A DNA stretch of 64,000 nucleotides, taken from contig DYJD01000012.1 in NCBI GenBank assembly GCA_020723325.1, forward strand, positions 86,286 through 150,285, written 5' to 3'. A program made the translations under genes and the position numbers. Positions 1 to 64,000 of this stretch are shown in pieces. The stretch is from Desulfosudis oleivorans (lineage in GTDB: Bacteria; Desulfobacterota; Desulfobacteria; Desulfobacterales; SURF-7). The notes below the pieces were generated by a model. The model saw nothing but the letters and a program-made list of their open reading frames with translations, was not told where the DNA came from and made no database searches. How positions within the stretch are numbered: position 1 is the stretch's first letter; each line of letters begins with the position of its first letter.

Positions 1-144
1 TTCGGGCACCGCCACCGGCACGCCCGCCGGCACAGCCTCCGGTACTGGTTCGGGCACCGCCACCGGCACGCCCGCCGGCACAGCCTCCGGTACTGGTTCG
101 GGCTCCGCCACCGGCACGCCCGCCGGCACAGCCTCCGGCACTGG
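1..144 (+). repeat. 48-bp tandem repeat, three near-identical units
   Basis: Units at 1-48, 49-96 and 97-144 differ at only a few bases; a degenerate continuation runs to about 215. Each unit encodes 16 residues of Gly-Thr-Ala-Ser-Pro type. The array may extend left of the window. Copy number in such arrays is prone to slippage. Confidence 0.9.
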
Positions 145-745
145 TTCTGGCACGGGCAAGCCCTCAGGCACAACCACCGGCACTGCTTCAGGCACGGCCT
201 CCGGCACAAGCCCGAGTACAACCCCAAATCCGACAAATTCTCCTCAGAATACCGATCCACAAGCAAACCAAGATACCGGCTTGATACGTTTCCGGCTGGG
301 ATCCAATGCAAAATTGATCAATGCCGATATCGTCGATCCGTCGGAAATTAATATTCCCATAGGATCCACCGTCAGGTTTATACATCAGCTATTTGATCTG
401 ACCATTCAGTTGGATGCGCCCGGGCAGACCGCCAATCTGGATATCGACCTGCCCGAAGCCTTACCCCAAGGGCATCAATGGTTGTATTATTCAAATTTTG
501 AAGGCTGGAGCAATATCACCAATACTGTTGCCCTGAATACGGACGCGACCGTTGCCGGTTTGGCACTGGTGGACGGCGGCTTTGGTGATGAAGACGGAAC
601 CGCCAACAGCGTCATTTCCGCCACATTTGGACCGGCCCAAACCACATCCCATGAATCCCCGGCTGAGACCACAACCGCACTGAATACCCAACCTGAAAGC
701 GATTCGGGCGGCGGGGGGTGCTTCATTAGCGCCTTTTCCCAATGA
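1..745 (+). CDS. C-terminal part of a repeat-rich surface protein with a choice-of-anchor U-like domain and CFI tail
   Basis: The frame is open from base 2, so the start lies to the left; 247 codons are visible. The first ~75 are Gly/Thr/Ala/Ser/Pro low complexity built on a 16-residue unit. The region from about visible residue 94 to 205 ends with VDGGFGDEDGTANSVI, which matches the pattern of the 'choice-of-anchor U' domain, a module that sits just before different surface-anchoring tails. After a Ser/Thr/Glu linker the protein ends SGGGGCFISAFSQ, a Gly-run followed by Cys-Phe-Ile five residues from the stop region. This resembles the CFI-type C-terminal motif seen in many deltaproteobacterial exported proteins. 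Location at the cell surface and processing at the Cys are inferences. The large protein ending at 18380 carries a related GGCFI motif. The N-terminal function is unknown. Confidence 0.75.
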   Translation, partial: SGTATGTPAGTASGTGSGTATGTPAGTASGTGSGSATGTPAGTASGTGSGTGKPSGTTTGTASGTASGTSPSTTPNPTNSPQNTDPQANQDTGLIRFRLGSNAKLINADIVDPSEINIPIGSTVRFIHQLFDLTIQLDAPGQTANLDIDLPEALPQGHQWLYYSNFEGWSNITNTVALNTDATVAGLALVDGGFGDEDGTANSVISATFGPAQTTSHESPAETTTALNTQPESDSGGGGCFISAFSQ

Positions 746-763
746 TAAAGAAGTGTCCTATCA

Positions 764-905
764 TCGGGGTCGGGGTTGCTATCGGTATCGGGGTCGAATT
801 CATATTCTTCCGAATTATTCGGAAAGAAAATACTTTACCGATCTTTCTATTTCGATTGCGATCCCGATACCGACCCCGACCCTGACCCTGAAAAAAACGC
901 ATGCG
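764..905. repeat. Dispersed palindromic element, copy 1 (GACCCCGATACC type)
   Basis: Two G/C-biased arms face each other, 764-798 on the left and about 851-891 on the right, built from short alternations of TCGGGG and TATCGG and their complements. The arms pair imperfectly and enclose about 50 AT-rich bases. The right arm is followed by an A-run and GCATGCGATTT, the same border found in the other copies at 4508 and 19082. It fills most of the 299-base gap 746-1044, whose remainder is AT-rich promoter-like DNA before the phosphomannomutase gene. Each arm can be read as an Asp/Pro-rich peptide, but there is no sign that it is coding. Confidence 0.75.
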
Positions 906-1044
906 ATTTCCCTGCCTGTTTACAATGGTTGACTTTCAAATACATACATAGTATCCCTTCATCGATTTTTCAATTTACCCCTAGCTGTTGAACAATTAAT
1001 TTTATTGATATTTTATTTATTCAATATCCTTCAGGAGATATGGG

Positions 1045-2406
1045 ATGAATCCGGAAATATTCAGGGAATATGATATCAGGGGCGTGGCCGGCAAAGATTT
1101 TACCGAAGAAGATGTCTTGCTCATCGGCAAGGCGGTTGGTGCTTATCTGGCGGAAAGGGGCTGCACGACGCTTTCCGTAGGCAGGGACTGTCGCACGACT
1201 TCCGAGGCCTATGCGACAAAAATCATCGCGGGACTGCTTTCCACCGGCTGCAATGTGGTGGATATCGGCGTTTGTCCCACGCCGGTTTTTTATTTTTCCA
1301 TTCAGCACCTGCCCACCCAGGGCGGAGTCATGATCACGGCCAGTCACAATCCCCCGGAATATAACGGCTTCAAGCTGTGCATAAATCTGGATTCAATCCA
1401 CGGCCAGGAAATCCAGGCTGTTCGCAAGATCATTGAAACACGTACTTTTCCTAAAGGAAATGGAGCCAAAACCTCGGCGGATATTATTTCGCCTTATCAA
1501 AATTTTCTTGTAAGCAACATCAAAATCAGCCGCAAGCTCAAGGTGGGCCTGGATGCGGGCAACGGCACCGGCGGTGTTGTGGCTGCACCGGTCCTGAAAA
1601 AACTCGGTTGCGATGTGCATGAGCTTTATTGTGAAATGGACGGAACCTTCCCCAACCATGAGGCTGATCCCACTGTGGTCGCCAATATGAAAGATCTGGT
1701 GGAACTGGTAAAGACCCGCAAACTGAATATCGGCATCGGCTATGACGGCGATTCCGATCGCATCGGCGTGGTGGATGAAAGCGGCAATCTAATTTTCGGC
1801 GATCAACTCATCATTATTTTTGCCCGGGAGATTCTGAGCCGCAAACCCGGCGCCACCTTCATTTCCGAGGTAAAATGCTCCAAAACCATGTACGATGACA
1901 TTGAAAAGCACGGCGGTCGGGCCATTATGTGGCGCACAGGGCATTCCCTTATCAAGAAAAAAATGAAGGCGGAAAAAGCCGAGCTGGCCGGTGAGATGAG
2001 CGGTCATATGTTCTTTGCCGACCGCTATTTCGGATTTGATGATGCCATTTATGCCTCTTGCCGGCTGCTGGAAATCCTGGCCGATTCCGGCAAGACCATT
2101 TCCGAGCTGCTGGCCGATGTGCCCAAAACCGTAACCACCCCGGAAATCCGCGTGGAGTGCCCGGATCACATCAAATTCCAAGTGGTCAAGGAAGTCACCG
2201 AGCGCTTCCGCAAGGAGTTCAAAATCATCGACATCGATGGCGTCCGCGTGCTTTTCCCGGACGGCTGGGGGCTGGTGCGCGCCTCCAACACCCAACCGGC
2301 ACTGGTGCTGCGTTTTGAAGCCATGTCCAAACAACGCCTGGATGAAATTCAAGCCCTGGTGGTGAATACGCTCGAACAGGTGCAGGCAGCGCTTTATAAA
2401 GAATAA
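1045..2406 (+). CDS. manB: Phosphomannomutase/phosphoglucomutase
   Basis: This alpha-D-phosphohexomutase interconverts hexose 6-phosphate and 1-phosphate in the cytoplasm; for mannose this feeds GDP-mannose and surface polysaccharide synthesis. All four family signatures are present in 453 residues: the phosphoserine loop TASHNPPEYNG near residue 100, the Mg-binding GYDGDSDRIGV near 232-242, the sugar-specificity loop GEMSGHMFF near 317, and the phosphate-binding RASNTQPALVLRFE near 412. Length is typical for the PMM/PGM (AlgC-like) branch. An AGGAG sequence lies 7-8 bases before the ATG. A mannose-6-phosphate isomerase gene lies 4 kb downstream on the other strand, consistent with a mannose role, but activity on glucose phosphate cannot be excluded. 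The stop is only two bases from the convergent RNB gene. Confidence 0.93.
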   Translation: MNPEIFREYDIRGVAGKDFTEEDVLLIGKAVGAYLAERGCTTLSVGRDCRTTSEAYATKIIAGLLSTGCNVVDIGVCPTPVFYFSIQHLPTQGGVMITASHNPPEYNGFKLCINLDSIHGQEIQAVRKIIETRTFPKGNGAKTSADIISPYQNFLVSNIKISRKLKVGLDAGNGTGGVVAAPVLKKLGCDVHELYCEMDGTFPNHEADPTVVANMKDLVELVKTRKLNIGIGYDGDSDRIGVVDESGNLIFGDQLIIIFAREILSRKPGATFISEVKCSKTMYDDIEKHGGRAIMWRTGHSLIKKKMKAEKAELAGEMSGHMFFADRYFGFDDAIYASCRLLEILADSGKTISELLADVPKTVTTPEIRVECPDHIKFQVVKEVTERFRKEFKIIDIDGVRVLFPDGWGLVRASNTQPALVLRFEAMSKQRLDEIQALVVNTLEQVQAALYKE

Positions 2407-2408
2407 TT

Positions 2409-4403
2409 TCAGCCGAGAAAAATGGACAGCATGTCGTTCCGGGCATTGGCATGCTGAATGGTCACCCGTGCCAAATCACCCGGCTTCAAATTCGGACTAC
2501 CTGAAAAAGGGATACGGCATTCGAGCATGTAGTGCGGCAGGATCACCTGGTAGCCATCCCGGCGTTTTTCCAGTATCTGGGCCTCTTCCTTGGCGCCGAT
2601 CCGACCTTCCAAATGGCGCAGCAGCCAATACCGTTGTCGCTGAAATTGGAGCCGTGATACGATTTGGAGAGGGGTTTCCAGGGCCTGGATAATCTCCTGG
2701 ATCTCTTCAACCTGATAAGCTGTTTCCAGTCCCAGGACGGCCCGCACCTGGCGCTGGGTGACCAGGTCGGAATATTTCCGGATGGGTGAAGTGGCGGTGA
2801 CATAGGCATCTAGCCCCAGTCCGGTGTGATGTTCGGGCGTCAAGGACAGGACCAACCGGCTCAAATGTTTTCTTTGCATGCAGTTCTGGAAAAAAGTTCC
2901 TTCCGTGTCCCGTAACAAACGGTTCTTGGGCGGCGGCTGGGAGCGGAATATGGCCGGGATCTGCCCCCCATGAATAAATTTGGCCATGAGCCAATTGGCC
3001 ATTATCATCATTTCCGCCACCAACAGGCGGCCCGGGCTTTCCCTGTCCGTGCTGGTCACATCCACCTTGCCGTTGCTGCCCAACTGAATGCCGATTTCCG
3101 GCAAAATAATTTGAATGGCTCCGGCTGCAAGGCGTTTCTGGCGAAAGCCCAGGGCCAGATCGTAAAGGATTCTAATTTTTTCATCGGTCTCCACCGCCTC
3201 GTCCACTTGGGCATAGGTCAACTGGCGTTGAACCTTGATCACGCTGGCTGTGATTTCAAAATCCTGCAGGGCGGCAAAACGATCCACCCTGGCCATTACA
3301 CTGATGGCCGGACGGTATTTGCCGGCCCGGAGACTGCAATGATTTTCAGCCAGGACCGGCGGCAGCATGGGTATGTGCAGATCCGGCATATAGATGGAAC
3401 TGGCCCGTTCCATGGCGGCCTGATCCAGGGGGTCCCCTTTTTGGATATAATGCGCCACATCCACGATATGAATTCCCAAACGATAGCCGTCGCCTTCCGG
3501 CTCGAGACTGAGGGCATCATCAAAATCCAGTGTGGACGGGCCGTCAATGGTCATCACAGACAGGCCGGTCAGATCCCGGCGCCCAGGCTCCCAGGTTGCA
3601 GCGCCGTCCGAAGCTTGCACGATTTCCTCGGCCCTGGCCGCAACCTCATGGGAAAAACCGAGGGGAAGGCCGTTGCGCAATAGATCGATATTCTCATCCT
3701 TATGCCAGACACCGAGTTTTACCAGCAGCTTGAACAGATTCGGCCCGCCTTCCAAACCGGCCCGGGCCAGCATGGCCCTGGCAAGCTCTAATTCCGGACT
3801 GTCTTTTTCAAACAGATAATAGGATTTCATGATTTCGATAAAGACAGCGCTCTCACCCCTGAGTTTCAGCTCCGTGTCGCCGGCCGCCCTTTTCAACCAG
3901 TCGCCGCCGGCTTTGATCAGGCGCTCTTTGCGTTCAGCCTCGGCGGCTTCGGCGAGCATCTGCTCCACCTTTTCCCGGCCATACGGCAAAAAGCGGTCAT
4001 GATCGAACTTGAAATAAGTTCGGTCGTTAAAAAAAGCACGGATCACCGCGGATTGATGTTCAGCGTCGGGCTCACCGGAAAAACAAAAGGAGGTCATGGT
4101 ATTCAGGTCCACCCATTCTTCTTCCGTATGCAATACTTCCCACAGGCCCTTGATATCGATGCCGGCGGCCAACTGCTTGCGGCGTGCGCCTGCATTCTTC
4201 AGGGCCTCCACGAGCTTATCCCTTCCAAGGGAAAGGTTCAAACGGTCTTTACCTTTAAAGGATAAACGCGTTGTCGAAAGGTTGACTTCACGATTGGTTT
4301 CATTCAAAACCCGCAAGCGCTGGTTCTTGACTTCCATGACAAGGGCGCAGATTATTTTCTGCTTTTCGATATATTCGACGATTTGTCCGATTTCCATGGC
4401 CAT
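2409..4403 (-). CDS. RNB-family 3'-5' exoribonuclease (RNase II/R type)
   Basis: Processive 3'-5' RNA hydrolysis is the expected role. The RNB catalytic core is clear: TIDGPSTLDFDDALS near residue 290-305 has the four aspartates at the spacing known from RNase II (0, +6, +8, +9). YVTATSPIRKYSDLVTQRQ near 560 is the second conserved RNB motif. A short N-terminal SH3/CSD-like region (GQIVEYIEKQKIICALVMEV) and a C-terminal S1-like barrel frame the core. At 664 residues it is nearer RNase II and the cyanobacterial/plastid RNB proteins than full RNase R. The start is uncertain: the frame opens at a GTG at 4421, and ATGs lie at 4403 and 4397; none has a clear ribosome site. I chose 4403. It converges with the mutase gene, with only two bases between the stops. 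Confidence 0.9.
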   Translation of the reverse strand: MAMEIGQIVEYIEKQKIICALVMEVKNQRLRVLNETNREVNLSTTRLSFKGKDRLNLSLGRDKLVEALKNAGARRKQLAAGIDIKGLWEVLHTEEEWVDLNTMTSFCFSGEPDAEHQSAVIRAFFNDRTYFKFDHDRFLPYGREKVEQMLAEAAEAERKERLIKAGGDWLKRAAGDTELKLRGESAVFIEIMKSYYLFEKDSPELELARAMLARAGLEGGPNLFKLLVKLGVWHKDENIDLLRNGLPLGFSHEVAARAEEIVQASDGAATWEPGRRDLTGLSVMTIDGPSTLDFDDALSLEPEGDGYRLGIHIVDVAHYIQKGDPLDQAAMERASSIYMPDLHIPMLPPVLAENHCSLRAGKYRPAISVMARVDRFAALQDFEITASVIKVQRQLTYAQVDEAVETDEKIRILYDLALGFRQKRLAAGAIQIILPEIGIQLGSNGKVDVTSTDRESPGRLLVAEMMIMANWLMAKFIHGGQIPAIFRSQPPPKNRLLRDTEGTFFQNCMQRKHLSRLVLSLTPEHHTGLGLDAYVTATSPIRKYSDLVTQRQVRAVLGLETAYQVEEIQEIIQALETPLQIVSRLQFQRQRYWLLRHLEGRIGAKEEAQILEKRRDGYQVILPHYMLECRIPFSGSPNLKPGDLARVTIQHANARNDMLSIFLG

Positions 4404-4469
4404 GCACCATAACAACCGCACGATTGAAAGTCAACGACGGTTGACCTGCCTTGGTTTTTCCATTATACA

Positions 4470-4518
4470 TGCGATTGCCCTGGCGATCTTAAAATAAAGA
4501 TCCACCAGGGCAATCGCA
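4470..4518. repeat. Perfect 14-bp inverted repeat / hairpin upstream of RNB gene
   Basis: TGCGATTGCCCTGG at 4470-4483 is exactly complementary to CCAGGGCAATCGCA at 4505-4518, and the loop itself contains GATCTT and AAGATC that extend the stem. The right arm runs straight into palindromic-element copy 2, whose border (GGCAATCGCATTTG) is shared with copy 3. The hairpin may therefore be part of a mobile-repeat end. No U-run follows on either strand, so it is not a standard terminator. Confidence 0.75.
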
Positions 4519-4620
4519 TTTGTTTTTCGGGGTCGGGGTCGCTATCGGTACCGGGTCGTAAAATACCAATCGAACAAACCAGTCAAGCCGCTTGCTGTCA
4601 TGAACCGCTTGCTTTATCGG
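4508..4620. repeat. Dispersed palindromic element, copy 2 (right arm missing)
   Basis: Starts with the shared border GGCAATCGCATTTG, then the TCGGGGTCGGGG...GGTACCGGGTCG arm at 4527-4558, then TGAACCGCTTGCTTTAT at 4601-4617, which is identical in copy 3 at 19173-19189. The second GACCCC arm seen in copies 1 and 3 is absent, and the sequence runs into the ribosome site of the gene at 4647. This looks like a truncated copy. Confidence 0.7.
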
Positions 4621-4646
4621 AATTTTAAAAAAGGTAATGGAGGTCC

Positions 4647-4910
4647 ATGAAAAAACACAGCCACGATTTTGTCGAGACCTATGAAGGCATGGCCGCATTC
4701 GGTCTGGAACGCAAGACCGACGAAGAGGCGGTTGTTTATTACCTTCAAAAATTTTCCGATGATGCGCTGATCAAGGCCTTGGTGCAGCGGATGACGGATA
4801 CGGAATTGAATGAGCTCTATCTTTTTATCAACCGCATGTTGAGAAAACATCTTTCCCATGCCGAATATCACACGCTTTTCCTGAAAGACCAAACCCATAT
4901 TCAGCCTTGA
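4647..4910 (+). CDS. Small conserved cytoplasmic protein of unknown function
   Basis: An 87-residue soluble protein with no signal peptide or membrane segment. An excellent ribosome site (AATGGAGGTCC) precedes the ATG. The sequence is mostly helical in character, with charged and aromatic residues (HDFVETYEGMAAFG, VVYYLQKFSDDALIKAL, INRMLRKHLSHAEYHTLF). It resembles small hypothetical proteins I have seen in sulfate reducers, but I know of no assigned function. It is followed by a REP hairpin and then the aminopeptidase gene on the same strand, 91 bases on. Confidence is high that it is a real gene and nil as to its role. Confidence 0.75.
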   Translation: MKKHSHDFVETYEGMAAFGLERKTDEEAVVYYLQKFSDDALIKALVQRMTDTELNELYLFINRMLRKHLSHAEYHTLFLKDQTHIQP

Positions 4911-4931
4911 TCACTGTTTCGCCCCCCCATT

Positions 4932-4957
4932 GTGGGAGCGGCTTCCAGCCGCGCTGC
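4932..4957 (+). repeat. REP-type hairpin, copy a
   Basis: GCGGCTTCCAGCCGC at 4938-4952 folds into a 6-bp stem with a 3-base loop and is preceded by GTGGGAG. The same core occurs at 18411, 43566 and 44849. This is the REP form (GTAG/GGAG-like tetranucleotide plus hairpin) normally mobilised by RAYT (TnpA-REP) transposases; none is encoded in the window. Confidence 0.8.
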
Positions 4958-5001
4958 TGCCATAACGATGATCAAGGCCCCATACTCACAAAGGATGATT
5001 T

Positions 5002-6198
5002 ATGCTCACAGAAAAACAACTTCACCGTTATGCCGATGTGCTCCTGTGGGGCCTCGAAACCGCGCGCAAGGGCGGTTTGAAACCCGATGATCTGGTCCTG
5101 GTCCGTTACGATCTGCCGGCGCTGCGCCTGGCTGAGATCCTTCAGGCCAAGCTGTACCAATTGGGCCGGGATGTGGTGCTGCGGGCCACCTTCACCCCGG
5201 CTATGGAAAAAAATTTTTATGAACTCACCAATGACCACCAGTTGACCTTTCGAACGCCGGGGGATGATATCTTTTACAAGGCCTTGAACGCCAGTATATT
5301 TTTACATGCCCCGACCTCCCTCACCCATCTGCGGGATACCGATCCGCAAAAAATCGGCAAGGCGGCCATTGCGCGAAAATATTTAAAGGAAATTCTTGAT
5401 CGACGGGACGAAGTCGGGGACTTCAGTTGGACTCTCTGCATATATCCAACGGAAGCCCTGGCGGAACAAGCCGGCCTCAGCCTGAAAGCCTATACTGAAC
5501 AAGTCAAAGCCGCCTGCTTTCTCGGCAGCAGTGATCCGGTGGCCCAGTGGCGGGATATCCATGCCCGGGCCCAGGCCATCAAAGACCGGCTGAATAGTCT
5601 GTCCGTCAAGCATTTCCATGTGGAATCCGCAAATACTGACCTGATCATCACACCAGGCGAAAAACGACGCTGGATCGGCATTTCCGGGCACAATATCCCC
5701 AGTTTCGAGCTGTTTCTTTCACCGGATTGGCGGGGCACCCAAGGAATTTATTATGCGGACCAGCCCTCCTTCCGCAACGGGAATTACGTAAAAGGTATCC
5801 GGCTGGAATTTCGGAACGGCGCGGCCGTAAAAGCCCAGGCGGAAATCGGTGAAAAATTCCTCCGCCAACAACTTGCCATGGATGCCGGCGCCGATAAACT
5901 CGGCGAATTTTCCCTAACGGACAAACGCTTTTCTAAAATTAGCCGTTTCATGGCCAATACCTTATTCGATGAAAATTTCGGCGGCAAATTCGGCAATTGC
6001 CATGTTGCCCTGGGTTCCTCCTATTCCGACACCTATGCCGGGGATATCGCCCGTTTGACCAAAGGGCTTAAGAAGAAACTGGGCTTTAATGACTCGGCCC
6101 TGCATTGGGATATGGTGAACACCCAGAAAAAACGGGTTTCGGCCCATCTGACCAATGGAAAAAAAATCACGATCTATGAAAATGGGGAGTTTATTTAA
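5002..6198 (+). CDS. M29-family aminopeptidase (AmpS/thermophilic metalloprotease type)
   Basis: A metal-dependent aminopeptidase removing N-terminal residues from peptides in the cytoplasm. The 398-residue length and the C-terminal half fit family M29: GHNIPSFELFLSPDWRGTQG near residue 230, LGEFSLTDKR near 298, GNCHVALGSSYSDT near 332, and LHWDMVNTQKK near 372. Together these hold the Glu, His and Asp metal ligands expected for a two-metal site. The N-terminal region (MLTEKQLHRYADVLL) also fits the family. AAAGGA lies 7 bases before the ATG. The gene converges with manA and the two stop codons overlap within TTAA at 6195-6198, leaving no room for a terminator between them. Substrate preference cannot be read from sequence. 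Confidence 0.85.
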   Translation: MLTEKQLHRYADVLLWGLETARKGGLKPDDLVLVRYDLPALRLAEILQAKLYQLGRDVVLRATFTPAMEKNFYELTNDHQLTFRTPGDDIFYKALNASIFLHAPTSLTHLRDTDPQKIGKAAIARKYLKEILDRRDEVGDFSWTLCIYPTEALAEQAGLSLKAYTEQVKAACFLGSSDPVAQWRDIHARAQAIKDRLNSLSVKHFHVESANTDLIITPGEKRRWIGISGHNIPSFELFLSPDWRGTQGIYYADQPSFRNGNYVKGIRLEFRNGAAVKAQAEIGEKFLRQQLAMDAGADKLGEFSLTDKRFSKISRFMANTLFDENFGGKFGNCHVALGSSYSDTYAGDIARLTKGLKKKLGFNDSALHWDMVNTQKKRVSAHLTNGKKITIYENGEFI

Positions 6199-7409
6199 GG
6201 CACAGAAGCCTTATAAACCACGGCCTTGCCGCTGAGGGTGTATTCCCCGGCCGCGGCCGGGATCAAAACCGATGCCCCTTTTGAAAGCGAGAGCGGAGGA
6301 CTGGGCGAGCCTTGCCGCAAAGTGGCGGCGCCTTCCACACACAACAGGATTTCCACGCTTTCCCGGTTATCACTTGTATGCGGCGCGCCCTCCTGAACCG
6401 TAATGACCGACAAGGAGAATTCGGTGGCAAGGGTGGGATAGCCTTTTTCCGTCCGGCCGCGGGTTTCAGGCGTCAGCACCTCAAGTTTGTGATGAGCGAA
6501 ATTCAAGGTTTTCAACAGCTCCTGCACATCAATGTATTTCGGCGTCAGGCCGCCCCGCAGGACATTATCGGAATTGGCCATCAGTTCGATGGCAACTCCG
6601 TGCAGATACGCGTGCAGCTCACCGGCCGGTAAAAACAGGGCTTGTCCCGGCATGAGACGGATCAGGTTCAGCAGGATGGGGGCGAAAATCCCCATATCGT
6701 CCGGATAGCTTTTTTGCAGGGCCGTCAGCCAGCGGAAAACCGGATTGTTATAGGAAAGGGGCCGGGCTTTTTCCACGGCTTGGGCAATTATCGTCCGCCG
6801 GTCTGCTGCCGGCATGGTTAACATGGACCCAAAAAAAAGTTTCAGGCCGGTGGAATCCGGACTCTGCTCCAGATCACGGAGCAGCGGGGCCAATCTTTCG
6901 GAATTGACCGAGGAGAACAGGGTCAACATTTCCAGGATGGGGCGAAATCCGCACATGGCCCAAAAGGGCGTGAGGGCGCAAATACATTCCGGTTTGTGAT
7001 GGGGGTCCTTGAAATTGCGCTGGGGCGCATCCAGCGGAATCCCTGCCCGGTTTTCCCTTTCAAAACCCGCCAGGGCCTGGGTCTGATCAGGATGGGCCTG
7101 AATGGATAACGGCTGCTCGGCAGCCAAAATCTTGAACAGATACGGCAACTGGTTTGAAAACCGGGCCGCAGTCCGGTGTCCGAGTATGCTTTCAGGATCA
7201 CGGGCAATCAGGCTGTCCAAGGCCAGCAGACTGCCGTCGTCTTGCTGCACCTGGGAGGGTGCCTTGGGATGGGCTCCCATCCAGAGCTCGGCCTGGGGAG
7301 TGGCCGCGGGGGAAGGCCGGCCCAAAAATTCAGCCAGGGCCGTGCGTGATCCCCAGGGATAAGTCTGAATGGGATTTTGCAGCGGCAGAATGCGATAAGT
7401 GGCAACCAT
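6195..7409 (-). CDS. manA: Mannose-6-phosphate isomerase, class I
   Basis: Zn-dependent interconversion of fructose-6-phosphate and mannose-6-phosphate. The 404 residues carry the class I metal-site motifs: SIQAHPDQ (residues ~102-109), HKPE (~138-141) and ELHAYLHG with the following NSDNVLRGGLTPK, which provides the last His ligand and the catalytic Arg loop. The N-terminus LQNPIQTYPWGS is the usual class I opening. With the phosphomannomutase at 1045 it makes the two-step route from fructose-6-phosphate to mannose-1-phosphate, although the genes are not in one operon. No convincing ribosome site precedes the ATG, which sits after an AT-rich leader. It overlaps the aminopeptidase stop by four bases. 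Confidence 0.93.
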   Translation of the reverse strand: MVATYRILPLQNPIQTYPWGSRTALAEFLGRPSPAATPQAELWMGAHPKAPSQVQQDDGSLLALDSLIARDPESILGHRTAARFSNQLPYLFKILAAEQPLSIQAHPDQTQALAGFERENRAGIPLDAPQRNFKDPHHKPECICALTPFWAMCGFRPILEMLTLFSSVNSERLAPLLRDLEQSPDSTGLKLFFGSMLTMPAADRRTIIAQAVEKARPLSYNNPVFRWLTALQKSYPDDMGIFAPILLNLIRLMPGQALFLPAGELHAYLHGVAIELMANSDNVLRGGLTPKYIDVQELLKTLNFAHHKLEVLTPETRGRTEKGYPTLATEFSLSVITVQEGAPHTSDNRESVEILLCVEGAATLRQGSPSPPLSLSKGASVLIPAAAGEYTLSGKAVVYKASVP

Positions 7410-7604
7410 TTTATTTTTATTTACTTTTTTTAGGCTCTATTGTAAAGGGACTATCATTATTTATTTTTGGGGAGTAAAAACTTTTCTATAATGCCCCCAT
7501 ATCAGAAACAGACTCGCTATTCAATCAACATTATTGCTCAGAAATTATAGCTGACGAAATTATTTACTGAGTTCTTCACCTTTTTCACTGAAAGGGGATT
7601 CAAT

Positions 7605-8294
7605 ATGAGAAAATATGCAGCTGAATTTTTTGGGACATTTTGGCTGGTTCTGGGAGGCTGCGGCAGCGCCGTGCTCGCAGCGGCATTTCCCAATGTGGGG
7701 ATCGGTTTGCTTGGGGTCTCCCTGGCTTTCGGCTTGACCGTACTAACCATGGCTTATGCCATCGGTCATATCTCCGGCTGCCATCTGAATCCGGCCGTTT
7801 CAGTAGGACTTTGCGCTGGCGGCCGTTTCCCGGCAAATCAGTTGCCCCAGTACATCGTGGCCCAGGTTCTAGGCGCTGTTTTTGCTGGCGCGGTTCTTCT
7901 GCTCATCGCCGGCGGCAAGTCCGGCTTTGATGTTGCAGCAGGTTTCGCTTCCAACGGCTATGGTGCCCATTCCCCAGGCGGTTATTCCTTGCTTGCAGCA
8001 TGTGTTACTGAAATTGTTATGACCATGATGTTTCTATTGGTGATCCTTGGAGCTACTGACAAGCGTGCCCCCCAGGGTCTGGCGCCGATTGCCATAGGCC
8101 TTTGTTTGACGTTAATTCATTTGATCAGTATTCCGGTGACCAACACTTCGGTTAATCCCGCCCGCAGCACAGGTGTTGCCGTTTTCGTGGGGGATTGGGC
8201 CTTGGCGCAATTGTGGCTGTTCTGGGCAGCGCCAATGCTCGGAGCTGTGATTGGTGCCATGGTTTACCGATTTATCGGTGCCGGGGAAGATTGA
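7605..8294 (+). CDS. aqpZ: Aquaporin Z-type water channel
   Basis: An inner-membrane MIP-family channel of 229 residues with six hydrophobic spans. Both NPA boxes are intact: HLNPAVS at ~60-66 and SVNPARS at ~182-188. The selectivity-filter residues line up as Phe42, His172, Thr181 and Arg187. This is the AqpZ water-specific set rather than the glycerol-facilitator set (which lacks the His), so water rather than glycerol transport is expected. GAAAGGGGATTCAAT supplies the ribosome site. The gene stands alone between 195- and 162-base gaps, in which I see no structured element. Confidence 0.93.
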
Positions 8295-8456
8295 AACGCC
8301 GAAAAAATTATGATTGCTTTTTCCAAAAAAGGGATTATTTTAGCGATTTAATTGATCTTAGAAAAACAGGGCCGTTTCTTATTTAAAAATTCGCGTCCCT
8401 TACACGCTCTAGCCAGTTGAAAATCATAATCCATTAAAATGCCAAGGAGGTCGTTA

Positions 8457-9797
8457 ATGAAAAAATCAAAATTTTATTTATTGGGTGTGGTAATGGGTGC
8501 TGCTTTAATCGCCGCCGGATGCGCTACCCAGCGAAAAGGCCCTCTGCCGGATTTTACTCCCCAGGGGATCCCCATGGGCACGGTCCAAAAAAAGGTCGAC
8601 AATTTCATGGTGATATTGGATTCCTCCTCCTCGCTGGATGAGAATTATCAAAATTCCACGGAGTTCGATTGGGCCAAGGGCATTGTCACCCGCATGAACG
8701 CCACCCTGCCCAAGGAAATTGATTTGAAGTGTTCTTTGACGACATACGGTCATGCCACGGACTTGTCCCATAAACCGGTTTTAACCCAATATGATTTCGG
8801 CAAATATGACCAAAAGAAATTTCAGGAAGCTGTGGATAAAGTGGCGGCCCCCGGCGGCACCAGCCCCATGAACCTGGCCATTTCCGAACTGAAAGCCGTT
8901 GACGGCAAAACCGCCTTGATTGTGGTCAGCGACGGTGATGTGGTCCAGGAGGAAACCCTGGCGGCCCTGAAAAAACTGGCCGACCAATTCGGCGAACGGC
9001 TGTGTGTTTACACGGTCCAGGTGGGTGATTCCCCGGCCGGGAAAAAAGTTTTGGAGCAAATGGCCAAGAACGGCAAATGCGGTCAGCTTTTCCAGGCCAA
9101 GGATATCGCCTCCGGCGCTGGTATGAACGGCTTTGTAAAAACCGTATTTTTTGAAGAGTTGACGATAAAAGACAGCGACGGCGACGGTGTCACCGACGAC
9201 AAGGATCAATGTCCGGGAACTCCCAGAGGCGTTAAAGTGGATGCAGTGGGTTGCCCCCTTGACAGCGACGGCGACGGCGTCACCGACGACAAGGATCAAT
9301 GTCCGGGAACTCCCAGAGGCGTTAAAGTGGATGCAGTGGGTTGCCCCCTTGACAGCGACGGCGACGGCGTCACCGACGATAAGGACAAATGCCCGGGTAC
9401 TCCCAAAGGCGTAATCGTTGACGCGGATGGCTGCCCCATTGCCAAAATGACCCAAAAGGGTACTTACATTTTCGAAGGCATTCAATTTGATACCGCCAAA
9501 TGGTCCTTCAAGCCCCAATCTTATGCCGTGATGGATAAAATCGTTAAAACCATGGAAACCCATCCCAACCTGAAGGTGGAAATCCAGGGCCACACGGATA
9601 ATAAAGGCAGTGCTCCTTACAACCAGGCCCTTTCGGATAAGCGGGCCAAAGCTGTGATGGAGTACATCGTCAGCAAGGGAATCGCCGCGGAGAGACTGAC
9701 CGCCAAGGGATACGGCCTGAGCATGCCTCTGGAATCCAATGATACGGAAGCCGGGCGGGCCGCCAACCGCAGAGTGGAGTTGAAACCCATCCAGTAG
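8457..9797 (+). CDS. Lipoprotein with VWA-like domain, TSP3 Ca-binding repeats and OmpA peptidoglycan-binding domain
   Basis: The start is set at 8457, where AAGGAGG lies 6 bases before the ATG; an upstream in-frame ATG at 8439 has none. The 446 residues begin with a signal peptide and lipobox LIAAGC (Cys22). Residues ~45-230 resemble a von Willebrand A fold with a MIDAS set: DSSSS, GGTSP and VVSDGD. Residues 239-328 are three thrombospondin type 3 repeats (DSDGDGVTDDKDQCPGTP) that bind calcium. Residues ~340-446 are the OmpA C-terminal domain (IQGHTDNKGS, NQALSDKRA, NRRVEL) that holds peptidoglycan. It should sit in the outer membrane facing the periplasm, tying membrane to wall while the VWA part binds a partner through a metal ion. 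A strong terminator follows. Confidence 0.88.
   Translation: MKKSKFYLLGVVMGAALIAAGCATQRKGPLPDFTPQGIPMGTVQKKVDNFMVILDSSSSLDENYQNSTEFDWAKGIVTRMNATLPKEIDLKCSLTTYGHATDLSHKPVLTQYDFGKYDQKKFQEAVDKVAAPGGTSPMNLAISELKAVDGKTALIVVSDGDVVQEETLAALKKLADQFGERLCVYTVQVGDSPAGKKVLEQMAKNGKCGQLFQAKDIASGAGMNGFVKTVFFEELTIKDSDGDGVTDDKDQCPGTPRGVKVDAVGCPLDSDGDGVTDDKDQCPGTPRGVKVDAVGCPLDSDGDGVTDDKDKCPGTPKGVIVDADGCPIAKMTQKGTYIFEGIQFDTAKWSFKPQSYAVMDKIVKTMETHPNLKVEIQGHTDNKGSAPYNQALSDKRAKAVMEYIVSKGIAAERLTAKGYGLSMPLESNDTEAGRAANRRVELKPIQ
9171..9440 (+). repeat. 90-bp tandem repeat encoding TSP3 units
   Basis: Units at 9171-9260, 9261-9350 and 9351-9440. The first two are almost identical at the DNA level (one obvious third-position change), while the third has diverged. 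This indicates a recent duplication of one calcium-binding unit inside the OmpA-family lipoprotein. Confidence 0.9.
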
Positions 9798-9820
9798 TTC
9801 AAGCAAGAGTCATTGTAATA

Positions 9821-9870
9821 AAAACCGCATTCGGGGGATCGGAAAGGTCCCTCGGATGCGGTTTTTTTTT
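9821..9870 (+). terminator. Rho-independent terminator after the OmpA-family lipoprotein
   Basis: AACCGCATTCGGGGGA pairs with TCCCTCGGATGCGGTT across a short loop, followed by a run of nine or more T. It ends the transcript of the gene at 8457 and insulates the surface-protein locus that begins at 10071. Confidence 0.9.
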
Positions 9871-10070
9871 GCCAAAAGTCCCTCCCTTTACTTCAAACCG
9901 GGAATATGCTATCTTTTATTTGCTTCATTCGCCTTTTCAAGAGGGAAAAACCAGCCCCCCCACTTTGCAAAAGGAAAACAAAACCATCCTCCAAATAATC
10001 AACCGGCGGATTGTTCCGGGGGGTTCTTCTGTTACGCGATATCCTTTCAATGTTCACTGCGGAGCCCGAT

Positions 10071-11579
10071 ATGCACCTGATCCATTGCTTCAGCCCGGCC
10101 TTTCGAATCTGCATGACTGCGCTTTTGATCTTATTCTGGCTTCCCGCCCCTTTGCATGCCGGTGAAGGAAAAGGCGCGGCTTTTTATGATTTCGGCGTTT
10201 TCGCCTTAGAGGATAATGATTTTGAAGGGGCGGAGCAGCATTTCAAGAAGGCTGTTGCCGCTGATCCGCAAAATCCCTTGTATCAATATTATTTGGGCAA
10301 GACCTATTTGAAAACCAAACGCTATGAAGAAGCCAAAAAATTGTTCAACCTAGTCATCCAGCAAAACGGCGACCTGGATGGCTTGAAGTACGATCTGGCC
10401 CTCACCCATTTTCACCTGGAGGAATGGCCCCAGGCCACTTTCCTGTTTTCCATCGTGGCCGCGGAAAAGCCTGACAATGTGCTGGCCCTTTATCATCTCG
10501 GTCTTTGCAATTTCAAACGCGAGCGCTACAAGAATGCCCTGGAATATTTTCAGCGGGCCGGGGAAAAAAACGCCGGCATCAAGCCCAATTGCGCTTTGTA
10601 TGCCGGACTCTGTCATTTGAAATCAGGGGAATTACAGCAGGCGGAAAAGGAGTTTGATTTTGCCGCCGGCCATGCCGGCTCAAAAGAATTGGAAGATATG
10701 GCCCGGAAGTGGAAAAAAGCGGTTCAGGAGCGGATCAAGGCCGATAAACCCTATCGCCTATATTGCCGCCTCGGCGGCCAGTACGACTCCAACGTTCCCC
10801 TGGAACCTGTGGATCAGGATCTGTATTCCAAAGAAGAGGACTGGGCCCTGGCAGGCTTCCTTTCCGGCCGGTATCGTCTTCTTCAAAAGTCAAATATGGA
10901 TTTCGGACTGGGATACAACCACTATCAGAATTTCTATAAGGACTTTTCCCAATTCAATACCATTGCCAGTACGCCGAATGTTTTTGCTTCCTATAAAATC
11001 GCCCCCATGACCTTCTCTTTGAATTATTTGCCGACATATTACTGGATCGATGGGGAGCGGTATTTGCGCCGCCATCAGGTTCGGCCGGAAATCGCCTGGA
11101 AGATGTCTCCCCAATTGGACAGTCTGCTGAGCTTCAATTATTATCATAACCGGTATTTGACAAATCCGGGCCGAAGCGGTCATAGCCTGGGAGGTGAGGC
11201 GGAAATCCGTTATCGTTTCAGTGCTACCGGCGCCGCAATTTTTTGCGGCCTTTCCTATGAAGACAATTTCGCCGAGCACGGGGATTATGCCTATCGCCAG
11301 GCTGGGGCCCGGTTAGGCGGCGGACTGCCCTTGCCCTTTGAGACCGCCCTGAGCGTCACCGGACGAGTCATTTTCAAGCAGTATAAAAACATGGATTCCG
11401 TGTACGCTAAAAAAAGAAAAGACGGGAAATATTCCATTGATATAATCCTATCCCGCAATCTGTACAGCGACTGGCTGGCAGCCGAATGCAGCTACACCTA
11501 TTCCAAGAACAGCGCCAATATCGAAAATTATGAATATCAGTCCAATGTGGCGGCCCTTGCGGCTGTAATCAAATTCTGA
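10071..11579 (+). CDS. Outer-membrane protein: TPR domain followed by a beta-barrel (Slam-like layout)
   Basis: I place the start at 10071, where the ATG opens a clean signal peptide (MHLIHCFSPAFRIC...PAPLHA); the frame itself opens at 10011. Residues ~35-225 are TPR units (YYLGKTYLKTKRYEEAKKLF, YHLGLCNFKRERYKNALEYF). From ~235 the sequence changes to alternating aromatic/polar strands with tight turns, starting LGGQYDSNV and ending AAVIKF with a C-terminal Phe, the usual BAM signal of outer-membrane barrels. An N-terminal TPR plus C-terminal barrel is the layout of Slam-type surface-protein exporters and of some polysaccharide exporters. The FecR protein and giant beta-helix protein directly downstream are the natural candidates for partner and cargo. 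The export role is inference; the architecture is seen. Confidence 0.75.
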   Translation: MHLIHCFSPAFRICMTALLILFWLPAPLHAGEGKGAAFYDFGVFALEDNDFEGAEQHFKKAVAADPQNPLYQYYLGKTYLKTKRYEEAKKLFNLVIQQNGDLDGLKYDLALTHFHLEEWPQATFLFSIVAAEKPDNVLALYHLGLCNFKRERYKNALEYFQRAGEKNAGIKPNCALYAGLCHLKSGELQQAEKEFDFAAGHAGSKELEDMARKWKKAVQERIKADKPYRLYCRLGGQYDSNVPLEPVDQDLYSKEEDWALAGFLSGRYRLLQKSNMDFGLGYNHYQNFYKDFSQFNTIASTPNVFASYKIAPMTFSLNYLPTYYWIDGERYLRRHQVRPEIAWKMSPQLDSLLSFNYYHNRYLTNPGRSGHSLGGEAEIRYRFSATGAAIFCGLSYEDNFAEHGDYAYRQAGARLGGGLPLPFETALSVTGRVIFKQYKNMDSVYAKKRKDGKYSIDIILSRNLYSDWLAAECSYTYSKNSANIENYEYQSNVAALAAVIKF

Positions 11580-11614
11580 CCCGAACTCAAACCTTAGGAA
11601 ACAAGGGTAGGCCT

Positions 11615-12676
11615 ATGAGATTCATCAAGTCCCTCCGCTTTAATGGTCTCCACGTAATACTATTGCTGATTTTTCTTCATACCGGGGTGCTTGCATCCAT
11701 CCTGCCCCAGAGTTTGTCCAAGGAAGCCGCCTTCAAACCCGGCTATGGCGAAGCCATTGGAACTGTCCTGATGCTGAAAGGGACAGTCTATGTGGTGCAC
11801 GCCGGTATGGAACCGGCCTATCCCATGCAGGACAAAACGCCGATTTTCAAGGGCGATACGATCTATACCGAGAACCAGGCCATGGTGCGCTTTCAAATGA
11901 TTGACGGCAGCATCATCGCCCTTGCATCCCAAACCCAACTGACCCTGACCAAAAGCGTCTACAATCCGTCTGAAAAAACCCGCGCCTCTTTCCTGAAAAT
12001 GGCCCTGGGCCGGGCGCGCTTTTATGTGGTCAAAATGATGCAGTTCAAACAAAATACCTTCAAGGTCAAAACCAACACCTTTGTGGCCGGTGTGCGTGGC
12101 TCCGATTTTGTGATCACGGCCGGGGTTGATACCGCTGCGGTGGCGGCCCTGGACAATACGACCCTGGAAGTTCTGAGTCTGGCCGCGCCCGAAGCCGAGC
12201 CCGTGTTATTAACGGATTTCCAGCGTACCTTCGTGGACCTGGGCGGACTGCCCAGGCTGCCCGAGGAGATCCCGCGCAATGAAGTCGAATCCCTGAAAGA
12301 GGAATTTTCCCTGGAAGGCATCGGGTTTCAGGAAGCACCCGGCGTGCCAGGGGAGCGGGGCGGGGCTGATTCCGGTCCACGGCGGGAAAGTAGCGCCGGC
12401 CCGGAATCCTTGGGTGGGGCCGCTGGATCGGAAAACGCTCCCCTGGTTGCAAGACCTGATATTGTGATACCACCTCCGGAAGAAATACCGGTCCCCTTGC
12501 AAACCGATCAACTTCCGGTAAATGGAGACCAAGCGCTTTCCGAGACGGAAAAAAGGGAACTGGTGATAAATGTACAGGAAATCCAAAGCGATATCAAAAC
12601 CATCATAACCGATAAAAAAGAGGATGACACCAGCAGGATTTCCGAACTGCCGCCCATGCCGGGACGGCCGCAATAA
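11615..12676 (+). CDS. FecR-domain protein, exported
   Basis: 353 residues with an N-terminal signal peptide/anchor (VILLLIFLHTGVLA). Residues ~45-175 are a FecR domain: AIGTVLMLKGTVYVVHAG, then FKGDTIYTENQAMVRFQM, then NTFKVKTNTFVAGVRGSDFV, the usual end of the fold. The C-terminal 120 residues are Pro/Glu/Gly-rich and probably disordered (PPPEEIPVPLQ). Although named for the iron-citrate regulator, stand-alone secreted FecR domains without a sigma factor or TonB receptor are common beside large surface proteins, and no such partners are found here. AGGGTAGG precedes the ATG. The gene lies 35 bases after the barrel gene and 13 bases before the beta-helix start, so the three probably form one operon. 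Confidence 0.85.
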   Translation: MRFIKSLRFNGLHVILLLIFLHTGVLASILPQSLSKEAAFKPGYGEAIGTVLMLKGTVYVVHAGMEPAYPMQDKTPIFKGDTIYTENQAMVRFQMIDGSIIALASQTQLTLTKSVYNPSEKTRASFLKMALGRARFYVVKMMQFKQNTFKVKTNTFVAGVRGSDFVITAGVDTAAVAALDNTTLEVLSLAAPEAEPVLLTDFQRTFVDLGGLPRLPEEIPRNEVESLKEEFSLEGIGFQEAPGVPGERGGADSGPRRESSAGPESLGGAAGSENAPLVARPDIVIPPPEEIPVPLQTDQLPVNGDQALSETEKRELVINVQEIQSDIKTIITDKKEDDTSRISELPPMPGRPQ

Positions 12677-12689
12677 AATGAGGGTGACC

Positions 12690-15600
12690 ATGCTTTCAAA
12701 AAAGATGCTCGGAAAATGGAGTGCCGCCTTGGTGTTTTTGCTGGCCGCAGCAGGAATTCAAAGCGCCTCGGCTGCTGATTATTATGTGGACATCAAAAGC
12801 GGGAACGATGCCGCCGGCGACGGTTCCGTCGCTTCGCCCTGGAAGACCTTCCACTATGCCGTATCCAATCTGGTAGCCACGGATATCCTGCATGTGGCCC
12901 CCGGCTATTATAATCTTGCAAACGGCGAAAGCGACGCTGCCCTCAATGCTGCCACTGCCGATATCACCATCCAGGCCGATGAGCCCGGCGCTGTCATCGA
13001 CGGCGCCGGCGCCGCCAATTGGGTGAATGGATTGAACATCATCGCCGTGACCAATATAAGGATCTCAGGCCTTTTTTTCCATAATTTTGGGAATGCCGGG
13101 GTCTATTTTCAAAATTTGCCCGGCACCTGTTATGTGACCGATTGCCGCTTCCAGCAAAACGAGATGGGCATTCAAATCTCAAACGGCGCCCCCGTTATTG
13201 AACGCAACCGGTTTTATCTGAATACAATGGGTATATCCGTCATGGGGGTGTCTGGATTTATCGCCGCCTCACCGGAAATCCGCAACAATCTTATCGTGGG
13301 CCAGGCCGTCAGCATGTTCGGCATTAAAATCACGGCCGTGACCGTGGATATACTCGCCCCGGCCGCGGCCTCGCCTTTGATTCAGCACAACACCATCGAC
13401 AGCGGCTCCGAAACCGGCATTTACATCAACAAGGACCCGGACAGCACGGCCATGCCGGATATCCGTTTCAACATCATCACCAATTTCTCCCAATACGGAG
13501 TTGAAAATATCAATGGGAGCCCTGCCGCCTTCAACTATAACAACCTCTGGAACAATGCCGGCGGCAACTACTGGGGTATTGCCGCCGGCACCGATGATAT
13601 TTCAGCCGATCCGGATTATATGCTGGACGGGGAGAAATACTATCTTCAATCCACCTCGCCCTGCATCAATTTGATACCCAGCAATGCGGATCCGGTCACG
13701 GAAGACCTGCGCCGGCGAGGCCGGCCCCTGGGCTCCCAAAAGGATCTGGGTTGTTTTGAAATCGTCGAGCCCTTCATGGCCCCTGGAACCTATTATGTGG
13801 ATATTGTCAACGGCAGTGATCAGCTGACCAGCGGCGCCGCTCCGGCCTCCGGTGCCTTCCGCACCCTGCACTATGCCCTGGAACGCATCAATACCGGCAA
13901 TCCGGGCGGCTATACCCTGAATGTGGCTGCCGGCACTTACAGCGCCGCCAATGGTGAAGACACCAAATGGTTGGAGATAAACAGGAACAACCTTCTCATC
14001 CAGGGACCGGCCCCACCCCAAAGCGCCGTGATCGACGGCTTGGGAGGAGTCCGCTGGTCCTGCGGCATGGCCGTCAATGCTGCCAGCGTAACCGTGAGCG
14101 GCTTGATTTTTCAGCGCTTCAACCGGGCCGGATTGATCGCTGTCAACAGCAGTCCGCTCATCAGCCGCAATCAATTCATCGGCAACAATACCGGCGTGAT
14201 CGTGGAAGGGGACAATGCCGATGTATCCCCGAAGATCATCAACAACCTGATCTGGGGCGGTGGTGCCAATGCCATGACCGACGGCATTGTGGTGAATTCT
14301 TCCGTCAGCGCCGGTCCCTATATTTATTTCAACACCTTGGCCAATGGATCGGAAAGCGGAATCGTCATCACCGGCACGGGTGGAGCCGCCCCGCCGGCGC
14401 CGGAAATCAAATACAACATCATCAGTCATTTCGGAAATTACGGCATCCAAAACATCAACGGCAGTTTTACTCCGAATTACAACAACCTGTATGGCAATGT
14501 AACGGCCGCTTACACCGGTGTCAGCGCCGGCGCCAATGATATTTCGGTGCAGCCCTTGTATATCAGCACCAGTGACTTCCATCTGCAAACCACTTCGGCC
14601 TGCATCGACACCATCCCCAACGGCACCACTTTCCCCTCTGATCTGATTTCCCAGGTGGGTCAGGATCTGGATGGAACAGTGCGGCCGGTCCCCAGCGGCG
14701 GCAGTTACGACATGGGTTGTTATGAAAGCGCCGGCGCCTCCCTCAGCGTCACCGTCACCATCTCGCCGGCGGATGGCGGCGGCATCACGGATGATTTTGG
14801 CAGGATCGCCTGCCCCGGAGTTTGCACCGGCAGTTATTCCAATTCGGATATCCTCTCCCTCACGGCAGCCCCTGCCGCCGGATATCGCCTGGATCATTGG
14901 GAGGAAGGCGGTCAGACCGTCAGCACCGCCAACCCCATGGTCTTCACCCTTACCACGGATCATGCGGTCACGGCGGTTTTTACCGCAGCCCACACGGCAG
15001 GTGATTATTATGTGAACATCGGCACCGGCAGCGACGCCACCGGCGACGGTTCCGCCGCGGCCCCCTGGAAGACCCTCCACCATGCCCTGCCCCAACTGAT
15101 CGCAACCGACACCTTGCATGTGGCGCCCGGTTACTACAATACCGCCAACGGCGAGGCGGACCAGGCCCTGGAAATCACCGTGGACAACCTCACCATCCAG
15201 GGGGATGGCCCCGGGGTGGTCATCGATGGCAGCGGAGCCGCCGATTGGCTGGAGGGGCTGCGTATCAGCGCCCGGCAATCCATTCGCCTCACCGGGTTGG
15301 ATTTTATTCATTTCAGCACTGCTGCCGTGGTTTTTCAGGACTTGACCGGGAAATGCCTGATCACCGACTGCAATCTGAGCGGCAATGCCATCGGGGTCCA
15401 GGCCGGGAACGCGGACCCATCCATTACGAGCAACACGTTTTTCAACAACACCTACGGCATTTTTGTCCAGGCCGATTCCGGGACCGCCGGCAAACCGTTT
15501 GCACCGGAAATCTGGAACAACCTGATCTACGGCCAGGGCGGCATGCAATACGGCATCAAAGTCGAAACCTTTTCCACCAACGCGAGCCTGGCTCCTTCCA

Positions 15601-18380
15601 TCTATCACAATACCATCGACACTGGATCCGAAACCGGCATTTATCTGTATGCCGAAGCCGGCGTCGTGGCGCCCGACATCCGCTTCAACATCATTACCAA
15701 TTTTTCCCAGTACGGCATTTCCAACACCAATGGGACACCGACCGCCCTGGATTACAATGATATTTGGAACAGCGGCGTGGAAAATTATCTCAACGTCAGC
15801 CCCGGCAGCAACGATATTTCAGTCAATCCCTTGTTTCGCACGGATGCGCAGCGCTACTATCTTCAATCCGGCTCACCCTGTATTAACCGGATTCCGGCCG
15901 ATAGTCACCCCGTAACCGTGGATCGGAACGGAACTTCCCGGCCCCAGGGGGCCCTGATAGACATGGGCTGTTTTGAAGCTGCCGCCGCCGCCGTCGGCCC
16001 CGGAGCATATTATGTGGATGCGGTTAACGGCAGCGATCAGAATACCAGCGGCACCTCACCCGGCGCCGGGGCTTTCCGCAGCCTGCATTATGCCTTGAAC
16101 CTTATCAATTCCGGTGACCCGGGCGAATACTCCCTGTATGTGGCACCGGGCACCTATAGCGTCGCCAACGGTGAAAACGACGACCTGCTGGAAGTGAACC
16201 AAAACAACCTCACCATCAAGGCATATCCAGAACCCTTCAGCGCCGTCATCGAGGGCCAAGGCGGCACCCGTTGGACCAGCGGCATGATCATCAATGCCCA
16301 AAACGTCACAATATCCGGTTTCCTTTTCCGCCATTTCAGCCAAAGCGGGCTTGGGGTCAAGGACGCCGGTCCCCTTGTTTTTCAAAACCGGTTCATTGAC
16401 AACAATTTCGGCATGGTTGTCCACGGCGACAGATCCCTGGCCGCGCCTTCAATTTTCAACAATCTTTTCCAGGGTGAAACCGCAGGTGGAATGAAAAGCG
16501 CCATCATGCTGTATGCTGTGGGCACAGGCACAAACGAGGCCCTGATCTATTTCAACACCATGGACAGCGGCACGGATAACGGTGTGGTCATTGAAAACAA
16601 CGGCACTGCCGCTGCCCCGGAGATCAAATACAACATCATCACCGCCTTCGGCCAATACGGGCTCTTCAACAACGGCGGCAGCCCCCTCCTGGACTACAAT
16701 GATGTGTATGGGAACCTGGCGGCTGATTATAGCGGCTTGAATCCCGGCCCCAACGACCTGTCGGTTTCGCCCCTGTACCAGGACGCGCTCGACCGGCACT
16801 TGCAAAGCACTTCAGCCTGCATCGACACCATTCCCAACAACATGGCCTTGCCCGCGCATTTGAGCACCTATCTTTCCCAGGACCTGGACGGCAATCCGCG
16901 ACCCGCCCCCCTGGGAGGTGATTATGACATGGGCTGTTATGAACAGTCCTCGGCCGCAAGCGTGACGTTGACCATTGCCGTTTGGCCGGATGGAGCCGGT
17001 AGTGTTACTGACGACAAATCCCAGATCAACTGCCCTGGTGATTGCGACGGTAGTTATGCCGCTGCTGAATCCATTACCCTTCAGGCCACACCCAACAGCG
17101 GCTACCTCTTCGACCATTGGGAAGAAAACACCAACATTCATACCACCAACCCGATGACCTTTATAATAACTGCCACTCAGACTGGCAAAGCCGTTTTCAA
17201 ACTGGAGGAAGGCGCCAATCAACCACCCAATGCACCGACGGCGGCCAACCCCTTGAACGGCGCCCATTTCGCAGCGAACACCAGCTCCGTTACCCTCACA
17301 GCCGGCGATTATTCCGACCCGGAAAACGACCCCCATGCGGAGACCTATTGGCTGGTCCGGCGCCAGGACCGCGGGGTTTACAATTGCGAAGACTACGACC
17401 CATCCTTCAATGCCGTGGTTGCCGAGGGCCCCGGCCTGACCGCCCACACGATTTCCGGGCTTGAAACCGGCATGCAATATGTTTGGAAGGTCGGCTATAA
17501 GGACGCGGGCAGCAATGGGGTTTCCTGGTCCGAAGAGTATGCGTTCACCGTGGGGGATAGTGCTGTGGACAGGGAGGTCATCATTCCTGCCGGTGCGGAC
17601 CCGCTGAATTACAGAATGGTGTCTTTTCCGGTGTGGCCGGACAATTCCGATTGTCTGGCGGCTTTCCGCAACAGCTTTACAGACGGCCTTTATGACACCC
17701 GCTATGTGCGCCTGGGCACCTATGTCCCTGCCTTGGGCAGTTATGCGGAATGCGCCGACAACCTGATCATCCGGCCGGGGCAGGCCTATTGGATTCTGGC
17801 CCGGGAAGGCTTGAGTGTGAATTTCAGCGGCATACCCGTGACCCGCAGGCTGGATCTGGAAATGGCCCTGGCCTATGAGCCCGTTTCCCAGGACGGCTGG
17901 AACATGGTGGCCTGCCCGAATCTCGCGGTCTATGACTGGGCCGACATCCAGGTGCTGGAAAGCGACGGCCAAGGGGGAATAGTCTACGGCCCGGAAGCCA
18001 TATCCGCCCTGACTGTGGACAATCCCTATATTGATTTGCGCCTGTGGCGCTGGGAAAACGGGGCCTATGCCGACGACACCACCCGCATGGCCCCCCACAC
18101 CGGCTATTGGGTAAAAGCCAAAAAGGCCAACCTCATGTTAAAATTCCCCGAGACCGCCCAGCGAGGCCTGCTGAGCGGTTTGGCTGTTTCCGCCCCCATG
18201 GCTGACAGCAAAAAACAGGCCGCTGCAAAGACCGAAGAGGAGGATAAAGAAGACTCCCCGCCGCCGCCCATGGGCGTAAGCGTCAAAGTTAAAAGCAACG
18301 GTTTGTCGGCCAAAGGAGGTTGTTTTATTGAAGTAATGACCCCAACCGGTTCAACGGGTGACATGAATCTTGTTTATTGA
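12690..18380 (+). CDS. Giant exported right-handed beta-helix protein with InlB-type repeats and CFI tail
   Basis: The start at 12690 follows AGGGTGACC and opens a signal peptide ending SASA before DYYVD; an in-frame ATG at 12624 lies inside the FecR gene. In 1,896 residues I see beta-helix blocks at ~30-366, 367-683, 772-1105 and 1106-1423. Each opens with a YYVD/N...GSD...LHYAL motif, as in DUF1565 proteins, and holds parallel-helix coils (FNIITNFSQYG, YNNL). InlB B-repeat-like segments (CPGVCTGSY, LDHWEE) lie at ~684-771 and 1424-1510. A fibronectin-like domain follows at ~1511-1630, then an unassigned domain (NMVACPNLAVYDW), and the end at Cys1878 in AKGGCFIE. The first 740 residues and the next 740 are a duplication. 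Surface adhesin or glycan-binding is the likely role. No catalytic motif is evident, so polysaccharide lyase activity remains only possible. Confidence 0.85.
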   Translation: MLSKKMLGKWSAALVFLLAAAGIQSASAADYYVDIKSGNDAAGDGSVASPWKTFHYAVSNLVATDILHVAPGYYNLANGESDAALNAATADITIQADEPGAVIDGAGAANWVNGLNIIAVTNIRISGLFFHNFGNAGVYFQNLPGTCYVTDCRFQQNEMGIQISNGAPVIERNRFYLNTMGISVMGVSGFIAASPEIRNNLIVGQAVSMFGIKITAVTVDILAPAAASPLIQHNTIDSGSETGIYINKDPDSTAMPDIRFNIITNFSQYGVENINGSPAAFNYNNLWNNAGGNYWGIAAGTDDISADPDYMLDGEKYYLQSTSPCINLIPSNADPVTEDLRRRGRPLGSQKDLGCFEIVEPFMAPGTYYVDIVNGSDQLTSGAAPASGAFRTLHYALERINTGNPGGYTLNVAAGTYSAANGEDTKWLEINRNNLLIQGPAPPQSAVIDGLGGVRWSCGMAVNAASVTVSGLIFQRFNRAGLIAVNSSPLISRNQFIGNNTGVIVEGDNADVSPKIINNLIWGGGANAMTDGIVVNSSVSAGPYIYFNTLANGSESGIVITGTGGAAPPAPEIKYNIISHFGNYGIQNINGSFTPNYNNLYGNVTAAYTGVSAGANDISVQPLYISTSDFHLQTTSACIDTIPNGTTFPSDLISQVGQDLDGTVRPVPSGGSYDMGCYESAGASLSVTVTISPADGGGITDDFGRIACPGVCTGSYSNSDILSLTAAPAAGYRLDHWEEGGQTVSTANPMVFTLTTDHAVTAVFTAAHTAGDYYVNIGTGSDATGDGSAAAPWKTLHHALPQLIATDTLHVAPGYYNTANGEADQALEITVDNLTIQGDGPGVVIDGSGAADWLEGLRISARQSIRLTGLDFIHFSTAAVVFQDLTGKCLITDCNLSGNAIGVQAGNADPSITSNTFFNNTYGIFVQADSGTAGKPFAPEIWNNLIYGQGGMQYGIKVETFSTNASLAPSIYHNTIDTGSETGIYLYAEAGVVAPDIRFNIITNFSQYGISNTNGTPTALDYNDIWNSGVENYLNVSPGSNDISVNPLFRTDAQRYYLQSGSPCINRIPADSHPVTVDRNGTSRPQGALIDMGCFEAAAAAVGPGAYYVDAVNGSDQNTSGTSPGAGAFRSLHYALNLINSGDPGEYSLYVAPGTYSVANGENDDLLEVNQNNLTIKAYPEPFSAVIEGQGGTRWTSGMIINAQNVTISGFLFRHFSQSGLGVKDAGPLVFQNRFIDNNFGMVVHGDRSLAAPSIFNNLFQGETAGGMKSAIMLYAVGTGTNEALIYFNTMDSGTDNGVVIENNGTAAAPEIKYNIITAFGQYGLFNNGGSPLLDYNDVYGNLAADYSGLNPGPNDLSVSPLYQDALDRHLQSTSACIDTIPNNMALPAHLSTYLSQDLDGNPRPAPLGGDYDMGCYEQSSAASVTLTIAVWPDGAGSVTDDKSQINCPGDCDGSYAAAESITLQATPNSGYLFDHWEENTNIHTTNPMTFIITATQTGKAVFKLEEGANQPPNAPTAANPLNGAHFAANTSSVTLTAGDYSDPENDPHAETYWLVRRQDRGVYNCEDYDPSFNAVVAEGPGLTAHTISGLETGMQYVWKVGYKDAGSNGVSWSEEYAFTVGDSAVDREVIIPAGADPLNYRMVSFPVWPDNSDCLAAFRNSFTDGLYDTRYVRLGTYVPALGSYAECADNLIIRPGQAYWILAREGLSVNFSGIPVTRRLDLEMALAYEPVSQDGWNMVACPNLAVYDWADIQVLESDGQGGIVYGPEAISALTVDNPYIDLRLWRWENGAYADDTTRMAPHTGYWVKAKKANLMLKFPETAQRGLLSGLAVSAPMADSKKQAAAKTEEEDKEDSPPPPMGVSVKVKSNGLSAKGGCFIEVMTPTGSTGDMNLVY
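12777..17215 (+). repeat. Internal direct duplication of about 2.2 kb within the beta-helix gene
   Basis: The order beta-helix A, beta-helix B, InlB-like repeat occurs twice: 12777-~15000 and ~15003-17215. Blocks A1/A2 share long stretches, such as the NFSQYG coil and the SGSPC segment. B1/B2 likewise share YYVD...NGSDQ...TSG and the closing YDMGCYE. DNA copies are diverged, so the duplication is old. Confidence 0.8.
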
Positions 18381-18407
18381 AAAAAGTCTTTTTCTCGTTC
18401 CAACCAT

Positions 18408-18433
18408 ATCGCGGCTGGAAGCCGCTCCCACAG
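18408..18433 (-). repeat. REP-type hairpin, copy b
   Basis: Core GCGGCTGGAAGCCGC at 18411-18425 followed by TCCCAC, the reverse orientation of copies a and d. It lies in the 110-base gap between the beta-helix stop and the flavoprotein ribosome site. Confidence 0.8.
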
Positions 18434-18490
18434 GGCACAGGGGGGCAGGCTGAAAATTGGATCACGGATCTAAAACATAAGGAGAGAAAA

Positions 18491-19066
18491 ATGAAAGTTG
18501 TTGCCTTTAACGGCAGTCCCCGCAAGGACGGGAACACGGCCACTCTTATTTATCGGGTGTTGGAAGAGCTGGAAACCAATGGGATTGAAACCGAATTTTT
18601 CCAACTGGGCGGCAAGGAAATCCGCGGATGTATGGCCTGCTTCAAATGCATGCAAAACCGGGATCAACGCTGCGCCAACAGCAAGGATATTTTGAATGAA
18701 TGCATCGAAAAAATGGTCACGGCCCAGGGCATCATCTTGGGCTCACCCACTTATTTTTCCAATGTCAGCACGGAAATCAAAGCCTTGATAGACCGCGCCG
18801 GACTGGTGGCCATTGCCAACGACTATCTGCTGAAACGCAAAGTCGGCGCCGCGGTTGTGGCGGTGAGAAGGGCCGGCGCCACCGATGTTTTTGACGCCAT
18901 CAATAAATTGTTCTTCATCAACCAAATGATTGTCCCAGGCTCGGTGTACTGGAACCTGGGGATGGGTTTGGAAAAGGGCGAAGTCAAGGCCGATGAGGAA
19001 GGCATGCATACCATGAAAGTGTTGGGCGAAAATATGGCCTGGCTGTTGAAGAAAATCAAGGCTTAA
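18491..19066 (+). CDS. Iron-sulfur flavoprotein (NADPH-dependent FMN reductase fold)
   Basis: 191 residues starting at an ATG with TAAGGAGAG 6-9 bases upstream; a longer in-frame opening at 18377 runs through the REP hairpin and is not credible. The N-terminus VAFNGSPRKDGNTATLI is the FMN phosphate loop of flavodoxin-like reductases. Cys47, Cys50, Cys53 and Cys61 form C-x2-C-x2-C-x7-C, the compact [4Fe-4S] motif of methanogen-type Isf proteins. SPTYFSNVSTEIKALIDR completes the flavin site. Such proteins in anaerobes move electrons between ferredoxin and FMN, often in oxidative-stress defence. The physiological partner is unknown, and the gene appears to be a single transcription unit. Confidence 0.88.
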   Translation: MKVVAFNGSPRKDGNTATLIYRVLEELETNGIETEFFQLGGKEIRGCMACFKCMQNRDQRCANSKDILNECIEKMVTAQGIILGSPTYFSNVSTEIKALIDRAGLVAIANDYLLKRKVGAAVVAVRRAGATDVFDAINKLFFINQMIVPGSVYWNLGMGLEKGEVKADEEGMHTMKVLGENMAWLLKKIKA

Positions 19067-19081
19067 CTCCAAATAACTCAT

Positions 19082-19255
19082 GGCAATCGCATTTGCTTTT
19101 CGGGGTCGGGGTCGCTATCGGTATCGGGGTCGAAATGGAAATCGATTAAACAAGTCAAAGCTCTTTCTATCATGAACCGCTTGCTTTATTAGCGTATTGA
19201 ATAAGGGAATTGATTTCGATACCGATTCCGACCCCGATACCGACCCCGAAAAAAA
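19082..19255. repeat. Dispersed palindromic element, copy 3 (most complete)
   Basis: Left border GGCAATCGCATTTG, left arm 19100-19134 (TCGGGGTCGGGGTCGCTATC...), central ~80 bases with TGAACCGCTTGCTTTAT at 19173-19189, right arm about 19214-19250 (GATACCGACCCCGAAAA). The arms are near-perfect complements, giving a stem of about 35 bp. An in-frame ATG at 19197 lies inside the element and falsely extends the downstream gene. Confidence 0.8.
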
Positions 19256-19310
19256 CACCTGTACCCCCCAAAAACTATACAGGAGCCAGGAATCAGAAAG
19301 GAGCCCCCCA

Positions 19311-22300
19311 ATGCCCCAGCCCATAAAATGCGTCAAATGTTCCCGGCCCTACAACCCCACTTTTGCAGCCTGCCCTTTTTGTAAAAATCCCACTGTGCCG
19401 GTGGGCTCTCCCACCGCCGGCATGAAGATCGACTATGTGGCTTATGCGGAAAGGTTCGCCCAGGATAAAATATATTTGGATGTGGATTTTTCCCTGGCCA
19501 CCATCACCACCCTGGATGTTTTCATTGACGACTCCTGGGGAACGGCCGGCGAAGCGCCGGAAGCTGAGACCTGGAAACCCAAGGAGGGCAAGTGGGCGGT
19601 GATTTTAAATGTCGGTTCCTATTTTGGTGAAGTCCTGCGGCGCATCTGGGGCGGCCAATGGATCGAAGATCCGGACCACGGTTGTGATCCGCTTTGGACC
19701 ATGGTGAAACTGCCACCCGGGATCACGGTCTTTCCCATTGCCAAAGTCTATAAGCGTTTCAAAAACGGCCGGGAGGATGCCCTCGAACCTTTGCTTCAGA
19801 CCCTGTTGCCGCGCCTGGCAGTCAAGCCCCAGAATCCGGAATCCTGGCTGCGCCAGATCGCCTTTTTCGAGAAGGTCAAGCGCTTTGACCTGGCCCTGAT
19901 TTTTTATGAGCGCCTGCTGCGCCTGCCCATACCGCTTTCTCACAAGCAGCAGTTGGAGGCGCGCATGAACCAGGCCCGCAACCAGGTGCAGCACGAGGCC
20001 ACCCTGGATTTCGTGAAGGGCGAGGAGGAAATCGTTTCCGTGCTGGAGCTGGCCGGCGTCAAACCCGACCACAGCCCGGCCAGTCTGGCCGGTATCGACA
20101 CCTGGCTGTATCACTACTGGGGGTCGGAACCCAAGCAAAAGGAAGAGGTGGAGTCCTACGAAAAAGACGAATGGCGCCTGGGATGCTACCTGGGGGAGGT
20201 CTTTCGGCGCCTGGGCGGGGACTGGCGGATGGATACGGCTTTCCCTGCAGCCAGTCACATCATCTGGCCTTCCGGTTTCCAGACCTGCCCGTTTACCTAT
20301 TTTTCCAAGCGCCTGGAGCGCGGCGCCGACTATCCGGTTTACGCCCAGTTCGAATTCTGCCGCAAACTGCTCATCGAGCGCAAGGATATACCGGCGGTTG
20401 GGGATGAGTCGGAAGCCTGGCTGGACCAGGCCGAATATCAGGCTGATTCTTTTACCGGCAACCGCCATGTGGGCCTGCAAATGGCTCTCAAAGCCTTGCA
20501 ATACAATCCGGACTCCCTGCGCGGGCATCTGCTGGCCTGCAAGTGGACTTTGGCCATCGGTAAAGAACCGGCCAAAGCCATGGAGCATTTGCAAAGGGCC
20601 GCGGATCTGGGCGCAGAGGATGTGGAAATCCGGCGCTGGAGGATGCGGATTTTTGAAAGCCAAGGGGAGCATGCGGCCCAAGTTGAAGCAGCCCGAAAGG
20701 TGCAGACCCTTGTGCCGGAAGATAAGGAAAGTCGGATCAGCGAGGCCATGGGGCTGTATGCCCTGAAACGTTACGCGGAAGCGTTGGCGGTATTGGAGCA
20801 GGCTTTATGTCCGGAAGCGGAGCCGGTGGAATATCGCGCCTGGCTGCGCCTGGGGGACTGCCAGTACCAGCTCGGCCGCAAAGACGATGCCCTGGAAAGC
20901 TGGCGTAAGGCCCAGGATTGGAGCTTGTTTGGAATGGAGGCCTCCTGGAAACTGGGCCAGGCCCTTGAAAAGCGGCAACAGTGGCAGGAATGTCTGACGG
21001 CTTATCGCCGGGTGCTCGATAATTCCCTCACCCCGGCCGGCATTCGTCAAAAAGCCTTGGAGCGTCAAGCGGCGGTTGAAAACCATCCCGGCTATCTGGA
21101 GGCCGAGGCCGGACGTCTGGCCGGAGCCGGTAAGACCCAGGAGGCTGTGGACATCTACCGCCGCTTAACGGCCATGAATCCCCAACATGCCGATGCCTGG
21201 CGGGAGCAAGGAGTGGGTTTAGCGCTCCTTGGCCGTATGGAAGAGGCCCTTACGGTCTTTGATCAAGCCATGGCCGCTGATCCCAAAGATCCCAAAGTGT
21301 ATGATCACAAGGCCGTGACCCTGGGGCGCATGGGGCGTTTTGATGCCGGCCTGGCCCTGTTGGAGCAGGGCTTGGAGCAGATGCCCGCGGCAGCTTCCCT
21401 CTGGACCCGGCGTTCCTTTTTCCTGGGAAAGCTGGAACGCTGGCCCGAGGCCCTGGCTTCGGCTGAAAAAGCCCTTGCCATTGACGCCACGGCCTATCAG
21501 CCCCTCTTATTCAAAGCCGAAGCTCAACGTCGGCTTCAACAGCCGGATGCGGCCATTGCTTCTTTGCAACAATGCCTGACCCTGGTTCCCCCGGAAAAAC
21601 AACAGGCCATTCAAAATGTTCATCAAATGATCTGGAACCTGGAACATCCAGATCAACCACTGGAGCCCCAGAAGGCCGCCATGTTGCAGGATCAGGCCAT
21701 GGCCCTGTTCCAGGCCGGGCAGCCTGATCAGGGGCTGGCGACTTTCCAGGCCGCCCTTGCCGCCGACTCCACTAGTTTTGAAATTTGGAACAACTACGGG
21801 TCGGTTTTGATGTCCCTTGGCCGGGCCCAGGAAGCCCTGAACGGCTTTGAACGCGCCCTTGCGCTTTACCCCACCATGGATGTCTTTCAGCACAACAAGG
21901 CCCTGGCCCTTGAAAGGCTGGGCCGCACGGACGAGGCCGCCGCGGTTTATGACCGAATCATAGAACGCTTTCCCACGGATGAATCCACCCTGCAAAAACG
22001 CACCACCTTTCTGCGGCGCATGGAGCGGCTGGACCAGGCCTTGGCCTCGGCCGGGCAATGGATCACGGCCGCTCCCAGGAATGTACACGCCCTGCGCATC
22101 CGGGCCGAAATCCTGGCCAAACTCAAACGTTTTGATGAGTCCCTGACTGATTACGACCGCGCCATTGCCTTGTCGCCCAATGACCGTAAAATCTGGCTGG
22201 AGAAATCCGTGGCCCTGGCAGATGCCGGAAAAACAGATGAGTCCTTTGAGCTTATATCCAAGGCGTTTGAGGACAAAGCCTTTGCCGATGAGTATCATCG

Positions 22301-22355
22301 TCAGGGACTTGATTTGCTGGGCGCAATGTTGGAGCCGCCGGGTTCCCGCTGTTAG
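19311..22355 (+). CDS. Large zinc-ribbon/TPR protein with a duplicated unknown domain
   Basis: The start is placed at 19311, with AAAGGAG 7 bases before the ATG; the 38 extra residues of the longer frame come from the palindromic repeat. Of 1,014 residues, the first 25 hold a zinc ribbon (CVKC...CPFC). Residues ~40-190 and ~250-360 look like two copies of one domain: compare VGSYFGEVLRRIWGGQW with LGCYLGEVFRRLGGDW, each followed by an aromatic-rich segment ending in a KRxxxG-type stretch. From ~370 to the end come a dozen or more TPR units (DQAMAADPKDPKVYDHKA, YDRIIERFPTDE). There is no signal peptide, so it is cytosolic. It is probably an assembly or protein-interaction scaffold; no enzymatic motif is seen. 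The stop overlaps that of the convergent alanine dehydrogenase gene by three bases. Confidence 0.8.
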   Translation: MPQPIKCVKCSRPYNPTFAACPFCKNPTVPVGSPTAGMKIDYVAYAERFAQDKIYLDVDFSLATITTLDVFIDDSWGTAGEAPEAETWKPKEGKWAVILNVGSYFGEVLRRIWGGQWIEDPDHGCDPLWTMVKLPPGITVFPIAKVYKRFKNGREDALEPLLQTLLPRLAVKPQNPESWLRQIAFFEKVKRFDLALIFYERLLRLPIPLSHKQQLEARMNQARNQVQHEATLDFVKGEEEIVSVLELAGVKPDHSPASLAGIDTWLYHYWGSEPKQKEEVESYEKDEWRLGCYLGEVFRRLGGDWRMDTAFPAASHIIWPSGFQTCPFTYFSKRLERGADYPVYAQFEFCRKLLIERKDIPAVGDESEAWLDQAEYQADSFTGNRHVGLQMALKALQYNPDSLRGHLLACKWTLAIGKEPAKAMEHLQRAADLGAEDVEIRRWRMRIFESQGEHAAQVEAARKVQTLVPEDKESRISEAMGLYALKRYAEALAVLEQALCPEAEPVEYRAWLRLGDCQYQLGRKDDALESWRKAQDWSLFGMEASWKLGQALEKRQQWQECLTAYRRVLDNSLTPAGIRQKALERQAAVENHPGYLEAEAGRLAGAGKTQEAVDIYRRLTAMNPQHADAWREQGVGLALLGRMEEALTVFDQAMAADPKDPKVYDHKAVTLGRMGRFDAGLALLEQGLEQMPAAASLWTRRSFFLGKLERWPEALASAEKALAIDATAYQPLLFKAEAQRRLQQPDAAIASLQQCLTLVPPEKQQAIQNVHQMIWNLEHPDQPLEPQKAAMLQDQAMALFQAGQPDQGLATFQAALAADSTSFEIWNNYGSVLMSLGRAQEALNGFERALALYPTMDVFQHNKALALERLGRTDEAAAVYDRIIERFPTDESTLQKRTTFLRRMERLDQALASAGQWITAAPRNVHALRIRAEILAKLKRFDESLTDYDRAIALSPNDRKIWLEKSVALADAGKTDESFELISKAFEDKAFADEYHRQGLDLLGAMLEPPGSRC

Positions 22356-23458
22356 AATTTCACCTCTTCGAATTCCAGGTTTACGGCCTCGGCCACTTCC
22401 TTGCGGGTGAGTTTGCCCTTGTAAAGGTTTAATCCTTTGGCCAAGGCCGGATCATCATGCAAGGCTTTTTTCACTCCCTTGTTGGCCAGGGCCAGAACAT
22501 AGGGCAAGGTGGCATTGGTCAAGGCATAGGTGGAGGTGCGCGGCACCTGGCCGGGCATGTTGGTCACGCAGTAATGCACGATGCCGTCCACGATGTAGGT
22601 CGGGTCGTCATGGGTGGTGGGCCGGCTGGTTTCGGCGCAGCCGCCCTGATCAATAGCCACATCCACCAGGGCCGAACCCGGTTCCATTTGCTGCAAGTAG
22701 GAACGTTTGATCAGTTTAGGGGCCCGGGCCCCGGGAATCAGCACGGTCCCGATCACAAGATCCGCCTGGGTGACACTCGCCTCGATATTGGTGGGATTGG
22801 ACATGAGGGTGATCACATGGGAATGGAACAAGTGGTCCAATTGGCGCAAGCGATTCAAATTGATATCCAGAATGGTCACATAGGCGCCCATGCCCATGGC
22901 CAGTTGGGCCGCATTGACCCCGGCGATGCCGCCGCCCAGAATGGTCACCTTGGCCGGAGCCACGCCGGGCACGCCGGACATCAACAAGCCTTTGCCGCCG
23001 TTGCGGGTTTCCAGGCAATTACAGCCCACCTGGACCGCCAGCCGGCCGGCCACTTCGCTCATGGGCGTCAACAGGGGCAAACTGCAGTCATTGAGCTGGA
23101 TGGTCTCATAAGCAATGCCGATGATCTTGCGCTCCAACAATTTTCGGGTCAAGATTTCGTCCGCCGCCAGGTGCAGATAGGTGAACAGGATCTGGCCGGG
23201 CTGCATGCGCTCGAATTCCGGATCAATGGGTTCCTTGACTTTGACGATCATGTCGGCTTCACCCCAGATTTCAGCCGGGGTGGCCAATATCTGTGCGCCC
23301 ATGCGGGCATAGTCCTCATCCGTGATGCCGGAGCCGATTCCGGCGTTTTTCTCCACAAAGACTTCATGGCCTTTTTCCACCAGGGCGAATACCCCGGCCG
23401 GGGTCAGGGCCACCCGTCTTTCCCGGATTTTGATTTCATTGGGTACTCCGATTTTCAT
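22352..23458 (-). CDS. ald: Alanine dehydrogenase
   Basis: NAD-dependent reversible oxidative deamination of L-alanine to pyruvate and ammonia. At 368 residues it matches the family length. [20 protein letters not shown] is the standard N-terminus with the substrate-binding Arg. [10 protein letters not shown] (~73-80) holds the catalytic Lys and YLHLAAD (~94-100) the catalytic His. [18 protein letters not shown] (~174-191) followed by TILDIN is the NAD fold with its acidic terminator. AAGGAGGAAG gives a strong ribosome site. It is transcribed after the TetR gene on the same strand with only 29 bases between, so the two may be one unit. This makes alanine/pyruvate balance a possible part of the TetR regulon. 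Confidence 0.95.
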
Positions 23459-23487
23459 GGGACTTCCTCCTTATTTTTGGAAAATGA

Positions 23488-24180
23488 CTAGCGCGGCGCA
23501 AGCCCGCCCCGGATAAAGCGCATCATGCCTTGGATGATGCGTTCATCGTTTTCAAGGGCGTCTTCGCCGGCAAAGATTTTCATGCGTTCCCTGAAATACT
23601 CTGTGGTATAGGAATATTGCAACATCATGATGAGGTTGTCCAGGCAAAAGGCCGTCACCGATGCATCGATGCCCTCGTCCACCACGCCGTTCTGTTTGGA
23701 CAGGGTCAGCAGGGACTGATAAAAATGGGCCGAGATGGTCTCCATCTTGCGGGAAAGCATCACCGACAGATGGGAAAGCCCTTCGGAAGCAATATCCACA
23801 TAAATCTGGTTTAATTCCGGATAGGCCCGGGAATAATGCTGGGCGGCCCGCAACAACCGCTCGATTTTATCATAAATATCCCCGGCTTTTAAATCCACTT
23901 CCGCCAGGACCCCGGCCAGGACCTGATAGCCGTAATCCATAATGGTCAGGAAAAGGTCTTCCTTGGAAACAAAATACTTGTACATGGAACCGATGCTGAT
24001 GCCGGCTTTGCGGGCAATGACATTGATATTGGCGGCCCGAAAGCCGTTGGCGGCAAATTCGGAAGCGGCGGCCTTAAGGATTTTCTCCCGTTTTTTTTCA
24101 TCTATTTTTTCAAATGTTTCCGTATAATGCTTCTTTACCGTATAACCGTTGTCCTGAAATTCTTTTTTGGGATAATTCAT
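23488..24180 (-). CDS. TetR-family transcriptional regulator
   Basis: 230 residues with the TetR DNA-binding helix-turn-helix at ~35-80 (ILKAAASEFAANGFRAANIN, ARKAGISIGSMYKYFVSKED) and a helical ligand-binding domain after it. AAGGA lies 8 bases before the ATG. It is divergent from the SCP2/aminotransferase/transketolase operon, and the 141-base gap between the two carries a palindrome of TetR-operator type, so it very likely represses that operon and itself. The N-terminal 25 residues before the HTH are longer than usual. TetR proteins of this kind often respond to acyl-CoA or lipid-like ligands; that would suit the SCP2-like neighbours but is inference. Confidence 0.9.
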   Translation of the reverse strand: MNYPKKEFQDNGYTVKKHYTETFEKIDEKKREKILKAAASEFAANGFRAANINVIARKAGISIGSMYKYFVSKEDLFLTIMDYGYQVLAGVLAEVDLKAGDIYDKIERLLRAAQHYSRAYPELNQIYVDIASEGLSHLSVMLSRKMETISAHFYQSLLTLSKQNGVVDEGIDASVTAFCLDNLIMMLQYSYTTEYFRERMKIFAGEDALENDERIIQGMMRFIRGGLAPR

Positions 24181-24221
24181 ATTTCATTCCTTGGATCAAA
24201 TAAAAGTCTGTATCTTTTTCC

Positions 24222-24267
24222 TTGACTTTTTCATGCCTTCATATGCTATAAGTGAGCAAGCACTCAC
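24222..24267 (+). promoter_or_regulatory. Sigma-70-type promoter overlapped by a TetR-type operator
   Basis: TTGACT at 24222-24227 and GCTATA/CTATAA near 24245-24251 give 17-18 base spacing. Immediately downstream GTGAGCAAGCACTCAC (24252-24267) has 5-bp arms GTGAG/CTCAC around 6 bases, and further CTCAC/CTCACT half-sites follow to 24280. Repressor bound here would cover the start of transcription for the operon beginning at 24322 and lie within reach of the divergent tetR promoter. Confidence 0.65.
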
Positions 24268-24321
24268 TCACATGCTCACTATACTCTGAGCAACAGCACT
24301 TTGCAAGGGGGCATTTTCATT

Positions 24322-25083
24322 ATGACGGCTGAATTAATCAAATCCAATTTAAATTTATATGCAGTCCTGCAAAACCTGGAAGACCTGACGGCCTGGGACC
24401 CGGAAATGAAGGCCTTCACCGCAAACTGGAACATCTCCATCCAGTTCAGTGTGCTGAAAGGCCCCCAAGCCTATATCTTGTTCCAGGGCGGTACCTGCAA
24501 GGTGGGAAAAGGGGCCTTGCCTGATCCGGTGGTAAAACTTTTTTTCCTATCCCCGGCCCATTTGAACCGCATGATGGACGGCAAGGGCAATCCCATTCCC
24601 CTCAAAGGGTTCACCAAACTGCCTTTTCTGGCCAAGGATTTCGCCCGGCTTACGTCCCGGCTGGAGTATTTTCTGAAGCCCAAGGACGAATTGCTGGCCA
24701 AGGCCGACTACCTGGCCATGAACACCCGCCTGACCATGAACACCGCCGCCTTTGCCGTGGCCGAGCTGGGTTTGCTGGACCCCCTTGCCAAGCTGGCGGC
24801 GGCCCATATCCGCAACGGCGCGGTGCTCATGAAAATCCTGCCGGACGGCCCGGCGGTGCACATTATTTTCAACAACGGCCGCATCCAGCCCGGACGGGGT
24901 GAAATCGACAAACCCATGGCCTGCATGTTCATGCAGGATCTGCAAGTGGCCAATGCCTTTTTGAACGGCAAGCTGGATGCCTTTAGCGCCATTGCCTCAG
25001 GCCAGGTCATGATCAAGGGCCAGACCCCCATGCTGGACTCCATGAGTCTGATTTTAGACCGGATACCCCATTATTTGTCATAA
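24322..25083 (+). CDS. SCP2-like (sterol-carrier/lipid-binding) domain protein, first gene of TetR-controlled operon
   Basis: The chosen ATG at 24322 follows AAGGGGG; the frame also opens at a TTG at 24301. The 253-residue protein has the hallmark SCP2 sandwich pattern, with a strand carrying NISIQFSVLKGPQAYILFQGG, then PDPVVKLFFLSPAHLNRMMDGKG and an IPLKGF segment. A second lower-similarity half (AVHIIFNNGRIQPGRGEIDK, FLNGKLDAFSAIASGQVMIKG) looks like a repeat of the fold. There is no signal peptide. SCP2 domains bind fatty acyl chains, sterols or acyl-CoA, so this protein may present a lipid-like substrate to the enzymes encoded behind it. The spacing to the aminotransferase is 15 bases. 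It resembles the protein at 28277 in general character but not closely. Confidence 0.75.
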   Translation: MTAELIKSNLNLYAVLQNLEDLTAWDPEMKAFTANWNISIQFSVLKGPQAYILFQGGTCKVGKGALPDPVVKLFFLSPAHLNRMMDGKGNPIPLKGFTKLPFLAKDFARLTSRLEYFLKPKDELLAKADYLAMNTRLTMNTAAFAVAELGLLDPLAKLAAAHIRNGAVLMKILPDGPAVHIIFNNGRIQPGRGEIDKPMACMFMQDLQVANAFLNGKLDAFSAIASGQVMIKGQTPMLDSMSLILDRIPHYLS

Positions 25084-25098
25084 AGAGGATGATATCTT

Positions 25099-26346
25099 AT
25101 GCAAACCTATCAGTATCCCAAATCCCAAGCCTTGTTCCAACGCGCCGTCCAGGTGATTCCCTGCGGCATTTACGGTCATTTCAGCCCGGCGCCGCTGATT
25201 CCGGCCACGGACTATCCTTTTTATACGGAAAAAGCCAAGGGCGCCCGTTTCTGGGATGTGGACGGCAACGAATTCGTGGATTATATGTGCGCTTACGGCC
25301 CCATGGTGCTGGGCTATAACCACCCCCAGGTGGATGCCGCCGCCGCGGCCCAGGTGGCAGCCGGCAATTGTTTCACCGGCGCCTCGCCCCTTATGGTGGA
25401 ATTGGCCGAATGCCTGGTGGACATGATCAGCGGCATGGATTGGGCTTTTTTTGCCAAGAACGGCGGGGATGTGACCAATTATGCCGTCATGGCGGCCCGG
25501 GACGCCACCTGCCGCAAGAAAATCGTCATGATCAAGGGCGGCTATCACGGCGTGGCCCCCTGGATGCAGGCCCCCGGCCACCATGGCCTGCTGGACGACG
25601 ATTGGCGCAACATCATCCGCATCGACTGGAACGATGCCGCCGCCTTTGAACGGGTCATTCAGGAGCATCCCAAGGACATCGCCGCCTTCATCGCCACGCC
25701 CTACCATGTTCCGGCCTTTAGCGACAGTGTCATGCCGGCCGAGGGGTATTGGAAAAAAATCGAAACCCTGTGCCGTGAGAACGGCATCATCCTCATCAGC
25801 GACGATATCCGCCACGGGTTTCGGCTGGACCTCAAAGGTTCCCACCATCATTTCGGCTTTCAACCGGATCTGGTCTGTTTCTGCAAGGCCATTGCCAACG
25901 GTTATCCCATTTCGGCCCTGATGGGCACCGCTGCCATGAAACCTATGGTGTCCCGGATTTTTTATACCGGCAGCTACTGGTTCCAGTCCCAGCCCATGGC
26001 CGCGGCCCTCACCACCTTGCAAGAACTGAAGGCCGTGGACGGACCGGAAAAAATGCGGGTCATCGGCGAGAAACTCGGCAACGGGCTAGTGTCGGCCGCG
26101 GCCCGCCACGGCTTTGATTTGCGTATCACCGGCGCCCCGGCCATGCCCTATCTGCGCATCACCGATGATGAAAGCCTGATGCTGCACCAGGATTGGTGCG
26201 CGGAATGCACCAAGCGCGGGGCCTATTTCACCCCCCACCACAACTGGTTCGTGTCCACGGCCCATACGGACGAGGATATTGAAAAGACCCTGGCCATTGC
26301 CGACGAGGCTTTTCAGGTGGTCCGGAAAAAATACAATCGGCTTTAA
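25099..26346 (+). CDS. Class III PLP-dependent aminotransferase (glutamate-1-semialdehyde aminomutase-like)
   Basis: 415 residues with the complete class III core: VIPCGIYGH near the N-terminus, WDVDGNEFVDYMCAYGPMVLGYNHP typical of the GSA-aminomutase branch (seen in pieces around 50-75), YHGVAPW near 150, LISDDIRHGFR with the PLP-N1 Asp near 233, and FCKAIANGYPISAL with the Schiff-base lysine at Lys263. The usual acidic residue two positions after the Asp is replaced by Arg (DDIRHGF where DEV..GF is common), which may shift substrate choice. True GSA aminomutase is unlikely given the context. The amino acceptor is unknown; the neighbouring transketolase and hydroxypyruvate reductase suggest a hydroxy- or keto-substrate. 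AGAGGA precedes the ATG. Confidence 0.85.
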   Translation: MQTYQYPKSQALFQRAVQVIPCGIYGHFSPAPLIPATDYPFYTEKAKGARFWDVDGNEFVDYMCAYGPMVLGYNHPQVDAAAAAQVAAGNCFTGASPLMVELAECLVDMISGMDWAFFAKNGGDVTNYAVMAARDATCRKKIVMIKGGYHGVAPWMQAPGHHGLLDDDWRNIIRIDWNDAAAFERVIQEHPKDIAAFIATPYHVPAFSDSVMPAEGYWKKIETLCRENGIILISDDIRHGFRLDLKGSHHHFGFQPDLVCFCKAIANGYPISALMGTAAMKPMVSRIFYTGSYWFQSQPMAAALTTLQELKAVDGPEKMRVIGEKLGNGLVSAAARHGFDLRITGAPAMPYLRITDDESLMLHQDWCAECTKRGAYFTPHHNWFVSTAHTDEDIEKTLAIADEAFQVVRKKYNRL

Positions 26347-26362
26347 TCAACAGGAGGAACCC

Positions 26363-27199
26363 ATGCCCATCACCGATCAGGAAATCAAAGAACTTTCCGC
26401 CGTGGCCCGGCAATTGCGCAAGGACATCATCGACATCACCTACTGGGCCGGCGGCGCCCACATCGGCGGCGCCATGAGCATGGCGGAGATGCTGGTGCTG
26501 CTATATTATAAATACCTGAACGTGGACCCCAAAAAACCGGACTGGGAGGAACGCGACCGCATGGTCCTGAGCAAGGGCCACGGCGGCGTGGGCTATGCAC
26601 CGCTCCTGGCCCGCAAAGGCTATTTTGAATTTGATCAATTAAAGGAATTCAACAAATTCAAATCACCCTTCGGCATGCACCTGGACGGCCTCAAGGTCAA
26701 AGGCGTGGATGTGTCCACCGGCTCCCTGGGCCATGGATTGCCCATTGCCGCCGGTCTGGCCCTGGGGGCCAGGCTCCAGAAAAAAAACTGGCGCACCTAC
26801 TGCATTCTCGGCGACGGGGAATGCAATGAAGGCACCAATTGGGAAGCGGCCATGACCATCAACCATTACAAACTCACCAACCTCCTTACCTTTGTGGACC
26901 GTAACAAGCTGATGATCGACGGCACTACCGAGCAGATCATGGGCCTTGAACCCTTTGCCGACAAATGGAAGGCCTTTGGCTTCATCGTTAAGGAAGTGAA
27001 CGGCCATGATTTCAAGGAACTTTCCGCAGCCATAGACTTCGCCCTGTCCCAGAACAAGGCGCCGGTGGTGATCATCAGCCACACCATCAAGGGCAAAGGC
27101 GTGGACTTCATGGAAAACGAAGTAAAATGGCACTACGGCGGCCTGGATACGGACAGCCGCGACAAGGCCAAACAATCCGTAGACCGGATGTATGGTTAA
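26363..27199 (+). CDS. Transketolase, N-terminal (TPP-binding) subunit
   Basis: The ATG at 26363 follows CAGGAGGAACCC and sits 16 bases after the aminotransferase stop; the longer frame overlaps that gene. The 278 residues contain SKGHGGVGYAPLLA, the conserved His-rich loop, and the TPP motif GDGECNEGTNWEAAM...DRNK (near 154-187). HIGGAMSMAEML matches the start of split transketolases. With the next gene it rebuilds a full transketolase, as in archaeal and many anaerobic two-subunit enzymes. Transketolases move a two-carbon ketol unit and can use hydroxypyruvate as an irreversible donor, which is notable with a hydroxypyruvate reductase in the same operon. Confidence 0.92.
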   Translation: MPITDQEIKELSAVARQLRKDIIDITYWAGGAHIGGAMSMAEMLVLLYYKYLNVDPKKPDWEERDRMVLSKGHGGVGYAPLLARKGYFEFDQLKEFNKFKSPFGMHLDGLKVKGVDVSTGSLGHGLPIAAGLALGARLQKKNWRTYCILGDGECNEGTNWEAAMTINHYKLTNLLTFVDRNKLMIDGTTEQIMGLEPFADKWKAFGFIVKEVNGHDFKELSAAIDFALSQNKAPVVIISHTIKGKGVDFMENEVKWHYGGLDTDSRDKAKQSVDRMYG

Positions 27200-27264
27200 A
27201 AATGGACCCCATCCACAATTCCTAATTCCTAATTCGTAATTCATAATTTTTAATAGGGGGGTAT
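27200..27264. repeat. Short AT-rich degenerate repeat between the transketolase halves
   Basis: Four imperfect ATTC(C/G)TAATTC-type units run through 27218-27250 before the ribosome site AGGGGGG of the next gene. Similar runs are common as dispersed microrepeats. It has no terminator shape, so co-transcription of the two subunits is expected. Confidence 0.6.
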
Positions 27265-28275
27265 ATGAGCGAAGGCCTAACCTGGAATGTATATGATGCC
27301 AACACCATGACACAGGCGGACATCTACGGCGAAGTCCTCTGCCAACTGGGGGAACGCGACCCCAAGATCGTGGGCTTGTCCGCGGATCTTGCCAAATCCA
27401 CCAAAATCGGCAAGTTCGCCGACAAATTTCCGGAACGTTTTTTCAATGTGGGCATTGCCGAGCAAAACCTCTTCGGTGTTGCCGCCGGCCTGGCCAAAGC
27501 CGGCCTCCTGCCCTTTGTTTCCACCATGGCGGTATTCACCACCCTGCGGGCCGCCGAGCAGGTACGCACGGATATCTGCTACCAGAACCTGTCCGTGAAG
27601 ATCATCGCCACCCATGCCGGCACCTCCTTTGGCGCGGCCGGCACCACCCACCATTGCACCGAGGACCTGGCCGTCATGCGCGCCCTGGCCAACATGACCG
27701 TGATCGCGCCGGCCGACGGCATTGAAACCGCCAACGCCGTCAAGGCCTGCGTCAACTATCCCGGACCGGTGTATATCCGCATCGGCCGCGGCTTTGAACC
27801 GCGCTGTTACGAGAACGAAGACTACGGCTTTGAGATCGGCAAGTCCGTGTTGATGCATCCGGGCACGGACATCACCCTGATCTGCTGCGGCGTCACCGTG
27901 CTGCAGGCCCTGGAGGCGGCCAAATACCTGAAGCAAAACGACGGCCTGAGCGTGCGCGTGCTCAACATGCACACCATCAAGCCCCTGGACGCGGAGGCCG
28001 TACTGGCGGCCGTGCGGGAAACCCGGCGCATCATCACCTTTGAAGACCATAATATCCAGGGCGGTCTGGGCAGTGCCGTGGCCGACGTCATTGCCGCCTC
28101 GGGCAAGGGCTGCGCCTTTGAAAAAGTCGGCATTCCGGATTGCTTCTGCATCGTGGGTTATCCCGAGGATCTTTACAGTCACTACCAGTTCGACACCGAC
28201 GGGATCATCCGCAAGGTCAAGGAAGTCATGGGCAAGGATTTTGAAGAAGACGAAGACTGGGAAGATGAGGTGTGA
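27265..28275 (+). CDS. Transketolase, C-terminal (pyrimidine and transketolase_C) subunit
   Basis: 336 residues beginning 65 bases after the N-terminal subunit, with TAGGGGGGTAT before the ATG. FFNVGIAEQNLFGVAAGLA (~60-78) carries the glutamate that activates the TPP aminopyrimidine ring. GTSFGAAGTTHHCTEDLAVM (~115-134) is the usual pyrimidine-domain loop. The region from ~190 is the transketolase C-terminal domain (LICCGVTVLQALEAA, VRVLNMHTIKPLDAEAV, EDHNIQGGLGSAV). It ends in an acidic tail. Its stop is one base from the start of the SCP2-like gene that follows, a sign of translational coupling. Confidence 0.92.
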   Translation: MSEGLTWNVYDANTMTQADIYGEVLCQLGERDPKIVGLSADLAKSTKIGKFADKFPERFFNVGIAEQNLFGVAAGLAKAGLLPFVSTMAVFTTLRAAEQVRTDICYQNLSVKIIATHAGTSFGAAGTTHHCTEDLAVMRALANMTVIAPADGIETANAVKACVNYPGPVYIRIGRGFEPRCYENEDYGFEIGKSVLMHPGTDITLICCGVTVLQALEAAKYLKQNDGLSVRVLNMHTIKPLDAEAVLAAVRETRRIITFEDHNIQGGLGSAVADVIAASGKGCAFEKVGIPDCFCIVGYPEDLYSHYQFDTDGIIRKVKEVMGKDFEEDEDWEDEV

Positions 28276-28276
28276 T

Positions 28277-29056
28277 ATGGCGACCCCCACTGAATTGATG
28301 AGCGCACGCATCTTTTTGCGGGCCCTGTTTCCGGTGATGAAAGTGGTCCTGGCCGACGACCCCAAGATGAAAAAGAAATTCGCAGGGGTTTCCGGCAATG
28401 TGCAGTTCGCTGCCAAGGACAGTGCCGGCGATATCGGCGCCTACCTGAATTTCCAGAACGGCGCCCTGGAAATTGTTCAGGGCTTCTGCCCCAACCCGGA
28501 CATCACCTTTGCCTTCGGCAGTGTGGCCAAAATGAATGCCATGCTGGCCGGCAAGCCGGTGATCCCGATTATTAAAGGCTTCTGGAAGCTGGGCCTGCTG
28601 ATCAAGGTGTTCGCCCTGCTCCTGTACCTCAAGGTCCTCATGCCCAATGCCCGTCCCAAGGATCCCTTTAAACAGCGCATGAAGGTCAAGCTGACCGTTT
28701 ACATGATCACCACGGCCCTAAGCCAGTACAACAAGGGCGGTGATCCGGAAATGGCCAAATGGACCGCCAAACAGCCGGAACGGATTTACCAGATGTCCGT
28801 GGACGGCGAACCGGACATCGCCGGCTATGTGCGCGTCAAGGCCGGCAAATCGAAATCCGGCCGGGGTTTTTACGCCCGGCGGCATTCCTTTGTGCACATG
28901 CGTTTCAACGGCGTCAGCGGCGCTTTGCCCGTTATTCTCAATGATGTGAATATGGTGGAAGCTATACGCCGGGGCTATTTGTCCGTGGAGGGCTCGCCGG
29001 AATACGGCCGGGACATCGGGGATTTCATGATGCGGATTCAGGCTTTGACTACCTGA
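28277..29056 (+). CDS. Second SCP2-like lipid-binding domain protein
   Basis: The ATG at 28277 sits one base after the transketolase stop, and its likely ribosome site (GAGGTG) lies inside that gene's end. The 259 residues include an SCP2-type segment (DIGAYLNFQNGALEIVQGF, PDITFAFGSVAKMNAMLAGK) followed by a hydrophobic stretch LGLLIKVFALLLYLKVLMP (~108-126) that could dock on a membrane. A C-terminal region (DGEPDIAGYVRVKAGKSKSG, FVHMRFNGVSGALPV) does not match the first SCP2 protein. Two SCP2-like proteins around one enzyme set argue for a hydrophobic intermediate. The biochemical role is inferred from fold and context only. Confidence 0.75.
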   Translation: MATPTELMSARIFLRALFPVMKVVLADDPKMKKKFAGVSGNVQFAAKDSAGDIGAYLNFQNGALEIVQGFCPNPDITFAFGSVAKMNAMLAGKPVIPIIKGFWKLGLLIKVFALLLYLKVLMPNARPKDPFKQRMKVKLTVYMITTALSQYNKGGDPEMAKWTAKQPERIYQMSVDGEPDIAGYVRVKAGKSKSGRGFYARRHSFVHMRFNGVSGALPVILNDVNMVEAIRRGYLSVEGSPEYGRDIGDFMMRIQALTT

Positions 29057-29057
29057 A

Positions 29058-30194
29058 ATGAGCACAAACCAATGGAAAGTGCATCATCCCACCGGCCGCT
29101 TCCGGGTAGTGGTCACCCGTAATTTACCGGGTGAGGGCTGGCTGAGGATCTTGCAACAAGCCGATTGCCGGGTGGAAATCTGTTTGTCCCCGGAAGGCCT
29201 ATCCAAACAAGAAATCCTGGCGGCCCTGGGAAAAGCTTGTGACGCCGCCATCGGCCAGTTGACCGAGACCTGGGATGCGGATCTGTTTGCGGCCCTGAAA
29301 ACCGCCGGCGGCCGGGTGTACGGCAACTATGCCGTGGGCTTTAACAATGTGGATCTGGCCGCCGCCACCCGCAACGGCATTGCGGTGGGCAACACCCCCG
29401 GGGTCCTCACCGAAGCCACGGCGGAACTGGCCGTGGCCCTTACCTTGGCCGCCGCCAGACGTCTGGGCGAATCCGAACGTTTCCTGCGGTCCGGCAAATT
29501 CAGCGGCTGGCAGCCGGATCTGTTTCTGGGCGAATTGTTATGGCGCAAGACCCTGGGAGTTGTCGGCGCCGGCCGGATCGGGTCGACTTACGCCCGCATG
29601 CTGGTCCAGGGCCATGAAATGAACCTAATCTACTACAGCCCAAGGTCCAATCCGGAACTGGAGGCGGAAGTGACCGCTTTTGGTGAATACCTGAAAGCAA
29701 GGGGCCGGGAGCCGGTGACTTGCCGGCGCGCCGCCCATCTGGATGAATTGTTGCAAACAGCGGACGTTGTCAGCCTGCATACGATCCTGAATGCCGAAAC
29801 CCGTCACTTGATCAACGCCCGGTGCCTCAGCCTGATGAAACCCGATGCCGTTCTCGTCAACACCAGTCGCGGCCCGGTCATCGACGAAACCGCTCTGGTG
29901 GCCCATTGCCGGACCCATCCCAACTTCCGGGTGGGCCTGGATGTGTTTGAAAATGAGCCGGAACTGGCAGCGGGACTGGCCCAGTTGGAAAACGTGGTGC
30001 TGGTGCCCCACATCGCCTCGGCCACCCGCTGGACCCGGGAAGGTATGGCCGTGCTGACCGCCTGCAACGTGGCGGCAATTCTGCAAAACCATGGGGTTTG
30101 GCCCGAAGCGGATATTCGCCCCTTCCTGTCGGAGAATCCACCCCAGGCTGCGCCCAGCATATTGAATGCAAGGGAACTGAATGTAAAGAAGTGA
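29058..30194 (+). CDS. Plant-type hydroxypyruvate reductase (D-2-hydroxyacid dehydrogenase)
   Basis: 378 residues, one base after the previous stop. NAD(P)H-dependent reduction of hydroxypyruvate or glyoxylate is expected. Gly-rich VVGAGRIGSTYARM (~170-183) is the cofactor site. NTSRGPVIDETAL holds the catalytic Arg, GLDVFENEPEL the Glu and VPHIASATRWTREGM the His. The whole length, including the N-terminal FRVVVTRNLPGEGW...CRVEIC and the IGQLTETW, NNVDLAAATRNGIAVGNTPG and C-terminal PSILNARELN segments, closely resembles the peroxisomal hydroxypyruvate reductase of plants (HPR1) as I remember it, more than ordinary bacterial GhrA/GhrB. As last gene of the operon it may remove or regenerate hydroxypyruvate for the transketolase. 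Confidence 0.88.
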   Translation: MSTNQWKVHHPTGRFRVVVTRNLPGEGWLRILQQADCRVEICLSPEGLSKQEILAALGKACDAAIGQLTETWDADLFAALKTAGGRVYGNYAVGFNNVDLAAATRNGIAVGNTPGVLTEATAELAVALTLAAARRLGESERFLRSGKFSGWQPDLFLGELLWRKTLGVVGAGRIGSTYARMLVQGHEMNLIYYSPRSNPELEAEVTAFGEYLKARGREPVTCRRAAHLDELLQTADVVSLHTILNAETRHLINARCLSLMKPDAVLVNTSRGPVIDETALVAHCRTHPNFRVGLDVFENEPELAAGLAQLENVVLVPHIASATRWTREGMAVLTACNVAAILQNHGVWPEADIRPFLSENPPQAAPSILNARELNVKK

Positions 30195-30207
30195 CCTATC
30201 ATCGGGG
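30185..30207 (+). repeat. 23-bp sequence shared with 747-769
   Basis: AAAGAAGTG(A/T)CCTATCATCGGGG occurs here and at 747-769 with one mismatch. At both sites it overlaps or abuts the stop codon of a plus-strand gene. At 747 it leads into palindromic-element copy 1; here the element body is absent. It is probably a remnant of the same repeat family. Confidence 0.55.
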
Positions 30208-30215
30208 AATCATTC

Positions 30216-31637
30216 TCAAGGCTGAATGCTGATGGTGGGGTACAGCCCTTCCAACGGGCCCAGGGGATACGGCTGAATCGTATTGAACGAAATGCGCTGG
30301 TTTCTCTGGGCATGCCCTTTGTTCTCAGCGCCGTTGAAGTAGGCGCCGTTGGCTTTTAAAATATGATGAATCCGGTTCATGAATGCCGACACAAAAGCCG
30401 CGCCGCTGCCTTCAAAAATCATGTCACCCTTGAAAAAGCGACCGTTGATCTTATAAAAATCGCTGACAGGCATGCTGTTGGTCGCAAGGTCCTTGCTTGT
30501 GGTGATCAGCCCCCAGACAATCTGACCGGGCGGAATGGCAAGGGGTTCGCGAATGTCAATGATGGTGTGGGGCATAACGATACTCTCCTTGCCGATGGTC
30601 AAACGGCAATCCGGTCTGCCCCGTAAAAAACTGTTGAAACCCACGAACACGTTGTTGCCCAGGTCCGCTTCGATGATCTTGCCGCCATGGGCGGTGACAT
30701 TGTTACCTTCCAGTTTGGAATTGATGATGTAGCAATTCTCCTGGGCATTGGCGCCCTTGCCCAGCCATGCGTTTTGCAAAAAAGCACGCTGGGCCACCAG
30801 GACGTTTTCACCGATATGGGTATGGGGCTTGACCACGGCATAACGATCCAGGGAGGCGCTGGAGGGCACCGGCAGGGCGGACTCGATGTTGACCACGTCA
30901 AAAACCCGCTGAAAGGCGTCCTTGCGATCCTCCACAAAATCCATGAACATCCCCTTGGGAGGTGCGCCAGGGGCGAAATAAATATAATTGTTCAAATGTC
31001 TTACCGGAAAACGGTAGAGAAAATTAAAACTGTCCGGGCTGCGCACCCAAATAGTGCCGGGTTCGATGTTGAGGTGGCTGATTTCTCCGGCCTGCACATA
31101 GGAATAAGCGCCCACAACACAGTCCCGAATGGTGGTCAAATCCACGGTGGAAAAAGGGCCGAAAAAGCAGCCGTCGGCCGGAGAGCCGTGGATATTGGCA
31201 TAGTGGCCGGAAATCGTGTCCTTGATGAAAAATTTTTCCAGGGTTTCCGGATCATGGGAATAGCTGTGCACCAGGGTTTTGATCAGATAACTGTCCTCGA
31301 TGTCGATCACCTCGTCCTGGTTCACGGGAATTTCAAAATTCCTGTAGCGAAAACGGTCACCTTCTTGTTTCAGCTCGTCTCCGCGGATGTCGCTTTTATA
31401 CAGCAGGGAATTGGTCACCCGGCATTTCCCCAGGAAATAACTGCCGGCCAGGTTGGACTGCCGGAATTGAAAATTCAAGGGATGGTGGGTCGTGATGCCG
31501 TAAAAAGCATAGAATTTGACCATCTGACTGAACGGGATCAGGCCGTCCACAAAGGGCCCCACATCGTAACCCAGTTCCCTGAGGTTGATGTTCACCCGCT
31601 GAATGATTCTTTCCTGAAGTTTCTCAAGTTCTTTCAT
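30216..31637 (-). CDS. Left-handed beta-helix (hexapeptide-like) protein, uncharacterised
   Basis: The start is set at 31637, where AAGGAGCAGTG precedes the ATG (MKELEKLQERI); the frame opens 26 codons earlier without a site. The 473-residue protein has many short turns of hexapeptide-repeat character (DLTTIRDCVVGAYSYVQAG, HTHIGENVLVAQRAFLQNAWLG, NNVTAHGGKIIEADLGNNV), as in left-handed beta-helix acyl- and nucleotidyl-transferase families, and long flanking domains. No signal peptide. Proteins of this type are often annotated simply as transferase; I see no residue set that fixes an activity. It lies 74 bases after the CBS-domain gene on the same strand, so the two may work together, perhaps with nucleotide sensing by the CBS pair. 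Confidence 0.75.
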   Translation of the reverse strand: MKELEKLQERIIQRVNINLRELGYDVGPFVDGLIPFSQMVKFYAFYGITTHHPLNFQFRQSNLAGSYFLGKCRVTNSLLYKSDIRGDELKQEGDRFRYRNFEIPVNQDEVIDIEDSYLIKTLVHSYSHDPETLEKFFIKDTISGHYANIHGSPADGCFFGPFSTVDLTTIRDCVVGAYSYVQAGEISHLNIEPGTIWVRSPDSFNFLYRFPVRHLNNYIYFAPGAPPKGMFMDFVEDRKDAFQRVFDVVNIESALPVPSSASLDRYAVVKPHTHIGENVLVAQRAFLQNAWLGKGANAQENCYIINSKLEGNNVTAHGGKIIEADLGNNVFVGFNSFLRGRPDCRLTIGKESIVMPHTIIDIREPLAIPPGQIVWGLITTSKDLATNSMPVSDFYKINGRFFKGDMIFEGSGAAFVSAFMNRIHHILKANGAYFNGAENKGHAQRNQRISFNTIQPYPLGPLEGLYPTISIQP

Positions 31638-31711
31638 CACTGCTCCTTCATATGTATGCCGGACCCCACCGCGCCGGAACGATATTTGAATTGAAAAAAT
31701 GCAGGCTGTGC

Positions 31712-32278
31712 TCAACTGCTGAGTTCACTGTCCTTCATCACATGAAAGATTGCCGCAAACACATCCGACAGGCGCAAAATTCCGACGATCTTTCCTTCAC
31801 GGGTTACCAGCAGGGACAGATGCGTGCCCTGCACCAGTTGATGAACGGCGGTATCCAGGGGCGCGTTTTCTTCCACATACTCCCCTTCCGAAGGGGTCTG
31901 CATATAATCCTCCACCTTCATCCGGGCCGCTTTTTTATAGACATCCTCCATGATGCCGGCCTCCAGACGGTAACGTTCCTGCAGATTGTTGACCAATTTC
32001 GGGCTGAAGCCGAAACGGCTGATGTCCTCGATCCGGCGGATGGATTCATCCCGGGGCAACAGGGCCCGCAGCACGCCCAATTGGCTCAACTTGCCGATCA
32101 CCTGCTGGTTGTAATCCAGAATCAGGATGGCGCGATGGTGGTAGAGATTATGCTCCACGTCGAATTCCTCCTGGGCTTTTTCAAGGGCCGTAACCGCCTC
32201 AAAAAGGGTTGCCCCCTTGGGAACGGTTGCATATTCTGAAACAGGCACCATCAAATCTTTTACCAAAAAATTCTTCAC
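31712..32278 (-). CDS. CBS-domain pair protein
   Basis: 188 residues from a GTG at 32278, 7 bases after GGAG; a TTG two codons earlier is too close to that site. Two CBS motifs are visible: residues ~5-70 (VKDLMVPVSEYATVPKGATL...AILILDYNQQVIGKLSQLGVLRAL) and ~120-180 (VEDYMQTPSEGEYVEENAPL...SLLVTREGKIVGILRLSDVF). The pair normally forms a pocket for AMP, ATP or SAM. The intervening helix region (FGFSPKLVNNLQERYRLEAG) is longer than in minimal CBS proteins. It is transcribed first, before the beta-helix gene. Confidence 0.88.
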   Translation of the reverse strand: MKNFLVKDLMVPVSEYATVPKGATLFEAVTALEKAQEEFDVEHNLYHHRAILILDYNQQVIGKLSQLGVLRALLPRDESIRRIEDISRFGFSPKLVNNLQERYRLEAGIMEDVYKKAARMKVEDYMQTPSEGEYVEENAPLDTAVHQLVQGTHLSLLVTREGKIVGILRLSDVFAAIFHVMKDSELSS

Positions 32279-32454
32279 GATCAAACTCCGGTATGGGTTT
32301 GCGGTTAATGCCTTTGGCGGCCTTGCTTATCATCTAAATTTCGACCGGAATATCCATGGGTTCTGTCCGGGGTTATGTAGCATGGGCCGGGATTGCATTT
32401 CAAGGCCCGGTTTCAGCTTGCATTCAAAACGGTTTTCTTTTAAATAGCAAGACT

Positions 32455-33273
32455 ATGGGATATGTATTTGATTTTCATGATGCCAAGGCCTACGAAGCCT
32501 GGCTCCGGGAGGAACGCAACGCCTTTACCACCGGACTGGAAATCCGGCTGATGCAAGCCTTGCTTCAGCCGGTCAAAGCCGAAACCGTGCTGGATATCGG
32601 CTGCGGCACCGGTGCAAGCCTTGCAGCCTTGCTGGACATGGGCCTGGCGGTGACCGGTTTGGATCCCTCGCCCTATATGCTGGACATCGCCTATGAAAAG
32701 GTGAAAGAGCGGGTGGATCTCTTCCGCGGATTTGCCGAAGATTTGCCCTTTGAAGACAATTCGTTTAATCACGCCTGCTTTTTTACCTCCCTGGAGTTCG
32801 TCGACGACCCCCGCAAAGCCCTGGCCGAGGCCTCCCGGGTGGCCAAGGACCGCATTTTCATCGGGGTCCTGAACCGCTATGCCTATAAATGCCTGCAGCG
32901 GCGGATCAAGGGCCTGTTCACCGAAACGATTTACAACAAGGCCCGTTTTTTCAGTATCTGGGAGTTGAAGCATGAACTGCATGATCTTTTAGGCCCGGTT
33001 CCCGTCAAATGGCGTACGGTTTGCCAATTGCCCCTGGGGTCCGGGAGAATCGCCCAAAAATGGGCAGGTTCCGGACTGGTCCAACGTTTCCCCTTTGGTG
33101 CTTTTGCCGGTCTGGTGGCCCCCCTGGTGCCCCGCTTCCGCACCCGGCCCCTGACCCTCAAGCACACCGCCCAAACACCGGCAAGTGCCATGACCGGATG
33201 CATGGGTAATGCCCGCTTTCGACCGAATGAATGGCAGGCGGGAAAAGGCCGGAACGATTCAGCTGGTGAATGA
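32455..33273 (+). CDS. Class I SAM-dependent methyltransferase
   Basis: 272 residues starting at the ATG at 32455; the frame opens 33 codons earlier in low-quality sequence. No clear ribosome site. Motif I VLDIGCGTGASLAALLDMG (~43-61), an acidic strand-2 end (VTGLDPSPYMLD) and motif IV FAEDLPFEDNSFNHACF define a Methyltransf_11 fold. The C-terminal ~60 residues are basic and Pro-rich, beyond the fold. It lies 26 bases upstream of the AmrS gene on the same strand and may be in its operon, which continues to the prenyltransferase and UbiX. In that setting a quinone or small-molecule methyltransferase is possible, but the substrate is unknown. Confidence 0.82.
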   Translation: MGYVFDFHDAKAYEAWLREERNAFTTGLEIRLMQALLQPVKAETVLDIGCGTGASLAALLDMGLAVTGLDPSPYMLDIAYEKVKERVDLFRGFAEDLPFEDNSFNHACFFTSLEFVDDPRKALAEASRVAKDRIFIGVLNRYAYKCLQRRIKGLFTETIYNKARFFSIWELKHELHDLLGPVPVKWRTVCQLPLGSGRIAQKWAGSGLVQRFPFGAFAGLVAPLVPRFRTRPLTLKHTAQTPASAMTGCMGNARFRPNEWQAGKGRNDSAGE

Positions 33274-33299
33274 ATCCTCGTGAAATGGAGGTCTTCAGC

Positions 33300-34316
33300 A
33301 TGGAAGCCCTTTTGTATAAGCCCCTTAAGGAGAAAAAAGTTCAGTGCCGGCTTTGCAGTCACCGGTGCATCATCAGCGACGACACCCGCGGCCGCTGCCA
33401 GGTGCGCGAAAACCGCGACGGCCGCCTGTACACCCTGGTTTACGGTCGCCTGATCGCCCGGCATATCGACCCCATTGAGAAAAAGCCCATCTTTCATCTT
33501 GCCCCCGGCAGCCGTTCCTATTCCATTGCCACGGTGGGCTGCAATTTCAAATGCCGCTTCTGCCAGAATGCCGACATCGCCCAGATGCCGGCGGATCATG
33601 GCGGACGAATTGTGGGTGAAACCATTGCACCGGCGACCATTGTGGATGACGCCTTGCGGAATCATTGCCGCAGCATTGCCTATACCTATACCGAGCCCAC
33701 GGTTTATTTTGAATATGCCCTGGAAACCGCCCGTCTGGCCAAGGCCCAAGGGATTAAAAACGTCTTTGTGACCAACGGCTACATGACCACAGAGGCCCTG
33801 GAAACGGCGGCGCCGGTTCTGGACGCCGCCAATGTGGATCTAAAGGCTTTTTCAGACGAATTCTACAAGGAATACTGCGACGCCCGCCTGACGCCGGTAA
33901 AAGAAACATTGATGCACATGAAAAAACAAAGGGTATGGGTGGAGATCACGACTCTTTTGATTCCCGGTTTGAACGACTCCCAGGCCGAACTCAGGGCCCT
34001 CGCCGGCTTTATCGCCGAATCCCTGGGAAGCGATACCCCCTGGCACATCAGCCGGTTCCATCCCACCTATCGGCTCACGGATCGGCCGCTAACCCCCCTT
34101 GACAGCTTATTGACGGCCCGCAAAATCGGCCTTGCCGCCGGCCTGAAATATGTTTATACCGGCAATGTGCCGGGTGAGAAAGGCGAAAGCACTTTCTGCC
34201 ACGGCTGCGGGGAAATGCTCATCGAGCGTTTTGGTTTTTCCATCCGCAGGAACCTGGTGAAAAACAGTCTTTGTCCTTTTTGCCAGGCCGTGATTCATGG
34301 CTTGGAAATGGGCTAG
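33300..34316 (+). CDS. amrS: AmmeMemoRadiSam-type radical SAM enzyme (AmrS)
   Basis: The ATG at 33300 follows ATGGAGGTCTTCAGC; an earlier start would overlap the methyltransferase. The 338 residues begin with two Cys pairs (CRLCSHRC, then CQVRE) and carry the radical SAM cluster motif CNFKCRFC (~82-89), followed by GNFK-like loops and TYTEPTVYFEY typical of the PflA-like AmrS family. A C-terminal Cys set (CHGCGEML, CPFC) could bind a metal or second cluster. AmrS is usually encoded with AmrA (AMMECR1) and AmrB (Memo) proteins; neither is in this window. The reaction is not established for the family to my knowledge. The neighbours (methyltransferase, prenyltransferase, UbiX) suggest a cofactor or quinone link. 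Confidence 0.88.
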   Translation: MEALLYKPLKEKKVQCRLCSHRCIISDDTRGRCQVRENRDGRLYTLVYGRLIARHIDPIEKKPIFHLAPGSRSYSIATVGCNFKCRFCQNADIAQMPADHGGRIVGETIAPATIVDDALRNHCRSIAYTYTEPTVYFEYALETARLAKAQGIKNVFVTNGYMTTEALETAAPVLDAANVDLKAFSDEFYKEYCDARLTPVKETLMHMKKQRVWVEITTLLIPGLNDSQAELRALAGFIAESLGSDTPWHISRFHPTYRLTDRPLTPLDSLLTARKIGLAAGLKYVYTGNVPGEKGESTFCHGCGEMLIERFGFSIRRNLVKNSLCPFCQAVIHGLEMG

Positions 34317-34326
34317 CTGATAAAAA

Positions 34327-35202
34327 ATGAAAATATTAATGGAATTATGGACGCGCGGGCTGGCTTATGGCCGGATGATCAAATTCAGCCATACCATCTT
34401 TGCCCTGCCGTTTGCCCTTTCGGCCCTGGTGTTGGCCCAGCGGCAAGTCGGGATTACCACTGGCACCCTTTTCTGGATCATGGCGGCCATGGTGGGCGCG
34501 CGCAGTGCGGCCATGGGCTTCAACCGCATCGTGGATGCGGAGTACGACGGTAACAATCCCCGTACCGTGGGCCGTGAAATCCCCACCGGCAAACTGGACA
34601 AGAAAGCCGCTGTCCGCTTCGTGTTTTTTTTCTCCCTGGTGTTCATTGCCGCCGCTGCCATGCTGGGAAAATTGTGTTTATATCTATCCTTTCCGGTGCT
34701 AGCCATGCTGTTTTTTTATTCTTATACCAAACGCTTCACCCTTTTTTGCCATATCTATCTCGGCCTGGTGATTGCCCTGGCGCCCTTGGGGGCCTGGATC
34801 GCCGTCACCGGGGGATTTTCCCCCGGCATCCTGTTGCTGTCCCTGGCCCTTTTGACCTACATTGCCGGCTTTGATATTCTTTACGCTTGCCAGGATATTC
34901 AATTTGACCAGGCCGCCGGACTGCATTCCATCCCGGCCCGCCTGGGAGTTCCCAAAGCCCTGGGCATTTCCACCGGCCTGCACCTGATCTCCTTTTTCGC
35001 CCTGTTGGGGCTGCTGCCGGTTTTTCATCTGGGCCGCATTTATTTAATTGTCGTCATTGCCATTGGCATTTTGTTGATTATCGAGCACCGCCTGGTTCAT
35101 CCGGAGGACTTAAGCCGGGTGAACATGGCTTTTTTTCACATGAACAGCATTATTTCAATTCTCCTTTTCGCAGGGATCTTTTTGGATTACCTGGTGCAAT
35201 GA
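34327..35202 (+). CDS. UbiA-family polyprenyltransferase (MqnP/4-hydroxybenzoate type)
   Basis: An integral membrane aromatic prenyltransferase with about eight or nine spans in 291 residues. The two Asp-rich motifs that bind prenyl diphosphate through Mg are present: NRIVDAEYDGNNPRT (~60-74) and YACQDIQFDQAAG (~178-190). It lies 10 bases after AmrS and 6 bases before UbiX. In anaerobes without ubiquinone this pairing normally serves menaquinone made by the futalosine route, where a UbiA homologue (MqnP) prenylates the aromatic acid and a UbiX/UbiD pair removes the carboxylate. No UbiD or mqnA-D genes are in the window, so the pathway assignment is inference. Confidence 0.88.
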   Translation: MKILMELWTRGLAYGRMIKFSHTIFALPFALSALVLAQRQVGITTGTLFWIMAAMVGARSAAMGFNRIVDAEYDGNNPRTVGREIPTGKLDKKAAVRFVFFFSLVFIAAAAMLGKLCLYLSFPVLAMLFFYSYTKRFTLFCHIYLGLVIALAPLGAWIAVTGGFSPGILLLSLALLTYIAGFDILYACQDIQFDQAAGLHSIPARLGVPKALGISTGLHLISFFALLGLLPVFHLGRIYLIVVIAIGILLIIEHRLVHPEDLSRVNMAFFHMNSIISILLFAGIFLDYLVQ

Positions 35203-35208
35203 GGGTGT

Positions 35209-35817
35209 ATGTCTAAAAGAATCATTGTCGGAATTTGCGGTGCTTCGGGAGTCATTTACGGCATCCGCCTTTTGCAGGCCCTGGTGGAAAATCCGATCCA
35301 TATATCCCTGCTCATTTCCCGGGCCGGCAGGCTGGTATTGAGCCATGAGTCGGATTTTGATCCGGATGCGCCCCTTGAATCCCTGAAGCAACTGGGTGCA
35401 AAGCTCCATGAAGCGGCGCAATTGAATGTATATGGACCCAATGACTGGCTTGCCCCGCCGGCCAGCGGTTCATTTCGCCACGACGGCATGGTGATCGCCC
35501 CCTGCTCCATGAAAACGTTGGCTGCTGTTGCGGGCGGGCTGGCGGACACACTCCTGCAGCGTGCCGCCGATGTCTGCCTGAAGGAAAGAAGACCGTTGAT
35601 CCTTGTGCCCCGGGAAACGCCCTTAAATCTCATCCACCTCGAAAACATGGTGCGGGTCTGCCGGGCCGGGGCCATTCTATTACCGGCCATGCCGTCTTTT
35701 TATACCCATCCACAAACCATCCCGGCCCTTGTGGATACGGTGACGGCCAGGATCCTGGATCATCTGGCAGTGCAGCACCAGTTGGCCCAGGAATGGGGCA
35801 AGGTGAACATATGCTAA
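35209..35817 (+). CDS. ubiX: Flavin prenyltransferase, UbiX family
   Basis: 202 residues. UbiX makes prenylated FMN, the cofactor of UbiD-type decarboxylases, from FMN and dimethylallyl phosphate. GICGASGVIYGIRLLQAL at the N-terminus is the FMN-binding loop, VIAPCSMKTLAAVAGGLADTL (~104-124) the conserved middle motif, and LVPRETPLNLIHLENM and LLPAMPSFY the substrate-site segments near the end. GAGGGTGT precedes the ATG. It is the last gene of the methyltransferase-AmrS-prenyltransferase-UbiX run. Confidence 0.94.
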   Translation: MSKRIIVGICGASGVIYGIRLLQALVENPIHISLLISRAGRLVLSHESDFDPDAPLESLKQLGAKLHEAAQLNVYGPNDWLAPPASGSFRHDGMVIAPCSMKTLAAVAGGLADTLLQRAADVCLKERRPLILVPRETPLNLIHLENMVRVCRAGAILLPAMPSFYTHPQTIPALVDTVTARILDHLAVQHQLAQEWGKVNIC

Positions 35818-35912
35818 TATTCGCGCGCTTTTTTAAAAGAAAGACGTTTGATCTCCGACTTTTTTTGTGCTATGCGCAACAATATCCTTCCAACCCAGAA
35901 TAGGTGGATTAT

Positions 35913-36389
35913 ATGCCGGAAAAAGTCTACATCGGTGAAAACAACATGGCCACATTTCGCTGTCCGCAATGTGACAAATCCAAAACTGCCGACGTTTCCC
36001 GCTACAGGCACATTCAAACCGCCGTCCGGGTCAAGCTGAAATGCCCGTGCGGGCATGCCTATACTGTATTGTTGGAGCGCAGGAAACATGTCCGCAAAAA
36101 TTTGAATCTGCCGGGCCATTTCTACCATAACAAGAGCTCCCAGCGGGGCTCCATGACGGTAACGGATCTTTCCCGCTCCGGACTGCGCCTGAAACTCAAT
36201 TTTAAATGCGATGTGCAGGTGGGGGACAAACTGATGCTGGAATTCACCTTGGATGACAAACAGCACTCCCTGGTTTCCAAGGAAGTAATCGTCCGCAGCA
36301 TCACCGACACAAATATCGGGGCGGAATTCACCGCCAAGGAACACTACGACAAGCTCGGTTCATATTTATTGTTTGATTTTGGTTCCTAA
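35913..36389 (+). CDS. PilZ-domain protein with N-terminal zinc-ribbon-like segment
   Basis: I choose the ATG at 35913, 5-6 bases after AGGTGG; the frame opens at a GTG at 35904. In 158 residues, the first 55 hold CPQC and CPCG pairs, consistent with a zinc ribbon. The PilZ domain follows from ~60, with RRKHVRKN (the RxxxR c-di-GMP-binding motif) and DLSRSGLRL (the D/NxSxxG motif). It should bind cyclic di-GMP and pass the signal to motility, adhesion or polysaccharide machinery. The chemoreceptor gene is convergent 9 bases away, a hint rather than proof of a motility link. Confidence 0.88.
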   Translation: MPEKVYIGENNMATFRCPQCDKSKTADVSRYRHIQTAVRVKLKCPCGHAYTVLLERRKHVRKNLNLPGHFYHNKSSQRGSMTVTDLSRSGLRLKLNFKCDVQVGDKLMLEFTLDDKQHSLVSKEVIVRSITDTNIGAEFTAKEHYDKLGSYLLFDFGS

Positions 36390-36398
36390 TGAGGCTTG

Positions 36399-38576
36399 TC
36401 AATATTTTCTGAATTTTTCATCATTAATGACAATCCTTTCCCCAGGCCTGATTTCCCGGCCGGCGGGAAGGCCTTCTGCTCCCGCCCCTGATTGCGGCAA
36501 AACTTGCAGGGCGGTGGAACGGCTCTCTCCGCTTTTTAGTTGAAATCTTACAAGCAGCCTGCGCACGGACTCGGCCTGGGAAGAGAGTTCTTCCGAGGCC
36601 GAGGAAGTTTCTTCAGCATTGGCGGTATTCTGCTGGGTGATGTCATCCACCTGATTCAATCCCTTGGCGATCTGGGAAATACCCTGGGCCTGCTCGTTGC
36701 TGGCCGAGTTGATCTCAGAGATAAGATCCGCCACCTTAGCAATGCCGTGATTCATTTCCTCCAAGGCCTTGGCGGTTTTTTCGGCAATGGTGCTGCCGTT
36801 CTCGACCTTGTGCAAGGAACCTTCTATCAGCTCGGCGGTTTCCTGGGCCGCCTTGGCGCTGCGGGATGCCAATGTCCGAACCTCCTGGGCCACAACGGCA
36901 AATCCCTTGCCGTGCTTGCCGGCACGCGCGGCCTCCACGGCGGCGTTCAAGGCCAGAAGATTGGTCTGAAAAGCGATGTCGTCAATGGTTTTGATGATTT
37001 TCGAAATCTGGGAGCTGGAAGTGCTGATGGCCTCCATGGCCTTGATCATATCGGTCATTTGCTCGGCACCGCGGTTGCCCGCATTGCGTACTTCCGCTGC
37101 AAGCTGATTGGCTTGGGTGGCATTTTCAGCGTTGGTCTTGGTCTGGGCGCCGATGGTGGTCATAGTGCTGGTGATTTCCTGAATAGCCGCTGCCTGCTCA
37201 GTCGCCCCCTGGGATAGGGATTGACTGGAGGCCGCCACTTGCCTGGCGCCGCTCTCCACCTGATCGCTGGCAGCTTGCAGTTCCGCCACGATTTCGCTCA
37301 AACTCCGCAACATGGTATAGAGGGCCTGGCCGAGAATATCCTTGTCGGAAAGTATTTTTACATTTTGGGAAAGATTGCCGGAAGCAATCTGGTCGGCCAT
37401 CCTGGCTTTTTCTTCCAAACCATTGGCCATGACATCCAAAGCACCGGCCAGATGGCCGATCTCATCCATTTGTTCCATTTTCAGCCGCTGGGAAAGATCG
37501 CCGGCGCTGATGGCCTTTGCCAGATTCAGGGCCTTGGCAAGGGGGGTGGTGATGGAGCGCGCAATAAAAAAACCGATCAGCATGATCAGAAAGCAGCCCA
37601 CACCGGCAATGGCAATGGAAATCCAAAAAATCCTTTCAATAAGCTCCATTACCTGGCCCACGGGCACGAAGATGGTTAAAATCAAGTCGGCATGGACCGT
37701 GGAATCGGCCATACTACCGCAAAGGGTGCCGGCATCCGTAAGGGGCGCATAGCCTACAAAATCGTTTTCCACGCCTGTATCGAAAAGCCGCACGCCACCT
37801 TTCTTATCCACATGCAACCAATCATCCAGGGCCTTGCTTATTATCAACTGCTTGTCCACCAACGTTTCATCGGAATGGGCAACAGCAATCCCGGCTTGCA
37901 TGTCCACCACGGCAATGCGATTGTTTTCATACCCGTTCCCCTTGATTTTTCCATCCAGGGCCTGAATAAACGGATATAAGCTGTCCCAATCCAAATACGC
38001 CAGAAAAAAACCGTTGGGCTTGCCGCTCGAATCCTTGGTTTTAAGCTTGAAAACATAAGTAAAATTGGATCGCCGGCCGATCTGCTTCATGAAATCGGTT
38101 TTCACAGCGCAAACACTACGGTCAGGGGCATCGACCTTGCCGGCCAGGCCCTCCAAGGTTTTGCCCTTTATCGCCTCGGTTTTTTGTCCTTTGGCCGAGC
38201 CGCCGGCCACCGCCTCCAGCACCTTGCCGGTTTTATCCGTGAGCAACATCAAGGCAAAGCCGTTTTGATTCTCAAGCAGCAACTTAAAATGATTGCCGAT
38301 CTCCTGGACCGTATTGAATTCAATGGCCATCCCGAAAATATCTTCGGCGGTCCATTTCAGAAATTGCTTTTCCTGGGCCGTAAAAAATCCATTGATTTCA
38401 TCAGCCCCGCTTTCGATGAGCAGTTTCATGATGCGCATATTGTTGTCCATGGCCCGACCGCGGACAGGACGATAGGTCGCTACCACAATGGCCAACATGG
38501 GGATGAGGGACAACAGGAAACCGAACAAGATCTTGCGACCTAGACTACCGGCAATAAGTCTGATCAGCCAGCTCAT
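36399..38576 (-). CDS. Methyl-accepting chemotaxis protein
   Basis: 725 residues. A first membrane span (~14-32) is followed by a large periplasmic Cache-like sensor (~40-310), a second span (~318-342, [19 protein letters not shown]), a HAMP domain starting [12 protein letters not shown] with a second HAMP-like helix pair ([15 protein letters not shown]), and the cytoplasmic signalling hairpin with the invariant tip [20 protein letters not shown]. It ends without the CheR-tethering pentapeptide. AAAAGGAG precedes the ATG. The next gene upstream on this strand encodes a periplasmic binding protein (38762), which could hand a ligand to this receptor. No other chemotaxis gene is in the window. 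Confidence 0.93.
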
Positions 38577-38761
38577 GGCAGTACTCCTTTTAGGGTTAGA
38601 GATACGCTATACAGAATACGATAGCGGCGTTCATGTTTGAACTCCTTAGCCGATTGCCCCTATCTTAAGTTCCCAGTAAATCATCGCCCGTATCCCGGGG
38701 CTCGCATCCCGTATCTCGTATCCTCATTCCACATTCCGACTTCCACGTTCCGCCTTCAGCA

Positions 38762-40063
38762 TCATTCTCCCGGCAATTTCTCATAACTCGTCGGTTTTCC
38801 CGCAGCCTGACGCGCCGCATTCCATTCTTCGCGGGTTTTGACAGCCTCCGTTCCCGGCATGGAACTTAATATTTCAAAATAGTCCAATTTGTATTTGTCC
38901 TTATTAACCACCTCCTCCGGATTGCAGCGCACGGCGAAAACCGTCTGGATGGATTGATGGTCGAAATCGCGCCAGACCTGTTTGTCTTTCAGCAAGGTAT
39001 ATTCGTGGCCTTCCAGGGCTTTTATTACCGCCGGCGTGTCAAAGGTACCGGCGCGCTCAACAGCGGCTTTATACTCATAGAGGATGGTATAGGCCGAAGC
39101 GCCGGAGGTGCTGGGATAGCGGTCATATTTGGCGGCGAATTTCTCCACGAATTGAATGCCGCGAGTATAATTGTATTTATAGGGAATCTTCCAATCCCAG
39201 GGCAGAGCGCCGATGACCCCCTCCATGACCTTGGCCCCGCCCCCCTCGGCCATACCCAAAGTGATATTAGGCACGATGATCTGCATGTCCTTTTTCAAGC
39301 CCATGGTGGTGGCGATGCGGATGGCCGTAGTCATATCCTTGCCGAAGAGCACCAGCACCAGCACATCCGGCTTGACCATTTTGGCGAAGCTGATGGCTTT
39401 TTTAAAATCCTCTTCCGTGGCCGTGGGAAAAGGCGTCAGCATCCCCTTGTGCACGGATTTATCTTCTGTGCCGCTGAATTTCCGCACCGCCGTCTCGGTG
39501 GTCCAACCCCAGGTGTAATCTGCGGTAATATAAAAATACTTCTTGCCTGCAAACTTTTCTTTCATATAAGAAGAGAGCACTTTAGCGCCCATCCAGGCAT
39601 CATAGCACTCCCGAAAAATGTAGCGGTGCCCTTCTTCGCCGGTGGTTTCCGTGGAGTAAGTAAGGGTTCCGAAAAAAATGCGGTTTTTATCCCGGCAGAC
39701 CTTGCCGGCCGCAATGGCCACGCTGCTGGCTGAGCCGCCGAAAACCATCTTAACTCCTTCCTTGTCGATCAATTCAGTTACATTGACCGTGGTCACGTCC
39801 GGTTTGGATTGGGAATCACGCCATACAATTTCAATCTTCTGGCCGAGAATTCCACCGGCTGAATTGATTTCCTCGGTGGCCATCTCCGCTGCCCGAAACT
39901 GATCCAAACCTTCCACCGAGTATGGACCGGTCTTGGGATAATTCAGGCCGATTTTCACTGAATCAGCCATTGCACCCTGGATGGATAACAATCCCCCAAT
40001 CAGTGCTGTCAGAGCCAAACTGAAACATCTTTTCTGAAACCATGTGCAAATCCCTGTCGGCAT
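38762..40063 (-). CDS. Branched-chain amino acid-type ABC transporter substrate-binding protein
   Basis: The start at 40063 follows GGAGGCGTCCA and opens a signal peptide (FSLALTALIGGLLSIQGAMA); the longer frame has no site. The 433-residue protein has the Peripla_BP_6 (LivK-like) pattern: VKIGLNYPKTGPYSVEGLDQ at the mature N-terminus, AAEMATEEINSAGGILGQKI, and VKMVFGGSASSVAIAAGKVC. The ligand may be a branched-chain amino acid, amide, urea or aromatic compound; the sequence alone does not say. No permease or ATPase genes adjoin it, so it is an orphan in this window, possibly serving the chemoreceptor downstream. A perfect 8-bp inverted repeat lies 45-65 bases upstream of its start. Confidence 0.9.
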   Translation of the reverse strand: MPTGICTWFQKRCFSLALTALIGGLLSIQGAMADSVKIGLNYPKTGPYSVEGLDQFRAAEMATEEINSAGGILGQKIEIVWRDSQSKPDVTTVNVTELIDKEGVKMVFGGSASSVAIAAGKVCRDKNRIFFGTLTYSTETTGEEGHRYIFRECYDAWMGAKVLSSYMKEKFAGKKYFYITADYTWGWTTETAVRKFSGTEDKSVHKGMLTPFPTATEEDFKKAISFAKMVKPDVLVLVLFGKDMTTAIRIATTMGLKKDMQIIVPNITLGMAEGGGAKVMEGVIGALPWDWKIPYKYNYTRGIQFVEKFAAKYDRYPSTSGASAYTILYEYKAAVERAGTFDTPAVIKALEGHEYTLLKDKQVWRDFDHQSIQTVFAVRCNPEEVVNKDKYKLDYFEILSSMPGTEAVKTREEWNAARQAAGKPTSYEKLPGE

Positions 40064-40108
40064 TGGACGCCTCCTTGGCCATATGGTAATATATTTTTCA
40101 GTATTTCT

Positions 40109-40127
40109 AACTCTTACTTTAAGAGTT
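40109..40127. promoter_or_regulatory. Perfect 19-bp palindrome upstream of the binding-protein gene
   Basis: AACTCTTA-CTT-TAAGAGTT has 8-bp arms and a 3-base spacer and lies 45 bases before the start codon at 40063. It could be a repressor operator or a leader hairpin. A second self-complementary site, ATCTTAAGAT, lies at 40392-40401. Confidence 0.5.
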
Positions 40128-40135
40128 GATAGCAA

Positions 40136-40560
40136 AAATGGTGCTACAACCGCTTCGTATTTTAAAATTGCGCATAAAATTAATAACTATCTGATAATAT
40201 AAAAAATAAAGTGGTCGGAAAAAGAGTGGGGCTGGCAAAAAGATTTGAAATCCGCTGTGCGAAATCGCGCAACGGTGTGCATAAACAACCGCTGACTGGT
40301 CAATTGCAAAATGGTTTATCATGATGTGGTCCGCATCGTCCTGCATTTTGCAAATTTAAATATTGATTTTAATATCTAAACTTTACCTTAGATCTTAAGA
40401 TAAGTCAACTTGTTCAATGCTTTCATCCGGCAGCTTGATGCAAAGATGGTTTTTTTGTTGACCCTTGGCTCGCTTTTATATAACGATCCACGCAGGTTTT
40501 CCCTCTGCCTGACCGAAGCTAGGGCGGCGATTGATGATCCATAAGCCAAAAGGAACCGGT
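40136..40560. other. 425-base AT-rich divergent intergenic region
   Basis: No credible gene is seen here. The region separates the binding-protein gene (minus) from UPF0182 (plus) and must hold both promoters. A TTGACC at 40458 with TATAAC at 40479 is a weak candidate for the plus-strand gene (15-base spacing). The palindrome ATCTTAAGAT at 40392-40401 is the only other structure I notice. Confidence 0.5.
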
Positions 40561-43524
40561 ATGCGAACATTAAAGCAGTGGCTGTTGTGGGGTATAGTAT
40601 CGATCTGTTTCATCGGTATTGCTTATCTGGTGTTGAGCTATCTATTTTTGGATTTTTATGTGGACTACTGGTGGTTCAGCTCGCTGAATTATGAAAGCTA
40701 TTTCTTGCTGCGAATGAATTACCGCTATATCACCTTTCTTGGTGTGTTCCTGGCCTTCTTTCTAATTTTTTTCCTGAATTTTTGGCTGGCCTCAAGATTC
40801 ATCGGTGGGGGTGATAGAGAAACAGAGCCCAAGGACGGTATTAAACGTAAAAAATATCGTGAGCTCTTAACAATGTTCCAATCCGGTTCACTGAAAGTCT
40901 ATACCCCCCTTTCCGTGATCCTGGCCATTCCCATTGCCTTGCCGTTTTTCGAGCAATGGGAAAAAGGCCTTCTGTTTTTTTTCGGCCGGAATTCCGGTCT
41001 AATTGATCCAACATTTAAAAAAGACATTAGTTATTTTTTATTTTCACTACCCATCTATACCCTGATTCAAAATAAGCTGCTCATCGCCTTTACCCTGCTT
41101 TTGGTCGGCATCTTTATTCTGTATTATATTGAACGCCGCATTCTGAAAAAAGACGAGCGGAATTTACCACGGGGAGCCAAAATCCATTTGTCCCTGCTGT
41201 TTGTGCTGGCTGCCGCCATCCAGGGCTGGTGGTTCTTTCTGCAGCGTTACGCGCTGGTATATACGGATAAACATCAGCCCAAATTCTTCGGACCGGGCTT
41301 TGTTGAAATGAACGTAGATGTTCCCTTCTTCTGGTGCTCGCTGACGCTTTTCGCGGTTACCAACATTCTTCTCCTTTACTATCTCCATCGTAGAAAAGGG
41401 CTGGTAGCTCTGCTTGTATCCGCTTTATTACTGGGAACCATGCTTTGGATGGGCGGTACGGGATTTATTCAAAATAAAACCGAAGAATGGGTGGTCAAAC
41501 CAAATGCTTTGGCAAAGGAATTGCCTTATATTAATGAGAATATCCAAGCAACCTTGGGCGCCTACGGCCTGCGAAACATCGAAACCCGCAATTTCGACCT
41601 CAAACGTTCTGCGCAAATCAGCAAGGATTCAAATGTAATTGAGAGCCTGCATAACGTCCCGGTGTGGGACCAAGCCCTGCTGGATGATGTCTACAAACAA
41701 CTTCAGGGCATTCGTCCCTACTACGCTTTTCCTAGTGTGGATGTGGACCGTTACATGGTTTCCAATCTTTACCAGCAGGTCTACCTCGCGGCCCGGGAAC
41801 TGGATTTGTCGGATCAGCCGGATGATGAAAAAAACTGGACCAATAAACACCTGCAATACACCCATGGATACGGTTTTGTCATGACCCCCGCGGCCCAGGG
41901 CGGTGATGAGACCATGACCTGGTTCGTGCGGGATATCCCCACCCAATCGGATGTGGGTTTCAAGGTTGAGACCCCAGGAATTTATTACGGTAAAGGGGAC
42001 TACACCTATGTGATTGTTCCCAATGAGCTCGGCGAGATCGACTATCCCTTGGATGAAGGCAATGCCCTCAGCAATTATGAAGGCAAGGGCGGAATCGATA
42101 TTTCCTCCATGTTCCGTCAATTGGCCCTGGCGCTATACTGTAAAGACCGCAACATTGTATTAACAAGCAAGACCAACTCCCAAAGCCGCCTTTTGCTACA
42201 CCGCAACATCACCGACCGTGTCCGCAAACTGGCGCCCTTTTTTGAGCTGGACAATGATCCGTATGTGGTCGCCACGGAAAAAGGGTTATTCTGGATTCAG
42301 GACGGCTATACGGTTTCAGACCGCTATCCCAACTCGCAATCTTATAACGGACGTTTCAACTACATCCGCAATTCCGTTAAAATTGTGATTGATGCTTATC
42401 ATGGTGATGTTGCTTTCTATTTGTCGGATCCACAAGACCCGATTGTCCAAGCCTATCAGCGGATTTATCCAGGTTTGATCCAGCCCCTTGAAAAGATGCC
42501 GGCGGAATTGCGTGCCCACTTACGGTATCCAAAGGACCTTTTCGAGATCCAGATGAACATCTTCGCCAAATATCATCAGACCAATCCTGAAACCTTTTTT
42601 CAGGAGGAAGACAGTTGGGAACTGTCCAAAATGTTCAGAGGCAATCAGGAGGTTTCCTTAAGGCCTTACTACCTGACCATCAACATGTTCAGCCGCGACA
42701 AGCATGAATTTCTGCTCCTCAGCCCCATGAGCCCTATGAAACGTAACAACCTTAGGGCCTTGGCCTTGGCCGGCTGTGATGGAGACAATTATGGAAAAAT
42801 TCTGCTATACAGTTTTCCAAAAGGACAACAGGTCTATGGACCAGCCCAAATCGACACGTTGATTGATCAGGACACGGAAATCGCCCAGCAGCTCACCCTA
42901 TGGGATCAAGCCGGTTCGGAAGTCATCCGCGGTCGTATGATCATTCTGCCGGTGGGAAATATGATTCTCTATGTTCAACCGGTTTATCTCAGCTCTGCCA
43001 CCCGCCTGAAAATCCCCGAACTCAAGCGGCTGATTGTCAGCGAAGGCGAAATCGTAGCCATGGCGCCTTCATTGGAAGAAGCTTTTCAGAAACTCGAAAA
43101 CAAGTTGCTTGAAAGGGCCGAGCGCCAGAAAAAGCGCTTTCAAACAGCCCCGTCGCCCCCCCCCCAAGAGCCGGCAAATACTCCTCCTGCTGCTGTAGAA
43201 AGCAAGCCGGCGGAACCGGAAAAAAATACCAGTCCACCCCCGGCCGAGCCGACTCCTGATGCTAAAGAAGCTGCTGCACCGGCTGCCGGGCCAAAGGATA
43301 AGGATGCAGAAGGGGCGGCCAAACAACCGGCAATGAATCCGGAGCCTGAAAAAAATGTAAATCCGTCCACTACTCCGCCAGATCCCGGCACAAAGGAAGC
43401 AACAACGCCAAAGGATGCAGAGGGTGCCGCTGCGCCGGCACCCAAACCGGATAATAAAAGCGACACCTCACCCGGCGTGGAAGCCAAATCCCCGCCTGCT
43501 GGTGAGGGCGTAACCACTTTGTAA
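40561..43524 (+). CDS. UPF0182-family large membrane protein
   Basis: 987 residues from the ATG at 40561 (AAAAGGAACCGGT before it). About seven membrane spans fill the first ~310 residues (WLLWGIVSICFIGIAYLVLSY, FLAFFLIFFLNFWL and so on). They are followed by a large outside domain with the family's conserved stretches (NIQATLGAYGLRNIETRNF, TYVIVPNELGEIDYP, NRYMV-like DRYMVSNLYQQVY, YPKDLFEIQ). This is PF03699/UPF0182, widespread in anaerobes and actinobacteria and of unknown function. The last ~130 residues are a Pro/Ala/Glu/Lys-rich tail with repeated PEKN and KDAEGAA segments, absent from the core family and probably disordered. Transcribed alone. Confidence 0.9.
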   Translation: MRTLKQWLLWGIVSICFIGIAYLVLSYLFLDFYVDYWWFSSLNYESYFLLRMNYRYITFLGVFLAFFLIFFLNFWLASRFIGGGDRETEPKDGIKRKKYRELLTMFQSGSLKVYTPLSVILAIPIALPFFEQWEKGLLFFFGRNSGLIDPTFKKDISYFLFSLPIYTLIQNKLLIAFTLLLVGIFILYYIERRILKKDERNLPRGAKIHLSLLFVLAAAIQGWWFFLQRYALVYTDKHQPKFFGPGFVEMNVDVPFFWCSLTLFAVTNILLLYYLHRRKGLVALLVSALLLGTMLWMGGTGFIQNKTEEWVVKPNALAKELPYINENIQATLGAYGLRNIETRNFDLKRSAQISKDSNVIESLHNVPVWDQALLDDVYKQLQGIRPYYAFPSVDVDRYMVSNLYQQVYLAARELDLSDQPDDEKNWTNKHLQYTHGYGFVMTPAAQGGDETMTWFVRDIPTQSDVGFKVETPGIYYGKGDYTYVIVPNELGEIDYPLDEGNALSNYEGKGGIDISSMFRQLALALYCKDRNIVLTSKTNSQSRLLLHRNITDRVRKLAPFFELDNDPYVVATEKGLFWIQDGYTVSDRYPNSQSYNGRFNYIRNSVKIVIDAYHGDVAFYLSDPQDPIVQAYQRIYPGLIQPLEKMPAELRAHLRYPKDLFEIQMNIFAKYHQTNPETFFQEEDSWELSKMFRGNQEVSLRPYYLTINMFSRDKHEFLLLSPMSPMKRNNLRALALAGCDGDNYGKILLYSFPKGQQVYGPAQIDTLIDQDTEIAQQLTLWDQAGSEVIRGRMIILPVGNMILYVQPVYLSSATRLKIPELKRLIVSEGEIVAMAPSLEEAFQKLENKLLERAERQKKRFQTAPSPPPQEPANTPPAAVESKPAEPEKNTSPPPAEPTPDAKEAAAPAAGPKDKDAEGAAKQPAMNPEPEKNVNPSTTPPDPGTKEATTPKDAEGAAAPAPKPDNKSDTSPGVEAKSPPAGEGVTTL

Positions 43525-43562
43525 ATGAGAGAAATCGGGGCCTTGGTTGCCGTTTCGGCCGT

Positions 43563-43588
43563 ATCGCGGCTGGAAGCCGCTCCCACAC
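43563..43588 (-). repeat. REP-type hairpin, copy c
   Basis: Core GCGGCTGGAAGCCGC at 43566-43580 followed by TCCCAC. About 20 bases on it shares AACGATGATCAAGGCC with the flank of copy a at 4964-4979, so copies a and c are related beyond the hairpin itself. Confidence 0.8.
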
Positions 43589-43628
43589 AACAGAGGTTGG
43601 CTGAAACGATGATCAAGGCCGGGAATCA

Positions 43629-43724
43629 TCACATGCCGGCTGCCAAGGTCACGATGACCGAAAGCGCCAGCACCAGTGCCATGAATATGCAGTCAAGGGC
43701 GCCGTCGATGAGTCTGTCCAGCAT
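43629..43724 (-). CDS. 31-residue single-span membrane peptide
   Basis: A very short gene: ATG at 43724 preceded by CAAGGAGGCAAT, a full-strength ribosome site, and a 31-codon frame to a TGA. The peptide MLDRLIDGALDCIFMALVLA... continues hydrophobic to the end (LSVIVTLAAGM), giving one membrane span after a short charged N-terminus. It starts 17 bases after the stop of the 55-residue gene upstream on the same strand. The strong ribosome site and membrane-span composition make it a credible gene. Its role is unknown; toxin-like or regulatory small membrane proteins look like this. Confidence 0.6.
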   Translation of the reverse strand: MLDRLIDGALDCIFMALVLALSVIVTLAAGM

Positions 43725-43741
43725 ATTGCCTCCTTGTTTTT

Positions 43742-43909
43742 TTATTCGGATTTGTCGTTAAAGAAATCCTGAGCCTCTTCCACGGAATTGAAAATCAGCC
43801 AATCCCGCCCTACCGTGGCGCCGCCTTTTTTACGGACATGCTCGATGGTCGTATTCCCGTGGTATTCAAAATATTCATGATAGGTTCGGTCAAAAATATG
43901 CTTGGTCAT
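43742..43909 (-). CDS. Small 55-residue protein of unknown function
   Basis: ATG at 43909 preceded by AAAGGAGGCCAAGGT. The peptide is soluble and mixed in character (YHEYFEYHGNTTIEHVRKKGG, WLIFNSVEEAQDFFND), with a likely beta-beta-alpha pattern. A longer frame from 43945 lacks a ribosome site. It precedes the 31-residue membrane peptide by 17 bases, so the two are probably co-transcribed. They lie on the same strand as and downstream of the CI-like repressor (44027), which may control them. AT-rich flanks contain GTTG/CAAC inverted half-sites at 43934-43949. Confidence 0.65.
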   Translation of the reverse strand: MTKHIFDRTYHEYFEYHGNTTIEHVRKKGGATVGRDWLIFNSVEEAQDFFNDKSE

Positions 43910-44026
43910 ACCTTGGCCTCCTTTTGCTATGTTGTAATTATTCAACTATAATGTTGTATGAATCAATAATTTGTATATAAAAATAAACACAGTGAGCAAA
44001 AAAATCTGCTCCACCACAAATTGGAC

Positions 44027-44680
44027 CTACCGAAACTCACGACAACTCCAAATAACCTTGCCGATAATGCGCGCTTTTTTCATATCATCATTTTCTAAAA
44101 AAATGGGCGTATAATCGCGATTATCACTGAGTAGAACCAGTTTATTGGGGTGTTTCTCCAAACGTTTGACCATAATTGTGTCATCAATACCCACAGCGTA
44201 CAGGGCGCCGGCCAGGATATCCTTTTGGGATTCGTCGATCAGCACCGTATCACCGTCCCTCAGTTCCGGCGACATGCTGTTTCCGAAAATATCCAACAAC
44301 ACCATCTTACTCCAATTGCCCTTGCTGTGCAGCCATTGATTTCGAAATGCATAATAGCCCTCGATTTCCGAGCCGACCTCAAAGGAACCGCCGCCGGCGC
44401 ACAACCGGGCTTTTACCTTCGGTATATTGGTAAACACCTCTTCAGAACGGGCGTCAGGGGACATGAAGGTCGGCCCTTTTCCGGTTTCCAACCAGTCAGG
44501 GTTGAGACCAAAGAGGCGATACAACTGGACCAGCCATTTTTCCGGCACGGCATTTTTTTTCCGCGCCTGGGTTATGGCCGAACGATTGATTTGCATAGCT
44601 TCAGCCAGCTCATTCTGAGAACTGATTCCCGTTGCATCAAACACCCTGCGCAAAAACATATCAAATTTTGTGAGCGCCAT
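44027..44680 (-). CDS. CI/LexA-like repressor (HTH plus S24 peptidase domain)
   Basis: 217 residues from the ATG at 44680 (GCGGAG before it; the frame opens at a TTG two codons earlier). Residues ~8-65 are a CI-type helix-turn-helix (SQNELAEAMQINRSAITQAR). The C-terminal half is an S24 signal-peptidase-like domain with the catalytic serine in GNSMSPEL (~134-141) and lysine in MVKRLEK (~170). An AG dipeptide in RLCAGGGSFE (~90-99) sits where LexA/CI proteins self-cleave. It should repress DNA until RecA-stimulated or other cleavage. No phage genes are nearby. ACAATTGT at 44713-44720 within GCAACAATTGTG upstream is a candidate autoregulatory site. Confidence 0.85.
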   Translation of the reverse strand: MALTKFDMFLRRVFDATGISSQNELAEAMQINRSAITQARKKNAVPEKWLVQLYRLFGLNPDWLETGKGPTFMSPDARSEEVFTNIPKVKARLCAGGGSFEVGSEIEGYYAFRNQWLHSKGNWSKMVLLDIFGNSMSPELRDGDTVLIDESQKDILAGALYAVGIDDTIMVKRLEKHPNKLVLLSDNRDYTPIFLENDDMKKARIIGKVIWSCREFR

Positions 44681-44842
44681 AATCAACTCCGCATTAGGAA
44701 ATAATTACCGCAACAATTGTGTTAATAAATATAACCAAAAAAAATAAAATGCAACAACTTTTTTAAAGCCACCCAAAAATTTATTTAAAAAAGGTCTTGA
44801 TTGCGGTCTCAACCACGGGTACTTTAACCTTGATTGTGTTTT

Positions 44843-44866
44843 GTAGGAGCGGCTTCCAGCCGCGAT
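44843..44866 (+). repeat. REP-type hairpin, copy d
   Basis: Core GCGGCTTCCAGCCGC at 44849-44863 preceded by GTAGGA, which is the canonical GTAG head of REP sequences. It lies between the CI-like repressor promoter and the end of the FN3 lipoprotein gene. Confidence 0.85.
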
Positions 44867-44922
44867 ATTGCCTAAGCCATGACTAAGGACTTTAAGACGA
44901 ATTAAAAGATAGAAACAAAGAG

Positions 44923-47301
44923 CTAGTTATTGATTCCCCATTTCTGCTGCAGGTAGGCCTGAATCAACTCTTGTTCATCCACCGTCAGCCTGCGATCATA
45001 AATGATCACTTCATCTATGTTGCCGGTCATGAAATCCGAACCGACCTGGGCTGGTCCTTCCCCCCAACTGCCGCCGATAATCACATTTGTAATATTTTTC
45101 GGCAGAGAAAGGGCTTTTGCTTCTTCAAGGCTGCCATTGACCGTGAGCGCGCAATAAGTCTCATTTTTGGCATCACGGCCCATTGCAAGCAGAGCAATAA
45201 ACGGAGTTTGCTGTACGGCGGCTTGCAAGGGATATTCCTGTTCGGCCCGAACCGCAAATGTGGTCATTCCGGCCTCATTTCGGCACATCAAGCCACTGCG
45301 GTTGCCGGCTTCATCCCGGACGTCTAAGAGAAAGGCCCTGGAACCGGTCGGAACCGATAGATCGTGGGCAGCTAAAATAACCGTATAGGCAGAATTACTA
45401 TCCGCCATATCTATATCCGCTCCCAGTGGAACCAGGAAATGCCGCTCCTGCCCGGCCTCAAAACGAAGCGATGTCAGCCCGTTAAGCGACTGGGTGTTTC
45501 CCGCTGTCGGTCGCCGATTTTCCAATGCCTGCACGGCATGATTGGCCTGGCCGCTTTTGTCCTGCCATTGCCCTACCTCCCCATCGACCTTGGTGCTGTT
45601 TCCGGCCGGATCAGCTCCATCCAACCAAACAATCAGATGCCCATTCCCATTATCAATGGTCGCAGGCATATTTTGATTCACACCCACAGGCTCTGAGCCG
45701 TTCCCTATGGATCCCAGCGCGGATCTACCCGGAACAAGCGGTATGGACACGGAAAAAGCCATACCTGTACGGTTCAATGCAGATTTTTCTTTAGGCTTGC
45801 GACTGTCCGGCGAGGAAGAAATCATTGTATATACAGCCTCATGCCCGGTCAAATCCCTAACAGCAACATTAAAATAATAGTAAGCATCCGGCTGTAATCC
45901 TGTAATCTGAATTTTATCCAAATTCCTTGTCCAATCCGCTTTTTCAATGCCGTTTTGCTTCATCCCCTCCAAAGTAAATATATTAGCCGAGTCGGAAATT
46001 ACAACCCAATAGGAAAGGTCTCCACTGGAGCTGCCGCTGTCTGTGGCTGTCGGCCAGCTTAGGGTGAGCTCGGTCGGTTTTGGTTCTACAATTGAAATTC
46101 CTCCGCCGGGCTTTGGAACATTGGTAAGATTTTTATAAAAAACCGTAAAGCCGGTAATATCTTTTGCAATCACATTAAAGAAATATTGTTTCGCCTTCGT
46201 TAGGCCGGTGATTTCTAAACTGAGAACATCATTCTCAAGCTTCAAACCGATTAAATCGTTTTCATTCTGCTTTACTTTTCGCCATATTCGCTCTTCGCTT
46301 GGTGTGATATCAAACTTTTCTGCATCCTCAACCTTATCTCCCCCCACAAATTCTTGTTCAAAAATCATTACGCGATATTCAATTTGATCCTGGTTGTTTT
46401 TGCCGTCAGTTGCCCTGCTCCAGTTGAGCCGCAAGCTGGTGTTCTCTTCTTCTGTAATGAACAATTCGCCGTTGTTGCCGGCCTGTGGTTTTTGTGAAGT
46501 TCCAGCATAGCTGTTTTTATTTCCGGCTTCATCCATGACCAGCACATTGAAATTATAGTTAGTTCCCAGTTGAAGACCCGAAATTTCCTTGAAGTCGATA
46601 TTTTGTACCCATTTATCTTTTTCCTGTACGTCTGGTTCATAAGGCGTCATATCAAAAAGGATCGCGTTCTGCACACTGGTTACATCATTGATGGAATACA
46701 CCACCCTGTATTTTAATACATCAGAGCCGCTGCTGTTGTTGTCCGTGGCCTTTGTCCAGACAAGCCGCAGGGAAACCTTGTTGCCCTCTTTTGTTTCCAT
46801 GGAGGTCTCCACCAGGCCGGCATTACCCGGAACCGGGGCGGTGATATCCTTTGTTTTTTCAGAAGTCATTTGATACGCGGACATGAGCCATTGGGTATCG
46901 CGGGAGATGACGTTGAAATAATACAATTGCCCATCTTCAAGATCTTTTATTTTAATGGAATCGATGTTTTTGTTCCAATAAAACTCCTCAGGCTTGTCCG
47001 AGTCGGGCACCTCGATATAAATTGGCACTTTCTTTCCATTGCTGATGGCCGATTCCAAATCTCCAATATTATTAGACTTTGAATATACCACCGAATAATC
47101 AAGGAATTCCATGCCCGTGTTGTCGTCGCTGGACCGCGTCCATTGTATGGTCACAGAATTATGTGTTATGTTTGTTACTTCTATCTTGCCGCCATTTCCA
47201 GGCACAGGGGCTGAATTTTTTTCCTTGGTACATCCGGTCATAAAAAGCAGGCCGGAAATTAATAATGCAACAGCGGAATAATGGATTTGCTTACGTGGCA
47301 T
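44923..47301 (-). CDS. Lipoprotein with four fibronectin-type repeats and a LamG-like C-terminal domain
   Basis: 792 residues. The signal peptide ends in the lipobox LFMTGC (Cys24). Four FN3-like units of ~110 residues follow (about 33-150, 150-270, 275-395, 397-500). Each carries a W/S-x-ATD-x-S-x-x-x-L-x-Y-x-V core and a YYFNV strand, and they are joined by APVPGN-type linkers. From ~560 comes a concanavalin/LamG-like domain (HLIVWLDGADPAGNS, WQDKSGQANHAVQ, GNIDEVIIYDRRLT). This layout is typical of surface lipoproteins that bind glycans or host/neighbour matrix. The ribosome site is GGGGAGAG. Codon and base composition are visibly more AT-rich than the flanking metabolic genes. Confidence 0.82.
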   Translation of the reverse strand: MPRKQIHYSAVALLISGLLFMTGCTKEKNSAPVPGNGGKIEVTNITHNSVTIQWTRSSDDNTGMEFLDYSVVYSKSNNIGDLESAISNGKKVPIYIEVPDSDKPEEFYWNKNIDSIKIKDLEDGQLYYFNVISRDTQWLMSAYQMTSEKTKDITAPVPGNAGLVETSMETKEGNKVSLRLVWTKATDNNSSGSDVLKYRVVYSINDVTSVQNAILFDMTPYEPDVQEKDKWVQNIDFKEISGLQLGTNYNFNVLVMDEAGNKNSYAGTSQKPQAGNNGELFITEEENTSLRLNWSRATDGKNNQDQIEYRVMIFEQEFVGGDKVEDAEKFDITPSEERIWRKVKQNENDLIGLKLENDVLSLEITGLTKAKQYFFNVIAKDITGFTVFYKNLTNVPKPGGGISIVEPKPTELTLSWPTATDSGSSSGDLSYWVVISDSANIFTLEGMKQNGIEKADWTRNLDKIQITGLQPDAYYYFNVAVRDLTGHEAVYTMISSSPDSRKPKEKSALNRTGMAFSVSIPLVPGRSALGSIGNGSEPVGVNQNMPATIDNGNGHLIVWLDGADPAGNSTKVDGEVGQWQDKSGQANHAVQALENRRPTAGNTQSLNGLTSLRFEAGQERHFLVPLGADIDMADSNSAYTVILAAHDLSVPTGSRAFLLDVRDEAGNRSGLMCRNEAGMTTFAVRAEQEYPLQAAVQQTPFIALLAMGRDAKNETYCALTVNGSLEEAKALSLPKNITNVIIGGSWGEGPAQVGSDFMTGNIDEVIIYDRRLTVDEQELIQAYLQQKWGINN

Positions 47302-47878
47302 AAGAACGCTCTCCCCAACCTCGCTTTGCTGAACAATAAAGACGATGTTGCGTTTATAAACCGATAATAATAGCGGTTGGCTTTGTTATTATTTTCTGAT
47401 CCAGCCTTCTTACTATCGTTTACTATTCAATATTTCAAGCAAAATATCAAAATCCGACCAAAATATCGTCACAAAGTTTTTATTGATAAACATTGTTATT
47501 AAATAAATATCTTGTTAGCACAAAAGATTAGGGCCTTTTGCATTTGTCCGCTACCCATCTGTCAACAACCTCCCTGCCAGGTAAACGAATATGCCAGGTA
47601 CATCAAATTTTGGTTTTGTCACCACACTGAAAAATACCTGTCTATCCATGTCGCCATGGCCCTGATTGGAGTACCATAGATGCTTTGCGGCAACGCTTTG
47701 GCATTTGGAAAGAATATTTGGGGCGGAATTATTGGTTGGGATCCGGAAAAATTCAATCTAGCCTTTTCTTGACCATGCTCGTTATCGGCTGCTCAATTGT
47801 CTTTTAATTGTGATTACGAGCACCGCTTCGATAGACACGAACACTATATCGACCCTTGTTGAAAGTCGAATCCTAAAG
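47302..47878. other. 577-base AT-rich region without an assignable gene
   Basis: The first ~220 bases are the AT-rich leader of the FN3 lipoprotein gene. Between about 47530 and 47830 are short open stretches without start codons or ribosome sites, for example a run reading FGIWKEYLGRNYWLGSGK near 47700-47760. These could be remnants of a decayed gene. Nothing can be assigned. Confidence 0.45.
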
Positions 47879-49249
47879 CTATTTCGAAACCTTTTGCAGC
47901 TTGGACAAGGCGGCTTTTGCAGCCGTCTTGACTTCGGCATTTTGTTCTGTTTCCACTATCTTTTCAAAGGCCCGGATCACATCCGGGTTATTGGTTTCAT
48001 ATTTTGTGAGTGTTTTGACGGCATTCAGACGGACCTCAGGATTAAAATCCTGCATCAACCGTATAAGGGTTTCAATAGTGGTAATGTCGCCCGGACCGGT
48101 TTCGCCCAAGGCCTTTGCTGCTACTTTGCGCAAGACAACATCTTCAGAATCAAGGGCCTGTGTTAAAGCAGGGATGGCCCATTTGGCGTCCGGACCGATA
48201 TTACCGATGGCTGAGGCTGCATAAACTTGTATTTGCGGAATATCGGTTTGCAGCGCATTGGTCAATGCCGGCAATGCCGAAACTGCATTTTTCCCGACTT
48301 CCACCATCGCCTTGCCGGCACTGGTTCTGATGATGGGGTCGTCATCCCCTAATGCGATCGCCAGGGAATGAACGACCAGTTTGGATGCAGGCGCGATTTT
48401 ACCCATGGCCTCGGCAGCGGCTTCACATACATATGGATTATTGTCATTCATCAGGACTCTTGCCAAAACCGGAATCGATGTTTCCGCTTCCGTGCCCATC
48501 AGGCCTAAGGTAATGACAGCTTCTTTCCTTACCATGGCGATTTTATCTGTTTCCACCATTTCAGTCAGAACCGGGATCGCTACGGCTTTATCCTTTCCCA
48601 TATTACGCAATGCAATCGCAATCTCCAAACGGATATCAGGGGAGAAATCCCCAAGGTGATTAATGAAAGCATAAACGGCATCTTCTGCTTCCGGACCGAT
48701 CTTTCCCAATGTCTTGACAGCTTCTTTGCGGACGACGACATAGCGGGGAGACCGGTTGTCAAAGGCGTTGTTTAAGACCATAATCAATGTGGGCGCAGCC
48801 TCCTTGGCCTTTGGTCCCATCTCGGATAATTCCACGGCAGCTTCTTTGGCTGAAGACCAGCCCTTGTCTTCCAGGGCATTGACCAGAATTAAAACCGGTA
48901 CCGACGGGTTTTTTTCTGAACCGATTTTACCCATGGCTGCGGCAGCTTCTTTGCGCACTTCATAATTCTCGTCCTTAAGGGCATGAATCAGACCGGGAAT
49001 AGCCTCTTCCGCTTCCGGCCCGATTTCTCCAAGTGCCCGGGCCGCTTCCTTGCGGACAAACCAGTTTTTATCTTCCAATGCATTAAGCAATTTGGGAACC
49101 GAGTCAAGTTCCGTGAGTTGGTCCTTGAATTTAAAATCATAGGCCTGGTACCAGGGAGCACAGGCTGGTAAAAGGAAAAACGCAAACGCCAAACCGATTA
49201 AACCCAAGCTGTTTATTGAGACAATGGCCTTGCGCCGTGCACTGTTCAT
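47879..49249 (-). CDS. HEAT-repeat lipoprotein
   Basis: 456 residues. The N-terminal segment (SLGLIGLAFAFFLLPACAP) is a signal peptide with a lipobox-like LPAC (Cys29). The rest is about ten HEAT/PBS-lyase units of ~38 residues with the repeating pattern ALxDxxxxVRKEAAxALGxIGPEA. Such superhelical scaffolds mediate protein-protein contact; the PBS-lyase name does not imply phycobilin chemistry here. A periplasmic or outer-membrane location is inferred from the lipobox. Weak ribosome site (GAGGT). Its stop is 578 bases before the FN3 lipoprotein gene on the same strand. It directly follows the tRNA region. Confidence 0.85.
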   Translation of the reverse strand: MNSARRKAIVSINSLGLIGLAFAFFLLPACAPWYQAYDFKFKDQLTELDSVPKLLNALEDKNWFVRKEAARALGEIGPEAEEAIPGLIHALKDENYEVRKEAAAAMGKIGSEKNPSVPVLILVNALEDKGWSSAKEAAVELSEMGPKAKEAAPTLIMVLNNAFDNRSPRYVVVRKEAVKTLGKIGPEAEDAVYAFINHLGDFSPDIRLEIAIALRNMGKDKAVAIPVLTEMVETDKIAMVRKEAVITLGLMGTEAETSIPVLARVLMNDNNPYVCEAAAEAMGKIAPASKLVVHSLAIALGDDDPIIRTSAGKAMVEVGKNAVSALPALTNALQTDIPQIQVYAASAIGNIGPDAKWAIPALTQALDSEDVVLRKVAAKALGETGPGDITTIETLIRLMQDFNPEVRLNAVKTLTKYETNNPDVIRAFEKIVETEQNAEVKTAAKAALSKLQKVSK

Positions 49250-49399
49250 GGCAGAACCTCTATTTTAGAAATATAAACACAATAAAAACCAAGCAGTAAA
49301 CATTGTTCATATATAATAATTTTGTTATTGTCAATCGTAAAATGAGGAATCACGAATTGATATGTTCGTTTACTCCTGATTGAAATGAGCGTCCATAAA

Positions 49400-49436
49400 A
49401 TAGAAAGGGGATAACTTTTACTATCAGTTATCCCCT
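49400..49436 (-). terminator. Rho-independent terminator after tRNA-Ala
   Basis: On the minus strand GGGGATAACT (49435-49426) pairs perfectly with AGTTATCCCC (49416-49407) around a 9-base loop, followed by TTTCTATTTT. It lies 20 bases past the tRNA 3' end. Confidence 0.85.
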
Positions 49437-49455
49437 ACTATTAATTAATTGTTTT

Positions 49456-49531
49456 TGGTGGAGCTGAGGGGGATCGAACCCCTGGCCTCATGACTGCCAG
49501 TCATGCGCTCTCCCAGCTGAGCTACAGCCCC
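49456..49531 (-). tRNA. tRNA-Ala (anticodon GGC)
   Basis: A 76-nt cloverleaf on the minus strand: acceptor GGGGCTG/CAGCTCC, D arm GTAGCTCAGCTGGGAGAGC, anticodon loop CTGGCAG with GGC, T arm with GGTTCGATCC, and an encoded CCA end at 49458-49456. All stems pair, with one G-U in the acceptor. Confidence 0.97.
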
Positions 49532-49548
49532 AAAAAAAGACAAAAGAC

Positions 49549-49577
49549 GTCTAACAGAAAAGGAACGGGGGTGTCAA
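49549..49577 (-). promoter_or_regulatory. Promoter of tRNA-Ala
   Basis: Minus-strand TTGACA (49577-49572) and TTAGAC (49554-49549) with 17-base spacing, 18 bases upstream of the mature tRNA 5' end. Confidence 0.7.
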
Positions 49578-49607
49578 CAATAAAATTAAAAGAACGAAGA
49601 GAAAGGA

Positions 49608-49636
49608 TTGACAAAAAGAGGGATAAAAAATATGAG
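49608..49636 (+). promoter_or_regulatory. Promoter of the PpiD-like gene
   Basis: TTGACA at 49608-49613 and TATGAG at 49631-49636, spacing 17 bases, 65 bases before the start codon at 49701. Confidence 0.6.
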
Positions 49637-49700
49637 AAGGATGCTTTACAATTTATAAACGCGCCATAGGGTCGCTTGAAATCATTAAGGAGTTTCTTTT

Positions 49701-51596
49701 ATGCTGAGAGATATGCGCAAAAACGCCTCTTCATGGATCATTAAAATTCTACTGAGCCTCATCGTCATCGCCTTTATTTTCATGGGGGTGGGGTCATACC
49801 AGTCCGAGGAAATCAACCGGATCGGAGTGGTCAACGGGCAATCCATTTCCGTGAACGAATATCGCGAAGCCTATCAGAATATGCTTGAACGATTGCGCCA
49901 ACAATTCGGCGGCAGCGTCAGCGCTGAGATGATTGAAATGCTGAAAATCAAAAAACAAACCGTGGATCAATTGGTGGGACAAAAACTCATGCAGCAGGAA
50001 GCCAAAAAACTTCGGCTGCAAGTCACGGATGAAGAACTTGTGGCGGCAATACGCGCCATGACGGTTTTCAGCGAAGCCGGGGAGTTCAGCCGCTCGCGTT
50101 ATGACCGGGTTCTGACCCGCGCACAATTATCGCCGGAAATTTTTGAGGCCAGGCAGCGCGATGCCATGCTCATGGAAAAACTCCAATCCCTGATAGCCGA
50201 TAATGTGAAAGTCACGGATAAGGAAGCGAGAACCTGGTTCAACTGGCAAAATGCGGAAGTGAATCTACATGCTGTTTGCTTCAAACCCCAGACATATAAG
50301 GACATCGCCCCCTCCTCTGAGGAAATAAAAGCCTATTTTGAGGCGCATACGGAAAATTATAAGACCGAAGAAAAGATGAAGGCATGTTATGTGAAATTCT
50401 CCCAATCGGAATACTTGGACAAAGTCTCCATTTCAGATGAGGATATGCAGAGTTATTTTGAGGATAATCCCCAGAAATTTGAAACACCCAAAACCGTCGA
50501 AGCCAGGCATATCCTGATTAAAGTCGATCCAAAGGCAAAAGAGGCCGAGGTGGAAGAAAAGCGGGCCAAAGCCCAGGAGATCGCCAATCAGGCCCATCAA
50601 CCGGATCAGGACTTTACCAAACTGGCCCAGGAATTTTCAGAAGATTCCAACAAAAAAGACGGTGGCTTGCTCAAGGCCTTTAAACGTGAAGATATGGTAA
50701 AACCTTTTTCCGATAAAGCTTTTTCCATGCAGCCAGGTGAGGTCAGTGATCCGGTCAGAACCAAGTTCGGCTGGCATATTATAAAGATTGAAAAAATCAA
50801 TGAGCCGGCCCTGCCGGCCTTTGAGGCAGTCAAGGAAACCATTAAAAAGTCCATGGCTGCTGAAAAAGCAAAAATCAAGCTTCTTGAAGATGCCGATTCA
50901 ATCTTTGCAAAAGCCGTGGCAACCGACGACTTGGCCGCAGTTGCCAAGGAAAGAAACCTGAAGCTATCTACGACTGAATATTTTTCAAAAATGGCAATGG
51001 AACTCCAATTGCCGGATCCGGTGAAATTTGCCAAGGCAGCATTTGATTTGCCTGAAAATGGAATCAGCGATGTATTGGAATTGAATGATGGCTATTATAT
51101 TCTTCAGGCAATGGAAAAAGTTCCTCAAAAAACGGCAAATTTTGAGGATATAACCGCCAAGGTAAAGGCTGATTTGATCAAGGAGCTGCAAGAAGCCAAA
51201 GCTTCTGCCGAGGCGGATCAATTTTTTAATACACTCACTGCCGACCCGGCCGCGCTTGCAGCCGAAGCCGCTAAACGCGGCCTGCCGGTAATCGAAACCG
51301 GCTTTTTCAATCGGGAAGCAGACGTCCCACATATCGGCATGGAACGTGCCATTAATGAAAAAGCCTTCGGTCTAACAGAAAGCGCTCCACGCCCCACGGA
51401 ATTGATTAAAGGCGATAAAGGTTATTTCGTCATTCAATTAAAGGAACGTAAATTACCGGACGATAAAAATTTTGAAATAGAAAAGGAAAAACTGATTCAG
51501 CAGTTGACCCAGCAGAAAAGAAGCAAGCAATTCAGCAACTGGCTGGCGCAAATGCGCAGCAAAAGCAAAATTTCCATCCAAGAAGGATATCTGTAA
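49701..51596 (+). CDS. ppiD: PpiD-like membrane-anchored periplasmic chaperone with parvulin domain
   Basis: 631 residues. A single N-terminal membrane span (WIIKILLSLIVIAFIFMGVGS, ~12-32) anchors it to the inner membrane. A SurA-N-like chaperone region follows (NGQSISVNEYREAYQNMLER) and a parvulin peptidyl-prolyl isomerase domain at ~265-360 (ARHILIKV, EDSNKKDGGLLKAFKREDMV, TKFGWHIIKIE). A long C-terminal chaperone part completes the PpiD layout. It should help fold outer-membrane and periplasmic proteins as they leave Sec, fitting the many exported proteins in this window. TAAGGAG ribosome site; a strong promoter lies 65 bases upstream. Confidence 0.92.
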   Translation: MLRDMRKNASSWIIKILLSLIVIAFIFMGVGSYQSEEINRIGVVNGQSISVNEYREAYQNMLERLRQQFGGSVSAEMIEMLKIKKQTVDQLVGQKLMQQEAKKLRLQVTDEELVAAIRAMTVFSEAGEFSRSRYDRVLTRAQLSPEIFEARQRDAMLMEKLQSLIADNVKVTDKEARTWFNWQNAEVNLHAVCFKPQTYKDIAPSSEEIKAYFEAHTENYKTEEKMKACYVKFSQSEYLDKVSISDEDMQSYFEDNPQKFETPKTVEARHILIKVDPKAKEAEVEEKRAKAQEIANQAHQPDQDFTKLAQEFSEDSNKKDGGLLKAFKREDMVKPFSDKAFSMQPGEVSDPVRTKFGWHIIKIEKINEPALPAFEAVKETIKKSMAAEKAKIKLLEDADSIFAKAVATDDLAAVAKERNLKLSTTEYFSKMAMELQLPDPVKFAKAAFDLPENGISDVLELNDGYYILQAMEKVPQKTANFEDITAKVKADLIKELQEAKASAEADQFFNTLTADPAALAAEAAKRGLPVIETGFFNREADVPHIGMERAINEKAFGLTESAPRPTELIKGDKGYFVIQLKERKLPDDKNFEIEKEKLIQQLTQQKRSKQFSNWLAQMRSKSKISIQEGYL

Positions 51597-51603
51597 AGGA
51601 AAC

Positions 51604-51840
51604 ATGGGAAAAAAAAATTTCGGCCCAGGTGATTTGGCACAATTTAAGAAATGCCCGGAATGTTTCGCCCGGTTGCCGATGAATGCGACCCAATGCACCT
51701 CCTGCGGTCAAAAACTGGGAGAGGTGGATCAATTCGGGATGGCCAAAAAACCATTCAATTGGTATGGCTACGGGTCTGCCATTATTTTATGGATCTTGTT
51801 TGCGTTTTTTGTCTGGTGGGCCTTCCTGAAAGTCAAATAA
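51604..51840 (+). CDS. Small zinc-ribbon membrane protein
   Basis: 78 residues with a CPEC...CTSCG double-Cys ribbon (~17-35) and one C-terminal membrane span (YGSAIILWILFAFFVWWAFL). AAAGGAAAC precedes the ATG, 7 bases after the PpiD stop, so it is co-transcribed with ppiD. Many bacteria have tiny zinc-ribbon/TM proteins of this shape whose function is unknown. Confidence 0.8.
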   Translation: MGKKNFGPGDLAQFKKCPECFARLPMNATQCTSCGQKLGEVDQFGMAKKPFNWYGYGSAIILWILFAFFVWWAFLKVK

Positions 51841-51860
51841 ACCTCCGAAAGGATCGTTCA

Positions 51861-51900
51861 ACCGGGTTGCCGGTGCCCAAGGACCGGCAACCACGGTTTT
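51861..51900. terminator. Bidirectional terminator between convergent genes
   Basis: GGTTGCCGGT (51865-51874) and ACCGGCAACC (51883-51892) form a perfect 10-bp stem, extended by ACCG/CGGT around one bulge, then TTTT on the plus strand. It serves the ppiD unit, and the minus-strand PhoU-like gene ends within the same stretch. Confidence 0.8.
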
Positions 51901-52567
51901 ATCTCGCCAGCATGGCTCGCATGATATCCCCGGCATTTTCCGCATGATCGGCAATGGAGCCGACGATCTCGGCAAAACGGATCAAATGAAAAACAGTGAC
52001 GGGGTCCAGCTCAATACCAAAGATTTTCTGCTTCAGGAGTTTTTCAGCCCGATCCGCCGCGTGCTCCTTTTCTCGCAGTTCGCGAATGCAGGTGATGACC
52101 GCCAGGCGCTGTTTTTCAGATAAATTCCGGAAATACTTACGGGCTTCCGCCACCATGTTGCAGAGTTCCTCAATGGGTTCGATAACCGCATCCACAAGCA
52201 GATAGATCTCTTTGACCAAGGGCCCGGGAATCTTGACGCTGCCTCGATGGGAAAGCCAATCCAGGGCGTCTTCCACCGCATTCAGAACATTATCCTGTTC
52301 CCCCAGATACATGAAAATCTGGGATTTATTAAAGGGCATGAGCAATTGCCTGGGAATCCGGGAGCGAATCCGGCGTTTGATGATGTCCGCCTCGTTTTCC
52401 AGCTTAATGACTTCCTGGCGGTGTTCTTCAAAAGACAAACATTTTTCCGTAACATGGCATTCAATGGCCTGTTGAAAGGCCCAAACACATTCTTTCACTT
52501 TTTCAGCATGCTCCTGAATGCCCTCCAAGGGCGACCGCATCAGGGCAGACAAAAAGGGGATATGCAT
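51899..52567 (-). CDS. PhoU-like DUF47 (TIGR00153-type) protein
   Basis: 222 residues from the ATG at 52567, 6 bases after GAGGAG (a TTG two codons earlier is the longer frame). The all-helical PhoU-like pattern is clear: PLEGIQEHAEKVKECVWAF, EVIKLENEADIIKRRIR, PRQLLMPFNKSQIFMYLGEQDNVL, and the closing FAEIVGSIADHAENAGD with the metal-binding E/D residues. These proteins usually accompany a Pit-type phosphate transporter and may modulate it; no pit gene is next to it here. It follows the response regulator on the same strand by about 100 bases. Confidence 0.9.
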   Translation of the reverse strand: MHIPFLSALMRSPLEGIQEHAEKVKECVWAFQQAIECHVTEKCLSFEEHRQEVIKLENEADIIKRRIRSRIPRQLLMPFNKSQIFMYLGEQDNVLNAVEDALDWLSHRGSVKIPGPLVKEIYLLVDAVIEPIEELCNMVAEARKYFRNLSEKQRLAVITCIRELREKEHAADRAEKLLKQKIFGIELDPVTVFHLIRFAEIVGSIADHAENAGDIMRAMLAR

Positions 52568-52665
52568 CTTCAACTCCTCATAGACGGGAAATAAATATCC
52601 ATGGCATTGCAGGCAAAAATTTGGCGTCGCTTTGCAGAGTTTAAGGCGGGCGAAATCCGATTTGT

Positions 52666-53073
52666 TCAGTCGCCGCTTTCCTGTTTCTTACGTTTGTTCC
52701 AGCGTTCGATTTTATCAAAACCGTCCAGCGCGGCGCGAAACAATATTTTTAAATCCACCGGCTTGGTAAAATAGTCGTCAAAGCCGGCATCCCGGCAGTC
52801 TGAAAATTCATACCGGGAAGCATATCCGGTTACTGCGTAAATAATGGCCATGGGATTTTTTTTACGAATTATCCGGCACAATTCCAGGCCGTCCATTTTC
52901 GGTAATTTTAAATCCAAAAACATCACCGGATAGGATTCCTTGTCCAAAATAGCCAGGGCTTCTTCAGCGCTCTGGGCTCGTCGCACGGTATAACCGGCCC
53001 GGTTGAATCCTTTTTTAAAAAGGTCGATGATCATATCGTCATCGTCGACGATCAATATATTTTTGCTTACCAT
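52666..53073 (-). CDS. Single-domain response regulator (CheY-like receiver)
   Basis: 135 residues, receiver domain only. The acidic pair sits in ILIVDDDDM (~6-14), the phosphoacceptor Asp in VMFLDLKLPKMDGLEL (~54), the conserved Thr in AVTGYAS (~82) and the Lys in YFTKPVD (~104). A basic C-terminal tail (WNKRKKQESGD) follows. No output domain, so it acts by protein contact. No kinase is adjacent; the partner histidine kinase must be elsewhere. GGGGAG ribosome site. Confidence 0.93.
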   Translation of the reverse strand: MVSKNILIVDDDDMIIDLFKKGFNRAGYTVRRAQSAEEALAILDKESYPVMFLDLKLPKMDGLELCRIIRKKNPMAIIYAVTGYASRYEFSDCRDAGFDDYFTKPVDLKILFRAALDGFDKIERWNKRKKQESGD

Positions 53074-53111
53074 GGTATCTCCCCAATAGAATGCGAATTA
53101 TATAATCCGAA

Positions 53112-53312
53112 TCAACCGGATCGGCCGTCGTCACAGGGTTCCATGGAATCATCCGGTCGTGCATGTTCGGCTGTGGAAGACATCTGGCAAGTGGCAGGAT
53201 CCTCCATTTTTTCCATAGTTTCTTCGCAGCACTCGGGCAAATCCTTGTCCGCAGCTTGCTGTTCAATGGTTTTTCGGCATTGGCGGCACTGATATATTGT
53301 TTTTTTTGTCAT
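53112..53312 (-). CDS. Small Cys-rich, probably metal-binding protein
   Basis: 66 residues starting at the second of two adjacent ATGs (53312), 5 bases after GGGAGGAA. The N-terminal CRQC pair and a later CC pair (PECCEETME) could bind zinc or iron like small rubredoxin/FmdB-type ribbons, though spacing differs from FmdB. The second half is acidic and probably disordered, with two more Cys. It lies 38 bases before the response regulator, on the same strand. Unknown function. Confidence 0.65.
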   Translation of the reverse strand: MTKKTIYQCRQCRKTIEQQAADKDLPECCEETMEKMEDPATCQMSSTAEHARPDDSMEPCDDGRSG

Positions 53313-53387
53313 CATTTCCTCCCCCATTTGAATGCCTTTACTTTATGCGATCATTCCTTCTGCTTTTTGTAGTTATGACGCCATCTG

Positions 53388-54323
53388 TTATACCTGGGCG
53401 CGATATGCGATAAATCGTTCCTTTACGGTGGCCAAGGTCTTGGCGTCCGGATAGTCCGCCGTCTTTGAACGGCATTTTTGAATTCGTTCCGGCAGCGGCG
53501 GATGGGTTGAAAACCATGAACCCTTCTTGTCCGCGCCCCCCTGCCGGGTCTGGAGCATTTCAAGGACTCGAACAAAGCCGGTGGGATCATAGCCGGTGCG
53601 ATAGGCGCATTCCATACCTGAAAGGTCGGCCTCAAACTCCATGTTTTGGTCCAGCCCCTGGTCAAACAGGACATCCTGAAGCCCGCCGATCATGTTGCGA
53701 AATTTCTGGCCGTCGGCCCCTTTCATGTTGGCCGTGGTGATCTGGCCGACCCCCTCAAAAAACTTGGCGCGCCGGATGGATTGCAGGGCATGCTTGTGAC
53801 TGACATGGGCGACTTCATGGGCCAAAACAGTGGCGAGTTCAGACTCGTCGTTCATGGCTTTGAAAAGCGCCGCGCTGAGGAAAATAATCCCGCCCGGACA
53901 GGCAAAGGCATTATATAAACTGCTGTTGACCAGCACAAAATAATACGGGATGTCCGTGCGCAGGGCATTGCGGGCCACGGTATTGCCCACCAGAGTGATG
54001 TATTTTTGAACTTCCTTGTTTTTCACCGGCAGGCCATAGCGCTTGAAGCCTTCCAAAGCCAGGCTTTCGCCGATGGCGAATTCTGATTTGTAATCCAGGT
54101 CCGTGGCACTGGCCATGATACTGCCGGCACCCTGGACGATTTGTTTGGCTTTCTGCAGGTCCTTGGATTTACCCTCAGGATCAAGGACCTTGAACAAATC
54201 CAAAGCCAAGGCGGGGTCAGCCAGAAGCAGGGCGAGGGGCCCGAGCATATGCAGCAGACCGCGGCGGCTGATGGATCTTGTTTCCGTTTCTGGCTGTGCT
54301 TGCCGGTTTTGTATGAGCAGCAT
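53388..54323 (-). CDS. M48-family zinc metallopeptidase, exported
   Basis: 311 residues. The N-terminus has SISRRGLLHMLGPLALLL, a twin-Arg-like (Tat) export signal, followed by an Ala-rich cleavage region. The catalytic zinc motif HEVAH (~169-173) is complete, with a third ligand in EFEADLSGMECAYRTGYDP. The preceding LVNSSLYNAFACPGGIIFLS is the family's usual strand near the active site. As with BepA/LoiP relatives, a role in periplasmic protein quality control, perhaps of outer-membrane proteins, is likely. The SH3-domain gene lies 30 bases upstream on the same strand, so the two probably act as a pair. Confidence 0.9.
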   Translation of the reverse strand: MLLIQNRQAQPETETRSISRRGLLHMLGPLALLLADPALALDLFKVLDPEGKSKDLQKAKQIVQGAGSIMASATDLDYKSEFAIGESLALEGFKRYGLPVKNKEVQKYITLVGNTVARNALRTDIPYYFVLVNSSLYNAFACPGGIIFLSAALFKAMNDESELATVLAHEVAHVSHKHALQSIRRAKFFEGVGQITTANMKGADGQKFRNMIGGLQDVLFDQGLDQNMEFEADLSGMECAYRTGYDPTGFVRVLEMLQTRQGGADKKGSWFSTHPPLPERIQKCRSKTADYPDAKTLATVKERFIAYRAQV

Positions 54324-54353
54324 TTGCGCCTATATCCTTTTCATGTAAAGAAA

Positions 54354-54878
54354 TTAATCCGCATATTCGCCGATTTTACCTTGCTTGAGAAAGCGGTCGA
54401 TATCGGCCTTGCCGACCTTGACATCAATCACCTCATCCAGGGCGCGTTGATAGTCGGCGGAGGTACCGGTCTGCTTGGCATACTCCTTGGCTTCCGGCGA
54501 AAGACCGCGAATGCTTCTTGAAGTATCGGCGGAATCCGCCTGAACGCTGCTGCCGGACAAATCCCCCAGCAGACCGCCGATGGAACTGCCGCTACCGGAC
54601 TCACTTTGCTGGGGTGGACTACTACCGACCTTGCCGCGGTAGATCCAGCCCTCCTGGTCTTGGGCGGTTTTGACCCGCAACCATTTTTTATCCGACTCCA
54701 GCACGGACAGTTCCGTGCCTTTGGCCAGTTCGGCCGTGGTTTGAGAGCCGGCGTCGGCGCTCGCCTTTAATGCGGCGCCGTCTGCCGCCACCCATGCTTT
54801 TTCAGCCGATACGGCGCCTGCTGAAAACAGCGTGCACAAAAGGCCCATGAGCAAAAAAATGATAATGTCCCGTCTCAT
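54354..54878 (-). CDS. Exported SH3-domain protein
   Basis: 174 residues from the ATG at 54878 (GGAAAGGAAACCG before it); the longer frame has no site. A signal peptide (IIFLLMGLLCTLFSAGAVSA) is followed by a bacterial SH3b domain (WVAADGAALKASADAGSQ, AELAKGTELSVLE, WLRVKTAQDQEGWIYRGKVG). A Ser/Gly-rich linker and a charged C-terminal helix region (YAKQTGTSADYQRALDEVID) close it. SH3b domains bind cell-wall peptides; this one may guide or regulate the M48 peptidase encoded directly after it. Confidence 0.85.
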   Translation of the reverse strand: MRRDIIIFLLMGLLCTLFSAGAVSAEKAWVAADGAALKASADAGSQTTAELAKGTELSVLESDKKWLRVKTAQDQEGWIYRGKVGSSPPQQSESGSGSSIGGLLGDLSGSSVQADSADTSRSIRGLSPEAKEYAKQTGTSADYQRALDEVIDVKVGKADIDRFLKQGKIGEYAD

Positions 54879-55025
54879 CGGTTTCCTTTCCAGAACCTTA
54901 TATAAGTGCCTAAGCGAAAAAAAATGGATATGCTTGCTCCCCGGAAGGAGTCGGGAACCTTGGTGTTGCTGTTCAGGTTCGTATATATCCAATCAGGCTG
55001 CGAATTTCAAATCAATAGTGCAATC

Positions 55026-55057
55026 AACAAAAAAGAAACCAGGGGTTTTTCCTGATC
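55026..55057 (-). terminator. Candidate terminator after the CHAT gene
   Basis: Minus-strand ATCAGG and CCTGGT form a 6-bp stem (one G-T pair) around AAAAACC, followed by TTCTTTTTT, 16 bases past the stop at 55072. Confidence 0.5.
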
Positions 55058-55071
55058 CGGTTCTCTTAAAT

Positions 55072-58000
55072 TCAACGGAAGTCACCCACCAGGGCAAAGG
55101 CCCCCCAATAGCCCGGATGCTGATAGCGGTTTTTAACATGCAAAATCCCCTGACGCAAGCTGTCGGCCTTGTTTTCCGTCACATAGTTGCGATAAAAGGA
55201 CTTGATTAAAACAGCGGTGGAGACATCGCTGACACGCCACAAACTGGCCACCACCGTATGGGTGCCTGCATAAAAAAAGGCGCGATTCAATCCGATGACA
55301 TCATCCCCCTGGGTTATTTTTCCCAGTCCGGTCTGACAAGCGCTCAGCACCACCATGTCCGCATTGATGGTAAGCCCGAATACTTCGACTGCTTCCAGAT
55401 TCCCGTCGCCTTCGCCGCCCTTGGTCAGTTTAACCGCGGAAAACAAAGGATTGACAGGGTCGAATTCCCCATGGGAAGCCAAATGAATCACGCCAAAGGA
55501 GGCGATGTTGTGCTTGACCCATTCCTCGGTGGCCCGTTCTTGGGTTAATACTGTGATGTCCGGGAAATTCCAGCGGATGGCCGCCACCTCGTGTTCGGCA
55601 AAGGGCAGGGCCAGGGCCGGATCACCCAGATCCGGATTGCCGATGGCCAGTACTTTCAAGTTCTTTTGGGTTGTCCGGCGCCCACGGGTGTATTGCCAGA
55701 CGCCGGCGCTGGGCAAATAGAATAGGGAAAAATCGTCGATAAGATATTTTTCACCGTTCCAAAGGGTTGCAAAGGACAAATAATGAACCGGTCCATGGGG
55801 TATGATCCCCAGATACTTGACGCCCTGGAGATGGGGGCGCGCCTTTTCCAGCAGCAGGGCAAACAGTCTGCGGGACTGGTCCTCAAGGGGCTCCAGGTTT
55901 TGAAGCAAGCGCCGGTATTCCAGGATGGATTGACCGAAAGCCGCGCGATCCATCGGAGTTCGGATCAAACGAATGGGAGCATCCTGATTTTTGGCGCCCA
56001 CCACCCAGCAGAGAATTTCTTTGGGCAGGATATAATAGGACAAAAAGGCCGTATCGGCTTCCATGCTTTGGGAAAAGGCTTCGGCTTGCAAGGGCACCAC
56101 GGAAATGAAATTGGCCAGTTCCGGATTTTCAGCCTGAATATCCAGCAGCACATTCTGAAATTCGAGTTTCAGGGCCGACAATTGCTGTTGATAGGCGGCT
56201 TTTTCCTCAGGCCGCCGGGATTGGGCCAGCAACTGCTCGGTTTCCTCCATGCGCAGGCGGATTTGGCGGTGGCGGTCATAAGCCGCCTGATCCACGGCCC
56301 GCTTGAGTGACAGGCGCTGATTGCCCAAGAGATCAATGAAACTTCTGGCCCGGGAGCGTTCCGCCACTTCAAATGCCGCCTCGGCCTTGCCCTGATCCAC
56401 CAGGATTTCCACCAGGGTTTCGTAAACCGACAGTTTGTTATCGATAAAGGCTTCTTTGAGCTGGTCGATGCGGATTTCAGCCCGCATACCCTCAATAACG
56501 TCCACGGCCGCTCTGAGATGGGTTTCGGCCGCAAGCCGGTCCTGGGGCAGGCAGAGCTTGGCTAATTCAAAAAGGCAGCGCCATTCAATCTCGCGAATGG
56601 ACATGGCGCGGGCCATTTCCAGGGCCTGCTGCATGGTTTCCCGGGCTTCGGCCAGCCTGCCCAGGGTTGCCTGGGTCTGGCCGAGTCCGAACAGGGCCTT
56701 GGTTTCGTTGATACGGTTGCCGATGGCATGGGATTCCTGCACAGCGGTCTCGAACAAAGGCAGGGCCTCGGCCGGCCGCCCCATTTGCAGCAGAGTCAGG
56801 GCCTTGTTGCGATGGTCATAGGCCATGGCCCAGCGGGATTTCAGCTTGGTGTCGATGGTAAGGGCCTCGTCAAAAACCCGCAGGGCCTCGTCGTAATGCT
56901 GCCTGTCCCGATGGATCAGGCCGATATTGTTCAGGGTCGAGGCGATTTCATCGGGCCGTTTGACTTTTTCACGGGCCATGGTCAAGGTTGCCTCCAGAAT
57001 ATCCATGGCCTTTTGATGATCCCCCAGGGTCCACCAGATCAAGCCGGCGGTGTTGGCGGCCATGATCTCCACCTGAGCCAGGCGGTTCTCCTGGGCCAGG
57101 GCTTGGGCCTTGCGCTGCAATTTAAAGGCTTCTTCATAACGGGCTTGAAACCAGGCATTGTTGGCTTGCTCAATGAGCACCTTGGCTTTCAAGTCCATCC
57201 GGGCCGGGATTTTATCCGCCCCGGAAAGGGCCTCAGCATAATGCCGGTCGGCTTCCTTGAAATTTCCCAGCAGGCGGTAGCAGCGGCCCATGTCCAGCAG
57301 GGCTTGAACCACATTGGCCGTGGCAGCCTCGCCGCCGCGTTCATAGATGTCGAGGGCCTTTTGATAAGCTTCAAGGGCCGAAGGGTAGCGGCTCAAACGC
57401 AGGTCGTTCAGCCGGCCGATATTGCGGTATTGGGCGGCCAGCAGATCCGCCTTGTTGGTCTTGCGGCTGAGTTCGGCCGCGTCCTGAAAGGCACTGAACG
57501 CCCGATCATAGTCAGTGGCGTTTTCCAGGACCACACCCAGGTCGGAGAGCGCCGCGGCCTGCTCCCCAGGCAGTTCCAGATTGGAAAAAATCTCCACCGC
57601 CTCCTGGAGCAGGGGGACGGCGGCCTCGTTTTGTTCCATGGCCGCCGCGATCAAGCCCAGGCGCAGCAAGGCTTCGCCGTGTTCCTTGGTATCGGGCTGC
57701 TCCGCGGCCACCAGGTCGGCCAGTTTTTGGGCAAACAGCCGCGCCTTTTCCATGTTTTTTGCCCGAAAGGCGCTTTCCCGGCCGTATTTGTACAGGGCCG
57801 CCCAATGGGGTTTGAATTTGGGATTTTCAACAGCGATCCAGACGGCATTTTGAAAAAATCCCAAGGCCTCGTCCCACCGGCCGGCTTCAAAGGCCTTGCG
57901 CCCTTTCTGAATGGCCTGGGTCAGATAGCCTTCGATGAAAACCGCGGCTTCTTCCGGCCCCATGCCCCCATCCCCCAGCAGGCTCCATTCAGGGCCGGAA

Positions 58001-61000
58001 CCCGCTTTGCTTTGTAGGATCTCCGCCGCCCTGGTTTTGGCAGCAAGGGCCGAAGCGCCGGGGTAGGCCTGGAGGAAGCTGTCAAGAAATTCGCCGTGAT
58101 CACCTTTTTGTTGTGGTGTCAGCATGGTGGGGCAGCCGTGGATGGACAACAAATGCCCCAGGATATAGCGGTCCTCAGCCCCGGCACCGGGCAGCAGGGC
58201 CAGGGAAAATCGCTCGGCAGACGGAAGCAGTTGTTGAAAAGGCCTGATGACGGCATCATCCGTTCGCAGGCTCAATTCCAATTCGCCCCGCTCCCCGCTA
58301 CGCGTGGGTACTTTTATACTCTGCCGAATGGGATCTAAAATCAACAAAGTATGGGCATCGGCTGTTTGCGGAAACGGCCAAGCGGTTGGATCACCGGAGT
58401 CCGGTAAGGGGCTGACCGTTTCAAAATCCTTGGGCAAATTCAATGGGGGGGGCAGGGCCAGCAGGGAACGCTTGAAGGGTTTGCGGTTGGCCCTGGAGCG
58501 CATGAAATGGGCGGCCGAAAGGGCGCCGGCTAAATTTTCCGGCAGCAATCCCGGGTTTTCAAAGGCCACTGTCAGGGCCGACTTTTGTGCTTCTGCCAGG
58601 GCGGCGCCCCGGGCCGCAGTCATGTCCGGGTGGACCAGGGCCCGGATGTCGGCGCTGGTGAGTTCAAAGGCGACCACGCCGTTTTTTGTCGGCCCGCTGG
58701 CCCACCCGCCTTCAGGGCTGCCCGCAAACCAGCGAATCAGCTTGGCCTGCCTGGGGATTTGGGCCATGACATCCATGGCTTCCAGCGGTTCCGGTCCCAA
58801 CAGGGTGAGGATGTCGGCCCCTTGATTTTCCGGGCGCTTAGCAGCGGCTTCTTGTCGCAAAGTCCGGTAGTCATCCAGCAGGCGCCTGTACTTGAGCAAA
58901 AGTGGTTGCGCCCCGTCCTTGTCCGTTGCGCGCACATATTCATCGGCGGTCGATTCCGCCTGGGCAGCCAGGCCCAGCAGCAGCAGCGCGGTTTCACGCT
59001 GGTCCCCCTCCGGCAGCCGGCCCAAGGCCTCCGGTAATTTCCCCCCCCCTTTCCCGATCTGGCCGGTCAAGAGCTTCTGCTCCTGTTCCAAGGCTTGGGC
59101 AAGGGCGGCGAGTTCCGCTTTGGGCGCCGCGGCCACATCCCGGCGCAGTTGGCGGATGCGCATCAGGCGGGGCTGAATATCGCTGAATAATTCCTTTTGG
59201 GCCCGGTCAAAGCTCCCCAACAAAAAGGCCGTACGCTGAAAACGTTCGTGCTCGGCAAGCTGTTCCGTTAGATTAAACGCCGCTTCGGTCCGGCCCTGGT
59301 TGATCAGATCCGGCACCAGGGGGGCAAAAAGGCCCAGGAGCTCGAACGGCTCGCAATGGGCGCGCAAGATCGTGATCTTTTCCAGAACCCCGAGGGCCTC
59401 GGTTAAATGCCCGAGCCTTGCCAGGGCGCGCCATTCGAGATCCGGCAGTAGGGCCTGTTCGGCAATGACCCGGGCCTCAGTCAGGTGTTGGGCGCAGGCT
59501 TCGGCCTCACCCAGCTCCCCGGCCGCGGCGGCCATGTTTAAATGCAGCACTGCCAGCAAATTGCCGGCATGCCGGTCGTTTTGCCAAGTATCCGCTGCAA
59601 GCCCCGTAATCCCGGCTTGGAAATGCATGGCGGCGCGCTGGAGCAGGCCCATTTTTTGAGCCGCGTTTTCCAGGGGGCCTGGGTCAGTTTGGGCCAGACG
59701 CAAATAACAGCCGCCCATGGCATTGTGATAATCGGCAGGGAAGGCACTGCCGCCCACGGCGGCAATGTCGGCCAGCAGATTCACGGCGGCCCGGTCCCTT
59801 ACGGCCAACCGTCTGATCCTTTCCGCTTTTTCCGATGCCGGCGGGCCCAGCCTGGTCAGGACCCAGCCCATGTTGGTCACATTGATGGCGCTGCTCACCG
59901 GATTGTTCATCTGTTCGCACAGTTTGGCCGAGGATTCAAAGGCATCAAAGGCCGCCGAATAATCCGTTTCCGCCGCGCCCAAAAGCCCGGCCCGGTGGTG
60001 CAGCAGGGCGACCCCGTAAACATCCTTTTCAGCCAAAGGTTTGCCCGGCGGATAAAGGGCCAGTTGGTGTTGCAAGTTTTCCCGGGCGCTTTTCAAGCGG
60101 CCTAGTTCCAAGTGGATCCGGGAAATGAAGGTCTCGGCCAATCTTTTTTCCTGATCAGCCGTAAAACCGCGACTGGCTTCACTGGCTTTGGTTTGGTCCA
60201 GGGCCAGTTCCACCTCCACCTGGATCAGACCGGCACGTTCCTTTTCCTGCGGGGGTACCACGCCATACTGCTCCGCAAGTTCAAGGGCTTCCTGAAAATG
60301 GGCCGCCGCTTTGAGTAGCATTTCCCGGCGCTCGATTCCCTGCAGATCTTGGGCCCGCATGTATTCGCAGTAGGCCGCCGCCCGCTTGTTGCGCGCCAGG
60401 TTTTGGGTCAAGCCGGCGCGCTTGTGCCAAGCAAAGGCCTGTTCAAACTGATCCGCCGCCTTTTCCCAGGCCCCCATTTCCTGATGGATCAGTCCCAGGC
60501 GATCGGTCAGTTCCGTGCGCATGCGGGCGTATCTGTCCGGAGCAGCCAGATCCTGCTCAACCTTTTTCAGGCGAAAACCCAGCATCTGTTCAACGGTTTC
60601 CGGGGGCAGCTCCGGATTGTTCCATTGTCTTGACAGGGCGAGCAATTGCGGCAACAGTTCTTTCTGGGCCGAAAGTTGGGCCCGCAATTTGTCTTTATAT
60701 TCAGGCCACCCGGGCTGGGCCGGCGAAACAACATCCTGGGCCAACCGGCCCAGGCCCAATTGGATATCGGTCTGCTCGGCCAAGAGGGGCTTGACTGTTT
60801 CCTTCAGGCCCTGGTCCGCAGCGGCCGGCACCAACAGATTGTCCATGCTCCAACGATGAACAGCCTCCAGGGACTGCAGCGCGGCCCGGGGATCAATGGC
60901 CCCATCGGTCAAGGCCAGGGCTTGGCTATAGGCGGCCAGGGCCGCCTTATTTTCACGATTCTGAAAGGCGCTTTCAGCCATCCTTTTGTGGAAAAGGATT

Positions 61001-63561
61001 TCCGTATCCAGATGGTCAAAGGCTGTTTTGCGCTCCAGGCGCAGCCGGTATTTATGAAAGGCCTGGCGATACTGCCCCAGCAGATAGTGAATGTTACCCA
61101 GGTTCAGCAACAAATGGGAACGGTTGTCCGGATTCACATTCTGATCATTCAAGTAGTAAGCTTTATAGTAGGAGGACAGGGCCGCCTCCAACAAGCCTTT
61201 TTGGCCGTACACGGTCTCCAGGGTTTCCAGGGTGAAACCAAGGGTTTGATGAAAATACTCCACCTGGCCGTTCAAGCGCACGGCTTTGACCAGCAAATCC
61301 CTGGCCCGGCCCATGGACGCCCCATCATCCTCATAGGTCAGGCATAAGGCCGTGCCGTAAACCGCCATGGGATCATCCGGATTGCGGTCCAGCCGTTTGC
61401 GGTAGGTTTCCAGCCGCTCCCCAAGCCGGTTCAGGGCCGCCGCGCATTTGATGTAGCCCCGGTGAGCCTCCACGATGCTGTCGTCAAAATCCATCAGCTC
61501 CTTGAAAACTTTTTGGGCCGCGGCCAGCTCGCCCAGCCGAAACAAAAACTCCCCAGAGGCGACGGACTTGCGGATATAGCCTTGCCGCGCCAGACGGCGG
61601 ATATGTTCTTCCGCCGGATTCAATTCAATGGTCTTGCCGTAAAGATCCAGGGCTTGCCGAAAACGCTCTTCGCGATACAGAATTTCCGCCAGGGCCAGCC
61701 GCGCGGCCCCAGTCTGGATCCCCGGCGCCGGAAACCGCCGGACAGCTTCGCCATAAAGCTCCTTGGCCCTTTCCCATTGATCATCTGCAAAATACAAGTC
61801 CCCCATGCGCGTCAAGGCCCCCAGGGTCAGAAGCGGGACCGCAGCTTGATTGTCTTCGGCCACCCGCCGCAGGGTCAATATTTTTTCCGTGATGTCGGCC
61901 CCGGCCATTTCCCCAAGGACCAGATCCAGGATTTTATCCACGGCGGTTTTGGCCCATTCTGGCTGGTCGGAATAGTCCCGGACCACGGCTGAATACAAAG
62001 GACGCGCGTTCTCCACCAAGCCGGACTGGCGGAGCATGTCCGCCTTTAATGTCAAGGCCTCGGCCCGCTCGCTCCGGGTTGCCCCCCTATTTTCCAACAC
62101 CTGATCCAACAAGCGCATGCCTTTCAGCAGTTCATCGGTCCCGACTCCGGCCGTGGATAGGATGCGGGCCGCACTGATGTTCAGCCGCGCCTTTACCGCC
62201 TCGACCTTGTTGCCGTTGATGCGGGATAGGTCTTCCAGGGCCGTTTTGGTCAGCCCCAGGCGTTCCTCGCCGTCGGCTGTTCCCGCAAGACTCATCTCGC
62301 AGCGGGTCATGACTGCGGCGATTTCCGCCAGGGCTGCGGCCGGCTGGAGTTCAGCGTAGTCTGTCCGCGTTCTGTCATAGGCCGCCAGGGCTTGTTCAGG
62401 ATAGGCAAGCTTCCGATACATGTCCCCCATATGATTCAGGGCCTGGGCGCAGCTGGCCCTGTCCTCCAAAAAATGTTGCAGAACCGCCTGGTAGGCCGGC
62501 AGGGAAAAGTGGGGCGTAAAGGCCGCGGCGGCGGAAATCCGATCCGCCAGGGACAGTTGTTCCCAGCCGCTGCCGGCCGGAAGGAACAGGCCGGTTTCCG
62601 GCAGGCGCCAGCAATTGACCACGCCGCTTCTGTCTGAAAGATAATAAAGATTGCCCCCGCCTGTGCGCACCTGCAGCACGGATTCGTTCAAAGGGGTCAT
62701 GGGACCAGGGGGCCTGTTTTCCGTGAACACCTGGATCACCCCACGGTCGCGGCTATCCACACGGTGGTCCTGGTTGGTATCCGTGTCCAAACGAATAAAA
62801 AACAAGCCGCGCCCCGCCATGGACCAGGTGGGCGAAAAATCCAGGGCCGGACCGCTGGTTACCTGGCTAACCCGTCCGCTTTGAAGCTCCAATACGAATA
62901 GATCACCGCCAGGATCATGGCGGTGGCTGACAAAACAGATTTTTTGCCCTTCCGGTGAAACCGCCGGAAAGGAAGCATCCCCGCCGGTGGGCAGACGCGT
63001 CAAATTGCCCGGGCCGGTGTCTTCCACCGGAAGGGCCACCAGGGTCCCCAGGGGAAATTGTTCTGAAATTTGATGGAAAAAAAGCGTTCGGCCGTCTGCT
63101 GAAAAACAAGGACCGTCATCCTCACTGTCCCGGTCGGTCAAGCGCCGGGGTTTGGCGCCTTCTCCTTCTATGTTCAGCAGGTAAATGTCGCCTTTCACGT
63201 CATGGGCATTGCCCCGATAGGCAATGAAGCGGCCATCCGGAGAAAAAGCCGGGGAGCTTTTCAGGGAGGGGTCATCGGTAAGGCGCCTGGGAAAGGTCAG
63301 GACAGCAGGATCGGCCGAGGTCATCCAGAGATCGTTGAAGCCTTCCCGTTCCACGGCATAAATGATGTTTTTTCCATCCAGGGAAACCGCCACGGCCGTC
63401 ACCGGATCACTCTCGGAAGTAATCTGGTCCGGCTGCCGGATGTGGCGGGACAAACTGTCTTCCGCGCCTTCCGCGGCCGGAGCCGGCCGGGGGGGCTGGA
63501 CACAAACAACCCACAGCCCTATCAGAACCAAGGTGATGTAATTTGATCTGCTCTGTTTCAT
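55072..63561 (-). CDS. Giant exported TolB-propeller/TPR/CHAT protease
   Basis: 2,829 residues, the largest gene here. The N-terminus (ITLVLIGLWVVCVQ) is a signal peptide. Residues ~45-330 have TolB/PD40 propeller units (SPAFSPDGRFIAYRG, GPCFSADGRTLFFH, SFPAVSPEGQKICFVS). Then ~2,100 residues of TPR and related helical repeats follow, in two series around a central non-repeat stretch (~1500-1860). The final ~300 residues are a CHAT caspase-like domain with the catalytic pair His2697 (IHLASHGEFD) and Cys2742 (VVLSACQTG), both intact. TPR-CHAT proteins are seen in regulated proteolysis and defence, but a signal peptide and propeller place this one outside the cytoplasm. The stop of the upstream YdbL-like gene is 13 bases away. 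Substrate and trigger are unknown. Confidence 0.9.
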   Translation of the reverse strand: MKQSRSNYITLVLIGLWVVCVQPPRPAPAAEGAEDSLSRHIRQPDQITSESDPVTAVAVSLDGKNIIYAVEREGFNDLWMTSADPAVLTFPRRLTDDPSLKSSPAFSPDGRFIAYRGNAHDVKGDIYLLNIEGEGAKPRRLTDRDSEDDGPCFSADGRTLFFHQISEQFPLGTLVALPVEDTGPGNLTRLPTGGDASFPAVSPEGQKICFVSHRHDPGGDLFVLELQSGRVSQVTSGPALDFSPTWSMAGRGLFFIRLDTDTNQDHRVDSRDRGVIQVFTENRPPGPMTPLNESVLQVRTGGGNLYYLSDRSGVVNCWRLPETGLFLPAGSGWEQLSLADRISAAAAFTPHFSLPAYQAVLQHFLEDRASCAQALNHMGDMYRKLAYPEQALAAYDRTRTDYAELQPAAALAEIAAVMTRCEMSLAGTADGEERLGLTKTALEDLSRINGNKVEAVKARLNISAARILSTAGVGTDELLKGMRLLDQVLENRGATRSERAEALTLKADMLRQSGLVENARPLYSAVVRDYSDQPEWAKTAVDKILDLVLGEMAGADITEKILTLRRVAEDNQAAVPLLTLGALTRMGDLYFADDQWERAKELYGEAVRRFPAPGIQTGAARLALAEILYREERFRQALDLYGKTIELNPAEEHIRRLARQGYIRKSVASGEFLFRLGELAAAQKVFKELMDFDDSIVEAHRGYIKCAAALNRLGERLETYRKRLDRNPDDPMAVYGTALCLTYEDDGASMGRARDLLVKAVRLNGQVEYFHQTLGFTLETLETVYGQKGLLEAALSSYYKAYYLNDQNVNPDNRSHLLLNLGNIHYLLGQYRQAFHKYRLRLERKTAFDHLDTEILFHKRMAESAFQNRENKAALAAYSQALALTDGAIDPRAALQSLEAVHRWSMDNLLVPAAADQGLKETVKPLLAEQTDIQLGLGRLAQDVVSPAQPGWPEYKDKLRAQLSAQKELLPQLLALSRQWNNPELPPETVEQMLGFRLKKVEQDLAAPDRYARMRTELTDRLGLIHQEMGAWEKAADQFEQAFAWHKRAGLTQNLARNKRAAAYCEYMRAQDLQGIERREMLLKAAAHFQEALELAEQYGVVPPQEKERAGLIQVEVELALDQTKASEASRGFTADQEKRLAETFISRIHLELGRLKSARENLQHQLALYPPGKPLAEKDVYGVALLHHRAGLLGAAETDYSAAFDAFESSAKLCEQMNNPVSSAINVTNMGWVLTRLGPPASEKAERIRRLAVRDRAAVNLLADIAAVGGSAFPADYHNAMGGCYLRLAQTDPGPLENAAQKMGLLQRAAMHFQAGITGLAADTWQNDRHAGNLLAVLHLNMAAAAGELGEAEACAQHLTEARVIAEQALLPDLEWRALARLGHLTEALGVLEKITILRAHCEPFELLGLFAPLVPDLINQGRTEAAFNLTEQLAEHERFQRTAFLLGSFDRAQKELFSDIQPRLMRIRQLRRDVAAAPKAELAALAQALEQEQKLLTGQIGKGGGKLPEALGRLPEGDQRETALLLLGLAAQAESTADEYVRATDKDGAQPLLLKYRRLLDDYRTLRQEAAAKRPENQGADILTLLGPEPLEAMDVMAQIPRQAKLIRWFAGSPEGGWASGPTKNGVVAFELTSADIRALVHPDMTAARGAALAEAQKSALTVAFENPGLLPENLAGALSAAHFMRSRANRKPFKRSLLALPPPLNLPKDFETVSPLPDSGDPTAWPFPQTADAHTLLILDPIRQSIKVPTRSGERGELELSLRTDDAVIRPFQQLLPSAERFSLALLPGAGAEDRYILGHLLSIHGCPTMLTPQQKGDHGEFLDSFLQAYPGASALAAKTRAAEILQSKAGSGPEWSLLGDGGMGPEEAAVFIEGYLTQAIQKGRKAFEAGRWDEALGFFQNAVWIAVENPKFKPHWAALYKYGRESAFRAKNMEKARLFAQKLADLVAAEQPDTKEHGEALLRLGLIAAAMEQNEAAVPLLQEAVEIFSNLELPGEQAAALSDLGVVLENATDYDRAFSAFQDAAELSRKTNKADLLAAQYRNIGRLNDLRLSRYPSALEAYQKALDIYERGGEAATANVVQALLDMGRCYRLLGNFKEADRHYAEALSGADKIPARMDLKAKVLIEQANNAWFQARYEEAFKLQRKAQALAQENRLAQVEIMAANTAGLIWWTLGDHQKAMDILEATLTMAREKVKRPDEIASTLNNIGLIHRDRQHYDEALRVFDEALTIDTKLKSRWAMAYDHRNKALTLLQMGRPAEALPLFETAVQESHAIGNRINETKALFGLGQTQATLGRLAEARETMQQALEMARAMSIREIEWRCLFELAKLCLPQDRLAAETHLRAAVDVIEGMRAEIRIDQLKEAFIDNKLSVYETLVEILVDQGKAEAAFEVAERSRARSFIDLLGNQRLSLKRAVDQAAYDRHRQIRLRMEETEQLLAQSRRPEEKAAYQQQLSALKLEFQNVLLDIQAENPELANFISVVPLQAEAFSQSMEADTAFLSYYILPKEILCWVVGAKNQDAPIRLIRTPMDRAAFGQSILEYRRLLQNLEPLEDQSRRLFALLLEKARPHLQGVKYLGIIPHGPVHYLSFATLWNGEKYLIDDFSLFYLPSAGVWQYTRGRRTTQKNLKVLAIGNPDLGDPALALPFAEHEVAAIRWNFPDITVLTQERATEEWVKHNIASFGVIHLASHGEFDPVNPLFSAVKLTKGGEGDGNLEAVEVFGLTINADMVVLSACQTGLGKITQGDDVIGLNRAFFYAGTHTVVASLWRVSDVSTAVLIKSFYRNYVTENKADSLRQGILHVKNRYQHPGYWGAFALVGDFR

Positions 63562-63574
63562 GGCTTGAGCCCCA

Positions 63575-64000
63575 TCAGTTTTTCAGCCCCCAGGAGCCGT
63601 CGGCGCGCTGGATCTTTTCCCCTGGTTTGGCGTTTTCCATGTTCAGTTTGGCAAAGATCGCCCGCACCTTGGGCAGATCTTCGGCCGTAAGGTTTTCATT
63701 CAGCTCGATCACCCGGGCCATGATGACTTCCCGGGCCTTGTTCACCTGATCAACCACGGCGGTGAATTCCGCCTGGGTGAAACGGGCGGCGAATGCTTGC
63801 AGTTCCTGGCCGAGGCCCTCTCTTTGCATGGCAAAGGGTTCCACCAGCCCCTGATTGTTTTCTCCGATCCACCCTAAGCGTTTGAAAACCTGCAGGTCAT
63901 CCGTGTGGAAATCCAGAATCTGCATGGCAGCGATGACATTCTGGTGTTCCCGGCTTTTTTGGGGTGGCCGGTTTATCTTGCCGGTGGCATCCACCCCCCG
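63575..64000 (-). CDS. YdbL-like DUF1318 protein, partial (N-terminus beyond window)
   Basis: The frame is open to the right edge; 141 codons are visible before the stop at 63575. RLGWIGENNQGLVEP and the closing NAKPGEKIQRADGSWGLK are the signature segments of DUF1318, the YdbL family. In enterobacteria YdbL works with YdbH and YnbE in an AsmA-like bridge that moves phospholipid to the outer membrane. A related role is possible if ydbH/ynbE-like genes lie to the right, which cannot be seen. It is the upstream neighbour of the giant CHAT gene on the same strand, only 13 bases apart. Confidence 0.75.
   Translation of the reverse strand, partial: RGVDATGKINRPPQKSREHQNVIAAMQILDFHTDDLQVFKRLGWIGENNQGLVEPFAMQREGLGQELQAFAARFTQAEFTAVVDQVNKAREVIMARVIELNENLTAEDLPKVRAIFAKLNMENAKPGEKIQRADGSWGLKN

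Follow-up and report, generated by a model that had tools for sequence, protein, structure and literature searches.

The window analysed here, a 64,000-nucleotide stretch of a Desulfosudis oleivorans contig, contains six plus-strand open reading frames which in the open reading frame list are separated by gaps of 15, 16, 65, 1 and 1 bases, together with a divergent TetR-family regulator gene and an operator in the intervening region (Table 1). Families, folds, residues, gene order and the operator with its places were computed. The six genes with these gaps, the divergent TetR gene and the operator had all been reported in a preliminary description and were found again, and Pfam returned the family names given there: SCP2, Aminotran_3, Transketolase_N, Transket_pyr plus Transketolase_C, and 2-Hacid_dh.

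Table 1 Features of the module and its surroundings, in window coordinates.
Feature	Position	Strand	Evidence
Alanine dehydrogenase	22352..23458	-	TIGR00518 541 bits (cut-off 392)
TetR-family regulator, divergent	23488..24180	-	PF00440, 53 bits
Possible promoter: -35 TTGACT (24222), -10 TATAAG (24247), 19-base spacer	24222..24252	+	By eye
TetR operator (predicted) GAGCAAGCACTCACTC	24254..24269	.	Motif in 15/16 divergent promoters
SCP2A, SCP2-like lipid-binding protein (predicted), two SCP2-like halves	24322..25083	+	PF02036 35.1 bits (cut-off 21.3), two stretches
AT3, FumI-type class III aminotransferase	25099..26346	+	Aminotran_3 143 bits; PDB 6hbs/6hbv
TKN, N-terminal half of split transketolase	26363..27199	+	Transketolase_N 151 bits; PDB 6yak 255 bits
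TKC, C-terminal half of split transketolase	27265..28275	+	Transket_pyr/Transketolase_C 140/98 bits; PDB 6yaj 277 bits
SCP2B, second SCP2-like protein	28277..29056	+	PF02036 22.6 bits, barely above cut-off
D-2-hydroxyacid dehydrogenase (sixth gene)	29058..30194	+	2-Hacid_dh 75/157 bits (PF02826 157)

The order SCP2A-aminotransferase-TKN-TKC-SCP2B is preserved in 32 of 63 homologous loci from six phyla and hence the grouping of the first five genes is not chance. Several of the remaining 31 loci are interrupted by contig ends. A short form, TKN-TKC-SCP2B without the aminotransferase despite more than 1.5 kb of upstream sequence, is found in 11 loci (L026, L028, L032, L053, L055, L058, L070, L071, L078, L081 and L082). 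The neighbour genes in these comparisons are codon-scored picks (antisense open reading frames confound the high-GC loci). The preliminary description had raised the possibility that the six genes are scattered in relatives: the first five stay together, whereas the sixth has no counterpart among the genes picked at the other loci examined and gave no tblastn match in L013-L019 and L224-L227. The sixth gene is a local passenger outside the conserved module. Its best NCBIfam match is glyoxylate reductase (249 bits, under the cut-off of 455) and, as a speculation, it may oxidise 2-hydroxy acids derived from hydroxylated sphingolipids. The proposal that hydroxypyruvate serves as donor or by-product had leaned on this dehydrogenase and was dropped because the gene is absent from the other loci examined.

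Alanine dehydrogenase, which the preliminary description omitted, belongs with the module. Its gene also adjoins the module in L021, L022, L077, L023, L025 and L227, and has an operator copy of its own in one genome (G081). Other neighbours are a FadL-type gene directly after SCP2B (L036), aldehyde dehydrogenase genes (L058 and L064) and an acyl-CoA ligase gene (L041). A glycyl radical enzyme gene having no tie to the operator lies beside alanine dehydrogenase in L013, L014 and L016.

A TetR homologue is present at 20 of the 32 loci with the full gene order. The operator motif GAGYRANNNNTYRCTC, also cited as the GAGTGANNNNTCACTC sequence, was found in the TetR/SCP2A intergenic region of 15 of 16 divergent loci, the window included, and in none of 200 single-base shuffles of each of these regions; the operator is therefore beyond chance. 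In the window it sits directly after TTGACT and TATAAG, a promoter recognized by eye and not picked by a consensus promoter scan. A palindrome of different spacing had no match within the window. Nine module genomes contain 14 operator places, eight of which are module promoters; the others precede three neutral ceramidase genes, two sets composed of an unknown gene plus MFS and FadL-type genes, and one alanine dehydrogenase gene. The reversed pattern gave one match. The operator is absent at L068, and in the genome of that locus (G077) it lies elsewhere, between pilin-like and polyketide-synthase-like genes. Both observations count against a role in sphingoid-base breakdown, as does an operator copy in a genome lacking the module (G049).

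The three ceramidase genes preceded by the operator are those of the window's own genome, Desulfobacterium SW.3.97 and Desulfoluna limicola. Each encodes both domains by which neutral ceramidases are recognized, PF04734 (548-570 bits) and PF17048 (154-175 bits). The link counts for less in that it holds in only 3 of the 13 module genomes with ceramidase-family genes that were scanned. PF04734 matches (E up to 1e-10) occur in 21 of 50 module genomes, with 130 bits reached in only 9; the ceramidase count leaves out matches below that score, of which many are in Hydrogenedentota. Among relatives PF04734 was found in 3 of 6 genomes having the full module versus 3 of 53 others (p 0.011), and omission of one weak match (G004, 97.5 bits) leaves 2 of 6 (p 0.076). 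Co-occurrence of ceramidase with the module is only a trend.

Both SCP2-like proteins pass Pfam profile and Foldseek fold searches, in agreement with their original assignment. The AlphaFold models, built on 6 and 8 sequences, are of moderate confidence (pLDDT 79.8 for SCP2A and 76.7 for SCP2B). Foldseek matched SCP2A to SCP2 proteins and SCP2-bearing alkylsulfatases (34 matches with E up to 1e-3), and the top matches of SCP2B were SCP2 proteins (two with E up to 1e-3).

The best PDB match of AT3 over residues 10-412 is the aminopentol aminotransferase FumI of Sphingopyxis (6hbs/6hbv, 341 bits, E 9e-101), which in this protein-level comparison is its nearest solved relative. The runner-up scored 165 bits, 176 bits below FumI, and AT3 is nearer to FumI than to glutamate-semialdehyde aminomutase (165 bits). 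FumI is described as taking the 2-amino group off hydrolysed fumonisin B1 and placing it on pyruvate, which gives alanine (PMC2933618). By this likeness we propose that AT3 could deaminate sphingoid bases at C2, a similar amine, also with pyruvate as acceptor; the FumI substrate differs in being a 1-deoxy sphingoid analogue, the core of a mycotoxin. Only 2 of 13 distinct genomes with the short form contain a FumI-like enzyme elsewhere, and therefore the transketolase may also act on something else.

The transketolase halves were compared in 53 TKN rows (52 distinct sequences) and 58 TKC rows (57 distinct), which take in the window and count one contig twice (L019 = L026). TKN H106 and H257 are found in 53/53 rows and TKC E66, H117, H129 and R175 in 58/58. 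Mapped via the PDB matches, the cofactor and donor residues are those we take to correspond to E. coli His100, His261, Glu411 and His473, and the thiamine diphosphate and donor residues of a split-type transketolase are in place. The Asp469/Arg91 pair, part of the canonical acceptor site for sugar phosphates, is missing: the Arg91 equivalent is Asn97 of TKN (52/53 rows) and the Asp469 equivalent is Ala125 of TKC (58/58 rows). Of ten other split transketolases sampled in the taxonomic class, eight retain both residues, and so does the full-length transketolase of the window's genome. At position 18, equivalent to the phosphate-contacting Arg358, the 58 rows have Ala (43), Arg (8) or another residue (7); this position was unread in most comparison sequences, which leaves a poor background for judging it. 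The orthologues form a sharp class: among 192 genomes of the taxonomic class, 21, the window's own included, have one with at least 72% identity; the other transketolase matches listed have at most 46% identity, bar one fragment. As described in PMC5073344 and PMC6310800, Asp469 was changed when E. coli transketolase was led away from phosphorylated acceptors and towards aliphatic and aromatic ones that are non-polar. We propose that TKC might cleave the C2-C3 bond of a 2-keto-1,3-diol.

Since AT3 matches FumI and the ceramidase and uptake-type genes share the operator, a sphingoid base is the most likely lipid and breakdown the most likely direction. We think it probable that the operon degrades sphingoid bases without sphingosine kinase or sphingosine-1-phosphate lyase. 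PF00282 was found in 11 of 12 genomes, the window's own included, as a broad family from which sphingosine-1-phosphate lyase members were not separated. With a little more reserve, we favour a new catabolic pathway in at least six phyla, in which transamination would give a 1,3-dihydroxy-2-ketone for a lipid-active split transketolase assisted by SCP2-like carriers, the carbon entering the pentose phosphate pathway. Substrates, direction, step order, SCP2 roles and TetR ligand are those we infer. Where a neutral ceramidase is under the same operator, it would convert ceramide to the free sphingoid base, which SCP2A would present to the FumI-type aminotransferase. Transfer of the C2 amino group to pyruvate would yield HOCH2-CO-CH(OH)-R, which is built like a transketolase donor, plus alanine, and alanine dehydrogenase would return the alanine to pyruvate. 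The split transketolase, the lipid tail being held by SCP2B, would then cut C2-C3 to release the long-chain aldehyde R-CHO and pass the C2 unit via thiamine diphosphate to what is probably a sugar phosphate acceptor. The fatty aldehyde would be oxidised or activated for beta-oxidation, and TetR would repress the set until a sphingoid base or breakdown product binds. The usual transketolase donors are 3S, and natural sphingoid bases would yield a 3R ketone; therefore the proposed cleavage must have an inverted selectivity at C3, which counts against it. Of the preliminary interpretation, the single regulated unit, the SCP2 folds and a lipid-derived amino- or hydroxy-ketone chemistry have held, and the hydroxypyruvate role has not.

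The same enzymes could run in reverse, a fatty aldehyde and a C2 donor giving a 2-keto-1,3-diol that is then aminated. Sphingoid bases, or other lipids with a 2-amino-1,3-diol, would thereby be made independently of serine palmitoyltransferase. Reactions of both types can be reversed, and biocatalysis uses transketolase followed by transaminase for amino-alcohols (PMC5813273). Moreover, the window's genome has BioF as the only member of the oxoamine synthase family (a single BioF-model match at E up to 1e-10, over the BioF cut-off and outside serine palmitoyltransferase), and 7 of 30 module genomes gave no oxoamine synthase match at E up to 1e-10. One more type (L103) scores higher against 2-amino-3-ketobutyrate ligase (238 bits) than against serine palmitoyltransferase (172 bits); other members in module genomes were sorted by clustering only. 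In L071 and L048 the short form has a nearby SDR gene with likeness to keto-lipid reductases, presumably 3-ketosphinganine reductase, but the substrate of such short-form neighbours may differ. An operator shared with ceramidase and FadL-type/MFS genes points instead to uptake and breakdown, as does the adjoining alanine dehydrogenase gene, and we consider synthesis unlikely.

We judge it improbable that the compound broken down by the module is a different amino-lipid or lipid ketone (a hopanoid side chain, for instance, or another long-chain amino alcohol) and that the ceramidase link is a side branch. This would accommodate the 41 of 50 module genomes with no PF04734 match of at least 130 bits and the short form without AT3, and the hopanoid aminotransferase HpnO is likewise a class III enzyme. 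However, FumI outscores every other solved structure for AT3 by 176 bits and the operator places suit sphingolipid use; the hopanoid side-chain candidate was set back by FumI being nearest to AT3 and by ceramidase genes being operator neighbours. An ordinary sugar transketolase that lies beside lipid genes by chance and merely recycles C2 units would explain the intact thiamine diphosphate and donor residues of the split enzyme, but is very unlikely given a gene order, preserved across phyla, that includes AT3 and both SCP2 genes, the sharpness of the orthologue class, the loss of the Asp469/Arg91 pair and the separate full-length transketolase (L117).

In the openly accessible literature (subscription journals lay outside the scope) we found no pathway joining transketolase to breakdown of sphingoid bases, the favoured role of this operon. 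A close parallel by description is steroid-17,20-desmolase of Clostridium scindens, DesAB, a split transketolase from an inducible operon to which cleavage of a lipid HOCH2-CO-C(OH)R group is assigned. In cortisol, DesAB is credited with taking off the same HOCH2-CO-C(OH) unit as in the ketone proposed here (PMC3735941, PMC7996314), and entry of the C2 unit into the pentose phosphate pathway has been proposed (PMC3735941). The steroid substrate is already a ketone, hence no aminotransferase is involved, and desABCD as described in PMC3735941 is without SCP2 genes. No DesAB model was among the NCBIfam matches listed for the window. The Pseudomonas aeruginosa SphR regulon (ceramidase, sphBCD) is described as sphingosine-responsive and includes a ceramidase (PMC5150637, PMC11893366). 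There, however, a periplasmic cytochrome c and an oxidoreductase act, the account in PMC11893366 naming no transketolase, SCP2 or FumI-type enzyme and describing the breakdown product as unknown. Bacterial sphingoid-base breakdown is largely open, and the operon offers a complete, testable proposal that includes anaerobes of sediment and water column. If the proposal is true, transketolase would itself rank as a carbon-carbon lyase of lipids, the DesAB precedent would be extended, bacterial SCP2-like proteins would gain a role and biocatalysis could draw on a naturally occurring enzyme pair, transketolase and transaminase, for long-chain amino diols. Engineered transketolase-transaminase cascades are described with the same two-enzyme logic for amino-alcohols. 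The engineered E. coli transketolase S385Y/D469T/R520Q also has Asp469 replaced, as by Ala125 in TKC, but is described as man-made and working in the synthetic direction on short or aromatic aldehydes, and the equivalents of Ser385 and Arg520 are retained in the window's enzyme.

A preliminary description of the window gave six plus-strand genes, the gaps between them, a divergent TetR gene and family assignments for the products; all of these were confirmed, in a host genome of 7.2 Mb that is 99.5% complete. The expectation that the genes would remain together in relatives stood for five of them, in the order SCP2A-AT3-TKN-TKC-SCP2B (AT3, class III aminotransferase; TKN and TKC, N- and C-terminal halves of a split transketolase), and failed for the sixth, a 2-hydroxyacid dehydrogenase that had no counterpart in the other loci examined. 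Strong SCP2A matches were found in six of 59 genomes (host included), and in all five relatives AT3, TKN, TKC and SCP2B followed in unchanged order. An SCP2B profile gave 63 loci on contigs of species genomes from Desulfobacterota/Deltaproteobacteria, Spirochaetes, Hydrogenedentota, Myxococcota, Verrucomicrobia and Actinobacteria/Thermoleophilia, plus single loci in the gammaproteobacterium Parendozoicomonas (L055) and a clostridial MAG (L081). The five-gene order was complete in 32 of these 63 (in L076 with an additional ORF separating TKN and TKC), and several incomplete loci end at contig ends. In a 192-genome sample of the class, 21 carried a TKC orthologue (the host and 20 others at 72-83% identity) and one more a TKC fragment; the remaining TKC matches among those listed had at most 46% identity. 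The predicted models of SCP2A and SCP2B match SCP2 structures, so the proposed fold held, and by strand/helix order each protein models as two SCP2-like halves.

The closest solved structure to AT3 was the fumonisin aminotransferase FumI (341 bits; runner-up, 165 bits), described in PMC2933618 as transferring the amino group at C2 from hydrolysed fumonisin B1, an analogue of a sphingoid base, to pyruvate. If a sphingoid base were transaminated at C2, the product would be HOCH2-CO-CH(OH)-R, by its form a transketolase donor, and transketolase cleavage would then yield a long-chain aldehyde plus a C2 unit held on the cofactor. The steroid-cleaving split transketolase DesAB of Clostridium scindens is assigned the same HOCH2-CO-C(OH) cut on a lipid in the accounts of PMC3735941, PMC7996314 and PMC12876203. 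Use of pyruvate would explain the alanine dehydrogenase that adjoins the module both in the window and at loci L021, L022, L077, L023, L025 and L227. The glycyl radical enzyme beside alanine dehydrogenase in three relatives (see table) scored 646 bits against TIGR01774 in L014, below the cut-off of 678, and is accompanied there by a gene that reads as activase-like.

Among solved structures TKN and TKC were closest to the split transketolase of Carboxydothermus, and the cofactor and donor residues (equivalents of E. coli His100, His261, Glu411 and His473) were invariant across loci. The E. coli numbering was mapped via the structure matches. The Asp469 equivalent was Ala in 58 of 58 TKC rows, and 52 of 53 TKN rows had Asn in place of Arg91. 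At the Arg358 position 43 of 58 rows had Ala and 8 had Arg; these alignments take in the window, and one contig twice. An E. coli transketolase variant with Asp469 changed was evolved, as PMC5073344 relates, from phosphorylated aldehydes first towards polar ones, next towards aliphatic and finally towards aromatic ones. The Asp/Arg pair is kept in 8 of 10 other split transketolases chosen among lower-ranking TKC matches of the class sample (missing in L214 and L223), and the host's full-length transketolase L117 has both residues. One doubt about the proposed cleavage is that natural sphingoid bases would give the 3R ketone, whereas known transketolase donors are 3S; our guess is that loss of the pair may permit the 3R ketone. 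Since 11 of 12 genomes carry PF00282 enzymes, a lyase route may run beside the module. A search of the host genome with the related BioF model found no serine palmitoyltransferase, and among the papers listed by searches of an open library none joined transketolase to sphingoid breakdown.

The operator, the palindromic motif of the divergent TetR gene, was searched in three versions. Of 16 divergent TetR/SCP2A promoters, 15 contained GAGYRANNNNTYRCTC. GAGYRANNNNTCACTCR occurred at 14 distinct places in a search of nine module genomes, with none in G061 (reversed control, 1 match). Judged by their coordinates, eight of these fall in module promoters. Three stand before genes that carry the two domains of neutral ceramidase, one each in the window's own genome (C113), Desulfobacterium SW.3.97 and Desulfoluna limicola; two (genomes G060 and G059) precede an unassigned gene followed by genes for an MFS transporter and an outer-membrane protein of FadL type; and one, in G081, lies before alanine dehydrogenase. 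The ceramidase, FadL and MFS genes would account for substrate supply to the proposed sphingoid-base breakdown. GAGTGANNNNTCACTC gave 16 places in 12 module and three non-module genomes: 13 in module promoters, one at the Desulfoluna ceramidase, one in G077 flanked by pilin-like and polyketide-synthase-like genes, and one in G049, which lacks the module (reversed control, one place). When ceramidase-family loci were scanned with up to two mismatches, 3 of 13 module genomes had the motif ahead of such a gene, against none of three genomes without the module. Matches to PF04734, the neutral ceramidase family, were found in 21 of 50 module genomes (at least 130 bits in 9), a count that covers 50 of 62 loci; co-occurrence with the module in relatives gave p 0.011 with a weak G004 match and 0.076 without it. 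The L068 protein beside SCP2B might be a further hydrolase acting on the amide bond of ceramides.

Coordinates of the operon and of neighbouring features
Feature	Locus	Coordinates	Remark
Six-gene operon, plus strand	window	24322-30194	
Glycyl radical enzyme, PFL2/diol-dehydratase type	L013	36-614	
Glycyl radical enzyme, same type	L014	14937-18264	
Glycyl radical enzyme, same type	L016	25-1029	
Secreted-looking protein	L068	10182-11459	Ntn-hydrolase look, by eye
Two membrane-protein genes	L139	1250-2729	after operator-linked ceramidase gene; Lgt-like and CPBP-protease-like by reading
Same two genes	L141	1160-2621	as for L139
Operator-like sequence and genes after it	L041	27-3050	module-carrying spirochaete; precedes genes reading as proton-translocating-transhydrogenase-like
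SDR, keto-lipid-reductase-like	L048	3771-5627	near short form
SDR, keto-lipid-reductase-like	L071	4964-5791	near short form

A short form, TKN-TKC-SCP2B without AT3, was found in 11 loci, each with more than 1.5 kb of upstream sequence. One myxobacterial genome (L078/L229) and the Parendozoicomonas genome (L055/L230) carry a FumI-like aminotransferase gene at a separate locus, in both cases beside a gene that reads as SCP2-like. Overall, a FumI-like enzyme is encoded elsewhere in 2 of 13 distinct short-form genomes (14 handles, since G014 is G090; G093 merely ends at a contig end), and AT3 is usually missing from the short form. The short form often adjoins a DUF362 gene and a different TetR gene (L048, L071, L053/L058/L070), and one short-form SDR is fused to an OleD/HpnA-like reductase. 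Given the DUF362, TetR and SDR neighbours, the transketolase half may have more than one lipid as its substrate. Two full-module spirochaetes and three short-form genomes share an oxoamine-synthase-type enzyme (L101-L105), of which the one member tested (L103) was closer to 2-amino-3-ketobutyrate ligase than to serine palmitoyltransferase.
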